Shown in pieces: positions 1 through 64,000 of a DNA stretch of 64,000 bases. Below the pieces are notes generated by a model. It did not search any database and was not told the DNA's origin. It worked only from the letters and a program-made list of their open reading frames with translations. The stretch's first letter is position 1; each line of letters begins with the position of its first letter. The stretch spans positions 1 through 64,000 of the forward strand of contig NZ_CP013650.1 in the NCBI RefSeq assembly GCF_001466725.1. Direction: 5' to 3'. The position numbers and the translations under genes are program-made. The DNA comes from Lacimicrobium alkaliphilum (GTDB lineage Bacteria; Pseudomonadota; Gammaproteobacteria; Enterobacterales; Alteromonadaceae).

Positions 1-113
1 CTGACATACTGGAAAAGCCAGAAGGCACAGTAAAAAACTCGCTTTTCCGCGCCCGTGCCATACTTCGGGAGAAATTCGCACATTATCTGGAGGTGACTGA
101 TGCAGAACGATAA
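1..113 (+). CDS. ECF-type RNA polymerase sigma factor, C-terminal end (partial)
   Basis: The first codons of the window read as the end of sigma region 4, with EGTVKNSLFRARAILREKF, the recognition-helix style seen in sigma-70 family ECF factors, followed by a short tail and a stop at 111-113. The N-terminus lies before the window. The downstream gene starts at 100 inside this one, giving a 14-base overlap that suggests translational coupling, as is usual for a sigma factor and its regulator. The subgroup cannot be assigned from this fragment. Confidence 0.75.
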   Translation, partial: DILEKPEGTVKNSLFRARAILREKFAHYLEVTDAER

Positions 114-399
114 GCAAAAAAAAGACGGAACGGATGCATTAGTGCGCCATGTTGTCCGCTCATCCCCCATGCCCGAACCTCCAGCGGATTTTGCTGACAA
201 TGTTGCAATGCTGGTCAGCACTCAGGAGGAGGATGCAAAATTCGAGATATGGCTGACGAACGCTGTTTTGTTATTAGCGATTATAGCGGTGATTGGTATG
301 GCGGTAGCCTCTATGCCGCCGCTCGTTGATCTGTCACGGTTTATGGGCGAGGCACCATGGCCTCTGATTTTAGCCTCTGGTGCAATGTTGCAGCGATAA
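100..399 (+). CDS. small membrane protein following ECF sigma factor, possible anti-sigma
   Basis: 99 residues. The first half is hydrophilic and cytoplasm-like, residues about 52-72 (LTNAVLLLAIIAVIGMAVAS) form one membrane helix, and a second short hydrophobic patch lies at the C-terminus. An AGGTGA ribosome binding site lies just before the start, which overlaps the sigma factor end. Coupling to a sigma gene plus one membrane span is the usual plan of a membrane anti-sigma factor, but no zinc-finger HxxxCxxC motif is visible, so this role is inferred from position only. Confidence 0.6.
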   Translation: MQNDKQKKDGTDALVRHVVRSSPMPEPPADFADNVAMLVSTQEEDAKFEIWLTNAVLLLAIIAVIGMAVASMPPLVDLSRFMGEAPWPLILASGAMLQR

Positions 400-445
400 G
401 GTTATTGGAGATACCGAAGCTTCGTATAAAACAACCCGGAATGAA

Positions 446-497
446 AACCTGACCTGACACGGCCACCGGAAAAATCGGGGCTCTGTCAGATCAGGTT
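446..497. terminator. inverted repeat between convergent genes, possible bidirectional terminator
   Basis: AACCTGACCTGACAC at 446-460 is matched by CTGTCAGATCAGGTT at 483-497 (13 of 15 pairs) with a 22-base loop. It lies between the small membrane protein (+) and the protease gene (-). No strong T-run follows on either side, so termination is plausible but not clear. Confidence 0.4.
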
Positions 498-532
498 GAA
501 ATTGACTTATTTAAATGAACGCCTCGCAACCA

Positions 533-3500
533 CTATCGCATCAGCGCTAACAGAGAAAACAGCACGCCACCGCCTGAACCGGAGCCCGGCGGTTCGCTGC
601 TGGTTGCTCTGACCGTTACCCTGGCGCTTTGTGGCGCACTGGCTAACTGGCCATCTGATGCGGTCACCGAAAATACCAGGCTGGCCCCTGAGGTGGTAGC
701 CGGTGCGGTAAAGCTCATTTGATTGCCATCGGCCGACATCGTTACCTCAGGGCCTTGTGTCTGCTCCCAGGACCAGGTCAGCGGGTCGTTTTCGATATCA
801 CTGCCCTGCGCGGTAAGGGTGACACTGGTGCCCGGATCCACTGTCTGCGCGGCAATGTCACTGACAATCGGCGCGTCATTCACTGCGGTGATAGAGAGTG
901 ACACGCTGGTGCTGGCAGATAACGCTCCGTTCTCGTCGGCAACCTGATATTCAAGCACATCGGTGCGTTGAAATTCGCAACTGGGGTGTACTGAATATTC
1001 CCGTCGACCACTGAGGCGTCACCCTGTTGGGGCGGGGTGACGATGGCAAGGGTCGAGCTATCGAGCGCCGGCATGGGTATTTTTATCAGGCGGCTGGCCT
1101 GCGTTACCTGCTTTGCAGCCCAAAGCTCAGCGCTGACTACCACATCACGGGGGGCATTATCGTTGTTCAGTACGTCAATCACCCTCACCTCGTCTTCGTC
1201 CAACGTAACAGCGTCTGGTTGGGTGTTGATACCGGCGTCTTCGAGGGCAATCTTATAATCAATATCTGCCATGCCTGTAGGCTGGGTGGTTAATGCGAGT
1301 GAGAAAGGGGTGCCGCTGATCGGTATCGGCAAGGATGTTTCAGTGACCGCATTAAGGTAGTTGACCCCCAGCGTTGCATCACTGTTCTCAGCACCAATGG
1401 TGGCATTAATGGGATCCACAACATGGAGGTAATTAAACAGGACTTCATCGCTGTTTTGTTTTATCACCACCTGAAAGGTATAGGGCTCCCGGCCTTCTTC
1501 GTCATAACCGAAGGGCGCAACCTGATTCCATTCTACCACCAGATAGCGTTCGCCCTGCCAGTCAACAGTATCAATATACAGGGCACCTTCTCCGTTATCA
1601 GAGGGGTCATTGGGGTCGCGCAGATCATAATCGGCCATAACGGCGCAATCACATTATTAAGGTTGTCTTCGCTGGGAAATTCCACCACCCGGTTGGCATC
1701 AAAGGGCCCCAGTTCTATCTGGCCTGCCACAATAAAGCCGTTACTGGATACGGTAACACCCGGGTACTGCTCGCCATGATAAGTAAAGGGGAAGTCCACC
1801 CGGGTTGAAAAACGCGTGCATCCGTCCTGGCAAAGTACCGGCTGCACGCCTGTGGATTTTAAGGTGGGGGCATTCCAGGGCGTGGTTGCCTGCAGCGACA
1901 TGCTGCCGGCACTGAGCGCCCCTTGCCAGTGCAGTTTACCCTCATCGCCGATGGCCAGCTGATAAGTCTGACCATTGGACACCTCAGCCTGAATGCTGCC
2001 GGGTATGATGGTGGCAAAATCCGGCACGCTGATACTCAGCGACGGGTCCTGTACAAAATCAATGTTTCTGACCCGGGTTGTGGCACTTAGATCGCCACTT
2101 TGTGCCACTGACAGGTTAGAACTTAAGGCCCGGGTGTCACTGTTATCATTGGCAAAAACTGCAATGGGAAGCTGCTGAGTAGGGCTGTTGCCCTGGCGAA
2201 ATCCGACCCTTCCGAACACCCACTTGCCGTTTTCCACATCCGATGTGTCGATGCTGAAGGCCAGATTGGCAGCGGCACCCGGCGTATTCGCCCCGGTCAG
2301 TGCCAGGCTTTGCTGTTGCAGGGTTAAGCTGGCCTGAGGGTCATCCAGCTGAATATCCACCGTCCAGTTTTGTGCGATGTCGCTGACGTTAGTGACCACA
2401 TTGGTAAAGCTGCAGGATCCTACACAAGCGCCGTGGGCATAAGAGCCTGAGTCAAAGGTGAGTGCTGCGTTCATCGCAGCCGGAATATCAAGCATGCCAG
2501 CGCCTTGCTCAAAGGGTGAAGCGGCTTTTTGATTGACTTTAACCTCTGCCTTGGCGGTGGATATCAGCGCGGTTTTGATTTGTTTGCTGCTCCAGTCAGG
2601 GTGGGCCTGTCGCATCAGTGCCGCTGCGCCCGCCACCATGGGAGACGACATGCTGGTGCCGCTAATCAGTGCGAATGCGGGGGCATCATCCTGAAGGGAG
2701 GGCGAAGGCAGCGAACCCATAGGAAAGCCAACATCAGGCTCCGGCGCCGCAGCAGAGAGAATATCTGTGCCCGGCGCGGTGATATCCGGCTTAAGCACAT
2801 TGGGGTTAAGGTTGGGGCCAACGGAACTGCTCGGGTTTAACTGGTTATACAGGGCCTGATTAAGCAGTGCCTCACGGGTGCCCGAAATCAGTATCTGGTT
2901 GTTCTGAGTGAGGGCTTTTTGCCTTAGCATGCGCCCGTCTGCGCGGGTCAGCCCCAGCAGCGGCAGAGAAAATTCACCAGAGAACTGATTAAAGGGTCTC
3001 AGCGTTTCAAAGTCAGACACATTGTCCTGATACACCAGCACGGCGCTGCCGCCGGCCTCTGCGACATTGCTGACAATAGTGTCCAGCGGGCAGGCGTTAG
3101 TGTAATCCACCAGTACCGCCATACCCGATAATGTTTCTTCGCCTGCTGCTGAACAGCCGTCTGCGGGTTCGCCACTGCCGTTAGTCATCAGGCTCAGGGG
3201 CAACTGCATATCGTCAAATGACAGCAGGGTGTCACCGGAGTATGCCGGAAACTCGGTATCGTCAATCTTCAGCTTATGGCCGAATATTCTGCCAACGGTG
3301 CTGTTCGCCACGGTAATGCCGGACTCAATACAACCGGGGCAATTGATCGCATTATCGCTCAAAGAGCCATTGTTACCGGCGGAATTGACGATCACTACAC
3401 CCATTTGTTCCGCCGTGCTGAACACTTGTGTATAAACCGATTCTTCCGGGCTTTCGTCCTGAATCGAACCCCAGGAGTTATTAATGACATCAGCGCCGTC

Positions 3501-4400
3501 TTTTACCGCATGCTCCAGCGCTGCAAGCAACATGGCATCTGAGCCGGTAACGATACCGCCATTATCAAACAGCGCTTTGTAGACCATCAGATACGCGCCG
3601 GGCGCAACACCTGACAGGTTTACATCAACCCCTTCGAATGTCACCTCAATCGGGTTGCCTGCGGCGATACCGGCCACATGGGTGCCATGCCGGTTGGTAT
3701 CCAGGGGGGACACATCGGTAGCAGAATCGAACGCAAAGTTGTCATCTTCGGGCTTAAAGACCCTGGCGATGATCACCTTGTTATTGCAAAAATCCGGGTC
3801 GCCACCTTCCATACGGCAATAATCGGGGTTCTGACTCAGCCAGCTATTGCCGGACAGATCCGGGGCTTCAAACCCCGTATCATCAAACATCGGATTGCCA
3901 GGCTGGATGCCCGAATCAATAATGGCGATTTTAATGCCCTTGCCGGCTTCATGTTGACCACCCAACTGTGACCAGGCTTCGATGCTTTTGATCGCCTGAT
4001 GGCTGGTATCCAGATGGGCATAGCGCATTTTAACCGGATACACTCGCTTAACGCCGGGCAGCGCCAATACCCTGTCCAGTTCGCTTTCATCGAGTGACAC
4101 TTCCAACCCGTTAAGCAAGGTATCAAAGCGACGTTTGACAGAAATCGTTGGGATGTGCTGTGTGATTTGCTCTGTAAACGCCCTCTGTTGCTGCTGCACC
4201 ATACTGCGATAGTGCTTTTGCGCCTTGCCGGCGGCCATGTTGTGTTTTGTAGTCTGTGCAACGGCAGCCGGTGGTTCAAGCTCGACAATATAGCGGCCCT
4301 GAATCACCTTTGCGCTGGCCCTGGCCATATCCATAAAGGCAAAACACATCAATAACGCGACACAAAAATAGGCTGACAACCGCACGGCAACCTTAGCCAT
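533..4400 (-). pseudogene. secreted subtilisin-like (S8) protease with PA and Ig-like domains, two apparent frameshifts
   Basis: The start was placed at the ATG at 4400, preceded by GGGAGAAG. Reading with the two missing bases restored gives about 1289 residues. Order: signal peptide (about 1-30), I9-type inhibitor propeptide with YIVELEPP, then the S8 catalytic domain with Asp in IAIIDSGIQ (about residue 162), His in NRHGTHVAG (about 238) and Ser in SGTSMSSP (about 590), with a PA domain inserted. A nidogen-like segment, tandem cadherin/PKD-like Ig domains and a short GlyGly-CTERM-like tail (GSGGG, hydrophobic run, final Arg) follow. Frame breaks lie near 1633-1636 (APLW then ADYDLRD) and near 966 (ANFN then the VLEYQVADENG frame). 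Each is repaired by adding one G/C base. Either a decaying gene or sequence error; the reading elsewhere is intact. Family assignment is firm; the pseudogene status is not. Confidence 0.8.
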
Positions 4401-4570
4401 GTTCTTCTCCCTTTGAGGTGACAGACGCAAAATTAATCAGATACTAATCAGAATTGCTGCACAAAAACTATACACTTGGTGAACAAGTGCTACAGGGTGT
4501 AACCGGCACAAAAGATTGGCTGGCGGAGCTGAATGTTTGTTGAAGTTATTGCTTTTATACCGGGGAGTTG

Positions 4571-4611
4571 GAAGAGTAATAAGGTCTTATACTGAGAAGC
4601 CCGTCAGTGCG
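4571..4611. repeat. short dispersed repeat, copy 1 (see 9061)
   Basis: Downstream of the PutAbiC-like gene, the core TATACTGAGA(A/G)GCCC with similar flanks recurs at about 9061-9100. Both copies begin with GAAGA and A-rich sequence. Function unknown. The rest of 4431-4684 shows no gene. Confidence 0.4.
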
Positions 4612-4684
4612 TGAAGCGAACCCTGTGCACGGTGCAAGACCCGACCCCGCGCCCCTCCGATTTAATGAGCTACAACAAACCAGT

Positions 4685-5491
4685 TTAGAGATTATCTGGA
4701 TATTCTAGATAAGCGACTTTGAAGGCCTCAAACTCTGATAGGTGAAGTGATATATTTAGCTTGAAAGTTGGAGGGACAGACTCTGAAAAGAAGTAATCTT
4801 GCAACAAGTCAATTCCTACTTGCAGTATGTGTTTTGCCCTATGTCTAGGGCATCCTAAGTCTCTGAGCTGAACTATTTCAGCTGTAAGAAGTTTCAGATT
4901 CGCATCCAGTCTTCCAGTAATATCAGTGAATGGTCTTCGATGTTGTATATAGGCCTGACTTACATCAGCTCTAGCTGTCCAGTAACCATTGCTTAAGGCC
5001 TCTCTTAGCAACTCTTCATTGGCAAATATTTCATATACGGAAAACATCTTCTTTTCGTGTTGACTATTCTTCCCAACATCTTCTAAGCTAATTTTACTAT
5101 CAAGAATATCTTTAAATGTATTAGAGGAAACTAATACGTCGGACTCACCCTTATCAAAGGTCTCAAGTATATGCTCCCAGTGTTTCATATTTACTGAGGA
5201 CAAATGCACCCTTCTTGTTAGCTCAAGCTCTTCAACAACCTTACTTAATTCAACCCGCTGCAGTGCTAGAGATCCAACAAGCAAAACGATGGTCAAAAAG
5301 GACAGGATAGGATTGAGTATTCCGCCAAAGTAATCGCCAAACTGAGCAAATCTTTCGTGATTCTCTGACAGCTCTTGAAATGTCAGACTGTACATTAATA
5401 CAACCAGAAATATAGCCACCCCAGCTAGCGTTACTATTGCTCCGAGCACAATAAAAAACATCGGCAGTTTGTTCTTTTTGCTCGTATGCAT
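4685..5491 (-). CDS. two-span membrane protein resembling putative phage abortive infection (PutAbiC) family
   Basis: 268 residues. Two membrane helices lie near the N-terminus: residues about 10-34, and a second spanning the signature FGDYFGGILNPILSFLTIVLL at about 51-71. The remainder (about 80-268) is soluble and helical. The FGDxFGGxLNPxLSF signature is what I associate with the putative phage abortive infection family (PF16872 as I recall it), so a defence role is a family-level suggestion, not shown here. The gene is visibly more AT-rich than its neighbours and stands alone between a protease and a small orphan, which fits acquisition by transfer. Confidence 0.6.
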   Translation of the reverse strand: MHTSKKNKLPMFFIVLGAIVTLAGVAIFLVVLMYSLTFQELSENHERFAQFGDYFGGILNPILSFLTIVLLVGSLALQRVELSKVVEELELTRRVHLSSVNMKHWEHILETFDKGESDVLVSSNTFKDILDSKISLEDVGKNSQHEKKMFSVYEIFANEELLREALSNGYWTARADVSQAYIQHRRPFTDITGRLDANLKLLTAEIVQLRDLGCPRHRAKHILQVGIDLLQDYFFSESVPPTFKLNISLHLSEFEAFKVAYLEYPDNL

Positions 5492-5720
5492 ATTCTCATA
5501 ACGTCCATTTGTAAATCAGGTCAGCGACGATGCTACAACGATCCTTACTTTATCGTCCACTTTCCTCGCCTCTTCCAGAGATTTTCGCCATTTGCAGTAG
5601 AAATAACCAGTTTTTGAGCTTTTCACTAAATAGTAATAGTGGACGTATTCTTTAGTACTTCGATACGTCCACACACACCGCACAGCCATGGGCTGTATGA
5701 AAGTTAATTTGGAGAAGCAT

Positions 5721-6044
5721 ATGAAAACACAACACGTTACAGATGATTTTGAGTGTGTCCTTGAGGCGATTTTTAACAACTATATAGACCCAGGCCCTGC
5801 CATCAAAAAGCGCAGTAATGGCGCCATTTTTTTAGACATCACTGACACGAACATACTAGGGGAGCAGACCAAATTCCGCCTGGAGCAGGAGACAGCCAAT
5901 TCTGGCAAGGTGAGAATGTCATCGGTGTATGAGGGTGACCCAAGGATCTCTTACGAACTGAGTATTGATAACACCGGAAGAATCACTCCAATATCTGGAG
6001 ACTGGGCAGGACTTCTCGCAAGACTACAAATATATAATAGTTAA
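5721..6044 (+). CDS. hypothetical protein, 107 residues
   Basis: The chosen ATG at 5721 has GGAGAAG just upstream; an in-frame ATG at 5688 lacks a good site. The protein is soluble, without signal peptide, membrane span or cysteine pairs. Features: an N-terminal acidic helix, then a mixed segment with ISYELSIDNTGRITPISGDW near the end, suggestive of a small alpha/beta domain. Not recognised. It is divergent from the PutAbiC-like gene and shares its AT-rich composition, so the two may have arrived together. Confidence 0.5.
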   Translation: MKTQHVTDDFECVLEAIFNNYIDPGPAIKKRSNGAIFLDITDTNILGEQTKFRLEQETANSGKVRMSSVYEGDPRISYELSIDNTGRITPISGDWAGLLARLQIYNS

Positions 6045-6214
6045 CTACACAGTCGGACAAACGGATACAAATGGGTGTTTGCAAAGAAATTTAAAAACGT
6101 AGAACGGGAGTTGGATCCGTATCTGCAGCTCTGTGCGAGGGATAAGGCGGTACGCCTCGTCCTACTCGCTATTGGGGAGGTTTGGAGATGGGTTCATTAC
6201 TGGTTCTGCTTTAA

Positions 6215-6562
6215 TCAGCTGCAGTCGGTGCCGCAGGCGGCGTCCGTTTTGCCCAGACGGCTCAGGTCCGGTTGGCAATCGCCGGCGCAACATTCTTCGT
6301 AAAGAAAGGCCAGCAGGCTTTCCATTTGCTCGAAGGCCACTTTGCAATAAAGGGTACGGCCCTCCCGGGACTGGCTCATCAGCCCAACCTTCATCAGCTT
6401 GGCCAGGTGATGGGACAAGGTGGAGGCGGGGATATCCAGCTTATGCTGAATATCACCCACGCTCAGGCCGTTATGGCCGGCCCGCACCAGCAAACGAAAA
6501 ATACCCAGCCGGGTCGGGTGACCCAGCTCGGCCAGTTGGTTGGCGGCATATTCCAGTTGCAT
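6215..6562 (-). CDS. ArsR/SmtB-family metalloregulator
   Basis: About 115 residues from the ATG at 6562 (GAGGG six bases upstream); the longer reading from 6586 adds only eight residues. Winged helix: LGHPTRLGIFRLL, then the recognition region DIPASTLSHHLAKLMKVGLM, then the wing SREGRTLYCKV. The C-terminus carries Cys pairs in EECCAGDC and AACGTDC, candidate metalloid or metal ligands. The usual ArsR CVC motif in the alpha-3 helix is absent, so the C-terminal cysteines may be the sensor. Divergent from the permease/glutathione synthetase operon that it probably represses. Confidence 0.85.
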   Translation of the reverse strand: MQLEYAANQLAELGHPTRLGIFRLLVRAGHNGLSVGDIQHKLDIPASTLSHHLAKLMKVGLMSQSREGRTLYCKVAFEQMESLLAFLYEECCAGDCQPDLSRLGKTDAACGTDCS

Positions 6563-6610
6563 GGTAAACCCTCGGTAAATTTTCAATCATTCTATATTTC
6601 TGGAAGTGTA

Positions 6611-6647
6611 TTGACAATTCCACACATATCGAAATATTATAATTCGA
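6611..6647 (+). promoter_or_regulatory. promoter of the permease operon with ArsR-like operator over the -10 box
   Basis: TTGACA (6611-6616) and TATTAT (6635-6640) are separated by 18 bases. The -10 box sits inside the near-perfect dyad TCGAAATATTATAATTCGA (6629-6647), AT-rich like known ArsR-family operators, and flanked by CCACA/TGTGG arms further out. Repressor binding there would block the promoter. A second role in controlling the divergent arsR-type gene is likely but its own promoter is not obvious. Confidence 0.65.
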
Positions 6648-6730
6648 CAAATGTGGAAATAAATGTGGGCAGTAGGTGCCGGTTCGGCAAAGGTTTAATC
6701 ATTAATTCGATAATACTGGAAGGGTGGTTT

Positions 6731-7621
6731 ATGGCGATGTTTTATGAAGCAGTAAGGTTCTTTGTCACAACACTGGCGGAATTGCTGGTGCTGTTTGTTC
6801 TGATCAGCATGTTGGTCATCTGGCTGCAGCACAAGCTGCCAAGGGCCCGGGTCCAGGCGCTGTTGTCAGGCGGTAGTGGCTATTTCAGCGCGGCGGCAAT
6901 GGGTGCCATCACGCCGTTCTGCAGTTGTTCCACCTTGCCGATGATGGTGGGCCTGCTGCGTTCAAAGGCCGCTTTCGGGCCGGTTATGACATTCCTCTTT
7001 ACCTCTCCTTTGCTGAATCCGGTGTTGATGGTTCTGCTCTGGAGCCTGTTCAGCTTGCCGCTGATGCTGCTGTATATGAGCATGGTACTGCTGGTAGCCG
7101 TCAGCAGCGGCCTGCTTTTGCAGTACTTTGGCTTTGAACGCTTTGTGGTGTTGCCACAAGAAGCGGTGGGCTCTGTGGCCACCAGTCAGGTTAAGGGCGC
7201 TCCTTCGCTGGTGGGCCTGTTTAAACAGGCGGTTCGGGAGACGCGCAGTTTCCTGCCTTACCTGTTGCTGGGGGTACTGGCCGGTTCGCTGATCCACGGT
7301 TATGTGCCAGCCAGTCTGCTGGCCAGTGTTTCCAGCAACGGGCAATGGTGGTTGATCCCGCTCGCCGCGGCTGGTGGCATCCTGTTGTATATCCGCGCCA
7401 GCACTATGCTGCCGCTGGCTGCCAGCCTGGTGGCCAAAGGCGTGAGCCTGGGGCCGGTAATGGCGCTGACTATTGGCGGTGCCGGAGCCAGTCTGCCGGA
7501 AATGATCATGCTTAAACGCATCTTCCACTGGCCACTGATGCTGGCCTTTATCCTGGTGGTGCTGGGTATGGCCTGTGTGACCGGCTTCGGTATTCAGTTT
7601 CTGCTGGAGGGCCAGTCATGA
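6731..7621 (+). CDS. ArsP/YraQ-type permease (DUF318, PF03773)
   Basis: 296 residues from the ATG at 6731, preceded by GGAAGGGTGG; the longer open frame upstream is a shadow across the promoter. About eight membrane helices in two homologous halves. The first half contains the family signature TPFCSCSTLPMMVGLLR with its conserved CSC, and the second half holds ILLYIRASTMLPLAASLVAKG in place of the second CSC motif. Characterised ArsP members export trivalent organoarsenicals; others are uncharacterised. The arsR-type neighbour supports a metalloid or thiol-reactive substrate. The stop overlaps the next start (ATGA), so the two are coupled. Confidence 0.85.
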   Translation: MAMFYEAVRFFVTTLAELLVLFVLISMLVIWLQHKLPRARVQALLSGGSGYFSAAAMGAITPFCSCSTLPMMVGLLRSKAAFGPVMTFLFTSPLLNPVLMVLLWSLFSLPLMLLYMSMVLLVAVSSGLLLQYFGFERFVVLPQEAVGSVATSQVKGAPSLVGLFKQAVRETRSFLPYLLLGVLAGSLIHGYVPASLLASVSSNGQWWLIPLAAAGGILLYIRASTMLPLAASLVAKGVSLGPVMALTIGGAGASLPEMIMLKRIFHWPLMLAFILVVLGMACVTGFGIQFLLEGQS

Positions 7622-8976
7622 TAAATCATTTGCAAAGGGTCAATCCTGACTGGGATCAGGCAATGATAAAAGAGCGTGTTGGTATGCTCGACAGGGCCGG
7701 AAATTTTGCCCCGCTGCCGGTGAGTCTCAGCCCCTGGCGGCTCACTGCCAGTCAGTGGCAACAGGCTCAGGATAACAGTCGGTTACTGGGCAGACTGCTG
7801 AGCAGCATCAGCAACCAAGGCAACTGGCTGCTGGAAAACCTCAACCCACTGATCTCCGGCAACAGCCTGACCGGCATTCTGGCTAAACAGTTGTTGCAGC
7901 TGGATCCCGCACAGATCCGGGCGGTGGGCCTGCCGCTTATGCGCCATGATATGCTGCTGGATACCGCTGATAAGTGGCGCTGGGTGGAAAGTAACAGCAT
8001 TGCCGCCGGCATGGGGCCGTTAAGCGATAACTGGCAACAACTGCTCAAACAGCAACAGGCCCTCTGTTGTCAGGCGGATAATCCAGCCATTGTTCGCCAG
8101 TCGGCACTGCTTGCCGGTGCAGCCGTGGTCATGCGTCGTCGTTTCGATAATCAGGCACCCTTATTGCTGTTTGTGGTGGAGCAGCAGGAAGATAATCTGT
8201 TTGATCAGCAAATACTGGCTGAAGCTATCGAGATCCGTGGCGTAAGGGTGGCCCGGGTCTCATTGGCACAGCTGGCCGGGTTGCCGACGCGTGGCAGACG
8301 ACTCTATTGGCCTGGCGACAAGCCGGGGGCGGGTTCAGCGGTGGATCTTGTGTATTTTCGTACCGGTTACAATCGCCAGGATTACCAAAACGCAGAGCAA
8401 CTGGCCCTTCGCGCCACCCTGGAAACCCTGGATCTGGTGCTCTGCCCTAATATCGCCCTGCAACTGGCGGGCAGCAAGTGGGTGCAGGCAAGGATATATG
8501 AAACCCTGCAGGATCCCTGGACCGGAGCGCAATTTCAGCGAAACCTGAGCCTGAGTCTGGCTGATATGGCCGGATTGCATACTTTGCTGGTTCCGGCGCA
8601 CACACTGACAAATGCAGATAACAAGACAATCGGTGGCAGACTGAACCAGGGCTGGCTACTGAAAAGCGAACAGGAAGGTGGCGGTTCGGTGCTTAAAGGT
8701 CAGGATGCTATCGACAATCTGAAGCAGGGGATAGGTGCCGATACAGGCTGGATAGTAATGGCGCCTATCGACAGTCAAATCAGGCAGGCGAGGCTCACGT
8801 TGCTAAAAGCGGGGCAATGGCAGGAATGGGCCGGTAGCATCTCCGAGCTGGGAGTTTTTACTCTGGGGCATAGTCATCAGTATGGGGGCTACCTGCTGCG
8901 CAGCAAGCCCGCAGGGCAGTTAGAAGGGGGCGTGCACCGGGGTGGGGCAGTGCTGGATAGCCTTCAGGTATTTTAA
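7618..8976 (+). CDS. eukaryotic-type glutathione synthetase homologue
   Basis: 452 residues, close to the 474 of the human enzyme, which ligates gamma-glutamylcysteine and glycine with ATP. I see colinear matches to the eukaryotic family, unrelated in sequence to bacterial GshB: N-terminal LPVSLSPW, R109 in LMRHDML, E124 and N126 in VESNSIAAGMG (the metal-site EINTISASFGG region), VDLVYFRTGY (243-251), CPNIALQLAGSKWVQ (276-290), the glycine-rich lid EGGG (353-356), SISELGVF (407-414) and LLRSK (426-430), then GGV..GGAVLD at the end. The lid asparagines of GGGNN are replaced by SV. Coupled by ATGA overlap to the ArsP-like permease under ArsR control, so thiol supply for metalloid handling is the inferred role. 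It could act on a related peptide. Confidence 0.85.
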   Translation: MINHLQRVNPDWDQAMIKERVGMLDRAGNFAPLPVSLSPWRLTASQWQQAQDNSRLLGRLLSSISNQGNWLLENLNPLISGNSLTGILAKQLLQLDPAQIRAVGLPLMRHDMLLDTADKWRWVESNSIAAGMGPLSDNWQQLLKQQQALCCQADNPAIVRQSALLAGAAVVMRRRFDNQAPLLLFVVEQQEDNLFDQQILAEAIEIRGVRVARVSLAQLAGLPTRGRRLYWPGDKPGAGSAVDLVYFRTGYNRQDYQNAEQLALRATLETLDLVLCPNIALQLAGSKWVQARIYETLQDPWTGAQFQRNLSLSLADMAGLHTLLVPAHTLTNADNKTIGGRLNQGWLLKSEQEGGGSVLKGQDAIDNLKQGIGADTGWIVMAPIDSQIRQARLTLLKAGQWQEWAGSISELGVFTLGHSHQYGGYLLRSKPAGQLEGGVHRGGAVLDSLQVF

Positions 8977-9399
8977 TCAGGGGGCGTGGTCAAGGAGACG
9001 TAGTCGTTGAAATCCAGATCAATGTCTCTGACTCTTTGAGCGGTTCTTACACGTAAGGGTGAAGAATAAAGCCCTATACTGAGAGGCCCTTTAGCGCCAG
9101 GTAGCGGCCTCAAAATTGCAACGCCGTTCAGGTTTTACGAAGTGAAGATAGGTATGTCCTGAACAGATGCGCGCAAGGGAGCAATACGCCGTAAGGTGAC
9201 TCACACTAATCTGAAACTGGAGCTTCCCTGACCAGGTTCTGAGTGCAAAAATGAAACTTATTTTTGCAGATTTAAACCTTGGCATTGTTAATTGCGACTG
9301 ATTCTGAATCGGACACAATAACGGTAGGTGCAATGCTGGCCAGACGGTTTGTATGCGAAAAAAATCAGAAATGGTGCGATTAAAATAAAAGGATTTGCC
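8977..9399. other. gene-free spacer with dispersed repeat motifs
   Basis: No convincing gene. It contains one copy of the TCAGAGAC-TTGA motif (about 9013-9036, reverse orientation) and the second copy of the short repeat at 9061-9100 described at 4571. A weak AT-rich region upstream of 9400 may carry the promoter of the next gene. Confidence 0.5.
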
Positions 9400-10842
9400 A
9401 TGAAAAAACTCATCACTGTTGGATTGTTCTTGCTCACAGGCTTTGTGACGTCTGCATTTGCGCAAAGTGATGCAAACGTTCAGTCGATCGAACGTGGGCT
9501 ATTACCCAATCAGTTTCTTGAGGGATACTTAAAAACGCGATCTATCGCTGAAGTCATGCTGGAGGACAATATTCCCGGCCTCAGCATGACCTTTATGGAT
9601 AATGGGCAAATAGCCTGGCAAAAAACCTATGGCTACTCCGATTTAAGCACCTTAACGCCCACTACAACAGATACGGTATTTGCAGGAGCCTCGCTAAGTA
9701 AACCGCTGGCAGCAGTCACTGCATTGCAGTATGTTGAGGATGGGAAGATTAGTCTTGATGATGATATTAATCGCTTTTTGATTTCGTGGAAGGTGCCCGA
9801 CAGCGAATTCACAGAAAAGCAAAAAGTCACCCTTCGATATCTTATTGGTCATCAGGCCGGTGTTAGTAGTGACGTGCCATCACCTTATGATGTCGGTGAA
9901 AAACTGCCAACAGTGACGCAGATGCTTGAAGGAAGCCCGCCATCTACAGCGCCGAAAATCACGCTTTTCGCCACACCCGGCGAGCAGTATAAATATTCAA
10001 ATCCAGGCTATGCAATTATTCAGCAACTCATTGAGGACGTCAGCGGGAAGAGTTTTGAAGCCACTACTCAGTCTGCAATATTTGACCCGCTCGATATGGA
10101 CAACAGTTCTTTCTCGCAACCAATACCGGAGCGCCTCATGGCGCACCGGGCATCCGGCTACAACGAGAAGTTAACTGCCTACCCCTACCAGCTTTATCCA
10201 TTCAAAGGTGCAGGTGGTGTCTGGACCAACCCGACCGACTTAGCCACCTTTGTGATGACACTGATCAACGATTACCACACAGGTGAAGGAGCTTTGGTTT
10301 CGCAACAAATGGCCCAGCAGGTTTTCGCCCGGAATCCTACCCGGCTGGGCTTTAAGAAACACTATATAGAGGGTTCAGAGGATATTGTTTTTGATCACTG
10401 GGGCAGTATCCCAGGTTTCACAAGTTATATGGTCGGCTCACTTAAGAATAAACAAGCGTTGGTAATTATGACCAACAGTGATAACGGCTTCGATTTAATG
10501 GCTGCGATAGCCAGAACCGTTGCACAACATTACGACTGGCAGCCGGTCCAGCCCAAAATGTACAAGCGTTATGAGATGACACCGCAGCAACCCGGGAAAT
10601 TTACCGGTGTGTTTGGTAAGGCCTCGGGCAACGAGAATCAGTATGTTTTTGAGGTTAAAAACGGGCAACTACACGTAGTCTCTGACGCTGAAGAGGTGCA
10701 ATTAATAGCCGTCGGCGAGCATAAATTTATCGATACTGTCAAAAACACCACCTTCGAGTTCTTAACTAACAATGAAGGCGAAGTGTCCTGGCTAAGAGTG
10801 ACTCTGGAAAGCGGTTACAATTTTGACCAGCCCAGGCAGTAA
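9400..10842 (+). CDS. secreted serine hydrolase, beta-lactamase/class C-like (PF00144)
   Basis: 480 residues from the ATG at 9400 (AAAAGGA upstream); an earlier in-frame ATG lacks signal-peptide logic. Signal peptide at 1-21 ending in SAFA. Catalytic SxxK appears as SLSK in FAGASLSKPLAAV, and the YxN tyrosine as YSN in QYKYSNPGY. A DHWGSIPGF motif stands at the third motif position. A C-terminal beta domain (about 385-480) follows. The family covers esterases, D-aminopeptidases and penicillin-binding-like enzymes; the substrate cannot be told. It stands alone. Confidence 0.85.
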   Translation: MKKLITVGLFLLTGFVTSAFAQSDANVQSIERGLLPNQFLEGYLKTRSIAEVMLEDNIPGLSMTFMDNGQIAWQKTYGYSDLSTLTPTTTDTVFAGASLSKPLAAVTALQYVEDGKISLDDDINRFLISWKVPDSEFTEKQKVTLRYLIGHQAGVSSDVPSPYDVGEKLPTVTQMLEGSPPSTAPKITLFATPGEQYKYSNPGYAIIQQLIEDVSGKSFEATTQSAIFDPLDMDNSSFSQPIPERLMAHRASGYNEKLTAYPYQLYPFKGAGGVWTNPTDLATFVMTLINDYHTGEGALVSQQMAQQVFARNPTRLGFKKHYIEGSEDIVFDHWGSIPGFTSYMVGSLKNKQALVIMTNSDNGFDLMAAIARTVAQHYDWQPVQPKMYKRYEMTPQQPGKFTGVFGKASGNENQYVFEVKNGQLHVVSDAEEVQLIAVGEHKFIDTVKNTTFEFLTNNEGEVSWLRVTLESGYNFDQPRQ

Positions 10843-11368
10843 ACGTTGGCCGGGTTTATCGAAAAATGCATGGATGAAACGCTATTAGAGGGTCTCGCGA
10901 TTGTCGCTATACCGGACGGTAAAATAACCTGTGATAAGGGACTAAAATCGATCATAAGATCGTAGTTGTTTAAGCTCAAATCAACGTTTCTGATCCTTTG
11001 ACTGCAATTAATATAACCCGATCAATTGCTTAGCCTCGAATCAGGATGCATAACGTCCAAATAATGGGCGCGGATGTGCATGAAAATATTGTGGAATTGC
11101 GAATCGCACTGGCTCACTGTGTGATGGATAACTGCACTGTCCATTGTGAACCCTTGTTTCGCTGGTTATGAATTAATACTGCCAGATTTTCAGGTTAGGG
11201 TGAACTGCTTTGTCCAACACCGCCAGGTCAGGATGCTGGCAGCCTGGCACATTAGTGTTCAGTCAGAGTCAGGATAAAGCAGGGGCTTGCAAACAGTGGA
11301 CGAGACCGCTTGTTATCAGAACCTACAGCGGCTTACGCTCAGGAGGACGATTGGAAGGCTGAGCTATC
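10843..11368. other. gene-free stretch of about 0.5 kb
   Basis: No open frame with recognisable similarity on either strand. It holds one TCAGAAACGTTGATTTGAGCTTA motif copy (reverse strand, about 10972-11000). The region may be gene debris, but I recognise no fragment. Confidence 0.45.
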
Positions 11369-11662
11369 TTAAAGCTCAAAAAAATGTCTCATTGGATCCA
11401 TCTGCTGGTGGAGTATCCTGATGACAAAAAAATCGTGCTCACGCCTCCGGTAGAAAATGGCGTGTCGTTGGTGATCGTGACGGCGAACCCCATCTGCGAT
11501 CTCTTGGCACTCATACCCCAATAGTGGAGAGTTGGACAGGAGACGAAAGGTGCTCTCCAGGTCGTCAGTGTAAGTATCGGCCTGGCGAGCACCAAAGTTA
11601 AGCAAGGTATATTCGTAGATGGCTCTGAAATCCTCTGCCGCAAGATTGGAAAGCTTATACAC
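11369..11662 (-). CDS. parE: ParE/RelE-superfamily toxin
   Basis: 97 residues. Typical ParE layout: MYKLSNLAAEDFRAIYEYTLLNFG at the N-terminus, the middle LLSNSPLLGYECQEI, and the strand motif HAIFYRRREHDFFVIRILHQQMDP. ParE toxins poison DNA gyrase. The start overlaps the end of the antitoxin gene by eight bases, the usual antitoxin-first coupled arrangement. The gene appears intact. Confidence 0.9.
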   Translation of the reverse strand: MYKLSNLAAEDFRAIYEYTLLNFGARQADTYTDDLESTFRLLSNSPLLGYECQEIADGVRRHDHQRHAIFYRRREHDFFVIRILHQQMDPMRHFFEL

Positions 11663-11897
11663 CGTATTTCTGTTTCACCTGAGCGGCAATGTCGCGTAGA
11701 GACAAGTCACTTTCCCCGCTTCGTTCCCCTGCTTCTACAGCACTTCTGAGTGCTGCCGTTTGATTTTCCTGACGTTCGAGCAACCGCAAGGCTGAACGCA
11801 CGACTTCGCTGGTTGAGCCGTAGCGTCCGGACTCAATCAATCTCCCCACAAAGTCATCTAGTTCTGAACCGATAGTGACACTCGTTGTTCTGGGCAT
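11655..11897 (-). CDS. parD: ParD-type ribbon-helix-helix antitoxin
   Basis: 80 residues. The ribbon-helix-helix is at the N-terminus: TTSVTIGSELDDFVGRLIESGRYGSTSEVVRSALRLLE. The C-terminal tail would wrap the toxin. It neutralises ParE and is expected to repress its own promoter, where a dyad lies 13 bases upstream. Chromosomal ParDE pairs of this kind are often found in mobile or integron-like contexts, but no such element is visible here. Confidence 0.9.
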   Translation of the reverse strand: MPRTTSVTIGSELDDFVGRLIESGRYGSTSEVVRSALRLLERQENQTAALRSAVEAGERSGESDLSLRDIAAQVKQKYGV

Positions 11898-11909
11898 GGC
11901 TTAGGCTTC

Positions 11910-11928
11910 TGTGTTATTAATTAACACA
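11910..11928 (-). promoter_or_regulatory. candidate ParD operator
   Basis: TGTGTTATTAATTAACACA, an imperfect palindrome with matching seven-base outer arms and an AT-rich centre, lies directly upstream of parD. Position and symmetry fit autoregulation by a ribbon-helix-helix protein. Confidence 0.5.
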
Positions 11929-12090
11929 AGTGTAGCATCCTGGAATAACGCGTCAAAGAAATAACGGGCGCCCCAGTCAAAGCGGAATCAAGGGCAAATC
12001 AAGGGGGTCAGAGACGTTGAACCCAAATACCAATGCCCGTTGTTCTGTCCGCCAAATTGATGCCAGTAATAGGATCTTCAGTGGCGCACC

Positions 12091-12510
12091 TTAACGGGCA
12101 GACGCAGCACGGCCGGGCTCATGGCCATCATAGCGGGGCAGAGCTGCATCAGGATCATCCCAGTTAGCTTTTGATGACACGAAATTATGCGATATGGGTC
12201 GTTCCAGAATGTCAGAGTCTAGAATACCCAGGCGCAAGCGAAGGCGATCCGGTGATTGCTCATTGCTGCTGAAAACCGGGGAGGCACAGACTTTACAGAA
12301 ATGACGTTTTTTGCCCGGTGCGGTCTCATAAAACGTCATGTTTTCATTCCCTGTTTTTATCAGAAGATCCCTGGTGGCGATAAAACCATTTGTGGCATAT
12401 GCGGTTCCGCTGTTTTTTCTGCACTTAGAACAGTGGCAATGAATGATTGATTCAATACCGCCATGTATTTCCAATGTTACAGCGCCACATAGACAACTAC
12501 CCTGATACAT
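12091..12510 (-). CDS. GFA/CENP-V domain protein (glutathione-dependent formaldehyde-activating-like)
   Basis: 139 residues. The zinc-ligand cysteines of the GFA fold are all present: CLCGAVTLE near the N-terminus, CHCSKCRKNSG at about 25-35, and FCKVCASPVFSS at about 71-82. Family members bind zinc and have been linked to S-hydroxymethylglutathione formation, though most are uncharacterised. It stands alone, so no pathway can be inferred. A TCAGAGACGTTGA motif copy lies about 60 bases downstream, near 12002-12024. Confidence 0.85.
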   Translation of the reverse strand: MYQGSCLCGAVTLEIHGGIESIIHCHCSKCRKNSGTAYATNGFIATRDLLIKTGNENMTFYETAPGKKRHFCKVCASPVFSSNEQSPDRLRLRLGILDSDILERPISHNFVSSKANWDDPDAALPRYDGHEPGRAASAR

Positions 12511-12547
12511 ACAGCTTCCTTCAGCTTATAAGTGACAAGTATATAAA

Positions 12548-12565
12548 AAGGGCCTTGCGGCCCTT
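12548..12565 (-). terminator. intrinsic terminator of glmS
   Basis: AAGGGCC-TTGC-GGCCCTT forms a perfect seven-base-pair stem with a four-base loop. On the minus strand it is followed by TTTTTATAT, the U-tract expected at the end of the glmS transcript. Confidence 0.85.
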
Positions 12566-12568
12566 CTT

Positions 12569-14401
12569 TTATTCTACGGTAACCGATTTGGCCAGGTTTC
12601 TTGGCTGGTCCACATCGGTGCCTTTAATAATGGCTACATAGTAACTCAGCAGCTGCAGCGGGATGGTGTACACAATGGGGGCTATGATGCTGTCCACATG
12701 GGGCAGGTTGATCACCCGCATGCTGTCATCGCTTTCAAAACGGGCGTCTTTGTCGGCAAATACATACATGATGCCGCCGCGGGCGCGTACTTCTTCGACG
12801 TTTGATTTGAGTTTTTCCAGCAGCTCATTATTGGGCGCGACTACGATGACAGGCATTTCATCGTCGATCAGGGCCAGCGGGCCGTGTTTCAGCTCCCCTG
12901 AGGCATAGGCCTCGGCGTGGATATAGGAGATTTCCTTAAGCTTCAATGCCCCTTCCATGGCGATAGGGTATTGGTCGCCGCGGCCAAGGAACAGGCTGTG
13001 ATTTTTATCGGCAAATTCTTCCGCCAGTTTTTCGATTTCATCAGACAGCGCCAGGGTTTCTTCCAGCTTGGCCGGCAGGCTGTGCATGGCTTGTACAATT
13101 TTGCTGTGATCGGCCTCGTTCATCTGATTGAACTGGCCCAGCGCCAGAGTCAGCATCATCAGCCCGGTTAGCTGGGTGGTAAAGGCTTTAGTGGAGGCCA
13201 CGCCGATTTCGGCGCCGGCCAGGGTCATAAAGGCCAGATCTGATTCCCGTACCAGTGACGAGCCCGGTACATTACAGATGGTCATGCTGGCCATATAACC
13301 AGAGTCTTTGGCCAGGCGCAGTGCCGCCAGGGTATCGGCGGTTTCACCGGACTGAGAAATGGTCACCAGCAGGCTGTTGGGGTGTACAAAGGATTTGCGG
13401 TAGCGAAATTCCGAGGCAATTTCCACGTTGCAGGAAACATTGGCATATTGCTCCAGCCAGTAGCGGGCGGTCATACCGGAGTGGTAGCTGGTGCCACAGG
13501 CCACAATCTGCACATGCTTAACGTCTTTGAGAATACCCTCGGCCCTGGCACCGAAAATCCGCGCATCCACACCCTGTTGGGTGAGTCTGTCCTGCAGGGT
13601 GTTACGCACTACTGTTGGCTGCTCGTGAATTTCCTTAAGCATATAGTGGCGGTAGCCGCCTTTATCACCGGCGTCATGTTCGATGTCTGAATCATGTACC
13701 GGGCGCAGCACTTCGTTACCGTCTTTATCGAAAATATGTACCTGGGTACGGGTGATTTCCGCCACATCCCCTTCTTCGAGGAAAATAAAGCGCCGGGTAA
13801 CAGGCAACAATGCCAGTTGGTCAGAGGCAATAAAGTTCTCATCTATGCCTAAGCCAATTACCAGCGGGCTGCCGGAGCGGGCTACGACCACTTTTTCCGG
13901 ATCCTGTTTGTCCATCACTACGGTGCCATAGGCACCATGAAATTTGCTGACCGCGCTCTGCACGGCTTTTAGCAGGCTGTCGGTGCTTTGCAGCTCGTGT
14001 TCAACCTGATGGGCGATGGTTTCGGTGTCGGTGTCTGAGGTAAACAGATAGCCGGCTCCGCGCAGGGTTTCGCGCAGGCTCTGGTAGTTTTCGATAATAC
14101 CGTTGTGCACCACGGCAATGCGTTCGTTGGAGAAATGCGGATGGGCATTGGCTTCGGTCACACCGCCATGGGTGGCCCAGCGGGTGTGGGCTATGCCGGT
14201 AAAGCCTTTAACCGGATCGGCGGCAATGGCATCGGCCAGTTCCTGCACCTTGCCGGTACGGCGCATTCTGATTAACTGGTTTTCTGCATCCAGTACCGCT
14301 ACACCGGCGGAGTCATAGCCCCGGTACTCCAGTCGTTTAAGGCCTTCCAGCAAAATGCTGACCACATTACGCTCGGCCACTGCCCCTACGATTCCACACA
14401 T
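12569..14401 (-). CDS. glmS: glutamine-fructose-6-phosphate aminotransferase (isomerizing)
   Basis: 610 residues, full length for GlmS, which makes glucosamine 6-phosphate from fructose 6-phosphate and glutamine as the first step to UDP-GlcNAc. The N-terminal glutaminase starts MCGIVGA with the nucleophile Cys after Met, followed by RGYDSAG and HTRWATHG. Two SIS sugar-isomerase domains follow, with CGTSYHSG and SQSGETADT in the first. The C-terminus is canonical, LAKSVTVE. It begins three bases after the DeoR-type gene, so the two are one operon, with glmU upstream on the same strand. Confidence 0.97.
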
Positions 14402-14404
14402 AAT

Positions 14405-15181
14405 TTACTCCGTCTTCTGTGTTGCGGCGCAGATTACCTCAACGCCCTGTTGTTCAATTTTCTGCCGCGCCTCGGCGGGCATCTGATCATCGGTGACCAA
14501 AATGGAGATATCTGCCCAGGGCAGCTCCAGATTGGGAATTTTTCGTTGTAATTTTTGTGATTCAGCCATCACTATAACCTGCCCGGCCACATCTGCCATC
14601 ACTCTGGAGAGCTGCGTCAGCTCATTGAAGGTGGTGGTACCGAGATTCGGATCCAGCCCGGCGGCGCCCACAAAGGCCTGGTCGAAGTTATAGGCTCTGA
14701 GCATCTGCTCTGCCATCTTGCCCTGAAAGGAGTGAGACTGATTGTCCCAGGTGCCGCCTGTCATCAGTACGGTGGGTTCGTTTTCCAGTTCCAGCAGCTG
14801 ATTAGCCACATGCAGGGCATTGGTCATTACCACCAGGCCGCGCTTGTCATTCAGCAGTGGCAGCAGCGCCGAAGTGGTGTTGCCACTGTCGATAATAATG
14901 CGGTTATGATCGCGGATAAGCTGGCTGGCGGCTTGTGCAATGGCTTTCTTTCGAATCGAAACTTCCTGCTCGTTCAGCTCTGCGGGTTCTTTTGGCAGCA
15001 GCATGGCGCCGCCATATTTGCGCACCAGTAAACCGGTGCGTTCCAGCTCGCTGAGATCTTTGCGGATGGTCACTTCCGACGTGCCAAACTCGGTGGTCAG
15101 GGTCTCGACCCTGACTTCACCCTGCGACATCAGGCGATCCATAATGGCGCGGCGGCGTTGTTGAGTGTTTCGTTTATACAT
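14405..15181 (-). CDS. DeoR-family regulator in the glm locus
   Basis: 258 residues. An N-terminal HTH of DeoR type (RRRAIMDRLMSQGEVRVETLTTEFGTSEVTIRKDL in full) is followed by the sugar-phosphate sensing DeoRC domain with IIDSGNTTSALLPLL and the FVGAAGLDPNLGTTT loop. In related genomes a regulator of this type sits next to glmS; control of glmS by amino-sugar phosphate is a reasonable inference. The AT-rich region just upstream (about 15183-15215, with CGAAAT/ATTTCG-like arms) may be its operator. Confidence 0.85.
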   Translation of the reverse strand: MYKRNTQQRRRAIMDRLMSQGEVRVETLTTEFGTSEVTIRKDLSELERTGLLVRKYGGAMLLPKEPAELNEQEVSIRKKAIAQAASQLIRDHNRIIIDSGNTTSALLPLLNDKRGLVVMTNALHVANQLLELENEPTVLMTGGTWDNQSHSFQGKMAEQMLRAYNFDQAFVGAAGLDPNLGTTTFNELTQLSRVMADVAGQVIVMAESQKLQRKIPNLELPWADISILVTDDQMPAEARQKIEQQGVEVICAATQKTE

Positions 15182-15294
15182 AAAATCGAAATATTAAGTT
15201 TCAAAACGAAATTTATGATAGCCGGATTCTGAATCGATGCAAGTATTTTTTGAGTGAGGACTGAGGAGTGCTGAATTATGAATAAAAAGCTATT

Positions 15295-15603
15295 TACCAC
15301 AGAGACACGGAGAACGCAGAGAAGAGCAATATCTTGTAGGGTCGAAAGCGGATACAGGGATGTATTGTTTCGCGAACCGAAGGATGGAACTTATTCGACA
15401 AATATCCTGAGGCAGTCCAATAAAATGGACCCTTCTACAAGATATTGCTTTTCTCTGCGTCTTTGCGCCTCTGCGAGATCAGATTTAATCACCTTTGAGC
15501 AAGACTAAAATAACCACAGAGCCACAGAGCCACAGAGCCACAGAGAATATAGAGGTTTAAAACTGTCTTCCCATCTCTGTGCCCTCCGTGTCTCTGTGGT
15601 GAA
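15295..15603. repeat. inverted-repeat element with tandem CCACAGAG units between glmU and the DeoR gene
   Basis: Nested symmetry fills the intergenic space. Outer arms: TACCACAGAGACACGGAG (15295-15312) pairs with CTCCGTGTCTCTGTGGT (15584-15600). Inner arms: 15313-15343 pair with 15428-15461 over about thirty bases (AGCAATATCTTGTAG core). Four tandem copies of CCACAGAG run from 15514 to 15545. No transposase is present and the open frames across it look like chance. The CCACAGAGACACAGAG family of repeats is dispersed in many bacterial genomes; here the element separates glmU from the deoR-glmS pair. Confidence 0.8.
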
Positions 15604-15625
15604 CGTGTTCTTTCCGCGTTTTTGG

Positions 15626-16984
15626 CTACTTCTTAGCCGGGCGCTGCCAGTCCTGGATATTGCGCTGCTTGCCACGGGCAACCGCCAGCTCTTCGTCGGC
15701 CACCTCCCGGGTAATGGTTGAACCGGCACCAACCGTGGCATTTTTGCCTATTACTGCCGGGGCCACCAAAGACGCATTAGAGCCGATAAAGGCACCGTCT
15801 TTGATAATGGTTTTAAACTTGTTCACGCCGTCATAGTTACAGGTGATCGTACCGGCACCGATATTCACACCCTCGCCTATTTCACTGTCGCCAAGGTACG
15901 TCAGGTGATTGGCCTTGGAGCCTTTACCCAGCACGGATTTTTTCATTTCCACAAAGTTACCCACTTTGGCCTTTTCATGTAACTCGGCGCCAGGGCGCAG
16001 CCTTGCAAAAGGGCCAACCTGACAGTGAGTACCCACTTTTGCCTGTTCAACAATGCTGTTTGCCTCGATAACGGTGTTATCGCCAATTTCACAATCAATC
16101 AGCATGCAGTTGGGGCCGATTAGCACATTATTGCCAAGGCGCACATTGCCCTGCACGATCACATTGACATCAATCACCACATCTTTGCCGGTATCCAGGC
16201 TGCCACGCAGGTCAAATCTGTTGGGATCGCGAAGGGTGACACCATTCATCATCAGCGCTTCGGCCTGTTCAAGCTGGTAGGCCCGTTCAATTGCCGCCAG
16301 TTGCTTACGGTTATTAATCCCTTCCACCTCCACGGCACTGCTGGGGTGCGCGGCCTTAATCACTTTTCCTTCATCGGCGGCCATGGCAATCACATCGGTA
16401 AGATAGTACTCACCCTGGGCATTATCATTACTCAGATTCGCCAGCCAGCGTTTAAGGTCTTTACCGCCCATGATCATCATGCCGGTGTTAATTTCTTTGA
16501 TCTGCCGTTGCGCATCGGTGGCGTCTTTATGCTCGACTATGGCTTTAACCTGGTCACCCTCGCGCACAATGCGGCCCATGCCGGTGGGATCATCCAGTTC
16601 AACGGTCAGCAGGGCCAGATCCGCCTGCTGTTTGATTTGCAGCAGCTGTTGCAGGGTATCGGATTTAATCAGCGGCGCGTCGCCTACCAGAATCAACACA
16701 TCCTCATTGTCCTGGATATGCCCGGCGGCCTGCTGCACGGCGTGGCCGGTGCCCAGTTGTTCTGCCTGCAGACACCAGTTCAGGGTATTATGACTAAGCG
16801 CCTGTTGTAATTGCTCGCCGCCGTGGCCATACACCAGGTGAATATTGTCACTGCCAAGTGCGGTTACCGTATCGATGATATGCTGTACCATGGGTCTGTC
16901 ACCAATGGGGTGCAGGACCTTGGGAAGTGAGGATTTCATACGGGTTCCTTTACCCGCGGCAAGAATGACAACAGAAAAAGCCAT
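15626..16984 (-). CDS. glmU: bifunctional GlcNAc-1-P uridyltransferase / GlcN-1-P acetyltransferase
   Basis: 452 residues, normal for GlmU, which performs the last two steps to UDP-GlcNAc. The N-terminal pyrophosphorylase (about 1-228) starts [20 protein letters not shown] with the nucleotide-binding loop. The C-terminal left-handed beta-helix (about 250-440) carries hexapeptide repeats, with [22 protein letters not shown] and the acetyl-CoA region [20 protein letters not shown]. Together with glmS it makes the locus an amino-sugar precursor cluster. The upstream gap 16985-17131 would hold its promoter and that of the divergent cyclase. Confidence 0.97.
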
Positions 16985-17131
16985 GTTAAGTCCTTGTTTT
17001 TATGTCGAGACTGCTATTCTAACTAAGGGAACGGCGAGATAGTACCTCGGCAATCAATTAATGGCGGGGATCTGCTAAAGAAAGCTTAGCGGCGGCCGAT
17101 TACCTGCAGTTAAATCATTGGAGTCGGGCCA

Positions 17132-18538
17132 TTGCGGAAATTCGGGTCTTTACAATTCGCTTTGTTGGTCGGTTTTGTATTGGTCGTGATCGTTATCAGT
17201 ACCCTCTCCTATTTCACCATCAGTAACATTGTTGGCGATCAGAGCCGACAGCAATTGCAGGCCACCTCCACGGTATTCTCGCTGGTTGAAGACAAGCTGA
17301 TTAAGCCCATGCATATCGCCCAGACCCTGGCCCGGGCCGACGTGTTCAAGCCCTATATGGATGCAGAACCAGAGCAGATCCGTACGTTCTTACAGGATAT
17401 GCAGAGCCGTTTTGACTTGATGTTCTTTATCGCCAGTGAACCACTGCAAATGCAATATTATTCCGATGGTGACGTAATGGCCCTGAGTGAGGAAGAGACG
17501 CCCTGGTATTTCCGGCTCAAGGAACGGCAGGAGGATTTCTATGCCGGCCTGGGCCATGAGCAGGATTTGCGCTTATATATGGATATTATTCAGCGAGATG
17601 AGAACGGGGAATTGCTCGGTTTCGTTGGCATCGGCATGCCGTTGTCGGGTTTTGTGGAAACCTTCAGTCATTACAATCAAAAGCTGGGTTACGATTTTGT
17701 GTTCGTGAACAGCGATGATGAAATCGTGTTGACCTCATTTGCTGATCTGCAGCCAAAGGGTTATGAGCGTACCAGATTACAGAGTTTACCCTGGTATCCG
17801 GACTGGTATAAAGGGCCGAGCCTGACCGGCAACCAGACCAATCTGGTTGAGCTGAAAGACCAGGACGTGCTGATCACTGAAGTGCCTCTGGAGGTGCTTA
17901 AGTGGCGATTCTTTATCATCAGTCCACTGGAAGCCCAGCGCCAGGCGATGAGTCGCACTTTTCTGGTGAATCTGTTGATTATGGTCACAGTATTGCTCGC
18001 CATACTCTGGTTGCTGAGCACTGTGATACGCCGCATTCAGCAAAATGTCAGCCGCAAGATTTACACCGATCGCCTGACCGGGTTGTTCAACCGCCTGTAC
18101 ATCGAGAAGACCTTCGAGCAACTGCAATCAGAAGAGACACCAATGAGTCTGATCATGGCGGATATTGACCATTTCAAACAGGTAAATGACAACCATGGTC
18201 ATAACGTCGGCGATCAGGTGATTGCGCGGATTGCGCATATCCTTGGCGAATGTCTGAGAAAGGGCGATTATCTGGGCCGCTGGGGTGGTGAGGAATTTAT
18301 TATCCTGTTACCCGATACCGACCTGCAGGCTGCAGAACAGGTGGCGGAAAGAATGCGTCGTTCGGTGGCGTTTCAGCCGATATTTCATGGCGATGTATCG
18401 CTGGATATCACCATGAGCTTCGGGGTTACTCAGGCGGATCGCTATGGTGCGCTGGTGGATCTGATTCACAGCGCCGACAAGGCGCTGTATCAGGCTAAAA
18501 ATGAGGGCCGTAATAAAGTGATGACCTGCGTCCAATAG
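17132..18538 (+). CDS. membrane-bound diguanylate cyclase with periplasmic sensor domain
   Basis: 468 residues from a TTG codon with GGAG upstream. Membrane helix 1 at about 8-30 and helix 2 at about 282-302 enclose a periplasmic domain (about 31-280), probably dCache-like from its size and position. The C-terminal GGDEF domain carries the active-site signature as GGEEF (about 385-389), DRLTGLFNRLY, and DIDHFKQVND, so it should make c-di-GMP. The product-inhibition site RxxD is present as RKGD, just before it. The ligand is unknown. Divergent from glmU. Confidence 0.9.
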   Translation: MRKFGSLQFALLVGFVLVVIVISTLSYFTISNIVGDQSRQQLQATSTVFSLVEDKLIKPMHIAQTLARADVFKPYMDAEPEQIRTFLQDMQSRFDLMFFIASEPLQMQYYSDGDVMALSEEETPWYFRLKERQEDFYAGLGHEQDLRLYMDIIQRDENGELLGFVGIGMPLSGFVETFSHYNQKLGYDFVFVNSDDEIVLTSFADLQPKGYERTRLQSLPWYPDWYKGPSLTGNQTNLVELKDQDVLITEVPLEVLKWRFFIISPLEAQRQAMSRTFLVNLLIMVTVLLAILWLLSTVIRRIQQNVSRKIYTDRLTGLFNRLYIEKTFEQLQSEETPMSLIMADIDHFKQVNDNHGHNVGDQVIARIAHILGECLRKGDYLGRWGGEEFIILLPDTDLQAAEQVAERMRRSVAFQPIFHGDVSLDITMSFGVTQADRYGALVDLIHSADKALYQAKNEGRNKVMTCVQ

Positions 18539-18568
18539 GCCATTGGCATTCATCCCCTTTCCAGCTAC

Positions 18569-19471
18569 TCAGTCCTGTGCGGTAACGGCTTGCTTTGGCT
18601 GGCGCCGCAGTTTTGCCATCATTCCTGTGGTCAGGGCAACGCCCAGCAGAATCATCCCACCCCCTGCGAACATGGAGAAGTGCAGCACTTCATCCAGAAA
18701 CAGGGCTCCCCACAGCACACCGAAAAGAGGCACAAGATACGCCACGGTAATGGAATTGCCGACTCCCACCTTTTCAATCAGATGAAAATACAGGATATAG
18801 GCAAGGCCGGTACAGGCAATACCCAACGCAACAACCTGCCACCAGGCTTCAGCGCCTGGCATACTGGCTGGCCAGGTCAGCCAGGCAAGGGGACTGAGAA
18901 CCAGCGCTGAATAAAGCTGGCTGCCGGTAGCGATGGCCAGCGAGGGAGTTCCGTTTAATGCTTTTTTGGTATAGTTGGCGGCAAAACCGTACAAAAAGGT
19001 AGCGGCTAAGGCCGCCAGTATGGGCTGCCATTCAATCCGGACCATGCCTCCTTCTTTGCCTGTAACCAGCACAAAGACTCCGCCAAAGCCTACCAGCAGT
19101 CCCGCCATCGCCGTAAGGGTCAGTTTCTGTCTGAGCCACAAAAACGCAATGATGGCGGCAAACATAGGCGCGGTGGCATTTAAAATGGAGGTGAAACCGG
19201 CGGCCAGCGACAAAGTGGTATAGCTAAAGAGACAGAAAGGGATGGCCGTATTGGTCAGGCCAACGATCAGGATGGGGCGCCATTGGCTGAAAACGTAGCG
19301 CTGTTTTCTGCCCAGTAGCAGAATGGGCAGTAAAAACAGCGCGGCAATGCCGGTACGCAGGGCAATCAGGGCTATAGGACCGAACTGAGGCGCCCCTTCG
19401 CGCATAAACAAAAAGGAGGCGCCCCATAAGGCCGCCAAAAGCACGAGTTCCAGCGTACTGAGTAATCCCAT
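18569..19471 (-). CDS. EamA/DMT-family transporter
   Basis: 300 residues with ten predicted membrane helices in two EamA repeats, starting LVLLAALWGASFLFMREGAP, typical of the drug/metabolite transporter superfamily. The second repeat holds YLVPLFGVLWGALFLDEVLH. Substrates for this branch are usually unknown amino acids or metabolites. It starts one base after the stop of ogt and so probably belongs to the same transcript as the repair genes; a functional link is not evident. Confidence 0.9.
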   Translation of the reverse strand: MGLLSTLELVLLAALWGASFLFMREGAPQFGPIALIALRTGIAALFLLPILLLGRKQRYVFSQWRPILIVGLTNTAIPFCLFSYTTLSLAAGFTSILNATAPMFAAIIAFLWLRQKLTLTAMAGLLVGFGGVFVLVTGKEGGMVRIEWQPILAALAATFLYGFAANYTKKALNGTPSLAIATGSQLYSALVLSPLAWLTWPASMPGAEAWWQVVALGIACTGLAYILYFHLIEKVGVGNSITVAYLVPLFGVLWGALFLDEVLHFSMFAGGGMILLGVALTTGMMAKLRRQPKQAVTAQD

Positions 19472-19936
19472 CTAAATTAACTCCTGTTGTGCCTGTTCAA
19501 GGCGCAGCAACCAGGCTTTACGCTCCAGCCCCCCGGCATAGCCGGTGAGTGTGCCGTTTTTACCTATTATTCTGTGACAGGGCACCACGATAGCTAAAGG
19601 GTTACGGCCATTCGCCGCACCCACCGCGCGCACCGCTCTGGGTCTGCCGATCTTTGCTGCAATATCCGCGTAGCAAGCCGTCTGTGCGTAATCGATCAGC
19701 CCCAGTGCCTGCCACACCTGCTGCTGGAACTCGGTGCCTTTCGGTGCTAATGGCAGACTAAATTGCCGGCGCTGACCGGCGAAATATTCCTGAAGTTGTT
19801 CGCGGGCCTGCTCCAGCAGCGGATGCCGTACCGGGGGCGCATCCTGTTGCCGGATAAATTCAATGCTGTTTATGGCGTCATTGGTAGCCCGGATTGCCAG
19901 TAAACCTATCGGGGTTTGCATAAAGGTACTGTTCAT
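19472..19936 (-). CDS. ogt: methylated-DNA-protein-cysteine methyltransferase
   Basis: 154 residues. The active-site PCHR motif is present in AIVVPCHRIIGKNGTLTGYAGG, with the Cys that accepts the O6-methyl group, and the DNA-binding helix region GRPRAVRAVGAANGRNP precedes it. Suicidal repair of O6-alkylguanine. The start overlaps the end of the upstream Ada-AlkA gene by four bases, so the two repair functions are co-translated. Confidence 0.95.
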   Translation of the reverse strand: MNSTFMQTPIGLLAIRATNDAINSIEFIRQQDAPPVRHPLLEQAREQLQEYFAGQRRQFSLPLAPKGTEFQQQVWQALGLIDYAQTACYADIAAKIGRPRAVRAVGAANGRNPLAIVVPCHRIIGKNGTLTGYAGGLERKAWLLRLEQAQQELI

Positions 19937-21270
19937 AACATGCTCCAGAGTTGCAGGGTCAGATAGCTGCGCCAGGGTGCTGCCTGGTCCGGTTGTAGCG
20001 CATAGTTGGCGATTTGCTTTTTGATCACCAGATCGGAGTCCAGCCAGATATCCGGTTGTGAATAACCGCGCAGTTTAATGTAACTGACTGTCCAGGGACC
20101 AATGCCTTTGATCCCGAGCAGATCGTCCGGGTCAGGGTTTGCGTGCTGCAGATAATAGCTGGCAAAACGCTTCAGGGTTTCCCGGCGCGAGGAAGGCATT
20201 CGCAGGCTGGTTAAATCGGCCTCCGCTATCGCTTCCGGCAGCGGAAATAACCGCCCCCGTTCAGATGATTCACCACAAAGTTCTGTCAGTCGTGTCAGCA
20301 GACCAATGGCGGCCTTAACGCTGACCTGCTGGCCGAGTATGGCCCGGCAACCGGCTTCGAAGGGGGCCCATACTCCAGGCAGACGCAGACCCGGCAACTG
20401 ATCCTGTACTGCAATGCCACAGTTGGTCAGAGCCGTGCTTATCAGAGGCATCTGTGCATCCAGATCCAGTATCCGCCTGATCTGATCAATCACAGCCTTG
20501 AGATTATCCAGTGGCTGCATCTCCAGTTTCACCACAAAACAGTCGTTAGCCTCATCCACACGGGCATGGAACCAGCCTTGTCGCCCATCCATCCTGAAGG
20601 TTCTGGCATAACTGTCGTCATCCACCCACTCCATCTGCGGTACCGCTCTTAAGGCGAGAAAGTCCCGCACCTGAGGCCAGTTATACGGCGGCCTGAACGA
20701 TAATGTCAGCTCCAGCGCCCGGGTATGTTGCTGTTTGCCACGTATCTGGCTGGGCGTCAGTTGCAGGTGCTGACGAACATTGTCCTGCAATCGGCGGGCC
20801 GATTGAAAGCCTGCGGCCTGGGCTACCTGTTCAATGCTGAGGCCGGTCTGATGTAATAATTGCTTGGCAAATAACAGTTGCTGGTACAACTGGTAGCGTT
20901 TTGGCGCAAGACCAAGATGCTGCTGAAACAGGCCGCGCAGATAGCGGTCAGTGATACCGAGCTTTTCTGCAATCTGTTGCAGACTCAGATGCGGGAACGC
21001 ACTTAACAGTGACAGTGCACGCTCTACCGTAGTGTCCACCCCTTTCCAGGCATAGGACCCAGGTGCCGAATCGGGCCTGCAGCGCAGACAGGGGCGGTAG
21101 CCTGCCGCCATGGCCTGGGCAGCGAAGTTGTAATAGGTAACATTTTGCTCTTTTGGTAACACTGCCGGGCACACCGGGCGACAGAATATGCCGGTGCTTT
21201 TTACCGCCACAAAGAACACACCGTCAAAACGTTTGTCCCTTGCCATTCTCGCCTGTTGAAATGCCTGCAT
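19933..21270 (-). CDS. Ada N-terminal domain / AraC HTH / AlkA DNA glycosylase fusion
   Basis: 445 residues. The N-terminal Ada zinc domain contains GIFCRPVCP and the second cysteine pair CLRCRPD, the four ligands whose first Cys can accept a methyl from phosphotriesters. An AraC-type HTH (about 85-180, LSLQQIAEKLGITDRYLRGLF) follows. The C-terminal third is an AlkA-type 3-methyladenine glycosylase with the HhH LLGIKGIGPWTVSYIKLRG and the catalytic-Asp stretch DIWLDSDLVIK. It should sense alkylation, activate repair genes and excise bases. With Ogt next door the pair supplies the whole adaptive response. Confidence 0.9.
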   Translation of the reverse strand: MQAFQQARMARDKRFDGVFFVAVKSTGIFCRPVCPAVLPKEQNVTYYNFAAQAMAAGYRPCLRCRPDSAPGSYAWKGVDTTVERALSLLSAFPHLSLQQIAEKLGITDRYLRGLFQQHLGLAPKRYQLYQQLLFAKQLLHQTGLSIEQVAQAAGFQSARRLQDNVRQHLQLTPSQIRGKQQHTRALELTLSFRPPYNWPQVRDFLALRAVPQMEWVDDDSYARTFRMDGRQGWFHARVDEANDCFVVKLEMQPLDNLKAVIDQIRRILDLDAQMPLISTALTNCGIAVQDQLPGLRLPGVWAPFEAGCRAILGQQVSVKAAIGLLTRLTELCGESSERGRLFPLPEAIAEADLTSLRMPSSRRETLKRFASYYLQHANPDPDDLLGIKGIGPWTVSYIKLRGYSQPDIWLDSDLVIKKQIANYALQPDQAAPWRSYLTLQLWSML

Positions 21271-21565
21271 CTGGATTGTCAGATAATGAGTGATGACACA
21301 GATTCTAATCCTTCTGCAAAGAAAAACGCGATGAAAACGGAACTGAATAGCTTAAAAATATGTCCAGGGTTGTTGGCGTGCTGGTGTACAGGCCCATCAG
21401 CCGAAAAAGACGCAACAAGACGTCAAAGTTAAATTTGCCACGATGACAATGATACAATGACAAAACATAAAAATGACGTTGAACAGAACCGCTCTGAGAA
21501 CCAGTTGCAGGATCTGCTGTCTGTTCAACATGCCGTTTCAGATAACGAATCAGATTATAAATAAC

Positions 21566-22729
21566 ATGCGCTATTGGAGTTTCGCGGGGGTATTGTGGCT
21601 TTTCAGTCTGGCCGCATCCGCGCAGGACAACTGGGTTGGTCAGTTTGCCGAAGATGTAAAGCGGGAGGTGCGCCACCGCAATATTCCCGGTTACGCCTTT
21701 GCTGTAGTGTCTGCTGACCACCCTGAACAGATCTTCACCTATGGCCACAGTACTTATGGTGGTCAGCCCATCGATGAGACAACCCTGTTCAGGCTTGCCT
21801 CAGTGTCAAAAACATTTACCTCGGTATTGACCTCTAAACTGGTTGAACAGGGCAAGTTGCAGTGGAGCCTGCCGGTATCGCAACTGGCTCCTGACTATCC
21901 GTTTCTGCCGGAGCTGGCGAATACTCTGACCCTGAACCACATTATCAGTCAGTCCAGCGGTTATATGCCAAACGCTTACGATAACCTTATCGAAGCCAAT
22001 TATCCGGTAAAGCGGGTGTTGAATGAACTGGCCGGGCTGCAACCAATCTGTAAACCCGGCGAGTGTTATACCTATCAGAACGCCCTGTTCGGGGTGTTGT
22101 CAGAGGGACTTAATCATGGCCTGCAGCAGAATTACGGACAGTTACTGACTCAACATCTGTTAATGCCGCTGAATATGAAACGCACCAGCATTGGTCGTCA
22201 GCCATTGATCGCCGATGACAACTGGGCGCAACCTCATGTGCTGATTGGTCGTGGCAAATGGCGAAAGGTCAAAGTGCGGGAGGATTATTATCGTTTTGCC
22301 CCCGCTGCAGGCATTAACACCAGCATCAGGGATATGACTCAGTGGCTGAGGCTGATGCTGGGATACTACCCTCATATTCTTTCTGACTACGCCATTGAGG
22401 ATGTCCTGACGCCAAGAATACGCACCAGCAGAGAGCTGTACCGCCGACATTGGCGGGATCATCTGAATGACGCCCATTATGGTTTGGGTTGGCGCATCTA
22501 TGATTTTGATGGTCAGCGACTGGCTCATCACGGTGGATGGGTAAAAGGTTACCGTGCAGATATCAGCTTTGCTCCGGATCACGGTGTGGGTCTGGTGTTG
22601 CTGATGAATGCCGAGTCGAATGTTGTGAATGAAATCATCGTCAATTTCTGGCAGCAGCATTTTGAACTGGCAAAAATCCGCGCCAGGGCGTTGCCGGTTG
22701 TTTCTGCCAGCACCACGCAGGAGCAGTGA
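21566..22729 (+). CDS. secreted serine hydrolase, beta-lactamase/class C-like
   Basis: 387 residues from the ATG at 21566, chosen because it gives a clean signal peptide (RYWSFAGVLWLFSLAASAQ); the open frame extends to 21473 without one. SxxK is SVSK in FRLASVSKTFTS, the YxN position reads YQN in CYTYQNALFG, and the third motif is HHGGW in RLAHHGGWVKGY. Cysteines at PICKPGEC may form a disulfide. Related to the gene at 9400 only at family level. Substrate unknown. The ribosome binding site is weak. Confidence 0.85.
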   Translation: MRYWSFAGVLWLFSLAASAQDNWVGQFAEDVKREVRHRNIPGYAFAVVSADHPEQIFTYGHSTYGGQPIDETTLFRLASVSKTFTSVLTSKLVEQGKLQWSLPVSQLAPDYPFLPELANTLTLNHIISQSSGYMPNAYDNLIEANYPVKRVLNELAGLQPICKPGECYTYQNALFGVLSEGLNHGLQQNYGQLLTQHLLMPLNMKRTSIGRQPLIADDNWAQPHVLIGRGKWRKVKVREDYYRFAPAAGINTSIRDMTQWLRLMLGYYPHILSDYAIEDVLTPRIRTSRELYRRHWRDHLNDAHYGLGWRIYDFDGQRLAHHGGWVKGYRADISFAPDHGVGLVLLMNAESNVVNEIIVNFWQQHFELAKIRARALPVVSASTTQEQ

Positions 22730-22769
22730 GGTCGGTATAAATCCCCCGGAATAGCGAAAAAGGAGAACG

Positions 22770-23335
22770 ATGATGAGCAGACATTTTGAGAAGGCCGCAG
22801 GCCTTAATGAACAGCGTGATCCGGCCACAGAGGGCTATGTGTTTAACCAGACCATGTTGCGGATTAAGTCGCCACAGCGGACATTGGATTTTTATACCAG
22901 GTTGATGGGCATGACCCTGGTGCGTAAGCTTGATTTTGAGGATATGCAGTTTTCCCTTTACTTTCTGGCCGCCATCGACACGGATGACCTGCAACACTGG
23001 TGCGGCAATAGCACTGACACGCGTACCGTCGAAACCTTTTCCCGGCCGGCAATGCTGGAGCTTACCCATAACTGGGGGATGAAGAGAATGAGCAGTTGCA
23101 GTACCACAATGGCAATGACGAACCTAAGGGGTTTGGTCATATTGGCTTTGCCGTGCCAGACCTGGCAGCTGCCTGTGAACGTTTTCAGGCGCTGGATGTG
23201 CCTTTTGTAAAACGCCCCGGGGATGGAAAAATAAAGCAGATCGCCTTTATTCAGGATCCTGACGGTTACTGGATAGAAATCTTCCAGCCGGACCTGTTGC
23301 CTGATGCTCTGGCACAACATCTGACAAAAAAGTAG
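22770..23335 (+). pseudogene. gloA: lactoylglutathione lyase (glyoxalase I) with a single-base frameshift
   Basis: AAGGAG precedes the start. The first part reads [28 protein letters not shown]; the second part, in the next frame, reads [45 protein letters not shown], together the plant/human-like glyoxalase I of 188 residues. The frames meet at the G-run at 23074-23078: one extra base restores the gene ([18 protein letters not shown]). Metal ligands include the His and Glu of the FGHIG and WIEIF regions. Either a recent inactivation or a homopolymer error. Confidence 0.85.
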
Positions 23336-23365
23336 GGTCAGAGTAAACTTTTTAAGCGGCTGATA

Positions 23366-25465
23366 TTAATCGCTGCGCTTCAGCAGGCGCGAGAAATCCT
23401 CAGCGCTCATCGGATGGCCGAGCAGATAGCCCTGGCCATAGTCGCATTTAAGCTTTCTCATCAGCGCTTTTTGCTCCCGGGTTTCCAGTCCTTCCGCAAC
23501 AGACTGCATGCCCAGGCTCTTTGCCAGGCTGATAATGCTGGTAACAATATCCAGAGTGGTTTTTTTGTCTCCGGTGGCCTGAATAAATGAGCGGTCGATT
23601 TTCAGTTGATCCACAGGAAAGCTGTGCAGGTAGGAGAGTGAGGAGTAGCCGGTACCAAAATCGTCCAGCGACATCTTCACACCCATTTTTTTCAGTGCTT
23701 TCATTGCGGCAATAATACTGTCTGAACTGCGCAACAATACGGTTTCTGTGAACTCCAGCATAATATACTCTGCCGCCAGCTTGTTGTGGTTCAGAGCGTG
23801 CTCCACCTCTTCAACCAGGTTGCCACGATAAAACTGATCGGCGGCGAGGTTAATCGACAGGCGCACATGTTTATGGCCCTGTTGTAACCAGTGAGCCATC
23901 TGCGCACAGCCCTGTTGCAACACCCAATTGCCCACATCTGCCATCAAACCATGTTCTTCGAGCATAAACAGGAATTGGCCCGGGGCAAGCAGGCCCCGCT
24001 CCGGATGCTGCCAGCGCAATAACGCTTCAGCGCCCACCAGCGTGTCGTCACTCAGGCGATACAGTGGCTGGAAATACAGGCAAAACTCATCATTTTTTAT
24101 CGCCCGTTGTAATTGTGACAAAAGCACTATGTGTTTATTGGCGGCTTCATGCAGTTCATGGGTGAAGTAGCAATACTGACCACGGCCGCTTTGTTTGGCG
24201 GCATACATAGCCGTATCGGCGGTGCGCAACAAATCCTGGGCATCATCACCGTCTTCGGGATAGATGCTGATACCGATACTGGCACCCAACTGCAGCTGCT
24301 GGTTGCGGATAAAAAAGGGCGTTTCCAGCTGCTGCATGATCTTGTTGGCCACCATGGATACCGAATATTCCTGTTTGATCTCGGGCAGGTTAACCACGAA
24401 CTCGTCGCCACCCAGTCTGGCGATGGTGTCGCTGGCCCTGACACAATGAGTCAGGCGTTCGGCGACTTCTTTGAGGATCTCATCTCCGGTGTGATGGCCA
24501 AGTGAATCATTCACATGCTTGAATCTGTCCAGGTCAATCATCATTACTGCGGTGCGCGTGTTGTTGCGTCTTGCCCTTTCTATGGCGTTATCGATCCGAT
24601 CCTGCAGTTGTGTCCGGTTAGGCAGCCCGGTCAGATCGTCGTGGTGCGCCATATAATGAATACGCTCTTCAGACCGGGCCCGTTCTATGGCAATCCCGGC
24701 CAGATGCACGGCCCCGGCCACCACATCCTGGAGTTCATCATCAGGTGAGCGGGGTTGGTGATAATAGATGGCGAATGAGCCTAACACCTGCCCGGAAGGG
24801 CTGGTAACGGGCGTCGACCAGCACGCCCGCAGGTCATGTTTGAGTGCCAGCTCGCGATAATCCGTCCATAAGGGATCGTTGCTGATATCAGTCACGGTCA
24901 CAGGTTCATTGCGATACATGGCCGTGCCACAGGAACCCGTATTGGGACCAATTTTCAGACCAATAAGTGCCTGACTGTATTCCTCAGGTAGGCTCGGCGC
25001 CAGGCAGTCGGCAATGGTGTCGCCATCCTCAGCCAGTAACACAATGGAGGCCAGGGCGCCGTTTCCATGGCCCTCGACCCAGGTAGTTAACTGGCGCAGC
25101 ACCTGCTTAAGCGGAATGTTCGCTGTGATTAACTCCAGAATCTGGTATTGACCTGCGTGCAGCGCTTCGGCCCATTTTCGCTGGCGTATTTCATCCTTGA
25201 GGCTGGCAGTGAGTTCGTACAGGCTTTGCGTGATCAGCTTATTTTCGGCCAGTGCCTCAGCCAGTTCATAAGTACGCTGCTCTACTTTGTGTTCCAGCGT
25301 AAGAGTGGCCTGAAACAGGCCGAAGTCGGAGCCCTGCTGGCTCATGCTGCGCTCGGCTCTGTCCATCAGGGCGGTGATAATCTTATTCAGCCGGGCGATT
25401 TCCTCTCCGGGGCTTCTGCCGGACATGATATCAATGGCCTGATGAGCAGGTGTTTGATTTTTCAT
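23366..25465 (-). CDS. GAF-GGDEF-EAL c-di-GMP turnover protein
   Basis: 699 residues, soluble. A coiled region at about 1-100 is followed by a GAF domain (about 105-270, with GPNTGSCGTAMYRNEPV). A GGDEF domain (about 275-445) keeps an intact active site ARLGGDEFVV. The EAL domain (about 455-695) has AEALLRW, DDFGTGYSSL and KIDRSFI, so phosphodiesterase activity is likely, with cyclase activity possible. The start overlaps the stop of the upstream FIST gene by four bases, so that protein is the probable input partner. Confidence 0.92.
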   Translation of the reverse strand: MKNQTPAHQAIDIMSGRSPGEEIARLNKIITALMDRAERSMSQQGSDFGLFQATLTLEHKVEQRTYELAEALAENKLITQSLYELTASLKDEIRQRKWAEALHAGQYQILELITANIPLKQVLRQLTTWVEGHGNGALASIVLLAEDGDTIADCLAPSLPEEYSQALIGLKIGPNTGSCGTAMYRNEPVTVTDISNDPLWTDYRELALKHDLRACWSTPVTSPSGQVLGSFAIYYHQPRSPDDELQDVVAGAVHLAGIAIERARSEERIHYMAHHDDLTGLPNRTQLQDRIDNAIERARRNNTRTAVMMIDLDRFKHVNDSLGHHTGDEILKEVAERLTHCVRASDTIARLGGDEFVVNLPEIKQEYSVSMVANKIMQQLETPFFIRNQQLQLGASIGISIYPEDGDDAQDLLRTADTAMYAAKQSGRGQYCYFTHELHEAANKHIVLLSQLQRAIKNDEFCLYFQPLYRLSDDTLVGAEALLRWQHPERGLLAPGQFLFMLEEHGLMADVGNWVLQQGCAQMAHWLQQGHKHVRLSINLAADQFYRGNLVEEVEHALNHNKLAAEYIMLEFTETVLLRSSDSIIAAMKALKKMGVKMSLDDFGTGYSSLSYLHSFPVDQLKIDRSFIQATGDKKTTLDIVTSIISLAKSLGMQSVAEGLETREQKALMRKLKCDYGQGYLLGHPMSAEDFSRLLKRSD

Positions 25466-26601
25466 AAGTCCCCAGTTGGCGAACCAATAGCCATGCCGGT
25501 AAAGGTCTGGTTTACGTGCACCCCACTGTATTGCTCTCCATAGGAGTTAAAGCCGATTGTGCGGTACTGTTTTATCAGTTCGCTGGCTTGCGGCTTATCT
25601 CCGGTTTGTTCCAGCTCCAGCTTGCGTAACACGCAGTCAAAGGCCAGCAGCACCTGTGGCTTACCAATATCTGCACAGGCTTGTTGCAATGAAGTGGTCA
25701 GGTTATTGAGCAGGTCGACCCCATGAGCAACCCTGAACACCAGCCCTTCTTCAATGGCGCTATAGAAGGTCAGGCTACCATCGGGATTAGCCTGCTGAAT
25801 GGAGCGAACATATTCTTTGCCATTAATCATCACCACCACGGGGGAGCTGGCAAAGCGCATCAGGTTAAGATCTTTTTCATCGACACCGGTAAGTCGCGCA
25901 TACTCAGAGGCTGCGGGCAGACCATTGATCTCTGTTACCAATCGCTTGTGTGGCGCTGCACCGGTCACAACCAGGCGCTGATCTGTGGCGGCAAAATGCT
26001 GACTCTTGATTGCCGCGACCGGGCAGGATGTCGAGAGCAAAACCAGTACCGCGCTGTCGCGGTGAAATTCACCCTGATGAAAGACCAATGTCTGCCTGAA
26101 GTCCAGATCATCACCGGCTGACCCCCCGAGTAACGGCATAGTGGGCATGGTGTTATGTATCACCCGGGTCAGTGCGTCTTCACATTGCGATACGCCGTCC
26201 ACCAGCAGCAAAGCGAAGCTGTTAGTGAATGTCTCCGCTTTACTGTCTTTATGTCGGGCTTCAAGATCCCGGGTCTGGCGCTGAATCTGATTGAGCTTGG
26301 TTTTCTTTAAATCCTGTATGCACAGGCTTGAAGCGAAAAAACTGTCTGCCGGAAAACTGGCTCCGCTGAGGCTATTGTCCTGATAGCCTTGTGGCCCCAG
26401 CTCACCTGCAGTTGTACAGCCTATGACAGGCACGTCACCAAAACAGGTGACCATGGCTTCAGCCAGGGCGGGCAAATCATAGTGGCTGGAACAGAAGAAG
26501 AGCACCAGGCCCATACCGGGTTGTGCTACCTGCTGGTGAAAATCGCGGGCTGCGGCCGGTGCATCGGTGAGACAAGTCTGGCCCAGTTTTACATGCTGCA
26601 T
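25462..26601 (-). CDS. FIST-domain sensor (NosP-like size and context)
   Basis: 379 residues with FIST N (about 25-230; VIGCTTAGELG, LLLVDGVSQ, LLGGSAGDDLDF) and FIST C (about 230-370; EYARLTG, FYSAIEEGLVFRV, LLAFDCVLRKLEL, GFNSYGEQYSGVHVNQTFTG). FIST proteins of this length include NosP, a haem-binding nitric-oxide sensor encoded next to c-di-GMP enzymes or kinases. The coupling to a GAF-GGDEF-EAL protein matches that context. Haem binding cannot be shown from sequence; small-molecule sensing by FIST is the safer statement. Confidence 0.85.
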   Translation of the reverse strand: MQHVKLGQTCLTDAPAAARDFHQQVAQPGMGLVLFFCSSHYDLPALAEAMVTCFGDVPVIGCTTAGELGPQGYQDNSLSGASFPADSFFASSLCIQDLKKTKLNQIQRQTRDLEARHKDSKAETFTNSFALLLVDGVSQCEDALTRVIHNTMPTMPLLGGSAGDDLDFRQTLVFHQGEFHRDSAVLVLLSTSCPVAAIKSQHFAATDQRLVVTGAAPHKRLVTEINGLPAASEYARLTGVDEKDLNLMRFASSPVVVMINGKEYVRSIQQANPDGSLTFYSAIEEGLVFRVAHGVDLLNNLTTSLQQACADIGKPQVLLAFDCVLRKLELEQTGDKPQASELIKQYRTIGFNSYGEQYSGVHVNQTFTGMAIGSPTGDL

Positions 26602-26797
26602 TGGCGTTTCGGACCTCCTGAGGTTACAGAAAAATCTTCGCTGCCCTGGCGCCTTTTGTATTCCGATTACTGATAGTCTGTAACTGGCTCATCAAACCGG
26701 CGTTGAATTCCGGTCTGGTAATCTTTGCCACTATAGATCAGATCACAGGGGGCTGCCAGCATAACCCCTATCCGGCAGAACGACGGTCAGCTCCGGA

Positions 26798-27280
26798 TTA
26801 TCCTGCCAGATCTAGCCATTTGCCGCTGGTCAGCTCACCCAGTTGCACTGGTGTGAGTTTAAATACAGCATTAGGAGTGCCAGCCGCTGCCCAGATTTGT
26901 TCGTATTGCTGTAGTGTCTGATCAAGCATTGTTCTTATGGGGTTAGTATGTGCTACTGGAGGGATGCCGCCGATGGCGAAACCGGTATGCTGGCGGACGT
27001 AGTCTGCATCAGCCCGGGTAAGCTTTACTCCGGTTTGCTGGTGGATCTTACTGGTATCCACCCGGTGTGCGCCGCTGGCAATGACCAGTACCGGCTCGCC
27101 GGTATTTTTATCCATAAAAATCAGTGATTTTGCAATCTGACCCACCATACAGCCAATGGCCAAAGCGGCGTCTTCTGCACTGCGGGTTGAGCCGGGCAAT
27201 TCACAGACCACAAACTCCTGCCCATGACGGGCAAGGTAGTTCTGAACCCGGGCCGCGCTGGGTTTTAATGAATCAGTCAC
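26798..27280 (-). CDS. YbaK/EbsC-family aminoacyl-tRNA deacylase-like protein
   Basis: 160 residues. The family pattern is clear: TRSAEDAALAIGCMVGQIAKSLIF with the substrate-site Lys, VLVIASGAHRVDTSKI and the glycine-rich FAIGGIPPVAH. Relatives hydrolyse mischarged tRNA (Cys-tRNAPro, Ala-tRNAPro) or free deacylase substrates. Which specificity applies is not readable. It precedes a DUF805 gene on the same strand, with a 20-base gap between them. Confidence 0.9.
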   Translation of the reverse strand: MTDSLKPSAARVQNYLARHGQEFVVCELPGSTRSAEDAALAIGCMVGQIAKSLIFMDKNTGEPVLVIASGAHRVDTSKIHQQTGVKLTRADADYVRQHTGFAIGGIPPVAHTNPIRTMLDQTLQQYEQIWAAAGTPNAVFKLTPVQLGELTSGKWLDLAG

Positions 27281-27300
27281 GGTCTTTCTCCGATTTGATA

Positions 27301-27681
27301 TTAAAAACCAAGCCGCTGGTCAGCTTTGGGGCTGGTGCCATAGGCGTTTTCAACCGGCTCACCCTCGAACAGCATAAATACCAGCAGCACCAAACCGCCA
27401 ATTATCGGTATAAAAATCAACAAAAACCACCAGCCGCTGCGGCCGGTATCGTGCAACCGCCTGACCGTCACCGCAATGCCGGGGATCAGAACGGCCAGAC
27501 CATATATGGCGCCGAACAGGCCGACACCCGCTTCGGCATTTAAGGTTCCCGTTACCGCATCGACTAACCCCAGAAGGATACTGATCAGAAAGTTGAACAG
27601 GAAAAAGAACCAGTATTCCATTCTTCTCGCCCGGCCACTGAATACCGCGTACTTTTTTAATGCCTGCAGATACCAGTACAT
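27301..27681 (-). CDS. DUF805 inner-membrane protein
   Basis: 126 residues, with the DUF805 hallmark FSGRARRMEYWFFFLFNF, four membrane helices and VRRLHDTGRSGWWFLLIFIPIIGG. Proteins of this family occur widely; function unknown. Confidence 0.92.
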   Translation of the reverse strand: MYWYLQALKKYAVFSGRARRMEYWFFFLFNFLISILLGLVDAVTGTLNAEAGVGLFGAIYGLAVLIPGIAVTVRRLHDTGRSGWWFLLIFIPIIGGLVLLVFMLFEGEPVENAYGTSPKADQRLGF

Positions 27682-27731
27682 GCTTTCTCCTTGTATTTAT
27701 TCCGCTTGTCGAGGGTATCAGAGAGTCGACT

Positions 27732-28679
27732 TCAGGTTGAAGAACCCTGGCGCTGTTTCTCCAGTTCATCACAGAGTTTCTCACACAGCAGGTGGCTGCT
27801 GAGGTTGCGATCCACGCTGCAGCTTTGCAAATCACCGCGGGCCACCACGTCTAACCAGTGCTCCAGCATGGCATAAAAACCCTTTCCAGCCAGCATCGGT
27901 GTCCAGTCTGCCAGGTTCACTGCCCGCTTTTCTCCGGCTTCCAGCCAGTGGCCGCTGACAAGGCTGTCCAGCTCAAGGGTTTTATTCCGGTATCCCAGGC
28001 GGATGCGCTCACAGGTGGCGCCAAACTGACGATCCATACTTGCCTCAAAGATCCGTCCATCATATTGCCAATGGCAATCTATTCTCGCCAGCTTTTTCTG
28101 AGCAAACTGTGCGGTTAATTGTAACGGGGCATGATGTAATTCTCCGGTCAGATTAACGCTGTCCAGTACGTGAATAAAATCGTCAAAAATCATGCTGCGC
28201 AGGTTTCCGGGCATATTGTGCCGGTGTTTTTCCCAGCGTACCGCCCGCAGCTCTGAGGCCTGGAGCTTAGTTTCGCCCGGAGGGCCAGTTTGTTCCGTTA
28301 TCAGCGGCAGATAGCGTCGGTTGAAGCCAACAAACAGTGGCGTATTGTTTTGTGCGGCCAGCTCATACAGAGATTCACACCCGGCATAGCTGTCGCAAAG
28401 GGGTTTATCCACGAAGGTGGGTATGCCCAGATCGAGAAAAAAACGGGCCAGTGAATAATGTACCTCTGTTGCGGCATGAATCATCACCGCATCGATCTGA
28501 TGTCTGGGTAATTCTCTGTAGTCGGTGCAGCTCTGGCTAAAGCCATATTGTGCAGTCAGATGGGCCAGTGTCCGGGCATTGCGGCTGCACAGAATCCATT
28601 CTGTCGCCTGCCTGCCGGCGAGCATTGGCAGGTATGCTTTTTGGGCAATATCGCCGAGACCAATCAGGGCAATTTTCAT
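27732..28679 (-). CDS. Gfo/Idh/MocA-family oxidoreductase
   Basis: 315 residues. N-terminal Rossmann fold MKIALIGLGDIAQKAYLP with GxGxxA nucleotide binding, the DKP motif as TFVDKPLC, and a C-terminal alpha/beta domain. These enzymes oxidise or epimerise sugars with NAD(P). Located just beyond the AraC regulator on the opposite strand to the large cluster; related function is possible but it is separated from it by the regulator gene, so not certain. Confidence 0.85.
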   Translation of the reverse strand: MKIALIGLGDIAQKAYLPMLAGRQATEWILCSRNARTLAHLTAQYGFSQSCTDYRELPRHQIDAVMIHAATEVHYSLARFFLDLGIPTFVDKPLCDSYAGCESLYELAAQNNTPLFVGFNRRYLPLITEQTGPPGETKLQASELRAVRWEKHRHNMPGNLRSMIFDDFIHVLDSVNLTGELHHAPLQLTAQFAQKKLARIDCHWQYDGRIFEASMDRQFGATCERIRLGYRNKTLELDSLVSGHWLEAGEKRAVNLADWTPMLAGKGFYAMLEHWLDVVARGDLQSCSVDRNLSSHLLCEKLCDELEKQRQGSST

Positions 28680-28764
28680 CGGCGCACTCCGAACGGGAAA
28701 AACTCATCTTATATCAATTCAGGTTGTGTCCGAAACCGGGGTAAACCCACAGGCGAGTTACGCC

Positions 28765-29517
28765 TTAGTTCTGAAAATGTTGGCGAAAACTTGACGGAGA
28801 CTCGCCAAACTCCCGCATAAACTGACGGCTGAAATAATTAGCATCGCCGAAGCCGCAATGTTCGGCGACCCAATAGACAGGATTCTTGCTCTCTATCAAT
28901 AACCGCCTCGAGTATTCCAGACGTAACTGATTGATCAGTTGCCTGGGTGACTTACCCAGTGATTTTCTGAAGCGACGCTCCAGTGCACTGACCGATAAAT
29001 GGGCATGCTCAGCCAGTTCGGTAATACTGATGTCGCGGGTAAAATTGTCTTTGATAAAATTCATCGGCTTTTCAATGCTGGCCAGCGGGCTGAGCATAAT
29101 CGAGGTCTTCTGCAGGTGGCGGGAGATACCGCAGGTGCCCACCCGGCGTTCCTGATAGTCATACACCGGTCTTTTGCTGGTGGTAAACCAGTGCAGCTCG
29201 CCTGAGGGCAGACGGTTTATTTCCAGCCGGTCGGTGATCAATTCGCCCTCCATCACTCGTTTATCATCGGCAACAAACAATCTGGCGATATGACCCGGTG
29301 TCAGATCGTAATCGCTGAGCCCAACAACCTGGGCCAGGCTGTCTATGCCTGCATGTTCCAGAAACGCCTGATTGGCGTACATAATACGACTCTGGCTGTC
29401 TTTCACCCAGACCAGTACATCGGTTAACAAATCGTACATTTTCAGCCACTGCCGGTCCGGCATTGAATCCAGAAACTGTTGGGCCTGTATCGGAAAGTGC
29501 TTCTCTGATGCATGCAT
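28765..29517 (-). CDS. AraC-family regulator with N-terminal PAS domain
   Basis: 250 residues. Residues about 20-140 read as a PAS domain (DVLVWVKDSQSRIMYANQAFL..GLSDYDLTPGHIARLFVADD..RPVYD), and the C-terminus carries two HTH motifs of AraC type (ISITELAEHAHLSVSALERRF and VYWVAEHCGFGDANYFSRQF). A PAS in place of the usual arabinose-type sensor suggests a small-molecule or redox cue. It is divergent from the glycoside cluster and probably activates it; paired half-sites lie in between. Confidence 0.9.
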   Translation of the reverse strand: MHASEKHFPIQAQQFLDSMPDRQWLKMYDLLTDVLVWVKDSQSRIMYANQAFLEHAGIDSLAQVVGLSDYDLTPGHIARLFVADDKRVMEGELITDRLEINRLPSGELHWFTTSKRPVYDYQERRVGTCGISRHLQKTSIMLSPLASIEKPMNFIKDNFTRDISITELAEHAHLSVSALERRFRKSLGKSPRQLINQLRLEYSRRLLIESKNPVYWVAEHCGFGDANYFSRQFMREFGESPSSFRQHFQN

Positions 29518-29607
29518 GTATTTTTATATTTCCATTAATATCAATGTTTTAAATATGTTCTTTGTTGTCTTATTTTTCTGGTTCAAAATTTATGCGCCGA
29601 TTTTGTG

Positions 29608-29637
29608 CTATCTATGTCCGATTCTATTCTATCTGTG
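29608..29637 (+). promoter_or_regulatory. direct-repeat half-sites, candidate AraC-type operator
   Basis: CTATCTATG at 29608-29616 recurs as CTATCTGTG at 29629-29637, starts exactly 21 bases apart (two helical turns), in the AT-rich region between the regulator and the first gene of the cluster. The spacing is what two tandem AraC-family HTH motifs need. Confidence 0.5.
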
Positions 29638-29689
29638 CGAAGACAACCAGATATAACATTCTGTTAACAGTCAGCAATGGCAGAGTTTT

Positions 29690-30841
29690 ATGCAGAAAGT
29701 CAGAATGGGAATGATGGGTGGCGGTCCTGATGCTTTTATCGGTGCAGTGCATCGTATGGCAGCCAATCTGGATGGCAAAATTGAACTGGTATGTGGCGCA
29801 TTCAGCAGTCGTCCGGATGCATCACAGCAGATGGCGCAGCAACTGGGCCTGAATCGCAGCTACGACAGCTACCAGCAAATGCTTGAGCAGGAAGCCAGCT
29901 TACCGGCTGACCAGCGGATGGAGTTTGTCAGCATCGTCACACCTAATTATCTGCACTTCGAGATGAGCAAAGCGGCGCTGGAGGCCGGTTTTCATGTGCT
30001 TTGTGATAAACCTGCCACCTTAACGCTGGACGAGGCCAGCCAACTAGCAGCTATTCAGAAACGCAGCGGCAGATTGTACGCCCTTACCCATACCTATACC
30101 GGCTATCCCATGGTGGTGGCTGCCCGTGAACTGGTGGCCAGGGGAGAGCTGGGTAGAATTCGCAAAGTGGTGGTGGAATACCATCAGGGCTGGCTGGCCG
30201 ATAGCGGTGCCGAATCCGGCAAACAGGCCGCCTGGCGACTGGATCCGGCCCGGGCTGGTATCAGTTGTTGCATGGCCGATATCGGTGTACATGCCGCCAA
30301 TCTGGCGGAGTTTATCTGTAATGATGCGATTGACCAGCTTAGCGCCGATCTGAGCGCCAGCCACGGCAGGTTGCTGGATGATGACGGTGTGGTGATGCTG
30401 CGCTTCGCCTCTGGTGCGCGCGGCATGCTGAGCGCCAGTCAGATTGCGGTGGGTGAGGAAAATAATCTGCGTATCCGGGTCTATGGAGAAAAAGCCTCCC
30501 TGGACTGGTCACAGGAAGAGCCCAACAGTCTGAAGTTAATGCACGCCGACAAACCTTTCGAAGTCCTGCGCAGTGCTACCCCTGCGGCGGCAGAGTTGGG
30601 CGGTATTACCAGAACACCGCCCGGTCACCCCGAGGGCTATCTGGAAGCCTTTGCCAATCTGTACCGGCAATTTGCTGAGCAGGTAGACAGGCAGCGTCAG
30701 CAGCAGACAACAGACAGCAATCCGCTGCCGGGTATCGATGCGGCAGTACGTGGCATGGCATTTATCGAAACGGTCGTGGCGGCCAGCGCCTCAACGCAAA
30801 AATGGCACAAGGTACCAGCGCAGCCAGTAAAGGAGTCATAG
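29690..30841 (+). CDS. Gfo/Idh/MocA-family dehydrogenase, first gene of the glycoside cluster
   Basis: 383 residues. The Rossmann start RMGMMGGGPDAFIGAVHRMAA is typical of one Gfo/Idh clade; the catalytic-Lys motif appears as VLCDKPATLTLDEA and the substrate-binding His region as DIGVHAANLAEF. It likely reduces or oxidises a keto-sugar with NAD(H). The following gene starts two bases after the stop with AAGGAG inside this gene, indicating an operon. Confidence 0.9.
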   Translation: MQKVRMGMMGGGPDAFIGAVHRMAANLDGKIELVCGAFSSRPDASQQMAQQLGLNRSYDSYQQMLEQEASLPADQRMEFVSIVTPNYLHFEMSKAALEAGFHVLCDKPATLTLDEASQLAAIQKRSGRLYALTHTYTGYPMVVAARELVARGELGRIRKVVVEYHQGWLADSGAESGKQAAWRLDPARAGISCCMADIGVHAANLAEFICNDAIDQLSADLSASHGRLLDDDGVVMLRFASGARGMLSASQIAVGEENNLRIRVYGEKASLDWSQEEPNSLKLMHADKPFEVLRSATPAAAELGGITRTPPGHPEGYLEAFANLYRQFAEQVDRQRQQQTTDSNPLPGIDAAVRGMAFIETVVAASASTQKWHKVPAQPVKES

Positions 30842-30842
30842 C

Positions 30843-31895
30843 ATGAATAACATCAAGGGCCCGGCGATTTTTCTGGCTCAGTTTGTCGATGACAAAGCGC
30901 CGTTCAATAGTTTTGACAGCATCTGCCAATGGGCAGCCGGGCTGGGGTATAAAGGCATTCAGCTGCCTACCTGGGATAAGCGTTTGTTTGATCTTGAACA
31001 GGCCGCTGACAGCCGGGATTACTGTGATGAGATAATGGCGGTGGCAGCGGGTCATGGCCTCAGCATTACTGAGCTGTCGACCCACTTGCAGGGACAACTG
31101 ATGGCGGTTAATCCGGCCTACGATCAGATGTTTGATGGCTTTGCCCCTGAAGCGGTGCGCAATAACCCTGAAAAGCGTCAGACCTGGGCCGAACAGCAAT
31201 TGATGGCGGCCGGTACCGCCAGCGGCAGAATGGGGCTGAAGACGCATGCCAGTTTCTCCGGCTCACTGCTGTGGCATACCCACTACCCCTGGCCACAAAG
31301 ACCCGCAGGTCTGGTTGAACAGGGCTTTGAGGAACTGGCCAGACGCTGGCGCCCGGTGCTGGATCATTTTGCCGATCAGGGCGTGGATATCTGCTATGAG
31401 CTGCACCCCGGTGAAGATCTGCACGATGGCGTCACCTTCGAGCGCTTTCTGGCGGCCACCGACAATCACGCGGCGGTGAATATTCTCTACGATCCCAGCC
31501 ATTTCGTGCTGCAGCATCTGGACTATCTGGCCTTTATCGATATATACCATGAGCGCATCAAGGCCTTTCACGTCAAGGATGCCGAGTTTATTCCCTCAGG
31601 GCGCAGCGGCGTATATGGCGGTTATCAGTCCTGGGTCGAGCGGCCCGGGCGTTTTCGTTCTCTCGGTGATGGTCAGACAGATTTCAGACAAATCTTCAGT
31701 AAGCTGACCCAGTATGGCTTTGATGGCTGGGCGGTACTGGAGTGGGAATGCTGTCTTAAGCATCCCGAAGACGGCGCTAAAGAGGGCGCTGAATTTATCC
31801 GTCAGCATCTGATCCGTACCACGGACAAGGCCTTTGATGACTTTGCCGCCAGTGGCACAGACCAGGACCTTAACCGCCGCATACTTGGCCTGTAA
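30843..31895 (+). CDS. sugar phosphate isomerase/epimerase-type TIM barrel
   Basis: 350 residues, cytoplasmic (no signal peptide). AP-endonuclease 2/xylose-isomerase-like fold: the metal ligands His and Glu appear in SLLWHTHYPW, ICYELHPGEDLHD, YDPSHF, FHVKDAEF and VLEWECC. Most members isomerise or epimerise sugars or inositols; 3-keto sugar epimerisation is suggested by neighbours only. Good AAGGAG Shine-Dalgarno. Confidence 0.88.
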   Translation: MNNIKGPAIFLAQFVDDKAPFNSFDSICQWAAGLGYKGIQLPTWDKRLFDLEQAADSRDYCDEIMAVAAGHGLSITELSTHLQGQLMAVNPAYDQMFDGFAPEAVRNNPEKRQTWAEQQLMAAGTASGRMGLKTHASFSGSLLWHTHYPWPQRPAGLVEQGFEELARRWRPVLDHFADQGVDICYELHPGEDLHDGVTFERFLAATDNHAAVNILYDPSHFVLQHLDYLAFIDIYHERIKAFHVKDAEFIPSGRSGVYGGYQSWVERPGRFRSLGDGQTDFRQIFSKLTQYGFDGWAVLEWECCLKHPEDGAKEGAEFIRQHLIRTTDKAFDDFAASGTDQDLNRRILGL

Positions 31896-31907
31896 CAGGA
31901 GAATTCC

Positions 31908-33134
31908 ATGTCGGTAAGCATACGTATCAGACTGTGTTTAATGATGTTCCTGCAGTTTTTTATCTGGGGCGGCTGGTTTGTCACACTGGGTACCTTTCTG
32001 GGCAGTACTCTGGGTGCCAGTGGCAACGAGATTGGCATGGCGTTTTCTACCCAGTCCTGGGGAGCCATTATTGCGCCCTTTATTATCGGCCTGATCGCCG
32101 ATCGCTATTTTAATGCCGAGCGCATTCTGGGCGTACTGCATCTGATTGGCGCAGTACTCATGTACTGTCTGTACAGCGCTGAGAATTTCGACAGTTTCTA
32201 TCCTTTTGTGCTGGGTTATATGATCGCCTACATGCCGACGCTGGCGCTGGTGAACTCGGTGTCTTTCGGGCAGATGCAGGAACCGGCTAAAGAGTTCGGA
32301 AAAATCAGGGTCTGGGGCACTATCGGCTGGATTATCGCCGGCCTGGTGATCAGCTATGGGTTTTCCTGGGATGACCAGCAGGCCATTGCCGATGGCATGC
32401 TCAGAAATACCTTCGCGCTGTGCGCCATCGCTTCGCTATTGCTGGGTCTGTTCAGCTTTAGCTTACCCGCCACACCACCAAAATCGGCCGGGACAAAAAG
32501 CGGCCTCAGCGAAGTGCTGGGCCTGGATGCGCTGGCCATGCTCAAAGACAGAAACTTTCTGCTGTTTTTTGTCTCCTCGGTGCTGATCTGTATTCCGCTG
32601 GCCTTCTATTATCAGAACGCCAACCCTTTTCTGACTGAAATCGGTGTGCAGAATGCGACCGGCAAGATGACCCTGGGACAGGTTTCAGAGGTGCTGTTTA
32701 TGCTGGTGCTGCCGGTATTTCTGCAGCGCTTCGGCATCAAGATCACCTTACTGGTGGGGATGGCGGCCTGGGCCTTGCGCTATGTGCTGTTTGCCTATGG
32801 CAATGCCGACAGCGGGGTAGCGGCTCTGCTGGTGGGGATTGCCCTGCACGGCATCTGTTATGACTTTTTCTTTGTCTCCGGCCAGATCTACACCAATGCC
32901 AAGGCGGGGGAGCGTATCAAGAGTGCCGCTCAGGGCATGATCACCCTGGCCACTTATGGTGTGGGGATGCTGGCAGGTTTCTGGGTGGCTGGCATGATCA
33001 CCGATCATTTCGCCCAGCCAGAGGGCCATGACTGGCAACAGATCTGGCTCTATCCTGCCGGTTTTGCTGCGGTGGTGTTTGTGCTCTTCCTGTTCAGCTT
33101 TAAAAATGAGCGGATTGGTCAGCATGAACACTAG
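31908..33134 (+). CDS. MFS transporter of the NupG (nucleoside:H+ symporter-like) group
   Basis: 408 residues with twelve membrane helices. Start LCLMMFLQFFIWGGWFVTLG and SFGQMQEPAKEFGKIRVWGTIGWIIAGL are characteristic of NupG-like carriers, which in catabolic clusters often carry sugars rather than nucleosides. It would bring the oxidised or cleaved product across the inner membrane. GGAG ribosome binding site; its end overlaps the next start by 11 bases. Confidence 0.88.
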   Translation: MSVSIRIRLCLMMFLQFFIWGGWFVTLGTFLGSTLGASGNEIGMAFSTQSWGAIIAPFIIGLIADRYFNAERILGVLHLIGAVLMYCLYSAENFDSFYPFVLGYMIAYMPTLALVNSVSFGQMQEPAKEFGKIRVWGTIGWIIAGLVISYGFSWDDQQAIADGMLRNTFALCAIASLLLGLFSFSLPATPPKSAGTKSGLSEVLGLDALAMLKDRNFLLFFVSSVLICIPLAFYYQNANPFLTEIGVQNATGKMTLGQVSEVLFMLVLPVFLQRFGIKITLLVGMAAWALRYVLFAYGNADSGVAALLVGIALHGICYDFFFVSGQIYTNAKAGERIKSAAQGMITLATYGVGMLAGFWVAGMITDHFAQPEGHDWQQIWLYPAGFAAVVFVLFLFSFKNERIGQHEH

Positions 33135-34011
33135 TCGGCGACAACTCTGTAAGGGAATTGCCCTGGCTGGTGTCGGCGCCAGCGGCCTGATGAGCTTTTC
33201 ACCGCTTGTGGGTGCAGCACAGAGTGCAACCGGCAGTCTGAAAGGCAATATCCGCCATTCGGTGAGTCGCTGGACTTATGGCGAATTGCCGATTGAGCAG
33301 CTGTGCCAGACAGTTAAATCGCTGGGTTTTTCGGCCATTGATCTGGTGGGCCCTGAAGACTGGCCGGTGCTGAAAAAGCATGGCGTCGATTCCTCTATGT
33401 GTAATGGCGCCGAGCTGAACCTTACCGACGGCTGGGCCGATGAGCGCTTTCATAAGGCCCTGATCCCGCGTTATTTACGCCATATCGATCTGGTCGCCGA
33501 AGCCGGTTATACCAATCTGATTTGTTTTAGTGGCAATAAACGGGGCATCAGCCCCGATGCAGGCCTGAAGACGGCTGTTAAGGGGCTGAAACAGATCCTG
33601 CCCCATGCTGAAAAACGCGGTGTGGTGCTGCAGATGGAGCTGTTTAATTCCAAGGTGGATCACCCCGATTATATGGCGGATAACTCCGCCTGGGGCATTG
33701 AGCTGTGTAAGGCGCTGGGTTCAGAGAACTTTAAGTTGCTGTATGACATCTACCATATGCAGATCAGTGAAGGCGATATTATTCGCACCATCAGAGAGAA
33801 CCATCAGTATTTTGGCCACTACCATACTGCAGGGGTTCCCGGTCGGCATGAGATTGGTGACAACCAGGAACTCAATTACCGGGCTATTGCTCAGGCCATC
33901 AGAGAGATTGATTTTAAGGGCTATCTGGCACAGGAGTTTATCCCCACGCCACCAACAATGACGGGCAAAATTGATTCGCTGCGAGAGGCGGTGGCAATTT
34001 GCGATGTGTAA
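33124..34011 (+). CDS. Tat-exported TIM-barrel isomerase (hydroxypyruvate isomerase-like)
   Basis: 295 residues from the ATG at 33124; the frame runs further up only as a shadow of the transporter. A Tat-like signal NTSRRQLCKGIALAGVG is followed by a barrel with metal-ligand segments VLQMELFNS, YDIYHMQ, YFGHYHTAGVPGRHEIGDNQEL and LAQEFIPT, close to hydroxypyruvate isomerase-type proteins. A secreted isomerase alongside secreted GMC enzymes supports periplasmic sugar chemistry. Confidence 0.88.
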   Translation: MNTSRRQLCKGIALAGVGASGLMSFSPLVGAAQSATGSLKGNIRHSVSRWTYGELPIEQLCQTVKSLGFSAIDLVGPEDWPVLKKHGVDSSMCNGAELNLTDGWADERFHKALIPRYLRHIDLVAEAGYTNLICFSGNKRGISPDAGLKTAVKGLKQILPHAEKRGVVLQMELFNSKVDHPDYMADNSAWGIELCKALGSENFKLLYDIYHMQISEGDIIRTIRENHQYFGHYHTAGVPGRHEIGDNQELNYRAIAQAIREIDFKGYLAQEFIPTPPTMTGKIDSLREAVAICDV

Positions 34012-34059
34012 TCAATCTCAGGGTGTTACGGGATTCGGGGTCGTTTAAAGAGGCAGGCT

Positions 34060-35745
34060 ATGACAGTAAATAATTATGATGCCATCGTGGTGGGTTCCGG
34101 TATCAGCGGAGGCTGGGCTGCCAAGGAACTCTGTGAGCGTGGTCTGAAGGTATTGATGCTCGAGCGTGGCAGAAATCTCGAACATATCAAAGATTACAAG
34201 AACGCCCATAAAGAGGCCTGGGATTATCCCCATCGTGACGTGCCTACCAGGCAGATGAAACTGGATTATCCGGTACTGCGCAGGGATTATCCGCTGAATG
34301 AGTCTACCTTTGGCATGTGGGCGAGCGATAAGGATTCTCCTTATACTGAAGATAAGCGCTTCGACTGGTATCGTGGCTATCAGCTGGGCGGTCGCTCTTT
34401 GTTGTGGGGGCGGCAGAGTTACCGTTTCAATGAGCTCGACTTTGAGGCTAATGCCAAAGAAGGCATCGCAGTAGACTGGCCTATCCGTTATCAGGATCTG
34501 GCACCCTGGTATGATTATGTGGAGAAATTCGCAGGTATCAGCGGTAACAGGGATGGCCTGGATGTATTGCCCGATGGTCAGTTCCAGCAGCCTCTGCCGC
34601 TTAACTGCGTGGAAAAGGATGTGGCTGCGCGTCTGCAGAAGGCCTTTAAGGGCTCCCGCCATCTAATTCATTGCCGCAGCGCCAATATGACCGAGGCGAA
34701 GCCGGAGCAGGGCCGCGCCAGTTGTCAGTATCGTTCAAAATGCTGGCTGGGTTGCCCCTTTGGGGCATATTTCAGTACGCAGTCGTCGACGCTTCCCGCC
34801 GCCATGAAAACCGGAAATCTCACCGTTCGGCCCTTTTCTATTGTATCCCGGCTGCTGTATGACAAAGACAAAAAGCGCGCCACCGGGGTGGAGATCATAG
34901 ACGCCGAAACGAACAAGACGATCGAGTACAACAGCCGCATCGTTTTTGTTAACGCTTCGGCCCTGAATTCTACCTGGGTGCTGATGAATTCAGCCACTGA
35001 TGTCTGGGAGGGTGGTCTGGGCAGCAGCAGCGGTGAACTGGGTCATAATGTGATGGATCATCACTTCCAGGTGGGCGCGTCTGCTGAAGTTGAAGGTTAT
35101 CTGGACAAATACACTTTTGGCCGTCGTCCCGGTGGTTTTTATATTCCCCGCTTTCGTAACTGGAAGGATGACAAACGCGACTATCTGCGCGGTTTTGGTT
35201 ATCAGGGCAGTGCCAGCCGTCAGGGCTGGCGAAAAGACATTGCCGAGCTGGGCATAGGCGAGTCACTGAAAGAAGGGATGAGCGAACCCGGCCACTGGAG
35301 TATCGGCATGTCTGCCTTTGGTGAAATGCTGCCCTATCACGACAACCGTATCTATCTGAACCATAAGGTCAGAGACAAGTGGGGCCTGCCGGTCCTGGCT
35401 ATGGATGTGGAGATCAAAGAGAACGAACGGGCTATGCGCAAGGATATGCAGGCCGATGCCATGGAAATGTTCGAGGCCGCGGGCCTGAAGAATGTGCATG
35501 GCTATGACGGCGATTATGCTCCGGGTATGGGTATTCATGAAATGGGTACCGCCCGTATGGGGCGGGAACCGAAAACCTCGGTGCTCAACAAACATAATCA
35601 GGTCTGGGATGCCCTCAATGTGTTTGTGACAGATGGTGCCTGTATGACCTCAGCATCCTGTGTTAATCCGTCTTTAACTTATATGGCCCTTACCGCCAGA
35701 GCTGCCGCCTTTGCAGTGGAAGAGCTTAAGCGGGGGAATCTGTGA
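34060..35745 (+). CDS. GMC-family FAD-dependent sugar dehydrogenase, copy 1
   Basis: 561 residues. The FAD dinucleotide fold is at the start (VVGSGISGGWAAKELCERGLKVLMLERGR), followed by LGGRSLLWGRQ and the C-terminal HEMGTARMG and VTDGACMTSASCVNPSLTYMALTARAA, with the catalytic His/Asn pair region. This is the type whose characterised relatives, as glucoside 3-dehydrogenase, oxidise C3 of glycosides together with a small subunit. No own signal peptide; its partner has a Tat-like one, so hitch-hiker export is plausible. GAGGC Shine-Dalgarno; coupled to the next gene. Confidence 0.9.
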   Translation: MTVNNYDAIVVGSGISGGWAAKELCERGLKVLMLERGRNLEHIKDYKNAHKEAWDYPHRDVPTRQMKLDYPVLRRDYPLNESTFGMWASDKDSPYTEDKRFDWYRGYQLGGRSLLWGRQSYRFNELDFEANAKEGIAVDWPIRYQDLAPWYDYVEKFAGISGNRDGLDVLPDGQFQQPLPLNCVEKDVAARLQKAFKGSRHLIHCRSANMTEAKPEQGRASCQYRSKCWLGCPFGAYFSTQSSTLPAAMKTGNLTVRPFSIVSRLLYDKDKKRATGVEIIDAETNKTIEYNSRIVFVNASALNSTWVLMNSATDVWEGGLGSSSGELGHNVMDHHFQVGASAEVEGYLDKYTFGRRPGGFYIPRFRNWKDDKRDYLRGFGYQGSASRQGWRKDIAELGIGESLKEGMSEPGHWSIGMSAFGEMLPYHDNRIYLNHKVRDKWGLPVLAMDVEIKENERAMRKDMQADAMEMFEAAGLKNVHGYDGDYAPGMGIHEMGTARMGREPKTSVLNKHNQVWDALNVFVTDGACMTSASCVNPSLTYMALTARAAAFAVEELKRGNL

Positions 35746-36356
35746 TGGACAGACGTGAATTGCTTAAGATGATTGGTATGGCCACCGGAGCGGCCTTTGT
35801 GGGTAATGCAATGGCCTGGACAACGGTGGCGGAGGCCACTTCGCCCAAGGCTGCCGGGTTCAGCGATGAGGATCTGATGCTGCTGAACGAAGTGGCAGAG
35901 ACCATTATTCCGCGCACCGATACCCCCGGCGCAAAAGACGCCAACGTGGCCCATATTATGGCGGTGCTGGTGGCAGATTGTTATCTGCCGGAAGAGCAGC
36001 AGGTATTCAGGCAGGGTATGGCGGATATCGATAAAAGAAGTCAGTCAGACTTTGGCAAGCCCTTTCTGCTGTTAAACAAAAACCAGCGGCAGGAACTGTT
36101 GTCAGCATTAAACCAGGAGGCTTATCGCTATAACGGCGAACACCGGGTGTCTTTCTGGGAGCTTTCCAAACCGGGCAGTATGCCCGGCAAAGAAGTGTCG
36201 TTGCCCCATTATTTTACCCTGTTTAAACAACTCACCCTGTTTGGCTTTTTCACTTCTGAAGTTGGCGCTACCAAAGTATTGCGCTACGAAGCCATACCGG
36301 GCCGTTATGACGGTGAATATCCCTATAAAAAAGGTGACCGGGCCTGGGCGACCTAG
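35745..36356 (+). CDS. gluconate 2-dehydrogenase subunit 3-family protein, copy 1
   Basis: 203 residues. Tat-type signal (MDRRELLKMIGMATGAAFVG), then the family core LLNEVAETIIPRTDTPGAKDANV and the end LFGFFTSEVGATKVLRYEAIPGRYDG. The GGGGG ribosome binding site favours the ATG at 35745, one base overlapping the GMC stop. This small partner is needed for export and activity of the GMC subunit in characterised relatives. No haem motif is present. Confidence 0.88.
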   Translation: MDRRELLKMIGMATGAAFVGNAMAWTTVAEATSPKAAGFSDEDLMLLNEVAETIIPRTDTPGAKDANVAHIMAVLVADCYLPEEQQVFRQGMADIDKRSQSDFGKPFLLLNKNQRQELLSALNQEAYRYNGEHRVSFWELSKPGSMPGKEVSLPHYFTLFKQLTLFGFFTSEVGATKVLRYEAIPGRYDGEYPYKKGDRAWAT

Positions 36357-36375
36357 GCTGTCTCTCTAATTTGAT

Positions 36376-37137
36376 ATGAGTATTACCATGAAAAAACGAT
36401 CGATGCGTATTCTGCCAGTTTCCACCACCGCGGCCTTGCTGATCTGCCTGAGTGCCTATGCTCAGAATGACGAGCAGAAATCGAAAAAGACCGAGGTATG
36501 GGAGCCCGAACCTGAAGTGGTGTCAGCGCCTGCTGGGGTGCCGCCTTCTGATGCTATCGTTCTGTTTGATGGCAGTGACCTTAGTCAGTGGCAAAGTGTA
36601 AAGGACGGTGACGCGAACTGGACGGTTGAAGACGGTGTACTGACGGTCAGACCCGGTAGTGGCGATATTCGCACCAACGCAGATTTTTGCGATGTGCAGT
36701 TGCATCTGGAATGGAAAGTGCCCGAGCCGGAGGCTGGCAAGCAGGGCCAGCAGCGCAATAACAGCGGGGTCTTCCTGCAACAGCGCTATGAAATCCAGAT
36801 TCTGGACTCCTATGAAAACCGTACCTACAGCAATGGTCAGGCCGGATCCCTGTACAAACAGGTGATCCCTCTGGTCAATGCCATGCGGCCACCGGAGCAA
36901 TGGCAGAGTTACGATATTCTCTATACCGCCCCGCGCTTTGACGGCCAAAACCTGGTCAGCCCGGGCACTATCACGGTGCTGCATAATGGCGTGGTGGTAC
37001 AACATCATACTGAGATCCAGGGGGAAACCGTGTGGGTGGGTGAACCGACCTATAAAGCTCATGGCTGTGCGCCACTGCAGTTGCAGGATCACGGCGATAA
37101 GGTGAGTTTCCGCAATATCTGGGTGCGTGAATTATGA
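36376..37137 (+). CDS. secreted DUF1080 (3-keto-disaccharide hydrolase-type) protein
   Basis: 253 residues with an N-terminal signal peptide ending near AYAQ (start at 36376 or at the ATG at 36388). The PF06439 concanavalin-like domain is clear: AIVLFDGSDLSQWQSVKDG, WTVEDGVLTVRPGSG, NNSGVFLQQRYEIQILDSY and LQLQDHGDKVSFRNIWVREL. Members cleave 3-keto-glycosides produced by glycoside 3-dehydrogenases, which is exactly the neighbour here. It separates the two GMC modules. Confidence 0.88.
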   Translation: MSITMKKRSMRILPVSTTAALLICLSAYAQNDEQKSKKTEVWEPEPEVVSAPAGVPPSDAIVLFDGSDLSQWQSVKDGDANWTVEDGVLTVRPGSGDIRTNADFCDVQLHLEWKVPEPEAGKQGQQRNNSGVFLQQRYEIQILDSYENRTYSNGQAGSLYKQVIPLVNAMRPPEQWQSYDILYTAPRFDGQNLVSPGTITVLHNGVVVQHHTEIQGETVWVGEPTYKAHGCAPLQLQDHGDKVSFRNIWVREL

Positions 37138-37180
37138 GAACCTGTCTGTAGTGGCAGCGTCGTTTATTACAGGTAAATCA

Positions 37181-37774
37181 ATGATGCATATTGATCGTCG
37201 CGGTATGTTAAAGGGCCTGGGAGCCCTGTTTGGAGCACAGGTTGCCAGCAGCCTGCTCGGTGGCCAGGCCTGGTCTGTGGCCATGGCGTTTCAGCAAACA
37301 GCGGATAAGCACAAGCTGCAACTGCTGAGCCCGGAACAGCTAAACACTCTGGCGGCGGTGGCCGATCTGACCATTCCGGCTACCGATACACCGGGCGCCC
37401 TGGCGACGGATTGCCACTGGTTTGTGGATAACCAGCTAAGGCATTGCTTCGATACGCAGGCTCAGACGGCCGCCGGGGCGATTCTGGATAAGATTGAGGC
37501 AACCGCCAGCGGTCAGCTGGGTCACAGCTTCAATCAGGCTGGCGAAGATCAGCAGTTGACGCTGCTTAATGCACTTGAGCAATCGGAACAGGGCTTTACC
37601 CGGAATGATACTCAGGCCTTTAAGTTAGTGAAATCTCTGCTGGTGTTTGGTTATTTTACCAGTGAGGTGGGCATGACCAAAATGCTGGCCTATGACCCTG
37701 TTCCCGGCGGCTTTAAGGGTTCTGTTCCGTACGCTTCGGTGGGCAAGGCCTACAGTGGCGGTTTTCCGTTCTGA
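37181..37774 (+). CDS. gluconate 2-dehydrogenase subunit 3-family protein, copy 2
   Basis: 197 residues from 37181 (AGGTAA upstream). Tat-like signal with DRRGMLKGLGALFGAQVASS, then LNTLAAVADLTIPATDTPGALATDCHWFVDNQL and the family end FGYFTSEVGMTKMLAYDPVPGGFKG. Diverged from copy 1 but with the same plan. It precedes the second GMC gene, whereas copy 1 follows its own. Confidence 0.87.
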   Translation: MMHIDRRGMLKGLGALFGAQVASSLLGGQAWSVAMAFQQTADKHKLQLLSPEQLNTLAAVADLTIPATDTPGALATDCHWFVDNQLRHCFDTQAQTAAGAILDKIEATASGQLGHSFNQAGEDQQLTLLNALEQSEQGFTRNDTQAFKLVKSLLVFGYFTSEVGMTKMLAYDPVPGGFKGSVPYASVGKAYSGGFPF

Positions 37775-37789
37775 TGCGAAGGTATGGTG

Positions 37790-39517
37790 ATGCAAGATAA
37801 CAAGATTGTGCAAAACACGGATGAGGAATTTGATGTACTGGTGATCGGCTCCGGTATTACCGGTGGCTGGGCGGCTAAAGAATTTTGTGAGGCTGGACTG
37901 AAGGTGTTGCTGATTGAGCGGGGCAGGCTGGTTGAGCACCGCAAGGATTATCCCACCGAAGGCAAAGGGCCCTGGGAATACCCCTACCGTACCCGCACCG
38001 ACAATTTGCTGACGGAGCGGGATCACGCTATTCAGCAACAGTGCTATGCCTTTAATGACACCACTAAACACTTTTTTGGTAACGATCGTGAACTGCCCTA
38101 TACCACTGAGGAAGGCACCGAATTCAGCTGGATCCGCGCTAATCAGCTGGGCGGTAAGTCATTGCTGTGGGCGCGCCAGACTTTTCGCCTGAGTGATTAT
38201 GACCTCAGTGCCAATGCAAAAGATGGACATGGCATCGACTGGCCTATCCGCTATAAGGATCTGCAGCCCTGGTACGATTATGTGGAACGCTTTGCCGGTA
38301 TTGCCGCTGGCCAGGACAACCTGCCACAACTGCCTGACAGCATCGGTCAGCCTGCATTTGAACTGACCAAACCTGAACTGGACTTTCAGGCTGCGATGGC
38401 CCGTCATTTCCCCGATCGTCCGGTGGTAACCGGGCGCTGTGCCCATTTGACCCAGCCCAGCAACATCCAGCTGGAACTGGGCCGGGTCACCTGCCAGGCC
38501 CGCCACGAGTGTTATCGTGGCTGCTCATTTGGTGCCTATTTCTCTACCCAGAGCGCCACGCTGCCAGCCGCGGCCCGTACCGGTAATCTGCATATCGCAC
38601 CCAACAGTGTGGTGCACAGCCTCAACTATGACGAGGCTAAAAAGCGGGTGAGCGGAGTGCGGGTGATTGATAACGACGACTTAAGCGAACGTGAATACCG
38701 CGGTAAGCTGGTATTTCTGTGTGCTTCTACCTTAGGTTCCACCCAGATCCTGCTGAATTCGGTGAGCAAGACGTTTCCGGATGGGCTGGCCAACTCTTCC
38801 GGTGTGCTCGGGCGCTATCTGATGGATCACAACTACAACGCCTGGGCTTCGGCGATTATTCCCGGTTACGAAGAGGAGTATTACAAGGGCCGTCGTCCAA
38901 CCGGTATCTATATTCCCAACACTCACTTTGAGCCGTCCCGTTATCACAAGAAGTTTATCCGTGGTTATGGGCTGGCTGGCAGTGCTTCCCGTGGTAACTG
39001 GCAGGGCATGAGCAGCTCAGATGGTTTTGGTGCCGACTTTAAGCAGCGCATGACCCAGGCTGGCCCCTGGCGGATCTGGATGGGTGCTCAGGGTGAAATG
39101 CTGCCAAGGGCCGACAACCAGGTCAGCCTGCACCCGACCCGCAAAGACAAATGGGGTATTCCGCAGTTGCATTTCAACTGTAAATGGTCTGAAAACGAAC
39201 TGACCATGATGGAACATGCCAGAGATACTGCCATTGATATGCTTCAGAAGGCCGGTTTCGAGGATATCCAGGCCCGTGCCACCCAGGCGCCACCGGGGCT
39301 GGCCATCCATGAAGTGGGAACGGCAAGAATGGGTGATGATCCTAAGCAGTCGGTGCTGAACAAATATAATCAGGCTCATGATGTGGCCAACCTTTTTGTT
39401 ACCGACGGCTCCAGTTTCTGTTCCTCTGGTGTGGTAAATCCATCACTGACCTTTATGGCTCTGACCGTCAGAGCGGCGCACTATGCCGTTGAACAACTTA
39501 AGGCCGGGCGTCTTTAA
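37790..39517 (+). CDS. GMC-family FAD-dependent sugar dehydrogenase, copy 2
   Basis: 575 residues from the ATG at 37790 (GAAGG at a suitable distance; a further ATG at 37784 is too close to it). FAD fold VIGSGITGGWAAKEFCEAGLKVLLIERGR, LGGKSLLWARQTFRLSDYDL, and HEVGTARMGDDPKQSVLNKYNQ plus VVNPSLTFMALTVRAA. Cysteines in CQARHECYRGCSFGAYFSTQ match copy 1 (CQYRSKCWLGCPFGAYFSTQ) and could bind a cofactor or form disulfides. Substrate likely a second glycoside or a different ring position. Confidence 0.9.
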   Translation: MQDNKIVQNTDEEFDVLVIGSGITGGWAAKEFCEAGLKVLLIERGRLVEHRKDYPTEGKGPWEYPYRTRTDNLLTERDHAIQQQCYAFNDTTKHFFGNDRELPYTTEEGTEFSWIRANQLGGKSLLWARQTFRLSDYDLSANAKDGHGIDWPIRYKDLQPWYDYVERFAGIAAGQDNLPQLPDSIGQPAFELTKPELDFQAAMARHFPDRPVVTGRCAHLTQPSNIQLELGRVTCQARHECYRGCSFGAYFSTQSATLPAAARTGNLHIAPNSVVHSLNYDEAKKRVSGVRVIDNDDLSEREYRGKLVFLCASTLGSTQILLNSVSKTFPDGLANSSGVLGRYLMDHNYNAWASAIIPGYEEEYYKGRRPTGIYIPNTHFEPSRYHKKFIRGYGLAGSASRGNWQGMSSSDGFGADFKQRMTQAGPWRIWMGAQGEMLPRADNQVSLHPTRKDKWGIPQLHFNCKWSENELTMMEHARDTAIDMLQKAGFEDIQARATQAPPGLAIHEVGTARMGDDPKQSVLNKYNQAHDVANLFVTDGSSFCSSGVVNPSLTFMALTVRAAHYAVEQLKAGRL

Positions 39518-39537
39518 TTTTACAATAAGGAATGACA

Positions 39538-40398
39538 ATGAAAATGTTCAGAGTACTACTCATAACCTTGACGCTGCTGCCAGGATTGGCCCTGGCTGAA
39601 GCTGATATTAAACTGCCAGGCATCAGCGTGCAGCTGTGGTCGGTTAAAGATGAGGTGGAAAAGGACCTGGATAAGACCCTGGTGCAGCTCGCCGAAATGG
39701 GCTTCGATGGTGTGGAATTTGCCCGCAACTTTGGCCCCTACGCCGATAATCCGGCAGCATTAAAGGCCCGTTTAGATGAACTGGGTCTGGCCTGCAGCGG
39801 TGCTCATATTGATTTTGACTCGCTGAATGAGGCCAATCGCTATCATACCTTTGCCTTTTACCATACGCTGGGTTGCCCTACCCTGATTGTGCCCTGGGAT
39901 GAGCGGGCCTTTGCCGCCGACACTGTCAAACAGACCGTAGCCGATCTTAACCGCTTTTTGCCAGTGGTGAATGCGTACGGGCTGGATTTTGGTTATCACA
40001 ATCATGCGCAGGAATTCTCCACCGGAGGGCATGGCAGCGAAACCTTGTGGGACTATATCGCCACTCATACTCCGGACAACCTGGTGTTGCAGCAGGATGT
40101 GGGCTGGAGCTATTTTGCCGGCCATGATCCGGCGGCTTATGTAAGGGCGTATCCTAACCGTACCCTGACCACCCACTACAAGGCTAAGCTGCGCGAGGGT
40201 GATAATGGCAAGGTGTTGATCGGACAGGACAATATTGACTGGCAGGCGCTGCTCAGCGCCAATATTGAAGCGGGCGGAACCCACTGGCTGGTGGTGGAAC
40301 AGGAAGAATACCCGGACAACCTGACGCCCATGCAGGCGGTGAAAAAATCCAAACAGGGGCTGGAGAAAGAGATAAAAAAATGGAAGCAGAGCCAGTAA
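39538..40398 (+). CDS. secreted sugar isomerase/epimerase-type TIM barrel
   Basis: 286 residues from the ATG at 39538 (AAGGA upstream). Signal peptide KMFRVLLITLTLLPGLALA. Barrel motifs GISVQLWSVKD, GFDGVEFA, GLDFGYHNHAQEF, LQQDVGWSYFAGHDP and TTHYKAKLREGD provide metal-ligand His and Glu/Asp. This type is commonly found with DUF1080 proteins in keto-glycoside loci. Last gene of the cluster. Confidence 0.87.
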   Translation: MKMFRVLLITLTLLPGLALAEADIKLPGISVQLWSVKDEVEKDLDKTLVQLAEMGFDGVEFARNFGPYADNPAALKARLDELGLACSGAHIDFDSLNEANRYHTFAFYHTLGCPTLIVPWDERAFAADTVKQTVADLNRFLPVVNAYGLDFGYHNHAQEFSTGGHGSETLWDYIATHTPDNLVLQQDVGWSYFAGHDPAAYVRAYPNRTLTTHYKAKLREGDNGKVLIGQDNIDWQALLSANIEAGGTHWLVVEQEEYPDNLTPMQAVKKSKQGLEKEIKKWKQSQ

Positions 40399-40411
40399 TA
40401 CTGGCTGCCAG

Positions 40412-41196
40412 TTAGTTGCTAAGGATAATCTCACCCTGCATATAATCCGCGCACTGGCCTGTCAGCTCGATACGGCTACCTTTTAGCTGGCAGGTTATTG
40501 TGCCGGTGCGTGCCGACAACTGTCTGGCCGTCAGCGTTGTTTTGGCGAGTTTTTCTGACCAGTAGGGTGCGGTCTCACAATGAGCAGAGCCCGTTACCGG
40601 ATCCTCATTGACCCGTAATTTGGGAAAGAAACAGCGGCTGACAAAATCTGCTTCTTTGCCCGGAGCCGTTACGACAACGCCCCTTAAGTCCAGATTCATC
40701 CAGCTGGAAAAATCCGGCTCCAGGTTACGTACCTGCTCTTCATCCTCCAGCACCACAATATAATCAAATGCGCTTAACACCTCGGCAGGCTGGCAGCCCA
40801 AGCCTTCGGTTAATCCTGCCGGTGGCTTTACTGGCTGTGGCAAAGAGGCCGGAAAGTTCATTGTCATGCCATTGCCGGTCTGGCGCACTATCAGTTCACC
40901 GCTGCGGCTGGTAAACACAATCTCATCACTACCGTGACCTAAATGGGTAAATAAAACGTGTGCAGCGGCCAGGGTCGCATGGCCGCAGAGATCCACTTCC
41001 TCAACGGGGGTAAACCAGCGCAATCGGTACTTGCCATTCTCCGCTACAAAAATGCTGTTTCAGACAGATTATTTTCCTCGGCGATCTGTTGCAGCAGGCT
41101 ATCGTCAAGCCACTCAGTCAGGGGGCAAACTGCCGCTGGATTGCCAACAAAGGGTCGCTCTGCAAAGGCATCGACCTGGTATAGCGGTAATTTCAT
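40412..41196 (-). pseudogene. PhzF-family protein with a single-base frameshift
   Basis: The ATG at 41196 (AGGAG upstream) starts a PhzF N-terminus (KLPLYQVDAFAERPFVGNPAAVCPL..ENNLSETAF) that hits a stop after AFL. The rest follows one frame over (YRLRWFTPVEEVDLCGHATLAAAHVLF, then EDPVTGSAHCETAPYW). Adding one T in the five-base run at 41048-41052 joins them as SETAFFVAENGKYRLRWF, giving a normal 261-residue protein. PhzF proteins are isomerases/epimerases; the catalytic Glu of the SETAF motif is kept. Pseudogene or sequence error. Confidence 0.85.
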
Positions 41197-41228
41197 AAAG
41201 GCTCCTGAGTGAAGTGAAAATCTGGTTG

Positions 41229-42428
41229 TTATTGCTTGCGTTTCGGATGGTGCTGACTCATCAGGGCATCTTCACCCGCACGGCGTAGCGCCAGCCTGGT
41301 AAAAACAGGACCCACTAATTCAAAGAAGACTGTGGCGCCAATGGAGATAGCCAATATATCCTCTGCAAATTGTGGAAACTGCTGGCTTGCCAGTAATGCC
41401 ATGCCAATGGCCACACCGGCCTGAGGTAGTAATGCCGGGCCAAGCCAGCGACTGACCACCGGATCGGCACCACTGAGCCTGCCACCAATAATCGCTCCCA
41501 CAATTTTACCGACAATTCGCAATAGTATGTAGCCAAGCAGGATAGCGCCTGCATTGAACAGTGCCGGTACATGCAGTGCAGCACCGGCGAGAATAAAAAA
41601 CAGGATTTTAAAAGGCCAGTCTATATACTCAATTTCGTGGAATGGCCGTTTGTGATGCCCGGCCAGTGCATAGACCACAGACCCCATGACCATGGAGGTC
41701 AGCAAAAAAGACACGCCGAACCACTCTGCCAGGCCACCGCACAAAAATACGAAGCCGAGCGCCTCGACCAGCGTGGGTTGTCCGGGCCGGATTCGCCCGG
41801 TGAGATAGGCCATGGGTGCCCCGAGCAGTGCGCCTAACAACATCGCACCACCCACATCCTGCACCCCCAGCCATAAACCGTACAGACCATTGCCGTCGCC
41901 ACCAAGTACCAGGGCCCAGGCCAGTAAAATGCTGAATATGATCATTCCCCAGGCATCATCTATGGTGACAACGCCGGTCAGAACCGAGGTGAAGGGGCCT
42001 TTGGCGCGGGCTTCTTCAATCACATCGGTGGTGGCCGCCGGCGCGGTAGCCGACGCGATGGCTGCCAACAGCAATGCCATGATCAGTGGTACATCAAGCA
42101 ACCAGAGACCAACCAGTACAGCGACTACCGCAATCACTACATTGTAAATAGAGACCTTGAGAATGGTGCCGCCAAGTCTGCCGGTTAACAGACGAACCAA
42201 TTTCTCACCGAGTAAGAAGCCAACCATCAACAGCGCGATATTGGCTATTACCGGAAACCAGGTCTGCTGAATATCGGGCAGTAAGTCGATACCTGAAGGG
42301 CCAATGACAAAGCCAAAAGCCAGCAGCAATGTCACTCGAGGTAAAGGCGTATGTCTGCCGATCCCTTCTACCACCAGGCCAGCCAACAGTAATCCGCCGA
42401 CTGTAATTAACAAACTACTGATAGGCAT
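41229..42428 (-). CDS. CPA2-type cation:proton antiporter
   Basis: 399 residues with about twelve membrane helices. Family core in IASATAPAATTDVIEEARAKGPFTSVLTGVVTIDDAWGMI, the discontinuous-helix region with paired Asp residues, and LLPQAGVAIGMALLA. Na+ or K+/H+ exchange across the inner membrane. No regulatory KTN domain at the C-terminus, so the simplest form of the family. It stands alone. Confidence 0.9.
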   Translation of the reverse strand: MPISSLLITVGGLLLAGLVVEGIGRHTPLPRVTLLLAFGFVIGPSGIDLLPDIQQTWFPVIANIALLMVGFLLGEKLVRLLTGRLGGTILKVSIYNVVIAVVAVLVGLWLLDVPLIMALLLAAIASATAPAATTDVIEEARAKGPFTSVLTGVVTIDDAWGMIIFSILLAWALVLGGDGNGLYGLWLGVQDVGGAMLLGALLGAPMAYLTGRIRPGQPTLVEALGFVFLCGGLAEWFGVSFLLTSMVMGSVVYALAGHHKRPFHEIEYIDWPFKILFFILAGAALHVPALFNAGAILLGYILLRIVGKIVGAIIGGRLSGADPVVSRWLGPALLPQAGVAIGMALLASQQFPQFAEDILAISIGATVFFELVGPVFTRLALRRAGEDALMSQHHPKRKQ

Positions 42429-42454
42429 TTTTTGTCTCTTCAGAGAAAGAGCGT

Positions 42455-42874
42455 TTAGCCGGTTACAGAACCGGCCTGTAAGATGATGTTAATCCACATC
42501 GCCACCACGCTGACAAAAGACAACAGAAAGGCCATAAACCGGTGCAACGGATTGTTGTAGGTAATATGAATCAGGCTGTGAATGACACGCAAGCCAACAA
42601 ACAGCCAGGCGAAGATCAGCAGCCATTCACTTGCCATGTTCAGCGCCATAGCGCAGGCACCGGCCGCGTAAAACAGCACCGGCACCTCGAACAGGTTATC
42701 GAAGTTGCGGCCAAATTTAGCAATATGATCGGGCACGGCATAGTTACCCATGACTTTAAAATATCTGGGGTCAAGCTCGCCGGCAGAGGCACTGCTGATT
42801 CTTCTGTAGCCGGTTAAAAGACCCACAATGGCGGTCAGTACTACCAGTGCAAACATGGGGTAAAGTAAGTCCAT
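42455..42874 (-). CDS. MAPEG-family membrane protein
   Basis: 139 residues with four membrane helices. The MAPEG motif appears as NYAVPDHIAKFGRNFDNLFEVPVLFYAAGA and FVGLRVIHSLIHITYNNPLHRF. Family members include microsomal glutathione transferases, while bacterial short forms are uncharacterised. Confidence 0.9.
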   Translation of the reverse strand: MDLLYPMFALVVLTAIVGLLTGYRRISSASAGELDPRYFKVMGNYAVPDHIAKFGRNFDNLFEVPVLFYAAGACAMALNMASEWLLIFAWLFVGLRVIHSLIHITYNNPLHRFMAFLLSFVSVVAMWINIILQAGSVTG

Positions 42875-42922
42875 GGCATTTCCTATTGTTTACTGAATTT
42901 TATTATCTGGTGTATGTGCTTA

Positions 42923-43300
42923 CTAACCTGCCTGGGGTTCATCAGCAAGTATGTCTGACCATACGGCAAACTCGTTGCCACTGGGGTCGGTGAAATGAAA
43001 GCGCCGGCCACCGGGAAAGGCAAAAATGGCTTTTTTGATTTTCCCACCACATTCCTGGACTTTGCGCTGTGTGGCTTCCAGATCGTGGCTGTAAAGCACG
43101 ATCAGCGCACTGCCTGTATTGGCATCGGCAACCAGATCTGAGCGGTAAAAGCCGCCGTCTATACCGGCCTCGCTAAACGCGGTGTAATCGGGACCATAAT
43201 CAATAAACACCCAGCCAAAGGTGTCACTGAAAAAGCGTTTACTCTGCTCGATCTGACTGGCGGGAAACTCCACATAATTAATTTTGCCGGTGGCTTTCAT
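42923..43300 (-). CDS. VOC-family protein
   Basis: 125 residues from the ATG at 43300, preceded by AAGGAGC; a longer reading from 43336 lacks support. Two betaalphabetabetabeta units: INYVEFPASQIEQSKRFFSDTFGW and FPGGRRFHFTDPSGNEFAVWSD at the end, typical of glyoxalase/bleomycin-resistance-like proteins. Function unknown. Confidence 0.88.
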   Translation of the reverse strand: MKATGKINYVEFPASQIEQSKRFFSDTFGWVFIDYGPDYTAFSEAGIDGGFYRSDLVADANTGSALIVLYSHDLEATQRKVQECGGKIKKAIFAFPGGRRFHFTDPSGNEFAVWSDILADEPQAG

Positions 43301-43581
43301 TCCATGCTCCTTGTGTGCTGAAACAATAAATCTCAATCTCTACTATACCGGGAGATGCCATCAAATAGCACCTCTGATAAGCATGCTTATCTGCCTGGAA
43401 AAAGTCCATTGTGAGTGTCATCACCGTCTGAAGCAGCAAAGAGCCGTAACAGAGGTTACCTGGGCTGATATAACGGCCGGCCGCTGTCAGGGATCAACCC
43501 CGGTCTGATGCTGATCCCCTGCTGAGACATCGGGCCCTCAGCAATCTTTGTTCTGCCCAACCGGCTCCGTCAGCTCAAGGC

Positions 43582-43953
43582 TTAACGGTGTTGATCGATA
43601 AGGATCGGATTACCGTCTGGATCCTCAATCACTATACTGCCCGGGCCGGTTTTCTGACCGATATCATCCCTGACGATATGGATGCCGCGGTGAATGAGTT
43701 GACCACGTAACTCGCGGACGTCAGTAAACTCGCTCAGGTTTTGGGCAGACTGATCCCAGCCCGGATTGAAGGTGAGAATATTCTTATCGAACATGCCCTG
43801 AAACAGGCCGATAATATGGTCGCCATTTTTAAGAATAATCCAGCCCTGATCGCTGTCTCCGCCCATGGCTTCAAATCCCAGTTTTTCGTAAAATGCTTTT
43901 GACGCCTTGATGTCCTTAACGGTCAGGCTGATAGAAAACGCTCCTAAATTCAT
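43582..43953 (-). CDS. VOC-family protein
   Basis: 123 residues from the ATG at 43953 with AAGGAGAC upstream. FSISLTVKDIKASKAFYEKLGFEAMGG and GSIVIEDPDGNPILIDQHR define the vicinal oxygen chelate fold. Second such gene in a row; the 280 bases between them (43301-43581) hold no convincing gene. Function unknown. Confidence 0.88.
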   Translation of the reverse strand: MNLGAFSISLTVKDIKASKAFYEKLGFEAMGGDSDQGWIILKNGDHIIGLFQGMFDKNILTFNPGWDQSAQNLSEFTDVRELRGQLIHRGIHIVRDDIGQKTGPGSIVIEDPDGNPILIDQHR

Positions 43954-44017
43954 TGCTGTCTCCTTGTGACAGTCAATTGCACCCGGCAACCAGCTGCTGG
44001 TCGGATGTAAAGACCAT

Positions 44018-44635
44018 TTATATCTTGATTATCATATAAGTTCCGGCTCCAGCCATAATAGTGCCCGCAATCACTTTGGTATGTGGCGCTTCTTTATATC
44101 TGACCAACCGATGCCGGATTTGTCTCGCCGCACAGGCATAACCGAGTTTAACGCCGCCCACTGCGACCACAGTGATGAAGATGACCGTCACCAGCCCGGC
44201 GGCTCCGATCATCGCCACATCAATAAAAGCGGGAAACAGGCTGGCATAGAACAATATAGCCTTGATATCGCCAAGAGTGATAATCAGGCCAGATAAAAAA
44301 CTGGCCGGCAGGGATGATCCTGAGCCCTGTTCAGTTAAGGATTCAGAAGCGTTTCCTGTTCTGAGCAGACTAATACCGAACCAGATAAGATACGCCCCTG
44401 CCAGATAGCGCAGTATTATAAATAAACTTCCCATTGCCTCGGCCAGCGCCGCCATACCAGCGACGGCCAGCAGCACAAAAATCAGATCACCGAGCACGAT
44501 GCCACAGGTAACCGCGACACCGTGCTTAAAACCGGCAGTAGCAGAGCGTATAACAACCAGAGCCACACTGGTGCTGGGAGTCGCTGCTAAGGCGAGCATC
44601 AGTATCAACAGGGTCAATATATCTGAAAGATTCAT
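44018..44635 (-). CDS. LysE-family exporter
   Basis: 205 residues, six membrane helices. LysE/RhtB start LILMLALAATPSTSVALVVIRSATAGFKHGVAVTCGIVLGDL and YLAGAYLIWFGISLLR are diagnostic. Probable amino acid or derivative exporter. Its substrate is not known. Confidence 0.9.
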   Translation of the reverse strand: MNLSDILTLLILMLALAATPSTSVALVVIRSATAGFKHGVAVTCGIVLGDLIFVLLAVAGMAALAEAMGSLFIILRYLAGAYLIWFGISLLRTGNASESLTEQGSGSSLPASFLSGLIITLGDIKAILFYASLFPAFIDVAMIGAAGLVTVIFITVVAVGGVKLGYACAARQIRHRLVRYKEAPHTKVIAGTIMAGAGTYMIIKI

Positions 44636-44761
44636 CGGCCTTATTCTCCGGGTTCCGCTATTAATCCAATTGTTACGATATGGAGGCTGGTAACAGATAT
44701 CGCTTCAGTATCGCCCCTTTGTCCATTGTTTTACTACCGCATTGTATTACAGTAAACGAAT

Positions 44762-44790
44762 GGAACGCCTCTGGCGGTAATGGGCGTATC
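44762..44790 (+). promoter_or_regulatory. candidate ECF-type promoter upstream of the sigma gene
   Basis: GGAAC at 44762-44766 and CGTATC at 44785-44790 with an 18-base gap, in the 200-base region before the sigma gene. The GGAAC/CGTxT pattern is typical of promoters read by ECF sigma factors, hinting at autoregulation. Confidence 0.4.
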
Positions 44791-44881
44791 CTGCCCGTGA
44801 GGATGAAATGACTTTTACCTGAATCTGAAATCCGTATTCAATCGTTTGGCTAAACACACTATCGAGTTTTTAAGGATAAGA

Positions 44882-45409
44882 ATGGAACATGAAGAGTTAT
44901 TTCCACTGTTATGTGCTACGGCTGACGGTAAAAAAGAGCAGTTTGCAGAGCTGTATACAAAAACCAGCGCGCAGATTTATGCTGTGGCTCTGAGAATACT
45001 CAAACGCAAGGAGCTGGCTGAAGAGGCCACTCAGGATACCTTTATCAAGGTATGGCACGGTGCGTCGAATTATCAGCGCAGCAAAGGTACAGTACTGACC
45101 TGGATGGTCAGTATCGTCCGGTACCGGGCTCTGGATTTACTGCGATATCACAACATCAGGAATGAAGTGGTATTAGATCCCGATAACGATGCTCCCAGCA
45201 CCAGTATGGATGTTCCATCAACTGAGCAGCGCCGGTTGGCCGAATGTATTGATGAACTGGATGAACAGCAGCGTCAGGCCATTCACCTGGCATATTATGG
45301 CGGCTTGTCTCATCAGGAGGTTGTCAAACACCTGAATTCACCTCTTGGCACGATTAAAAGCTGGATCCGAAGAGGTTTGCAAAGTTTGCAAAGGTGTCTT
45401 TCCCTATGA
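44882..45409 (+). CDS. ECF RNA polymerase sigma factor
   Basis: 175 residues from the ATG at 44882 (AAGGA upstream). Region 2: EQFAELYTKTSAQIYAVALRIL, AEEATQDTFIKVWHGASNY and TVLTWMVSIVRYRALDLLR. Region 4: QRQAIHLAYYGGLSHQEVVKHLNSPLGTIKSWIRRGLQSL. The start of the anti-sigma gene overlaps its stop (ATGA). Probably directs transcription of the operon that follows. Confidence 0.93.
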   Translation: MEHEELFPLLCATADGKKEQFAELYTKTSAQIYAVALRILKRKELAEEATQDTFIKVWHGASNYQRSKGTVLTWMVSIVRYRALDLLRYHNIRNEVVLDPDNDAPSTSMDVPSTEQRRLAECIDELDEQQRQAIHLAYYGGLSHQEVVKHLNSPLGTIKSWIRRGLQSLQRCLSL

Positions 45410-46107
45410 ATTATCATACCGAATCCTTACGCAATGCGCTGGCGGCAGAATATGTTCTGGGCACCCTTCGTGGAAGTGCACGCCTGCGTTATCAGAAACT
45501 GATGATGTCAAATCAGGCCATCGCTGAAACCACCTGGCTGTGGGAACAGTACTTAAACGGTATGGGTCAGGACATCGAGCCGGTTGTGCCCGATGAGCGG
45601 GTCTGGCAGGGTATCCAGGAAAAACTGGGGTTCATTGAAAAACCAGCGCCCGTGGCTGCGCCCGATGCGGCAGATCAAGGCAAGCAGAGTTTCTGGCGGG
45701 GCCCCGCAGTGCTGGCCATTGCAGCTTCGTTGTTTATTGCTGTGCTGTGGAGCAGCCTGACTCAGCCCCCGGTGCCTGTGGTTACGCATATTGCAGTGGT
45801 CAATGATCAGCAGACTAACCCGCTGTGGTTAATCGAGATCTCTGATCAGCAATTGCGGGTCAGAGCGACGGATCAGCTGGTTGCTCTTGCTGATAAAGAT
45901 TTTGAGCTTTGGATAGTCCCTGCGAACGGCAATGCGCCAATCTCACTCGGGGTACTGCCCAAAGATGGCGAGTTGAAGGCTCCGGCGCCTGAAAGCCTCA
46001 AGTCGGTGCCGATCAATGTGTTGGCGGTCAGTCTTGAGCCTCTTGGGGGCTCGCCAACAGGACAGCCGACCGAGGTGTTGTATACCTCAAACCTGACAAC
46101 GGTATAA
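45406..46107 (+). CDS. RskA-like membrane anti-sigma factor
   Basis: 233 residues from the ATG at 45406. A cytoplasmic N-terminal domain (about 1-100, with LAAEYVLGTLRGSARLRYQKLM) is followed by one membrane helix (about 107-125, GPAVLAIAASLFIAVLWSS) and a periplasmic RskA domain (DFELWIVPANGNAPISLGVLP..LAVSLEPLGGSPTGQPT). No zinc-binding ZAS cysteines. Release would require regulated proteolysis, as known for RskA-type proteins. Confidence 0.9.
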   Translation: MNYHTESLRNALAAEYVLGTLRGSARLRYQKLMMSNQAIAETTWLWEQYLNGMGQDIEPVVPDERVWQGIQEKLGFIEKPAPVAAPDAADQGKQSFWRGPAVLAIAASLFIAVLWSSLTQPPVPVVTHIAVVNDQQTNPLWLIEISDQQLRVRATDQLVALADKDFELWIVPANGNAPISLGVLPKDGELKAPAPESLKSVPINVLAVSLEPLGGSPTGQPTEVLYTSNLTTV

Positions 46108-46185
46108 AAAATCTGATTATTTTGCATCTGATCTTCTGAGTTGTGCGTTTGGCTTTAACGAACCCACAACAAAGAAGGTTTTTAC

Positions 46186-47766
46186 ATGCAGCATTTTCAT
46201 AAATATGCCATGGCGCTGATTGCTGGTGCCGTGGCGTTCTCAACTGCAGCATCCAGCCACCGGGAAGCACCCGGTGTCACTCAAACTCCGACTATTGATT
46301 CCACAGACTTCTATGCGTTTAACAGCTATGAGTCTGGCAGAGAGGATTATGTCACCCTGATAGCCAATTATATTCCTCTGCAGGACGCCTACGGTGGGCC
46401 TAACTACTTTGCTATGCACCCACGGGCACATTATGCGATTCATATTGATAATGATGGTGACGCGGTAGAGGATCTGTCATTCGTTTTTGACTTTGATGCC
46501 AAACTTGGCGCTGATGGCAATGGAATCGCTTTAGCGGTGGGACCGCAGGACAACCAGAAAACGGTGATGGTACCTCTGAAAAATGTTGGCCCGGTGAGTC
46601 TCGACTCCAGTGCGGCAGCCAACTTTTTTGAAAGTTATACCGTGGAACTTGTGCAGGGCAGCCAGGGAAACGGCAACCGCACAACCTTATCAGCCAATGG
46701 ATCAACGTCTTTGGGTAAGCCACTGGATTTTATTGGCACCAAAACCTTTGGCAGCGTAGCCGGTTATGAGCAATATGCCAGCCAGTTTGTTTATACGACA
46801 GAGCTGCCGGGTTGCGATATGCCAGCCAGAATCTTTGTCGGCCAACGCAAAGACCCCTTTGTGGTCAACCTGGGAAAAACTTTTGATTTGGTCAATTACG
46901 TACCGGTAGAAGGTGACAGCGCCCCGGGCGCGGGCGATGGTAATGGTTTTCCCGGAGGTGTGACACAAGCTGGTGAGAATGACGACCTGGCGAATAAGAA
47001 TGTTACCAGTATCGCAGTGGAAGTCCCTAAATCCTGCATAACGGGTGAGGGTAATGGTGTGATTGGTAGCTGGACCACCGCCAGTTTGCCTCAGGCCAGC
47101 GTTTTAAACCCCAATGCGACCTTTGATAAACCAGCAGTAGCTGGTGGCGCCATGACCCAGGTATCCCGACTGGGTAGTCCACTGGTCAATGAGCTGGTCA
47201 TTGGTATTGGTGATAAAGACAGGTTTTCCTCGTCACATCCCAGTGATGATGCGCAGTTTGCCGATTATGTTACCCATCCTACGTTACCTGAGCTGCTCAA
47301 TATATTGTTCCGTGACGCGGTAAACGGCACGCTGGGTACGTCGTTTGAAACTCTGGCACCCACTCATTTTCCACGTAATGACCTGATCACCGCATTTTTA
47401 ACCGGCTTTGCCGGTGTTAATCAGCTCGCCACTGTTACGCCATCAGAGATGCTGCGTCTGAATACAGCAATCCCTGCGGTACCTGTCGCTGAGCAATCAT
47501 CCTTTGGTGTAGCAGGAGATGATTTGGCCGGGTTCCCCAATGGCCGTCGGCCGGGTGACGATGTGGTAGATATTGCGCTGCGTGTGGTGATGGGAGCGCT
47601 GTGTTATCCCATTCCTGTCAACGGAGAAGCCACCAATCTGGGTTTGTGTGAAGAGTCGGATGCCAATGTCGGTAATGTACCTTTCACAGACGGTGCGCCA
47701 ATTGATGCGACTATGATGGAGAATCAATTTCCCTATCTGGCAACCCCTCTGCCGGGTTCAAACTAA
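46186..47766 (+). CDS. secreted DUF4331 protein
   Basis: 526 residues. Signal peptide (MQHFHKYAMALIAGAVAFSTAAS), followed at once by the DUF4331 hallmark SHREAPGVTQTPTIDSTDFYAF. Other conserved segments: HYAIHIDNDGDAVEDLSFVFDF, FVGQRKDPFVVNLGKTFDLVN, VSRLGSPLVNELVIGIGDKDRF and RRPGDDVVDIALRVVMGALC. Function of this family is not known to me. The only catabolic or structural content is its own, so it is presumably the main output of the sigma factor operon. Confidence 0.88.
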   Translation: MQHFHKYAMALIAGAVAFSTAASSHREAPGVTQTPTIDSTDFYAFNSYESGREDYVTLIANYIPLQDAYGGPNYFAMHPRAHYAIHIDNDGDAVEDLSFVFDFDAKLGADGNGIALAVGPQDNQKTVMVPLKNVGPVSLDSSAAANFFESYTVELVQGSQGNGNRTTLSANGSTSLGKPLDFIGTKTFGSVAGYEQYASQFVYTTELPGCDMPARIFVGQRKDPFVVNLGKTFDLVNYVPVEGDSAPGAGDGNGFPGGVTQAGENDDLANKNVTSIAVEVPKSCITGEGNGVIGSWTTASLPQASVLNPNATFDKPAVAGGAMTQVSRLGSPLVNELVIGIGDKDRFSSSHPSDDAQFADYVTHPTLPELLNILFRDAVNGTLGTSFETLAPTHFPRNDLITAFLTGFAGVNQLATVTPSEMLRLNTAIPAVPVAEQSSFGVAGDDLAGFPNGRRPGDDVVDIALRVVMGALCYPIPVNGEATNLGLCEESDANVGNVPFTDGAPIDATMMENQFPYLATPLPGSN

Positions 47767-47777
47767 AGGAGTCTGTA

Positions 47778-48278
47778 ATGAGTAGATTTATATTTGTCAG
47801 TTTACTGTTACTGCCCCTGAGTGGTTGCTTTAACGGTGATGACTCAAAACCTGAAGTGCCGGAGGTTAACACACCTCCGGTGGCGATGGATGCGCAACTG
47901 ATTACCCAAACTGAGGTGGCGATCAATGACAGCCTCGAGGCCAGCGATAAGGAAAGTGACATGCTTTCTTTTGCGCTGGAGCAGGAAGCCGTTAATGGCA
48001 CCGTGACGGTTATGCAAAACGGTGAGTTCAGCTATACGCCGGATATTGAGTACACCGGTACGGACAGCTTCAGATTCTCAGTAACGGACAATCAGAACCC
48101 TCCTGTGTCCGGGCAGGTGTCGATCACAATAGAGGCGTTGCCGGTATTGTTTTCCAATCTCAGCCGTAATGCCTTTGAACAATCCTTCGACGCGATGCCG
48201 TTGCGTTTAAATGGTCGTGATGTCAGCAATGATGTGATGGATCCGGCGGCTTACGATGACCTGCTGGTCGATGAGTAA
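47778..48278 (+). CDS. lipoprotein with cadherin-like domain
   Basis: 166 residues. Lipobox LLPLSGC places the lipid Cys at residue 16. Residues about 32-125 form a tandem-type Ig/cadherin domain (NTPPVAMDAQL..DKESDMLSFALEQ..GTVTVMQNGEFSYTPDIEYTGTDSFRFSVTD). The tail has a distinct conserved-looking LNGRDVSNDVMDPAAYDDLLVDE. Eleven bases after the DUF4331 gene, so cotranscribed; likely a surface or periplasmic partner. Confidence 0.85.
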   Translation: MSRFIFVSLLLLPLSGCFNGDDSKPEVPEVNTPPVAMDAQLITQTEVAINDSLEASDKESDMLSFALEQEAVNGTVTVMQNGEFSYTPDIEYTGTDSFRFSVTDNQNPPVSGQVSITIEALPVLFSNLSRNAFEQSFDAMPLRLNGRDVSNDVMDPAAYDDLLVDE

Positions 48279-48321
48279 ATTCTGTCGCCAGGGATGGCGC
48301 TTTACATAGAGAGCAAAGATC

Positions 48322-49380
48322 ATGAAAAAATACAGCCTTTATTCATTATCCAGTGATGTTCTGGCTATAGGGTTGGTTGCGGTAGTGGCCTGTACTTTTT
48401 GGTCCGGGCAGACAGTCGCCCACGAAAACCATCAACAGGAGCACCAGCACGGTAATAAATTCACGACCATGAATCTGGACAAGCTACAACAATCCGTTGT
48501 CGGGCTTCAGTATCTTAACCCTGAACAAGACATTGATGCCTTACGCAGCGCGTTAGAAAACTATGCTGTCAATACCACTGAGGAACAGCTGCGGCGGGAT
48601 TACTGGTTAGCCAGAGTGCAGCAACATCAACATGATTTCGACGCTGCCAGCCAGACCATAGAGCGGGCCATCAAAGAGACCCCTCGCGACCCGGATTTGT
48701 TATTATTGAAGGCCTCTGTGCTGAATAATCTGGGCAAACATCCGCAGGCACTGGATGCCTGCAAACCCTTACTGGGAGTGGTTGATGATGCGGTCGTTAC
48801 CGCCTGCGTTGTGGATGCCCGGGCTCAGCATGATCCCGACAATATTGATATCTACTACCGTGATCTGGTGCAAATGGCACAGCGCTCCAGCGTCAGTCTT
48901 GCGCAGCAGCGGGTCTGGATTAATCAAATCCTCGCAGAGCTGGCGCTGAAAATGCGACAGCCTGAAAAGGCTCAACATCACATTCGTGATCTGTTGCTGC
49001 CGGAAGCGCCTGTCAGCGCAATAGCATTGTGGGCAGATATCGAGATTGAGCTGGGCCATCATCAGCAGATGCTGAATAGCCTGCAAGAACTCGTTGAAGG
49101 ACAGCAAAGGATTGATGATGCGCTGCTATTGCGTCTGGCAATGGCAGAGAAATTATCGGCCAAAGGCGATAAATGGTTAAACGCAATGCGGCAACGAATC
49201 GGGCAACGCAGTGCTAGCCACAATTATGCGCATGCAGGGGAGCTGTCAAAATTCTACCTGTATGTTGAACCTGACCCGGACAAAGCGATCTACTGGGCGA
49301 AGATAAACTACAGGCATGCGAAATCTGAAATGGACGCCGCCTTACTGGTAGCGGCGGAGACACTGGCGGGCAGGGACTAG
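48322..49380 (+). CDS. TPR-repeat protein, His-rich N-terminus
   Basis: 352 residues. A hydrophobic segment at about 10-30 anchors or exports it, followed by ENHQQEHQHGNK, a cluster of histidines that could bind metal. The rest is a helical TPR array (YWLARVQQHQHDFDAASQTIERAIKETPRDPDLLLLKASVLNNLGKHPQAL, in the middle). Last gene of the sigma factor operon. Role unknown; TPR proteins often organise partner proteins. Confidence 0.85.
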   Translation: MKKYSLYSLSSDVLAIGLVAVVACTFWSGQTVAHENHQQEHQHGNKFTTMNLDKLQQSVVGLQYLNPEQDIDALRSALENYAVNTTEEQLRRDYWLARVQQHQHDFDAASQTIERAIKETPRDPDLLLLKASVLNNLGKHPQALDACKPLLGVVDDAVVTACVVDARAQHDPDNIDIYYRDLVQMAQRSSVSLAQQRVWINQILAELALKMRQPEKAQHHIRDLLLPEAPVSAIALWADIEIELGHHQQMLNSLQELVEGQQRIDDALLLRLAMAEKLSAKGDKWLNAMRQRIGQRSASHNYAHAGELSKFYLYVEPDPDKAIYWAKINYRHAKSEMDAALLVAAETLAGRD

Positions 49381-49460
49381 TTTTAAGGTGATCGCCTGTT
49401 GTGCATCGGAGCCAGCTTTTCACGACCGGCCTTTGTACTCAACTGCCTTTGTCAGAGACC

Positions 49461-50057
49461 TTATGCCATGCCGGTGTAATTCGGGTGGCTGGCTATTTTC
49501 TCCAGCCATGCGGTTACGGCCGGATACTGACTTAGGTCAAAGCCACCTTCATCCGCAACGTGGGTGTATCCATACAGACAGATATCGGCCGTGGTTAATT
49601 TATCACCGGTTAAATAGGGAGTCGCAGTCAGTTGTTGTTCCATCACCGCCAGCGCTTTATGCCCGCCGGCCTGTTTCGACTCATATTCCTGCCTGCGCTC
49701 CTCAGGCAGGCCAAGGTATCTGGCGATAAAACGTGCCACGGCAATATAAGGCTCGTGGCTGTATTGCTCGAAGAATTGCCACTGCTGAACCTTTGCCAGC
49801 TCAAAGGGGTCTTCCGGCAGCAGGTCGCTGCCAGCAGCCAGATAATTGAGTATGGCATTGGACTCTGACAAACAGCGGCCATCATCGAGCTCCAGCAGCG
49901 GAATCTTGCCATTCGGGTTTTTATTCAGAAAATCACTGGATGAGGTGCCTCCGGCCAGTATATCCACATGGATCCACTGGTGCCCAATGCCCAGCAATGC
50001 ACACAGCAGTTTGATTTTATAGCAGTTGCCGGAGCGGATATCGCCATATATTTTCAT
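49461..50057 (-). CDS. glutathione S-transferase
   Basis: 198 residues. N-terminal thioredoxin fold with SGNCYKIKLLCALLG (the active-site Ser/Cys region) and NPNGKIPLLELDDGRCLSESNAILNYLA, the glutathione-binding core with cis-Pro and Glu-Ser. The C-terminal helical domain includes LTTADICLYGYTHVADEGGF. Substrate unknown. A second GST lies at 56814. Confidence 0.92.
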   Translation of the reverse strand: MKIYGDIRSGNCYKIKLLCALLGIGHQWIHVDILAGGTSSSDFLNKNPNGKIPLLELDDGRCLSESNAILNYLAAGSDLLPEDPFELAKVQQWQFFEQYSHEPYIAVARFIARYLGLPEERRQEYESKQAGGHKALAVMEQQLTATPYLTGDKLTTADICLYGYTHVADEGGFDLSQYPAVTAWLEKIASHPNYTGMA

Positions 50058-50067
50058 TGACCTTCCT

Positions 50068-50571
50068 TTAATTATTGGGCGGAAACAGAGCGGGTTTCCC
50101 TGTCATATACACGCAGCCCCCCAGCGGCGGCATCTGGCCAGGGTAAGCCGCGAAATCAAAGCCGGCTTTGCGATAACACTGAATCGCCTGGGGATTGTCT
50201 TCCAGCACAAACAGCGAACACTGGTCTACTCCCAGATCTCTACAGCCGATCTCACTTAACTGTTCTACCAGCAAGAGACCAAGAACCCGCCCACGGCATG
50301 AAGGTGAAATAGCCAGGCGGCCCAGATGGCAGCGGCCCTCGCGCAGATAATACTGGCCAAAACCCATCAGATCGCCATGCTCCCCAATTAACGAATAGGA
50401 AGGCAGGGTATCCCAGTGGATATCTTCGACAAAAGACGCGGCTGTGAAGGGAAAGCGAAACATCGGGCCGCCCCAGTTAGCGCATGTTTTCTGATCCGGG
50501 AACCAGCTCATCAGTTCTGTCAGGTGATGGGTTTCAGCGGCACGAAGTTTCATTTTTCTCTGTTTTCTCAT
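50068..50571 (-). CDS. GNAT-family acetyltransferase
   Basis: 167 residues. Motif A region HLGRLAISPSCRGRVLGLLLVEQL gives the acetyl-CoA loop, and SLFVLEDNPQAIQCYRKAGF the final motif B. Start overlaps the SRPBCC gene by four bases. An internal ATG at 50553 could also serve. Substrate unknown. Confidence 0.88.
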   Translation of the reverse strand: MRKQRKMKLRAAETHHLTELMSWFPDQKTCANWGGPMFRFPFTAASFVEDIHWDTLPSYSLIGEHGDLMGFGQYYLREGRCHLGRLAISPSCRGRVLGLLLVEQLSEIGCRDLGVDQCSLFVLEDNPQAIQCYRKAGFDFAAYPGQMPPLGGCVYMTGKPALFPPNN

Positions 50572-51026
50572 CCATTATCAGGAATATCAGGCTCTACCAG
50601 TCTGGCAAGTTGTTCAAGAGATTCCTGCCACCCCAGATAACACATCTCAACGGGAATAACCGCAGGGATCCCGTCCTGAACAATACGGATATCGGTACCG
50701 CAGGATACTGAATTCAGATCGATTGAAACAGTCATTTCACCAGGCAGATTGTCATCATCAAAGCGGTCTGTATGCCGGATTCGTTTACCTGGCTCCAGCT
50801 CGGTATATTCGACCGTGAACGAATGAGCATTTCCGGTACTGAAATTTGTGAATGACATCCGGTATCCGCCACCAACGCGAACATCCATTTCGTGGATCCT
50901 GCCTGTGAAACCGTACGGAGGCAGCCAGCGCTCAATAGCACTTTTGTCTGTAAATGCCTTATAGACTCTGTCAGCAGGCGCCTTTAGTACCCGATGCAGG
51001 CGCACTGTACCTGTTTTATTTGTCAT
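50568..51026 (-). CDS. SRPBCC (AHSA1-type) protein
   Basis: 152 residues. VRLHRVLKAPADRVYKAFTDKSAIERWLPPYGF is the typical START-like opening; EMTVSIDLNSVSCGTDIRIVQDGIP and GWQESLEQLARLVE complete the fold. Ligand-binding or polyketide-cyclase-like protein. Coupled to the GNAT gene. Confidence 0.9.
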   Translation of the reverse strand: MTNKTGTVRLHRVLKAPADRVYKAFTDKSAIERWLPPYGFTGRIHEMDVRVGGGYRMSFTNFSTGNAHSFTVEYTELEPGKRIRHTDRFDDDNLPGEMTVSIDLNSVSCGTDIRIVQDGIPAVIPVEMCYLGWQESLEQLARLVEPDIPDNG

Positions 51027-51247
51027 AGGTTTCTCCTTTGTCTTGATTTACTCGGGTCAAGAAAATCAACCCGTGCCGGTAATAGAGCGCGGTTTTTCAT
51101 AACTACAACGGAAAAACTCTGCTCCTGCTTATCAGTCGGATAAGACCACGGAAAACAGACATCAATAGAAAGTAACCGCACAAATCAAGGGGGCAAAAGC
51201 AGATATCGCGTCCAGCTGTTCGGAGGTACAAGCTTCTTTATACTTTT

Positions 51248-51769
51248 TTAGCTGGCATCGCAGTATCTGTGGCGATCCAGACGGTAGACAAAGCACTCGT
51301 CCTCGCCGAAACGGCGTTTTTCTACAAACAGAAACCCCAGACGTTCATAGAAGCGATGTGCTCGCAGGTTACTGCAGAACGGATCGATCAGTACCGCAGA
51401 GACCTCTGTAGTGCTGAAACAACGGGCCAGTGCCAGGCGCATCATCTGGGTGCCATAACCTTTTCCGAGATCGCGCTGTTCCCCTATCCAGATATCTATA
51501 GCTCTGAGACCCGAAGGGACATCGCCCCAGTAATGAGTGTCTTCCAGCGCCGGATCGATGATCTGTACGAATCCTATTGGACGGTCTTCCAGCTCTGCGA
51601 TCAACTGCTCACGCCAGACAGGCTGGTGGCCAAGTTCCGTTTCCCAGCCCCAGTCATCATTGGGATCAGCAGCGATAACATGGGGTTGCTCATCCCAGTA
51701 ACGCAGTAGCGCCAGGTCATCCATGGTGGCGGTACGTAACGCGATCATACTATTTTTCTGATGCTGCAT
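51248..51769 (-). CDS. AAC(6')-like GNAT acetyltransferase
   Basis: 173 residues from the ATG at 51769 (the frame also allows a GTG at 51778). LLRYWDEQPHVIAADPNDDWGWETEL, IGFVQIIDPALEDTHYW and RAIDIWIGEQRDLGKGYGTQMMRLALARC and LIDPFCSNLRAHRFYERLGF match the pattern of aminoglycoside 6'-N-acetyltransferases. Many relatives have other amine substrates, so resistance is not assured. Overlaps the next gene's end by about 20 bases. Confidence 0.85.
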   Translation of the reverse strand: MQHQKNSMIALRTATMDDLALLRYWDEQPHVIAADPNDDWGWETELGHQPVWREQLIAELEDRPIGFVQIIDPALEDTHYWGDVPSGLRAIDIWIGEQRDLGKGYGTQMMRLALARCFSTTEVSAVLIDPFCSNLRAHRFYERLGFLFVEKRRFGEDECFVYRLDRHRYCDAS

Positions 51770-52235
51770 TTTTATCACCGTTTAGCTGTTTGCTCATAAA
51801 CACGCTGTTTGGATCTTCCACATAGTCGGCAAAAGGGGCGCACGGCATAAAACCGAATAATGAATATAATTTTCTCGCCGGTTCAAAAAAAGCCATTGAG
51901 CCGGTTTCAAGGCTGAGCTGTTTATAGCCGCGGTTTGTTGCTTCACGGATAAGGTGGCTCAGCAAGGCAGAGGCGATGCCCCGGCGCAGATAATCTTTGG
52001 CGGTTTTCATCGACTTAATTTCTGCGTGCTCTGATGAGAGCTGTTTTAATGCACCAATACCTGCGAGTTTCTGGTCATCCCACACTGACCAGAAGGTAAT
52101 ATCCGGGCCGCGCAAGCCATCGATGTCCAGGGCATGACGGCTCTCATCCGGAGCCGTAGGTGCCATAGCATCAAGATGCGCACGTATGAGTTCGATAACC
52201 TGTGGGTGTTGCAGATTATCCCGTCGTATTTCCAA
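51750..52235 (-). CDS. GNAT-family acetyltransferase
   Basis: 161 residues. IRAHLDAMAPTAPDESRHALDIDGL, LAGIGALKQLSSEHAEIKSMKTAKDYLRRGIASALLSHLI (acetyl-CoA binding loop) and FEPARKLYSLFGFMPCAPFADYVEDPNSVFMSK are typical of a small-amine acetyltransferase group. It is the first of the two in this pair. Confidence 0.9.
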   Translation of the reverse strand: MEIRRDNLQHPQVIELIRAHLDAMAPTAPDESRHALDIDGLRGPDITFWSVWDDQKLAGIGALKQLSSEHAEIKSMKTAKDYLRRGIASALLSHLIREATNRGYKQLSLETGSMAFFEPARKLYSLFGFMPCAPFADYVEDPNSVFMSKQLNGDKNAASEK

Positions 52236-52433
52236 AATGATTGCCTGCTCTGGTGTTTTTTGTAAGACAAGTGTGCGGATAACGGTGTCCGCAACGCCGA
52301 GTATCTTTGCCCATAATTTATGATACCTGATATGGCAGTGGCAAGGGCGGCAGGCAGAGTCATATCAATTTTATTCAATACCCTGTCCAACAGCCAATGT
52401 ACGCTTCAACCACAACCTGAATGGAGCGTCACA

Positions 52434-53027
52434 ATGAATCTTTCCATGATCCTGCCGATGTCGGCATTTGCCCTTGCGGCATCCATATCACCGGGCCCGG
52501 TAAATCTGGTGTGCCTGAGTAGCGGTACCCGCTATCCCATAGCTGATGGACTGGTCTTTGTAACAGGAGCCTCACTAGGCTTTATCCTGCTCTTTATATC
52601 CGTTGGATTGGGGCTGTATTCGCTGCTGACCATAGTGCCGGTACTTGAAGAGTTGTTGCGTTGGGCCGGTGTGGCTTTCTTACTTTATTTAAGTGTTGAG
52701 CTGGCCCGGGATAGTGGTCAACTGCGTGAAAACCATACGCAAACCGCGCCGGGTTTTGCGACCGGGGCCCTGATGCAGTGGCTCAACCCCAAAGCCTGGC
52801 TGGCGTCTGCTTCGGGTATTGGGGCGTACACTAACGCCAGCGACCTGCATCAAACATTGATATTTGCCTCTGTCTATCTGCCCATCTGTTGGTTATCACT
52901 GTCTTGTTGGGTATACGCTGGCGCATTCCTGCGCCGGTATGTGCAGCGGTCTGTCGTAATGGTAACCATCAACCGTACACTGGCGTTGTTACTTGCGATC
53001 AGTTGTGTTTACCTGCTGATCGACTGA
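52434..53027 (+). CDS. LysE-family transporter
   Basis: 197 residues from the ATG at 52434 with GGAGCG upstream; the longer frame to 52320 is non-coding. LysE/RhtB start MNLSMILPMSAFALAASISPGPVNLVCLSSGTRY and MQWLNPKAWLASASGIGAY are diagnostic of the family. Its 3' end overlaps the convergent AraC gene by 39 bases. Probably paired with it as regulator and exporter. Confidence 0.9.
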   Translation: MNLSMILPMSAFALAASISPGPVNLVCLSSGTRYPIADGLVFVTGASLGFILLFISVGLGLYSLLTIVPVLEELLRWAGVAFLLYLSVELARDSGQLRENHTQTAPGFATGALMQWLNPKAWLASASGIGAYTNASDLHQTLIFASVYLPICWLSLSCWVYAGAFLRRYVQRSVVMVTINRTLALLLAISCVYLLID

Positions 53028-53846
53028 CGAGGCGCGGTACTGATTTGGCGTTGCCGCCATTAATCGCTTAAAAACACGTTGGAAATGAGGTTGATCGGCA
53101 AAGCCAGTGTTCAGAGCGGCCTCAATAATTGATGTGCCGTTTTTTAACTCCTGCCTGCCAAGCTGAACCCGCCGATTAATCAGGTATGCATGTGGTGTCA
53201 GACCAAAATGCTTTTTAAATGCACGAACAAGATGTCCGGCGCTAAAACCGGAAAGCTTACACAGCGTTTCCAGAGAGACCTCTGTGGCTGCATGGGAATC
53301 CAGATATGAGGCTGTTTTCTCCAGGATTTCTGAAGCAGGCGGCTGAGCCTTTACAGGCTGGTTGGCAAGCTTATGCATGAGTTCGGACAGAAACCCGACT
53401 ACAGCGGTTTGTTTATCCAACAAGTCGCTTCCGGGGTCCAGAAGACAATATGCAACACGGCGGTAATCTTTGTACCAGGCACGTTCAGATAGAGTGGCAG
53501 TCGCGATATCCTGCCATTTTAGAGTCTGCAGCAGGCCCGCCTGATAGCGCAAATCGGTCAGCCACTCTGTGTCAACGTACATCATCAGATAGGACCAGGG
53601 CTGGTTGTCGACGGGGTTACAGGCATGAACCCAAAGAGGGTTCATCAAAACCAGATCCCCCGCGCCCACCTGGTAGGTGTCATGACGATAACAGAAAGTA
53701 CTGCTGCCCCCGGTAATCACACCTATCGACCACTGAGTATGGCTATGGGGGGCATAGCAGACCTGACGTCCATCCTCCACTTTGCGCAGTTCCACATAAG
53801 GCATACGCGGATCGCGCCAAAATACAGGGCAAGAGGTTGTCGTCAT
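52989..53846 (-). CDS. AraC-family regulator with cupin sensor domain
   Basis: 285 residues. The N-terminal cupin-like domain (HSHTQWSIGVITGGSSTFCYRH..LMNPLWVHACNP) is followed by an AraC HTH pair (VSLETLCKLSGFSAGHLVRAFKKHFGLTPHAYLINRRVQ, then IIEAALNTGFADQPHFQRVFKRLMAATPNQYR). Convergent with the LysE gene. Control of the LysE exporter is the usual link in this type of pair. Confidence 0.9.
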   Translation of the reverse strand: MTTTSCPVFWRDPRMPYVELRKVEDGRQVCYAPHSHTQWSIGVITGGSSTFCYRHDTYQVGAGDLVLMNPLWVHACNPVDNQPWSYLMMYVDTEWLTDLRYQAGLLQTLKWQDIATATLSERAWYKDYRRVAYCLLDPGSDLLDKQTAVVGFLSELMHKLANQPVKAQPPASEILEKTASYLDSHAATEVSLETLCKLSGFSAGHLVRAFKKHFGLTPHAYLINRRVQLGRQELKNGTSIIEAALNTGFADQPHFQRVFKRLMAATPNQYRASSVDQQVNTTDRK

Positions 53847-54166
53847 GATTTGGGCCTGCCTGGCTGAAACCAGAATTCGATTTCATCGGTATCGACCATA
53901 AACTCAGCGGCATGTTCGGTATTAGCGGGAACATGGTACCAGTCACCCACGCCAACATGGGTGGTCTTGCCATCCATCGTGAGCAGCAGTTCTCCACGGG
54001 TGATGACGCCGTAATTATCTGTCTCGTGGGTGTGTGGCGGAATGGACGTGGCGGCAGGATAAGACGCGAACAAAACGTCACTGCCCTGTGCTTTGAGTTT
54101 GTAGGCATCGAAACGGCCGTCATACAACGGCAGTGTCTTTATTCTGTCAGGGTAATTACCAGGCAT
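53843..54166 (-). CDS. small cupin protein
   Basis: 107 residues. Cupin core SIPPHTHETDNYGVITRGELLLTMDG and GDWYHVPANTEHAAEF supply His and Glu metal ligands. Overlaps the AraC gene by four bases and so is cotranscribed upstream of it. Confidence 0.88.
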   Translation of the reverse strand: MPGNYPDRIKTLPLYDGRFDAYKLKAQGSDVLFASYPAATSIPPHTHETDNYGVITRGELLLTMDGKTTHVGVGDWYHVPANTEHAAEFMVDTDEIEFWFQPGRPKS

Positions 54167-54225
54167 CCGTTTCTCCGGTCAGTACTGATTTGTAAATCTC
54201 TGCATTCAACGTTCGCTTTGTGCGA

Positions 54226-54444
54226 TCAGAGCCCGGCCTCGACCATCTGTTTTATTTTTGCGGCTTTTTCAAAATGATCCAGTTCATGGGTTTTGATCCA
54301 CCAGGTTGCGGCTTCCATTAGCAGCTCCGGATCATCATTCTTATTGGCGAAAAAGGCATAAAATGACAGCCCGACAGATTCGCCCCTGGCAGCAATCTTA
54401 CTGGCGCAGACTGTTGATATTTTCTTCCTTAATTCTGGTCGCAT
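54226..54444 (-). CDS. small conserved protein (resembles DUF6500)
   Basis: 72 residues, helical, no signal. The pattern RPELRKKISTVCASKIAARGESVGLSFYAFFANKNDDPELLMEAATWWIKTHELDHFEKA is one I associate with DUF6500 family proteins, without known function. Assignment from memory only. Confidence 0.65.
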   Translation of the reverse strand: MRPELRKKISTVCASKIAARGESVGLSFYAFFANKNDDPELLMEAATWWIKTHELDHFEKAAKIKQMVEAGL

Positions 54445-54505
54445 CCGAACCTCTGATAATACATAACCTGGTTATTACATCAGAATCGCAGCCAGAGCGC
54501 ACTTG

Positions 54506-54943
54506 TTAACCTGGCCTATGGTGTCGTTCTCGCTGTGCTTTCTTTTTATCTGTGCCAATAACGCCGGCGGCTGCCAATCCTAGCAGGCGGCGGAAGGTCG
54601 GGCATTGCATATGGCTCGGCGCGGAACAAACTGCCGCATGTCGCAGGCCATCGCGCATGGCGGTCAGCTTGCGGATGGATGCATCAAGTTCATCTGCCTT
54701 GTCTGATAACATTTGCCGGTCAATCTCCGGTTCTCCCTTACCTCCTGACATCTGCTTAATTTCGTCCAGTGAGAAACCCGCTGAACGCCCCAGTGCGATG
54801 AGTGCCAGTTGTTCTAACACGCTGGCGCCAAACTGACGGCGTATTCCCTGTCTGCCGATGGAGCGAATCAACCCCTTTTCTTCGTAGTAGCGCAATGTTG
54901 AGGCAGGAATGCCTGAACGTTTAGTGACTTCAGAAATATCCAT
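54506..54943 (-). CDS. MerR-family regulator
   Basis: 145 residues. MDISEVTKRSGIPASTLRYYEEKGLIRSIGRQGIRRQF is the MerR HTH, and SLDEIKQMSGGKGEPEIDRQML begins the coiled dimer helix. Two cysteines in AAVCSAPSHMQCPTF could be redox or metal ligands. Divergent from the DUF2938 gene with a matching operator in between. Confidence 0.92.
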   Translation of the reverse strand: MDISEVTKRSGIPASTLRYYEEKGLIRSIGRQGIRRQFGASVLEQLALIALGRSAGFSLDEIKQMSGGKGEPEIDRQMLSDKADELDASIRKLTAMRDGLRHAAVCSAPSHMQCPTFRRLLGLAAAGVIGTDKKKAQRERHHRPG

Positions 54944-54951
54944 ACCCGCCC

Positions 54952-54982
54952 TTGACTTAAAGTTAACTTTAAGTTGTACGCT
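54952..54982 (+). promoter_or_regulatory. MerR-type promoter with perfect operator
   Basis: TTGACT (54952-54957) and TACGCT (54977-54982) are separated by 19 bases, the long spacer of MerR-activated promoters. A perfect palindrome ACTTAAAGTTAACTTTAAGT (54955-54974) overlaps the spacer. The promoter faces the DUF2938 gene. Confidence 0.8.
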
Positions 54983-55017
54983 ATCAGCAGTTCCCAGTTA
55001 AAACAAGCCAGGAAAGG

Positions 55018-55506
55018 ATGATGCAAAATTTACTGTCAATTGTAATTATCGGTATAGGGGCCACTGCTGTGATGGACTTATGGGGTGCGCTTCGCAAGCC
55101 CTTGCTCGGCGTACCACCACCCAACTATGCCATGCTGGGCCGCTGGATAGCCCATATGACCCACGGGCAGTTCTGCCATAAGTCTATTGCCGCATCACCT
55201 TCCATAGCTGCGGAACAGATTATTGGATGGGTAGCCCATTATCTGACCGGCATCGCGTTTGCGGCCCTGCTGATTGGTATCAGTGGCCCTGCATGGATCC
55301 AGAACCCCACCATGGGTCCCGCTTTTGCGGTTGGAACTGGCACAATAGCGGCGCCCTTTTTGCTTATGCAGCCAGGCATGGGAGCCGGTTTTGCCGGCTC
55401 AAAAATGCCCAACCCGAACGCGGCCAGATTGCAGAGCCTGCTCACACATATGGCTTTTGGTCTCGGGTTATATCTGTCTGGTCTGGCGGTTAGTCTGATT
55501 TGTTAG
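55018..55506 (+). CDS. DUF2938 membrane protein
   Basis: 162 residues, four membrane helices. IGIGATAVMDLWGALRKPLLGVPPPNYAMLGRWIAHMTHGQFCH and MQPGMGAGFAGSKMPNPNAARLQSLLTHMAFGLGLYL match DUF2938. Function unknown. Regulated by the divergent MerR gene. Confidence 0.88.
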   Translation: MMQNLLSIVIIGIGATAVMDLWGALRKPLLGVPPPNYAMLGRWIAHMTHGQFCHKSIAASPSIAAEQIIGWVAHYLTGIAFAALLIGISGPAWIQNPTMGPAFAVGTGTIAAPFLLMQPGMGAGFAGSKMPNPNAARLQSLLTHMAFGLGLYLSGLAVSLIC

Positions 55507-56132
55507 GCTGCCGCCCTCTGGGCTATAGCCTGTTCGGCGGATTTCAAGGCGCGCTTTAAGCGCCCGTCCTGAAATTCTTCGTAGCCTACCCGTACAAATT
55601 CGATACTGTTCAGGCCGATAAAATTGAGCATGGTGGTCAGATGGGGCTCCAGAAAATTGAGTTGTGACAGCGGGCCGCCCGGCAACAGGTCGCCATCACC
55701 TACCGACACAATAATAGTGACGGGTTTATCGGTCAGCAGCGGTTGATAAGGGTTCGGAGCCTGAGGATCGAAACCAAAGGAGCGATTGACCCGGATAATC
55801 TGATCAAAGTAGGCCTTCAGCTGCGAAGGCAAGCCGAAATTGTACATAGGCACGCCCAGTACCAGCGCGTCGGCCTCTTCAATTTCTGTCAGCAATAGTT
55901 CGCTTTCAGACAATACCGCCTGTGCTACCGGGGAGCGATCTTGCGGTGGCGCAAAGGCACTGGCAATCCAGGCTTCGTTGACCACAGTGGGAGGTTGCAG
56001 CGTTACGTCCCGTTCAGTCAGTTCACCTGCTGGATGAGCAGCGAGCCAGCGTTCGGCAAACTGCCGGGTCAGGCTACGGGTAACAGAACGGGTGTGACGT
56101 CCGCTGGAATTAATCATTAATAGTCGTGGCAT
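55503..56132 (-). CDS. azoR: FMN-dependent NADH-azoreductase-type flavoprotein
   Basis: 209 residues from the ATG at 56132 (AAGGAG eight bases upstream). MPRLLMINSSGRHTRSVTRSLTRQFAERW, the flavin-binding LVLGVPMYNFGLPSQLKAYFDQIIRVNRSFGF and TIIVSVGDGDLLPG are typical of the AzoR/NQO family. Likely reduces quinones or azo compounds. A HxlR gene and operator sit just upstream. Confidence 0.88.
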   Translation of the reverse strand: MPRLLMINSSGRHTRSVTRSLTRQFAERWLAAHPAGELTERDVTLQPPTVVNEAWIASAFAPPQDRSPVAQAVLSESELLLTEIEEADALVLGVPMYNFGLPSQLKAYFDQIIRVNRSFGFDPQAPNPYQPLLTDKPVTIIVSVGDGDLLPGGPLSQLNFLEPHLTTMLNFIGLNSIEFVRVGYEEFQDGRLKRALKSAEQAIAQRAAA

Positions 56133-56214
56133 AAAATAAACTCCTTTTGCTGAATAGTGCAGAACGAAGAGTTTATTATTCAGGTCTTCAGAGTTTGCAT
56201 CCACGACCAAAGCT

Positions 56215-56239
56215 GTGAGTTACTCACTGAATTGTGAGT
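56215..56239 (-). promoter_or_regulatory. candidate HxlR operator upstream of the azoreductase
   Basis: GTGAGTTACTCAC (56215-56227) is a perfect 13-base palindrome, and its right arm ACTCAC pairs again with GTGAGT at 56234-56239. These sit between the azoreductase start and the HxlR stop, where a repressor of azoR would bind. Confidence 0.55.
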
Positions 56240-56251
56240 AGAAAAAGCCGC

Positions 56252-56635
56252 CTAAAGGTGATCTTTACGGTAGGCCAGATAGGAACTGCCCCAGCTTTCC
56301 AGACTGTCCATGACCTCAGATAATGAGGCGCCAAACTCAGATAAACGATACTCGACCCGCACAGGCACTTCGGCATAGACTTGCCGTTCTATCAGTCCAT
56401 CGGCTTCCAGTTGCTTCAGCTGGGTGGTTAAGGCCTGGGCTGAAATACGTGGCAGGGCGCGCTGTAATTCTGAGTAGCGCCGACAGTGCGCCTTTAATTC
56501 AAAAAGAATGGATGGTTTCCAGCGTCCCCGCAAAATATCCAGTGCAGCCTGTACCGGGCAGTCTTGCTGCAGAGTGCCGAACTTCCTTTGATGATCTGAA
56601 AGCTGCTCAGGGGGACGTGATAACGGTTGATTCAT
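56252..56635 (-). CDS. HxlR-family regulator
   Basis: 127 residues. CPVQAALDILRGRWKPSILFELKAHCRRYSELQRALPRISAQALTTQLKQLEADGLIERQVY..VRVEYRLSEFGASLSEVM is the family signature, with Cys near the N-terminus as in redox-sensing members. Probably senses electrophiles or quinones and controls azoR. Confidence 0.92.
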   Translation of the reverse strand: MNQPLSRPPEQLSDHQRKFGTLQQDCPVQAALDILRGRWKPSILFELKAHCRRYSELQRALPRISAQALTTQLKQLEADGLIERQVYAEVPVRVEYRLSEFGASLSEVMDSLESWGSSYLAYRKDHL

Positions 56636-56813
56636 GGTGGCTCCTTGTCACCGGGTTAATAGCTGGTGGACTGAGTTTCTCACCTGGAGTACCAATTCTT
56701 CAATCCTGTTCTCAATAGTGAATCGCTATTAGCCTGAGCATCCAGGTATTTTAGCCGTCTGTTGTGCTGTTTTAATTTCCACTGAAAGGGCTGACAGAGC
56801 AGTCACTGAATTG

Positions 56814-57455
56814 TCAGTCTGCCGCAGCGAAATGCCCCATCTGATCCGCATAGGCTTTGGCGAAAGCCGGACGATCGGTGGCACGAGCAACATAGTCACG
56901 ACAGGCAGGGTATTCCGCCAGCCCGTTGAACCGATCCACCAGGCGCAGTACATCGGCCATCAGTATGTCGGCAACAGAAAAAGAGCCATTGGCCAGCCAT
57001 TCGCGATCTTCCAACACCTGCTCCATATGCCGCAGCCGCGATTCGAGGAAATTCTCCAGATGCTGGCGCCCCGGCGTTTCTGTGGTGTCGCCTGAGAACT
57101 TGAAAATGGACCAGGGCAGGCTGGCAGCTTCCACCGAGTTCAGTGCGGCGAACAGCCACATGGTTACTTCGCTTCTGCTGCGGGGGTCCGTTGGCATCAG
57201 CACATTACTTTGCTGTGCCAGATGCAGCAGGATTGCGCCGCTCTCGAAAATTGAGATATCACCATCGGTCAGCCAGGGCACCTGCCCGAAAGGCTGGCTG
57301 GAAAAATGCGCGGCTTCCCGTTCCCGGAAAGGCACAGTCTCGACGCGGTACGGCAAACCGGCCTCTTCCAGTGCCCAGCGAACTCTCAGATCTCGCACAT
57401 AGCCCCGGGGCATGTCGGGAACCCAGTCGAAAGTGGTGAGGACCAGTTCAGACAT
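56814..57455 (-). CDS. glutathione S-transferase
   Basis: 213 residues. RWALEEAGLPYRVETVPFREREAAHFSSQPFGQVPWLTDGDISIFESGAILLHLAQQ is the GSH-binding fold, and the helical domain has LANGSFSVADILMADVLRLVD. Close to the azoreductase and HxlR genes, forming an electrophile-detoxifying neighbourhood. Confidence 0.92.
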   Translation of the reverse strand: MSELVLTTFDWVPDMPRGYVRDLRVRWALEEAGLPYRVETVPFREREAAHFSSQPFGQVPWLTDGDISIFESGAILLHLAQQSNVLMPTDPRSRSEVTMWLFAALNSVEAASLPWSIFKFSGDTTETPGRQHLENFLESRLRHMEQVLEDREWLANGSFSVADILMADVLRLVDRFNGLAEYPACRDYVARATDRPAFAKAYADQMGHFAAAD

Positions 57456-57650
57456 TTGATGTCTCCATGTTATTTACATTCCATTATGGCTTCTTCTGAC
57501 TGCCAGAATAAACCATTCAGATGATATCCTTAAGTCGGACACAGATGTGTGGGCTCGACAATGTCGGTACATTATCTGGTCCGGTTGATATCAATCCGCA
57601 ATCTCCGCATAGATCCTGCCCGGACACCGTGCGAAGCAGGCTCGAAGTCA

Positions 57651-58214
57651 TCAATGGTTCTGCCCGCTGTATTTTCCGGGTTGCGACGCCTGAATTGCGC
57701 TGCAAAACTCAAACAGACTGTTTTGCAGAGGCTCTGCGAATGTTGGTTCATGTACTATGTCGTTTGCGCTCATGCCGCTGCCCAGAAGGGGTAAGGATAA
57801 ACAAGCCTCATCGACAATAACGCCAGACATGGTTGTCAGAATTTCCCGCAAAGACGCCAGAGCATGAATCGCGCGGGGAGAGGTATTAATAAGTGCGATG
57901 GGCATAGCAACAAACTCCTCTCCGGCTACCAGCCAGTCTAACGCATTCTTCATCACTCCGCTTATGCCGTGGGCGTATTCGGGGCTCGCAATGATCAAGC
58001 CGTCTGCGTCTCGCAGCGCCGCAATGAGTCTGTTGATCACGGGAAGGGTCTTCGCATCAATATCGGGATTAAACAGGGGGATGTTACCCAGTTCCCGGTA
58101 TATATTAATCTCAATATTTGATGGAGATAGTTGGTGTATGGCTTCAATGGCAGCGGTGTTAAATGAACCCGATCTCAGGCTGCCGGATATTGCCAGGATG
58201 TTGGTACTTTCCAT
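57651..58214 (-). CDS. NADPH-dependent FMN reductase-type protein
   Basis: 187 residues. LAISGSLRSGSFNTAAIEAI and GLIIASPEYAHGISGVMKNALDWLVA are the flavodoxin-like signature of NADPH-dependent FMN reductases/chromate-quinone reductases, with SPRAIHALASLREILTTMSG. Redox partner unknown. Confidence 0.92.
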   Translation of the reverse strand: MESTNILAISGSLRSGSFNTAAIEAIHQLSPSNIEINIYRELGNIPLFNPDIDAKTLPVINRLIAALRDADGLIIASPEYAHGISGVMKNALDWLVAGEEFVAMPIALINTSPRAIHALASLREILTTMSGVIVDEACLSLPLLGSGMSANDIVHEPTFAEPLQNSLFEFCSAIQASQPGKYSGQNH

Positions 58215-58562
58215 GTAACTCCCTTTCCTTTTCGATGTGCCTGAACCCGGCTTAATAAAGCAGTGCTATCTTAATAATTTACCAACTGGCCAGCAGACCA
58301 TCGTCTGCCAAAGGCCTCTGGAAGGAGTATATTATTCACCGAATGCTATATCATCGCCAGAGCTGGTGGAAACAAAGTCGCACACGGAGCCTTCGACTAT
58401 AACAAAGATAAATAAATTCCGCATAGGGATGCTTCCTGTTGCCAGGACGTATTTTCAAGTAGGTTTTTCGTGATTGGTGAAAGCGCGGGTGAAGGGGTTG
58501 GGAGCCAGGAAACCAGAAATTGCCACCGGGCCGGTAAAATGCCGGCCACAAAGATAAAATGC
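58215..58562. other. gene-free stretch of about 350 bases
   Basis: No gene of usual quality. A minus-strand reading from about 58421 downwards gives a thirty-residue frame (starting MRNLFIFVIVEGS), which is too short and lacks a clear site, so it is not called. Confidence 0.4.
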
Positions 58563-58850
58563 TTACTTAAATCTGGATTTTGCCGACTCCAGCGAACGGC
58601 CAAGTGAATCCAGTGCACTATCAATGCCTGTTTTCAAGTCTTTCCAAGCGTCATCGCTGGCCGATTTAAGTTCATCAAGTTTCTGATTCGACTTTTCCTG
58701 CTTTTCACGCAACGCGTCAATCTGTTGGTAATATTCCAGTTGCGCATCGGCCTCGGCTTTATCAGCTTTTGCCTTGAGCTTGTCAATCTCTGAATTCCAC
58801 TCATCCAGTTGTGCCTGTAGCTTTTTCTCGTAAGCTTCTTTCTCGCTCAT
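58563..58850 (-). CDS. small coiled-coil protein
   Basis: 95 residues from ATG 58850 (GTG or ATG just above also possible; AAGGAG upstream). Almost entirely charged helix: KEAYEKKLQAQLDEWNSEIDKLKAKADKAEADAQLEYYQQIDALREKQEKSNQKLDEL, ending SLGRSLESAKSRFK. Resembles small stress-response coiled-coil proteins of the sll1863 type. Function unknown. Confidence 0.8.
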   Translation of the reverse strand: MSEKEAYEKKLQAQLDEWNSEIDKLKAKADKAEADAQLEYYQQIDALREKQEKSNQKLDELKSASDDAWKDLKTGIDSALDSLGRSLESAKSRFK

Positions 58851-59020
58851 CATCACTCTCCTTTTTGAGTTTCGGTGTATCAGAATACAGATTGCTGACC
58901 GTGCAGTACAGGTTAGTTATAGCTGCCACCACCGATGAAGTAAAACCCATTATTAGTTTGACTTTCACGGCAGCATTGAATAACTTATTCTCTAAAGGCG
59001 CTCTTTAAGGGAATAAATTT

Positions 59021-60739
59021 TTGAAGGTTTATCAACGCGTTCTGCTGAGCATAGTTACCTTAGCTGGCTTTGGTGCGGGAGCCGCTCCCAATGATACCGA
59101 GGCCGACTATTTATGTGCCCACAAGATAGTGGACAATACCAGCTGGAACTTTGGTACGGCACCGGCATATTGTGATATTGAACCTTTTGGTGATCCGGAT
59201 TTTGTCAGTACCTACCTGTCAGATATTGTGTTCGACACCTCACAACCCACCAGCGAAGAGCGTGCGCGCTATATGGATGAGCTGAACGCCACCATCCGGG
59301 ATGCCGCCACCTACTACCTGTCTGTGCGTAAGCCTGATGCCTCAGAGGACGAAGAAAATGCCTGGATTGAGGCGATCAAGGCGGTCGCGAATCAGGAAAC
59401 CTTCTGGAGCCATTATCGGGATTCGGTTCTTGATGGCAGAATGAAGATGATGCGGGGTGACTCCGGCCATGGTCATGGCATGATGCAAATCGATGATCGC
59501 TGGCACTTCGCCAGAATCAATGAGGGCAAAGGCTGGCAGATTTTCGAAAACCTGCTCTACGCCATGGAAATTTTCTACGCCGAGTGGCAAAACGCCGCAC
59601 AGGCCAGTTGTATTGCAGACCCCGAGAACTGGCAGGAAAGAACCCGCGCGGCCTATTCCGCCTATAACGGCGGGCCGAGCCAGATTTGTCGCTGGTATCA
59701 GAGTCCGGCCTGGCAGGACGAAGGCTTTCTGGGTAAATATGAAGCCAAATCCTGGCTGAATTATATTGCCGATAATAATAAAACCGCTCCTGTTGACGTT
59801 CCCTGCATGATGGAAGGCGTCGAATTTTGTGTACCGGAATATGAGCCGCCGCCCTATTCACTGGAAAATCCTGAATATCCCTGGCAATACAATTATTTAA
59901 AACTCAATAGCGGCGAGATCTGCCTGCTCGAAAGTGACACTTTCCATTGTGTTGCGCAGCAGCAGGATGCAGCCTGCTTAAACGCCAGATTTGATCGGGT
60001 CTCAGTTGCCCAGGCCATTGAACTGGATGAGGAACAAAGTAATGCCTACCCCAAAACGGTACATGAAAAGCACGCGTGCATGGGCTATCTGGAGAACAGT
60101 TTTACCGTGGGTCAGAGCATCAGTGCTGAGAAAGCCATAAATATCCGCCAGAGCGCGGCAGGCACCGATACCGGTGCAGATGCGGTAGTGGGGCAGGTTT
60201 ACCAGATACTGGATATTGTAGCGGGCACACCGGCGGATCAGTCCCGTTATTATCGCATCCAATATTCCGGCGACAACCAGGGTTATATCTATGCCGGTGG
60301 CCTGTGGGATTTCAGCGACTGGGCATCATCGGCAACGCATCATGATCTGGCCGAAGAAGATCGCATCATTGCCATGCCGGGCGATGAGATCTACGTGACA
60401 AAATCTGATGGTATTGCACTAAAAGACGTGGCCGGTGAGCAAGGGGATGAAATTGCCAGGGTTACCAAAGATACGGCCCTTGACGTGATGGGTACGGTGG
60501 TACTGGGTGACAATAACGATATTTACTATGAAGTTAATCTGAATTCCCAGAGTGGTTATATCTATGGCGGCAGTCTGTTACCCACATCCACTTTGTCTGA
60601 CTGGACGTCATTCAGCCCGGACGACAGTGAAACGCCAACACCTCCGGCCCCACCACCCTCAAGTCCTGATGACTCTGGTGGTGGTTCAGTCAGTTACTGG
60701 ATACTGGCGCTGTTGCTGATAAGAAGGCTGAAGTCATGA
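59021..60739 (+). CDS. secreted lytic-transglycosylase-like protein with SH3-type domains and GlyGly-CTERM tail
   Basis: 572 residues from a TTG (TAAGGG upstream). Signal peptide at 1-22. The region VANQETFWSHYRDSVLDGRMKMMRGDSGHGHGMMQI, with an E in the NQET position, then AAYSAYNGGPSQICRWYQ, fits a goose-type lysozyme/SLT fold with the catalytic Glu. Two SH3-like repeats (about 370-540; NIRQSAAGTDTGADAVVGQVYQIL) and a Pro-rich linker lead to a GlyGly-CTERM signal (SGGGSVSYWILALLLIRRLKS). Peptidoglycan cleavage near the outer surface is likely. Coupled by ATGA to the next gene. Confidence 0.85.
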   Translation: MKVYQRVLLSIVTLAGFGAGAAPNDTEADYLCAHKIVDNTSWNFGTAPAYCDIEPFGDPDFVSTYLSDIVFDTSQPTSEERARYMDELNATIRDAATYYLSVRKPDASEDEENAWIEAIKAVANQETFWSHYRDSVLDGRMKMMRGDSGHGHGMMQIDDRWHFARINEGKGWQIFENLLYAMEIFYAEWQNAAQASCIADPENWQERTRAAYSAYNGGPSQICRWYQSPAWQDEGFLGKYEAKSWLNYIADNNKTAPVDVPCMMEGVEFCVPEYEPPPYSLENPEYPWQYNYLKLNSGEICLLESDTFHCVAQQQDAACLNARFDRVSVAQAIELDEEQSNAYPKTVHEKHACMGYLENSFTVGQSISAEKAINIRQSAAGTDTGADAVVGQVYQILDIVAGTPADQSRYYRIQYSGDNQGYIYAGGLWDFSDWASSATHHDLAEEDRIIAMPGDEIYVTKSDGIALKDVAGEQGDEIARVTKDTALDVMGTVVLGDNNDIYYEVNLNSQSGYIYGGSLLPTSTLSDWTSFSPDDSETPTPPAPPPSSPDDSGGGSVSYWILALLLIRRLKS

Positions 60740-61536
60740 TCAAAAAATTGCTATTTATTGCAGCCGTTTGCGCCATAGCACTTTATCTGTGGCAACCCTG
60801 GTCGCAGGGTGAAGTCGCCGACGCCACCGCGCCAGCTTCTCAGGCCGGGCCACAACCGCCGGTTCACAAACCTCAGAAGGAAGCCAACAGCAAAGATAAA
60901 CAGCCCGCGCCTGACAATAAACAACAGGCAAGGTCATTACCTGATGAGTTTTATCAGCAACGTGAAGAGATTATCAGCGCGCTGGATCAGGCAAAAGCCT
61001 GCCAGGACACCGGCGAGTGCGCGTCCTCAGAGGACGACCCCAGGGCCGCCATGTTTGAACAGGAAAAACGGCTGGTGGCAGCATTAAAAGCTCTGCAGGA
61101 GTTATATGCCAGCCATCAGTTTGAAGATGAACAGCTGGCCGCTATCACAGGTGAGTATCTGACCAGCCCTTTAGGCCGGGTTCAGTATCAGGCCCTGGAA
61201 ATGATGCAGCAGCAATCCCCCGTTACTGACAATGCACGGATTTTACTGGAGGCGTTGGATGACAGTTATGACGATAAGGTGATGGAGTCGGCTCTGACCG
61301 AGCTGCAGCGCTATCCTGAGCTGAACCAGACCATTGATGGGCTGTTTATAAAGAACCTCAGAACAGGCAGCTTTCATGTCTCCAGAACCATTGCACAGGG
61401 TATCGGGCCTTATCTCAATCAGGATAATCTCGACGCTTATGAGGCGGTGCTGGACAAACTCCCCGGCCAGTCTGCCAAGGCCAGGTTTTTGAGTGCCTCC
61501 ATCAGCAGCTATAAAAAATCGAACAACATTGACTGA
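60736..61536 (+). CDS. membrane-anchored helical protein of unknown function
   Basis: 266 residues. One N-terminal membrane helix (KKLLFIAAVCAIALYLW), a Pro/Lys/Gln-rich linker (about 25-70), then helical repeats (about 75-260; EYLTSPLGRVQYQALEMMQQQSPVTDNARILLEALDD..DKVMESALTELQRYPEL) that resemble HEAT-like pairs. Two cysteines in ACQDTGEC. Sandwiched between two cell-wall enzymes and coupled to the first, so probably a partner for it. Confidence 0.75.
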   Translation: MIKKLLFIAAVCAIALYLWQPWSQGEVADATAPASQAGPQPPVHKPQKEANSKDKQPAPDNKQQARSLPDEFYQQREEIISALDQAKACQDTGECASSEDDPRAAMFEQEKRLVAALKALQELYASHQFEDEQLAAITGEYLTSPLGRVQYQALEMMQQQSPVTDNARILLEALDDSYDDKVMESALTELQRYPELNQTIDGLFIKNLRTGSFHVSRTIAQGIGPYLNQDNLDAYEAVLDKLPGQSAKARFLSASISSYKKSNNID

Positions 61537-61584
61537 GCCATAAGCGTTTTTTATTCCCTTCAGATACCCAGGTAAGCAAGCAGT

Positions 61585-63138
61585 ATGCAAATCAAACGCA
61601 TCTTTGAACCCGTTATTCACTTCTGGTCTTCCCGCACTCTGCAGGAACGCCTGTATATCGGCGTGATTGGCATCTTGTTGTTGGGGTTGTTGAATTACAG
61701 GGCGCTGTTCGGGCCCGATGTGCCTGATTACGGAAAAGCACAGCGCCAGACGGTGGCTACCGAGTTCCGTGCCGCCTGGGTGGCTTCGGTGGTGAATATT
61801 AACTGGCCCAGTGAGCCCGGTCTGTCCCCGCAACAGCAACAACAGGAGGCCATTGCTCTTTTAGACAGTATGGCTTCTGCCAACCTTAATGCAGTGATTT
61901 TGCAGGTCAGGCCCCATGCGGACGCCTTATATCAGAGTGAACTGGAGCCCTGGTCTTACTATCTAACCGGCGAGCAGGGGCAGCCCCCCGAGCCCTTTTA
62001 CGATCCGCTCTCGTTCTGGATTGAACAGGCTCACAACCGCGGCATGGAGCTGCATGCCTGGATCAATCCTTACCGTGCCCATCACTTCGAAGGGGGTGAG
62101 ATTTCTGAGCAGTCTCTGGTCAAAACCAACCCTGAGCTGGTCAAAGCGCTTAACAACGGTATGTACTGGATGAATCCGACCCGTGAGGAAACGGTTAACC
62201 ACTCTCTGGCTGTGATTGAAGATATCGTCTCCCGCTATGATATCGATGGCATCCACTATGACGATTACTTCTACCCTTACCCCGCATATAACGATGGCGA
62301 AGACTTTCCGGATCGGGCCGAGTACGCGCAATACCTCGCTGAGGGCGGCAGCTTAACCCTGAATGACTGGCGCAGAGACGCAGTCAATCGCTTCGTAAAA
62401 ACCCTGTATCAGCAGGTTAAGGCCATCAAGCCCCATGTGAAAGTCGGCATCAGCCCTTTTGGCATCTGGCGGCCGCAATCGCCCGAGACCATAGCCGGTT
62501 TAGATCAGTATGACACGCTGTTTGCCGATGCCAGGTTGTGGCTTAATCAGGGCTGGCTGGACTATTTTACCCCGCAGCTTTACTGGGATACCAACAGGGT
62601 TGCCCAGAGTTTTCCGGTATTGCTGGCCTGGTGGCAGCAACAGAATTTTCAGGACCGGCACCTGTGGCCGGGGTTAAACAGCAACAAAGTGGCCACGGTG
62701 CAGGGCATTGATGAGGTGGTGAATCAGATTATGTTCAGCCGGGCGTTGCTGCAGGAGCAAGCGGGGCAGGTGTTCTGGAATGTGCGCACGGTCACCGACA
62801 ATCCCCGTTTTCATCAGGTGCTGACACAGAACATTTACGCAAACCAGGCACTGGTGCCGCCCTCACCCTGGCTGGACAGCACCCCGCCTGAACCACCGGC
62901 TGTTGAAATTCAGAGCGGTGATGAAGTGGTGGTTAAGTGGCAAAAAACCGGCAGCGAGCCGGTATTTCGTTGGGTGCTTTACTATAAAGACAGTGATCGC
63001 TGGCGCTATCGGATATTCAATAAAAATACTCATGAGTTTGGTTTTCCGGCTGACAGCCGGATCACTGATATCGCGGTTGTGGCGGTCGACCGCACCGGGC
63101 TGAAGAGTGAGCGTACAGACTTGCCGGTAAAACTCTAA
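61585..63138 (+). CDS. GHL10-type glycosyl hydrolase (DigH/YngK-like)
   Basis: 517 residues. A membrane helix (about 22-40) anchors it. The DUF187/GHL10 barrel has EFRAAWVASVVNINWPSEPGLSPQQQQQEAIALLDSMASANLNAVILQVRPHADALYQSELEPWS, MELHAWINPYRAHH, DGIHYDDYFYPYP, VGISPFGIW and YFTPQLYWD, the full family pattern. A C-terminal beta domain follows. Relatives (DigH of E. coli) cleave denuded peptidoglycan strands at the septum. Forms a set with the two upstream genes. Confidence 0.9.
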   Translation: MQIKRIFEPVIHFWSSRTLQERLYIGVIGILLLGLLNYRALFGPDVPDYGKAQRQTVATEFRAAWVASVVNINWPSEPGLSPQQQQQEAIALLDSMASANLNAVILQVRPHADALYQSELEPWSYYLTGEQGQPPEPFYDPLSFWIEQAHNRGMELHAWINPYRAHHFEGGEISEQSLVKTNPELVKALNNGMYWMNPTREETVNHSLAVIEDIVSRYDIDGIHYDDYFYPYPAYNDGEDFPDRAEYAQYLAEGGSLTLNDWRRDAVNRFVKTLYQQVKAIKPHVKVGISPFGIWRPQSPETIAGLDQYDTLFADARLWLNQGWLDYFTPQLYWDTNRVAQSFPVLLAWWQQQNFQDRHLWPGLNSNKVATVQGIDEVVNQIMFSRALLQEQAGQVFWNVRTVTDNPRFHQVLTQNIYANQALVPPSPWLDSTPPEPPAVEIQSGDEVVVKWQKTGSEPVFRWVLYYKDSDRWRYRIFNKNTHEFGFPADSRITDIAVVAVDRTGLKSERTDLPVKL

Positions 63139-63150
63139 GCCCTTAGAGTT
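63131..63150. terminator. hairpin at the end of the GHL10 gene
   Basis: AACTCTAA-GCCC-TTAGAGTT is a perfect eight-pair stem spanning the stop codon. It is AT-rich and without a following T-run, so only a weak terminator. Confidence 0.35.
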
Positions 63151-63268
63151 GGCTGAACGTTGTTGCTGGAGGGGCGACAGATTCCACATACATAAGGGGC
63201 AGTGGCCCTGCCCGACTGCCCATACAACTAAAGCAAACCCGCGCAAAACAGATTCAGCCGGTTAATAT

Positions 63269-63292
63269 CGACTCCTCGCATGCCAGGAGTCG
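63269..63292. terminator. hairpin between convergent GHL10 and esterase genes
   Basis: CGACTCCT-CGCATGCC-AGGAGTCG is a perfect eight-pair GC-rich stem with an eight-base loop, about 60 bases after the esterase stop on the minus strand. No clear T-run; possible bidirectional terminator or repeat. Confidence 0.4.
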
Positions 63293-63353
63293 GCCCCTTA
63301 ATAGATTCCGTGACTCAGAGCCGCCTCTGAAACGCCGTGTCGATGCCCCGGCA

Positions 63354-64000
63354 TTACTTTGTTTGAACCTTAAATACTTTATCAAAAGCATCATAGGCCG
63401 CCAGATGAAGGGTGTCACCATGATTGAGCTGTTCAAAAAAGCCGAAGTAGGCAGAAGTGCTCTCAGGCTTTGCGTTCTCTAATTTATCAAACAGCGCTTT
63501 TGCCACTCGCTCCATTACCGGCCCTTCCTTGCCCACGCCCACATAAACCGATTTGGCCGGGTTGAGTGGTGCCGGCTCGAGGCTCAATAAGGATTCATCA
63601 TCCCACCATAAACTCGGGCTGATAATAATGTAGTTATCAAATAACGTCGGGCTTTTTAATAAGATTTCAGTGGCCAGCAAGCCACCTAAGGATTGGCCTA
63701 TGATGGTTTTTTCTGCGCTGGTGCGATATTTACTTTCTACCAGTGGCTGAATTTCTTCACCAATCACCTTAATAAAGTTTGCCGATCCGCCATGGGTCGG
63801 AAACTCTTCTATATCCTGTTTATTATCAGAGGGGTAGGTAAAGTCGCGCTTTCGGTCGACATTGGCGATCCCCACAACAATGGTTTCCGGCAGCAGATGT
63901 ATCCATGACAATGAGCCAAACTGAACCAGCCCGGATAGGTGTACAAAATCCTCATCCGCCGAGCCATCCAGCAGATAAATCACCGGATAATTTTTGTCAG
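63354..64000 (-). CDS. alpha/beta-hydrolase esterase (enterochelin-esterase/IroE-like), partial
   Basis: The frame is open to the right edge (DKNYPVIYLLDGSADEDFVHL), so the N-terminus lies beyond the window; the Met-coded start at 63983 is an internal GTG. Nucleophile in TIIGQSLGGLLATEIL (GxSxG as GQSLG), DNYIIISPSLWWDDESLL, and a late His in FFEQLNHGDTLHLAAYDAF. Typical of serine esterases of the Fes/IroE/esterase D fold. Substrate unknown. Confidence 0.88.
   Translation of the reverse strand, partial: DKNYPVIYLLDGSADEDFVHLSGLVQFGSLSWIHLLPETIVVGIANVDRKRDFTYPSDNKQDIEEFPTHGGSANFIKVIGEEIQPLVESKYRTSAEKTIIGQSLGGLLATEILLKSPTLFDNYIIISPSLWWDDESLLSLEPAPLNPAKSVYVGVGKEGPVMERVAKALFDKLENAKPESTSAYFGFFEQLNHGDTLHLAAYDAFDKVFKVQTK

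What the first reader, a model, noticed from the sequence alone, without database searches (positions are those of the whole stretch)
6215..8976. ArsR-controlled operon joining an ArsP-type permease to a eukaryotic-type glutathione synthetase
The third gene aligns by eye along its whole length with eukaryotic glutathione synthetase (R109, E124/N126, VYFRTGY, EGGG lid, ISELGVF, LLRSK), a family unrelated to bacterial GshB, and its start overlaps the stop of a permease of the organoarsenical exporter family behind an ArsR-type regulator with C-terminal cysteines. A dedicated thiol-making enzyme fused by translation to a metalloid-type permease suggests export or handling of a glutathione or glutathione-like conjugate. 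I know of no described system with this exact composition, though absence from the literature cannot be checked here.
Basis: partly seen in the sequence, partly recalled or inferred. Interest (0 to 1): 0.82.

Follow-up and report, generated by a model that had tools for sequence, protein, structure and literature searches.

The report
Arsenic-switched glutathione-like ligase with exporter
Next to an arsenic sensor and an arsenic-type export pump, this bacterium carries a second, animal-and-plant-type glutathione-making enzyme whose amino-acid pocket is altered; related sets are switched together in other bacteria and occur on plasmids, which points to an unstudied thiol step in arsenic resistance.

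Summary
Confirmed and extended. Window 7618-8976 (+) encodes a full-length eukaryotic-type glutathione synthetase (GSS) overlapping an ArsP_1 permease (6731-7621, +). A divergent ArsR (6215-6562, -) faces them across a 168-bp gap with four copies of a 22-bp palindrome on back-to-back promoter-like sites. Among 20 named loci of the window's GSS clade, 17 have ArsP directly upstream and 20 have ArsR; 0 of 20 canonical gshB loci have ars genes. In some other genomes GSS, arsP and arsR are unlinked but share the operator. So GSS is an ArsR-regulon gene. It is not the housekeeping enzyme: 49 of 50 carriers have a strong GshB match. Gamma-Glu-Cys and ATP residues are kept; the Ala-Ala pair that sets the acceptor is changed, with His first in 76 of 79. 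Relatives also sit in SigZ-ABC exporter operons, most with a Glu-Cys ligase, and on 352 plasmid records. Most likely it makes a gamma-Glu-Cys-X thiol for arsenical export; the product is untested. Prior art: a 2019 figure legend names a glutathione synthetase in Shewanella/Aeromonas ars modules.

The parts
6215..6562 (-). arsR: ArsR/SmtB repressor, 115 aa, with C-terminal Cys pair (ECC) and three further C-terminal cysteines
   Evidence: PF12840/PF01022, NF033788 above cut-off; CC pair in 26 of 26 homologues printed
6563..6730 (.). 168-bp divergent promoter/operator region
6587..6608 (.). operator copy 1 (matrix 21.1 bits), on the arsR-side promoter-like site
   Evidence: matrix trained on clade-A promoters, this one included
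6615..6636 (.). operator copy 2 (23.8 bits), in the spacer of the permease-side promoter-like site
6640..6661 (.). operator copy 3 (29.0 bits), at the end of the -10
   Evidence: copies 2 and 3 together form inverted repeat I1
6703..6724 (.). operator copy 4 (20.9 bits), just before the permease ATG
6611..6640 (+). sigma-70-type promoter-like site TTGACA-18-TATTAT for permease-GSS
   Evidence: 11 of 12 matches; a consensus match only, 5 found in the region against 2.5 in shuffles
6589..6617 (-). sigma-70-type promoter-like site TTGTCA-17-TAGAAT for arsR
   Evidence: 10 of 12 matches; a consensus match only
6731..7621 (+). arsP-type permease, 296 aa, TPFCSCST motif
   Evidence: PF03773 136.8 bits; C(S/T)C motif with tPF, as PMC4435449 describes for ArsP cluster 2 (passages)
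7618..8976 (+). GSS: eukaryotic-type glutathione-synthetase-like ATP-grasp ligase, 452 aa; acceptor loop EGGVHRG
   Evidence: PF03917 + PF03199; model pLDDT 92.2; TM 0.84 to human GSS 2hgs; residues

Best explanation
A compact arsenical-resistance module. ArsR represses its own promoter and the permease-GSS promoter by binding several copies of one palindrome; a trivalent arsenical bound by its C-terminal cysteines releases it. ArsP and GSS are then made together. GSS uses ATP to join gamma-Glu-Cys (from the housekeeping GshA) to an amino-acid acceptor that is probably not glycine, giving a dedicated gamma-Glu-Cys-X thiol that binds the trivalent (probably methylated or other organic) arsenical. 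ArsP then exports the arsenical, as the thiol adduct or handed over by it. Shown here by sequence: gene order, operator-like sites and their conservation in cis and in trans, family, predicted fold, conservation of gamma-Glu-Cys/ATP residues, changed acceptor residues, coexistence with gshA/gshB. Inferred: that ArsR binds these sites, the inducer, the acceptor, the adduct and what is exported.
For: GSS is in the ArsR regulon: ArsR within 6 kb in 20 of 20 and ArsP within 300 bp in 17 of 20 named clade-A loci. 0 of 20 canonical gshB loci gave a hit to the ars queries of the panel. An operator matrix trained on clade A finds, in clade B (held out), sites within 700 bp upstream of GSS in 16 of 56 loci; nine of the 16 are loci with no ars gene found near. 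18 of 22 site spacings under 120 bp are 49-52 bp. 0 hits in 250 kb of gshB surroundings. The nine genomes each have a close ArsR on another contig, 8 of 9 with an operator hit beside it and 2 of 9 with ArsP beside it. A strict-pattern search of 14 genomes gave 11 sites: 4 at ArsP_1 genes, 3 at GSS, 1 at sigZ of an ABC-GSS operon, 3 elsewhere. Enzyme: R109, E191, N193, Q197, R248, Y251, R428 invariant in 38 sequences, H440 in at least 90%. The two acceptor residues mainly set beta-Ala over Gly in legume enzymes (PMC6315971, passage). Gamma-Glu-Cys as substrate is supported by a Glu-Cys-ligase gene in 7 of 10 ABC-GSS loci. Strong GshB in 49 of 50 carriers.
Against: No biochemistry. PMC5919673 (passages) reports nematode clade-2 synthetases that keep glycine preference although these two residues are not conserved, so the pocket argument is suggestive only. 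I found no substrate stated for tPF-type (cluster 2) ArsP in the passages read, and weak hits to Cu/Zn and SaoE models show the family is broad. ArsP exists without GSS in 3 of 15 close cases. 29 of 80 GSS loci have no ars, SigZ or ABC partner found, though nine of these keep the operator. In the 14-genome search the total was not above its reversed-pattern control (17 against 23 hits), and the GSS and sigZ sites were in part known beforehand; the ArsP sites are the new ones. No operator was found on the two Citrobacter plasmid stretches or in 9 of 10 ABC-GSS loci.
Confidence: 0.5

Rival explanations
1. GSS makes ordinary glutathione. It is an inducible booster of the GSH pool for arsenical binding and reduction; the altered loop still takes glycine.
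For: Fold and gamma-Glu-Cys/ATP residues as in true synthetases. PMC5919673 reports glycine preference despite changes at the same two positions (passages). Arsenite binds, weakly, to glutathione thiols (PMC6205960, passage).
Against: A conserved His at the acceptor position in 76 of 79 bacterial sequences, and His-Ser in 60 of 60 of clade B, looks selected rather than drifted. Score 123.6 against the 329.8 cut-off of the eukaryotic GSH synthase equivalog. A second gshB copy would serve as well (inference).
Confidence: 0.25
2. GSS acts on arsenate itself: running its acyl-phosphate chemistry with arsenate (arsenolysis) gives a labile acyl-arsenate that thiols reduce. This parallels the arsenate-preferring GAPDH recruited into ars operons.
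For: A reference title (Nemeti 2012, seen only in the reference list of PMC6953987; [quoted passage not shown] VarG GAPDH of Vibrio cholerae is such a recruited enzyme (PMC9601151, passages). GSS sits with GAPDH-ArsJ-like genes in Aeromonas and with ArsC in several loci.
Against: In the window and most clade-A loci the partner is ArsP, for which trivalent organoarsenicals are the reported substrates (PMC6205960, passages), with no arsenate gene adjoining. It does not explain the changed acceptor loop.
Confidence: 0.1
3. The module handles another soft metal(loid) (Sb, Se, Cu, Zn) and the ars names mislead.
For: The permease also hits Cu/Zn exporter (56.5 bits) and SaoE (76.6 bits) models, far below their cut-offs. 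ABC-GSS loci have no ars gene in the stretch read.
Against: 39 of 80 loci lie with ars genes, several with ArsC, ACR3, ArsA, ArsD or GAPDH-ArsJ-like genes. ArsR C-terminal CC pair as in AfArsR/SpArsR (PMC13236881, passages).
Confidence: 0.12
4. GSS attaches gamma-Glu-Cys to the amino group of an arsenic-containing amino acid such as arsinothricin, inactivating it.
For: The acceptor of this enzyme family is an amino acid; the basic His-Arg/Lys pair could bind an oxyanion side chain (inference). Arsinothricin is an amino-acid antibiotic made through an ars operon (PMC8552651, passages).
Against: No direct evidence. Clade B has His-Ser, not His-Arg.
Confidence: 0.03

Closest known systems
ArsR-ArsP organoarsenical efflux (Campylobacter jejuni ArsP; Shewanella putrefaciens SpArsR as a MAs(III) sensor)
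   Same: ArsR/SmtB repressor with C-terminal Cys pair, and a PF03773 permease with the C(S/T)C motif.
   Different: Adds a glutathione-synthetase-like enzyme in the operon; the permease is of the tPF (cluster 2) type of PMC4435449; which type the C. jejuni ArsP is, I did not find.
ars/arr modules of Shewanella sp. O23S/ANA-3 and Aeromonas sp. O23A (PMC6429310, Figure 3 legend)
   Same: The legend names glutathione synthetase and permease genes in the arsenic region; the ANA-3 locus here (L064) has ArsR, ArsP and GSS in a row.
   Different: In the passages I saw there is no word on its regulation, specificity or role.
Homoglutathione synthetase of legumes (3kaj/3kal)
   Same: Same fold; specificity changed at the same two loop residues.
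   Different: Loop is Leu-Pro there, His-Arg/Lys/Ser here; no export partner known to me (recalled).
VarG GAPDH with ArsJ in ars operons (PMC9601151)
   Same: A duplicate of a housekeeping enzyme recruited into an ArsR-controlled export operon.
   Different: Glycolytic enzyme acting on arsenate; unrelated chemistry.
Nematode GSS-like effectors (PMC5919673)
   Same: Neofunctionalised members of the GSS family.
   Different: The two solved ones have all six glutamate-binding positions substituted; here five of those six were matched and are kept, and the acceptor side is changed.

Membership tests
Eukaryotic-type glutathione synthetase superfamily | Both Pfam domains PF03199 and PF03917 over gathering score | tested here: met
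   67.7 and 94 bits
Eukaryotic-type glutathione synthetase superfamily | Whole fold including ATP-grasp lid | tested here: met
   predicted model pLDDT 92.2; the first 31 PDB hits are GSS, homoGSS or GSS-like chains, TM to query up to 0.84
Eukaryotic-type glutathione synthetase superfamily | ATP/Mg and gamma-Glu-Cys residues | tested here: met
   R109, E124, N126, E191, N193, Q197, R248, Y251, K287, K349, EGGG, E410, R428, K430 invariant in 38; their roles are recalled from human GSS and PMC5919673, aligned; one of two Gln of the glutamate site not located
Glutathione synthase proper (TIGR01986 equivalog) | Score over curated cut-off | tested here: not met
   123.6 versus 329.8 bits
Glutathione synthase proper (TIGR01986 equivalog) | Ala-Ala in the acceptor loop (GGVAAG) | tested here: not met
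   GGVHRG in the window; His first in 76 of 79 relatives
Glutathione synthase proper (TIGR01986 equivalog) | gamma-Glu-Cys + Gly + ATP activity | not testable with these tools
   needs enzymology
Bacterial GshB | PF02955 match | tested here: not met
   none at this gene; the genome's gshB is at C1:3501463
ArsP permease | PF03773 over gathering score | tested here: met
   136.8 bits
ArsP permease | C(S/T)C motif (PMC4435449) | tested here: met
   TPFCSCST; 38 of 39 permeases of the cluster have TPFCSC
ArsP permease | Export of trivalent organoarsenicals | not testable with these tools
   needs transport assay
SaoE or SO_0444 Cu/Zn exporters | NCBIfam equivalog cut-off | tested here: not met
   76.6 of 325 and 56.5 of 300 bits
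ArsR/SmtB metalloregulator | NF033788 cut-off | tested here: met
   67.4 versus 55
ArsR/SmtB metalloregulator | AfArsR-type three-Cys As(III) site (C95, C96, C102) | tested here: inconclusive
   CC pair kept, third Cys at another spacing and variable; three Shewanella homologues (L044, L050, L064) have only the pair at the C-terminus (PMC13236881, passages)

The most novel reading that the evidence does not exclude
A previously unrecognised ars enzyme class: a bacterial glutathione-synthetase-like ligase that makes a non-glycine gamma-Glu-Cys-X thiol, used as a dedicated arsenical carrier and exported either by ArsP or, with its own gamma-Glu-Cys ligase and a SigZ-like factor, by a paired ABC exporter. 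It belongs to an ArsR regulon that is linked in some genomes, dispersed in others, and mobile on enterobacterial plasmids.
Probability: 0.35. Interest if true: 0.87.

Novelty: new variant of a known kind. Interest (0 to 1): 0.73.

Why it matters
It adds an enzyme to the ars repertoire that annotation hides under the name glutathione synthase, predicts a new low-molecular-weight thiol that one in vitro experiment can identify, and links thiol synthesis to arsenical export through one operator. A clade-B relative is matched on 352 of 72,556 plasmid records: 345 of them at 99% identity or more to the query copy (L185), 306 over at least 80% of the gene, 312 from Escherichia or Salmonella. In 4 of the 6 plasmids that I read, IS26 and antibiotic-resistance genes lie in the same stretch. 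Its function therefore bears on how arsenical exposure could co-select plasmids (inference).

Tried and rejected
Rejected: GSS as the genome's only synthetase (canonical gshB and gshA present). The permease as SaoE or a Cu/Zn exporter (cut-offs not met). Chance adjacency. A single operon transcribed with arsR (divergent). A solved relative of the permease (none by sequence).

Tried with little result: the class-wide survey found 2 of 369 genomes, one of them the window's own, so the gene is patchy. In the window's own genome the promoter pattern matched without mismatch only here; the other matches, at 3 mismatches, were at the level of the reversed-pattern control. In the 14-genome search the total (17 hits, 11 sites) was not above the reversed-pattern control (23 hits), whose places were not examined; the 14 were chosen as GSS carriers, so only the ArsP sites are new information. 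The matrix was built from TTC-N10-GAA words of clade-A promoters, window included, so the window's own scores are not independent. The tree is a quick one with long-branch warnings. Papers: ten searches were run. Those that bear on a GSS in ars operons are 9, 15, 16, 41 and 89. One search lists 25 of 53 papers; of the six listed that hold 'glutathione synth' I looked into three. Nothing nearer than PMC6429310 was seen; the library lacks most subscription journals. The phage collection was not searched, Vibrionaceae were not surveyed as a family, and only the best 80 of 193 relatives were kept.
Full report
OBSERVATION. The three genes are present. ArsR is 6215-6562 on the minus strand; the permease is 6731-7621 and the GSS 7618-8976 on the plus strand, with a 4-base overlap of stop and start. 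Pfam gives ArsR-type HTH, ArsP_1 (136.8 bits) and, for the third gene, PF03917 (94 bits) plus PF03199 (67.7 bits), over gathering scores. Sequence search of the PDB at E 0.001 finds six sequences, all eukaryotic GSS or homoglutathione synthetase, best potato 5oes at E 1.2e-31. An AlphaFold2 model from a 38-row alignment has mean pLDDT 92.2 and pTM 0.92; Foldseek ranks yeast, potato, human and soybean enzymes first, TM to human 2hgs 0.84. The tight permease-GSS join is general: in 14 of 17 named clade-A loci a GSS ATG lies from 4 bases inside to 10 bases after the ArsP stop.

NOT THE HOUSEKEEPING ENZYME. The same genome has a canonical gshB (PF02955, 250.6 bits at C1:3501463) and gshA (PF04262, 553.8 bits). 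It also has a second PF03773 permease, at C1:615740 (207.6 bits). Among 50 genomes that carry GSS (the window's and those of 49 of the 80 named loci), all match PF02955 and 49 do so at over 190 bits; the exception, G684, has weak and split matches, and in G708 the only strong match (195 bits) is a second GshB form.

CONSERVED NEIGHBOURHOOD. In 295 genomes of the window's family, 18, its own included, have a GSS relative. In the 12 with a close full-length copy (own included), ArsP and a divergent ArsR adjoin it. From the named collection, 193 relatives were found and the best 80 kept. A quick tree of 79 of them (truncated L042 left out) plus the window parts two clades at SH-aLRT 100: clade A, 20 rows with the window, and clade B, 60 rows; the program warns of long branches, L097 first. 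In clade A (20 named loci, L042 counted in), ArsR is within 6 kb in 20 of 20 and ArsP within 300 bp in 17 of 20, missing in L038, L042 and L097. Over all 80: 39 loci with ars genes, 10 with a paired ABC exporter just upstream, 2 with SigZ only, 29 with none of these, some on short contigs. Clade-B ars neighbours include ACR3, ArsC, ArsA, ArsD and an MFS protein of ArsJ type, with representatives checked by families, and a GAPDH known by eye. The same query panel around gshB in 20 genomes hit no ars gene, only ABC-ATPase cross-hits. The reverse view is less strict: of 15 family genomes with ArsP at 344 bits or more, 12 have GSS and 3 (G275, G184, G286) do not; in the two of those three that I read, a MerR-like gene (by eye) follows ArsP instead. 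Of 152 genomes of the Shewanella family 51 have a GSS.

OPERATOR AND REGULON. The 168-bp gap holds back-to-back promoter-like sites and four copies of a palindrome, consensus TATTTCGATAATTATCGAAATA; the matrix finds no other site in the 64-kb window at 10 bits. Built from clade-A promoters only, it was applied to clade B as held-out data: 27 of 60 loci have a hit of 14 bits or more, 16 of 56 within 700 bp upstream of the GSS match, and 18 of 22 neighbouring sites lie 49-52 bp apart. Nine of the 16 are loci with no ars gene found near (L043, L059, L068, L075, L077, L078, L079, L088, L092). 250 kb of gshB surroundings gave none. Those nine genomes each have a close ArsR (53-68% identity) on another contig; in 8 of 9 an operator hit lies beside it, and in 2 of 9 an ArsP. 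A strict pattern searched in 14 GSS-carrying genomes hit 9 of them, at 11 distinct sites: 4 at PF03773 permeases (L201, L202, L203, L213), 3 at GSS (L199, L200, L204), 1 before sigZ of an ABC-GSS operon (L206), and 3 elsewhere (L205, L207, L214). The total of 17 hits was not above the reversed-pattern control (23), and the GSS and sigZ sites were in part known; the new point is that the unlinked arsP genes carry the site. I conclude that arsR, arsP and GSS form one regulon whether linked or not; binding itself is untested.

ENZYME CHANGES. In 38 sequences the residues matching the gamma-Glu-Cys and ATP sites are invariant. PMC5919673 (section 8 read) lists R, E, two Q, N and Y for the glutamate part; I matched five, the second Q was not located. 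The two loop residues that PMC6315971 (passage) says mainly set beta-Ala over Gly are Ala-Ala in the human, yeast and potato glutathione synthetases and Leu-Pro in soybean homoglutathione synthetase. Here, of 79 readable named sequences, His is first in 76; the pair is His-Ser in 60 of 60 clade-B rows and His-Arg (10), His-Lys (3), His-Gly (2), His-Asn (1), Ser-His (2) or Ser-Tyr (1) in clade A. PMC3473041 (abstract and passages): in fission yeast, changing this pair gave use of Ser, and changing it with two further residues gave use of beta-Ala. Against over-reading: PMC5919673 reports glycine preference in nematode clade-2 enzymes despite such changes. So a non-glycine acceptor is likely but not shown.

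A SECOND EXPORT FORM. In 10 loci of Aliivibrio, Vibrio, Photobacterium, Shewanella and others two ABC exporters precede GSS; a SigZ-like gene is in 9 of the 10 and a Glu-Cys-ligase gene in 7 of 10, divergent in L062 and in pieces in L100 and L102. One or a few representatives of each were checked by families: ligase PF04262 467.9 bits, sigma factors best hit SigZ but under its cut-off, ABC best hit SmdA under its cut-off. All 10 genomes also have a full gshA of over 520 bits. This supports gamma-Glu-Cys as the substrate and export as the common theme. In two of three Aeromonas loci the SigZ-like gene lies between ArsC and GSS-ArsP, and in L086 an operator sits before sigZ; the other nine ABC loci have none.

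SPREAD ON PLASMIDS. A clade-B GSS is matched in 352 of 72,556 plasmid records, 306 over at least 80% of the gene, 345 at 99% identity or more: Escherichia 208, Salmonella 104, Klebsiella 20, Citrobacter 9, Shigella 5, Enterobacter 4, Raoultella 1, Pseudomonas 1; and in 174 of 5426 complete E. coli genomes, 194 of 199 places on plasmids. In pYD786-4 it lies beside ArsR and an ArsP_1 permease with two operator copies. In two Citrobacter plasmids it is divergent from an ArsR-like HTH gene with a CC pair and ArsC, without operator hits. In pGDE043-mcr1 ArsR-ArsP, with the operator, is about 2.6 kb off, past an IS26. In pNT1F34-tetX4 and pT-HNK130-3 no ArsR-ArsP is listed within the 8-9 kb read; that gene table is incomplete. 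Six plasmids were read of 352, so how many keep the whole set is not known; 24 records cover 80% or more of the GSS-ArsR-ArsP stretch, counted among the best 5000.

PRIOR ART. PMC6429310 (passages) names glutathione synthetase among coloured genes of Shewanella/Aeromonas ars/arr modules in a figure legend, the term's only occurrence. The searches listed under Tried and rejected showed nothing nearer. SpArsR as a two-cysteine MAs(III) sensor and AfArsR come from PMC13236881 (passages). ArsP as exporter of MAs(III) and trivalent roxarsone comes from PMC6205960 (passages). The C(S/T)C motif and the two ArsP clusters come from PMC4435449 (passages).

VERDICT. An ars-regulon variant with an enzyme whose role I found nowhere studied: regulon membership about 0.9, the full mechanism about 0.5, a new thiol about 0.35. 

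Noticed in passing
window 533-4430 (-): A subtilase (Peptidase_S8) gene ends at 1533 while apparent C-terminal parts continue in other frames (880-1638, no Pfam match; 533-958 with Ig-like domain Big_9), so the gene looks split near its 3' end.
   Followed up: no
window 11369-11897 (-): ParD/ParE type II toxin-antitoxin pair.
   Followed up: no
window 12091-12510 (-): GFA-family protein (annotated as glutathione-dependent formaldehyde-activating) 3 kb from the GSS; no link shown.
   Followed up: no
window 5688-6044 (+): 118-residue ORF with no Pfam or NCBIfam match next to arsR.
   Followed up: no
L073:1-7347 and similar (L087, L094): SigZ-like - Glu-Cys ligase - ABC - ABC - GSS operon in Vibrionaceae, possibly a thiol export system of its own.
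   Followed up: partly
L185:6626-7759 (+): The plasmid ArsP_1 permease carries a long loop with repeated CC pairs absent from the window's permease.
   Followed up: no
L185, L187, L189: GSS starts about 266 bases after an IS26 copy on these enterobacterial plasmids, with mph(A) or other resistance genes beyond it.
   Followed up: partly
L137 and L139: Genomes of the same family with ArsR-ArsP but a MerR-like regulator where GSS would be.
   Followed up: partly
G701, G703, G707, G681, G694, G708: A GshB-like protein in an open frame of about 344-357 aa scoring 194-199 bits, a second form beside a stronger GshB in all but G708.
   Followed up: no
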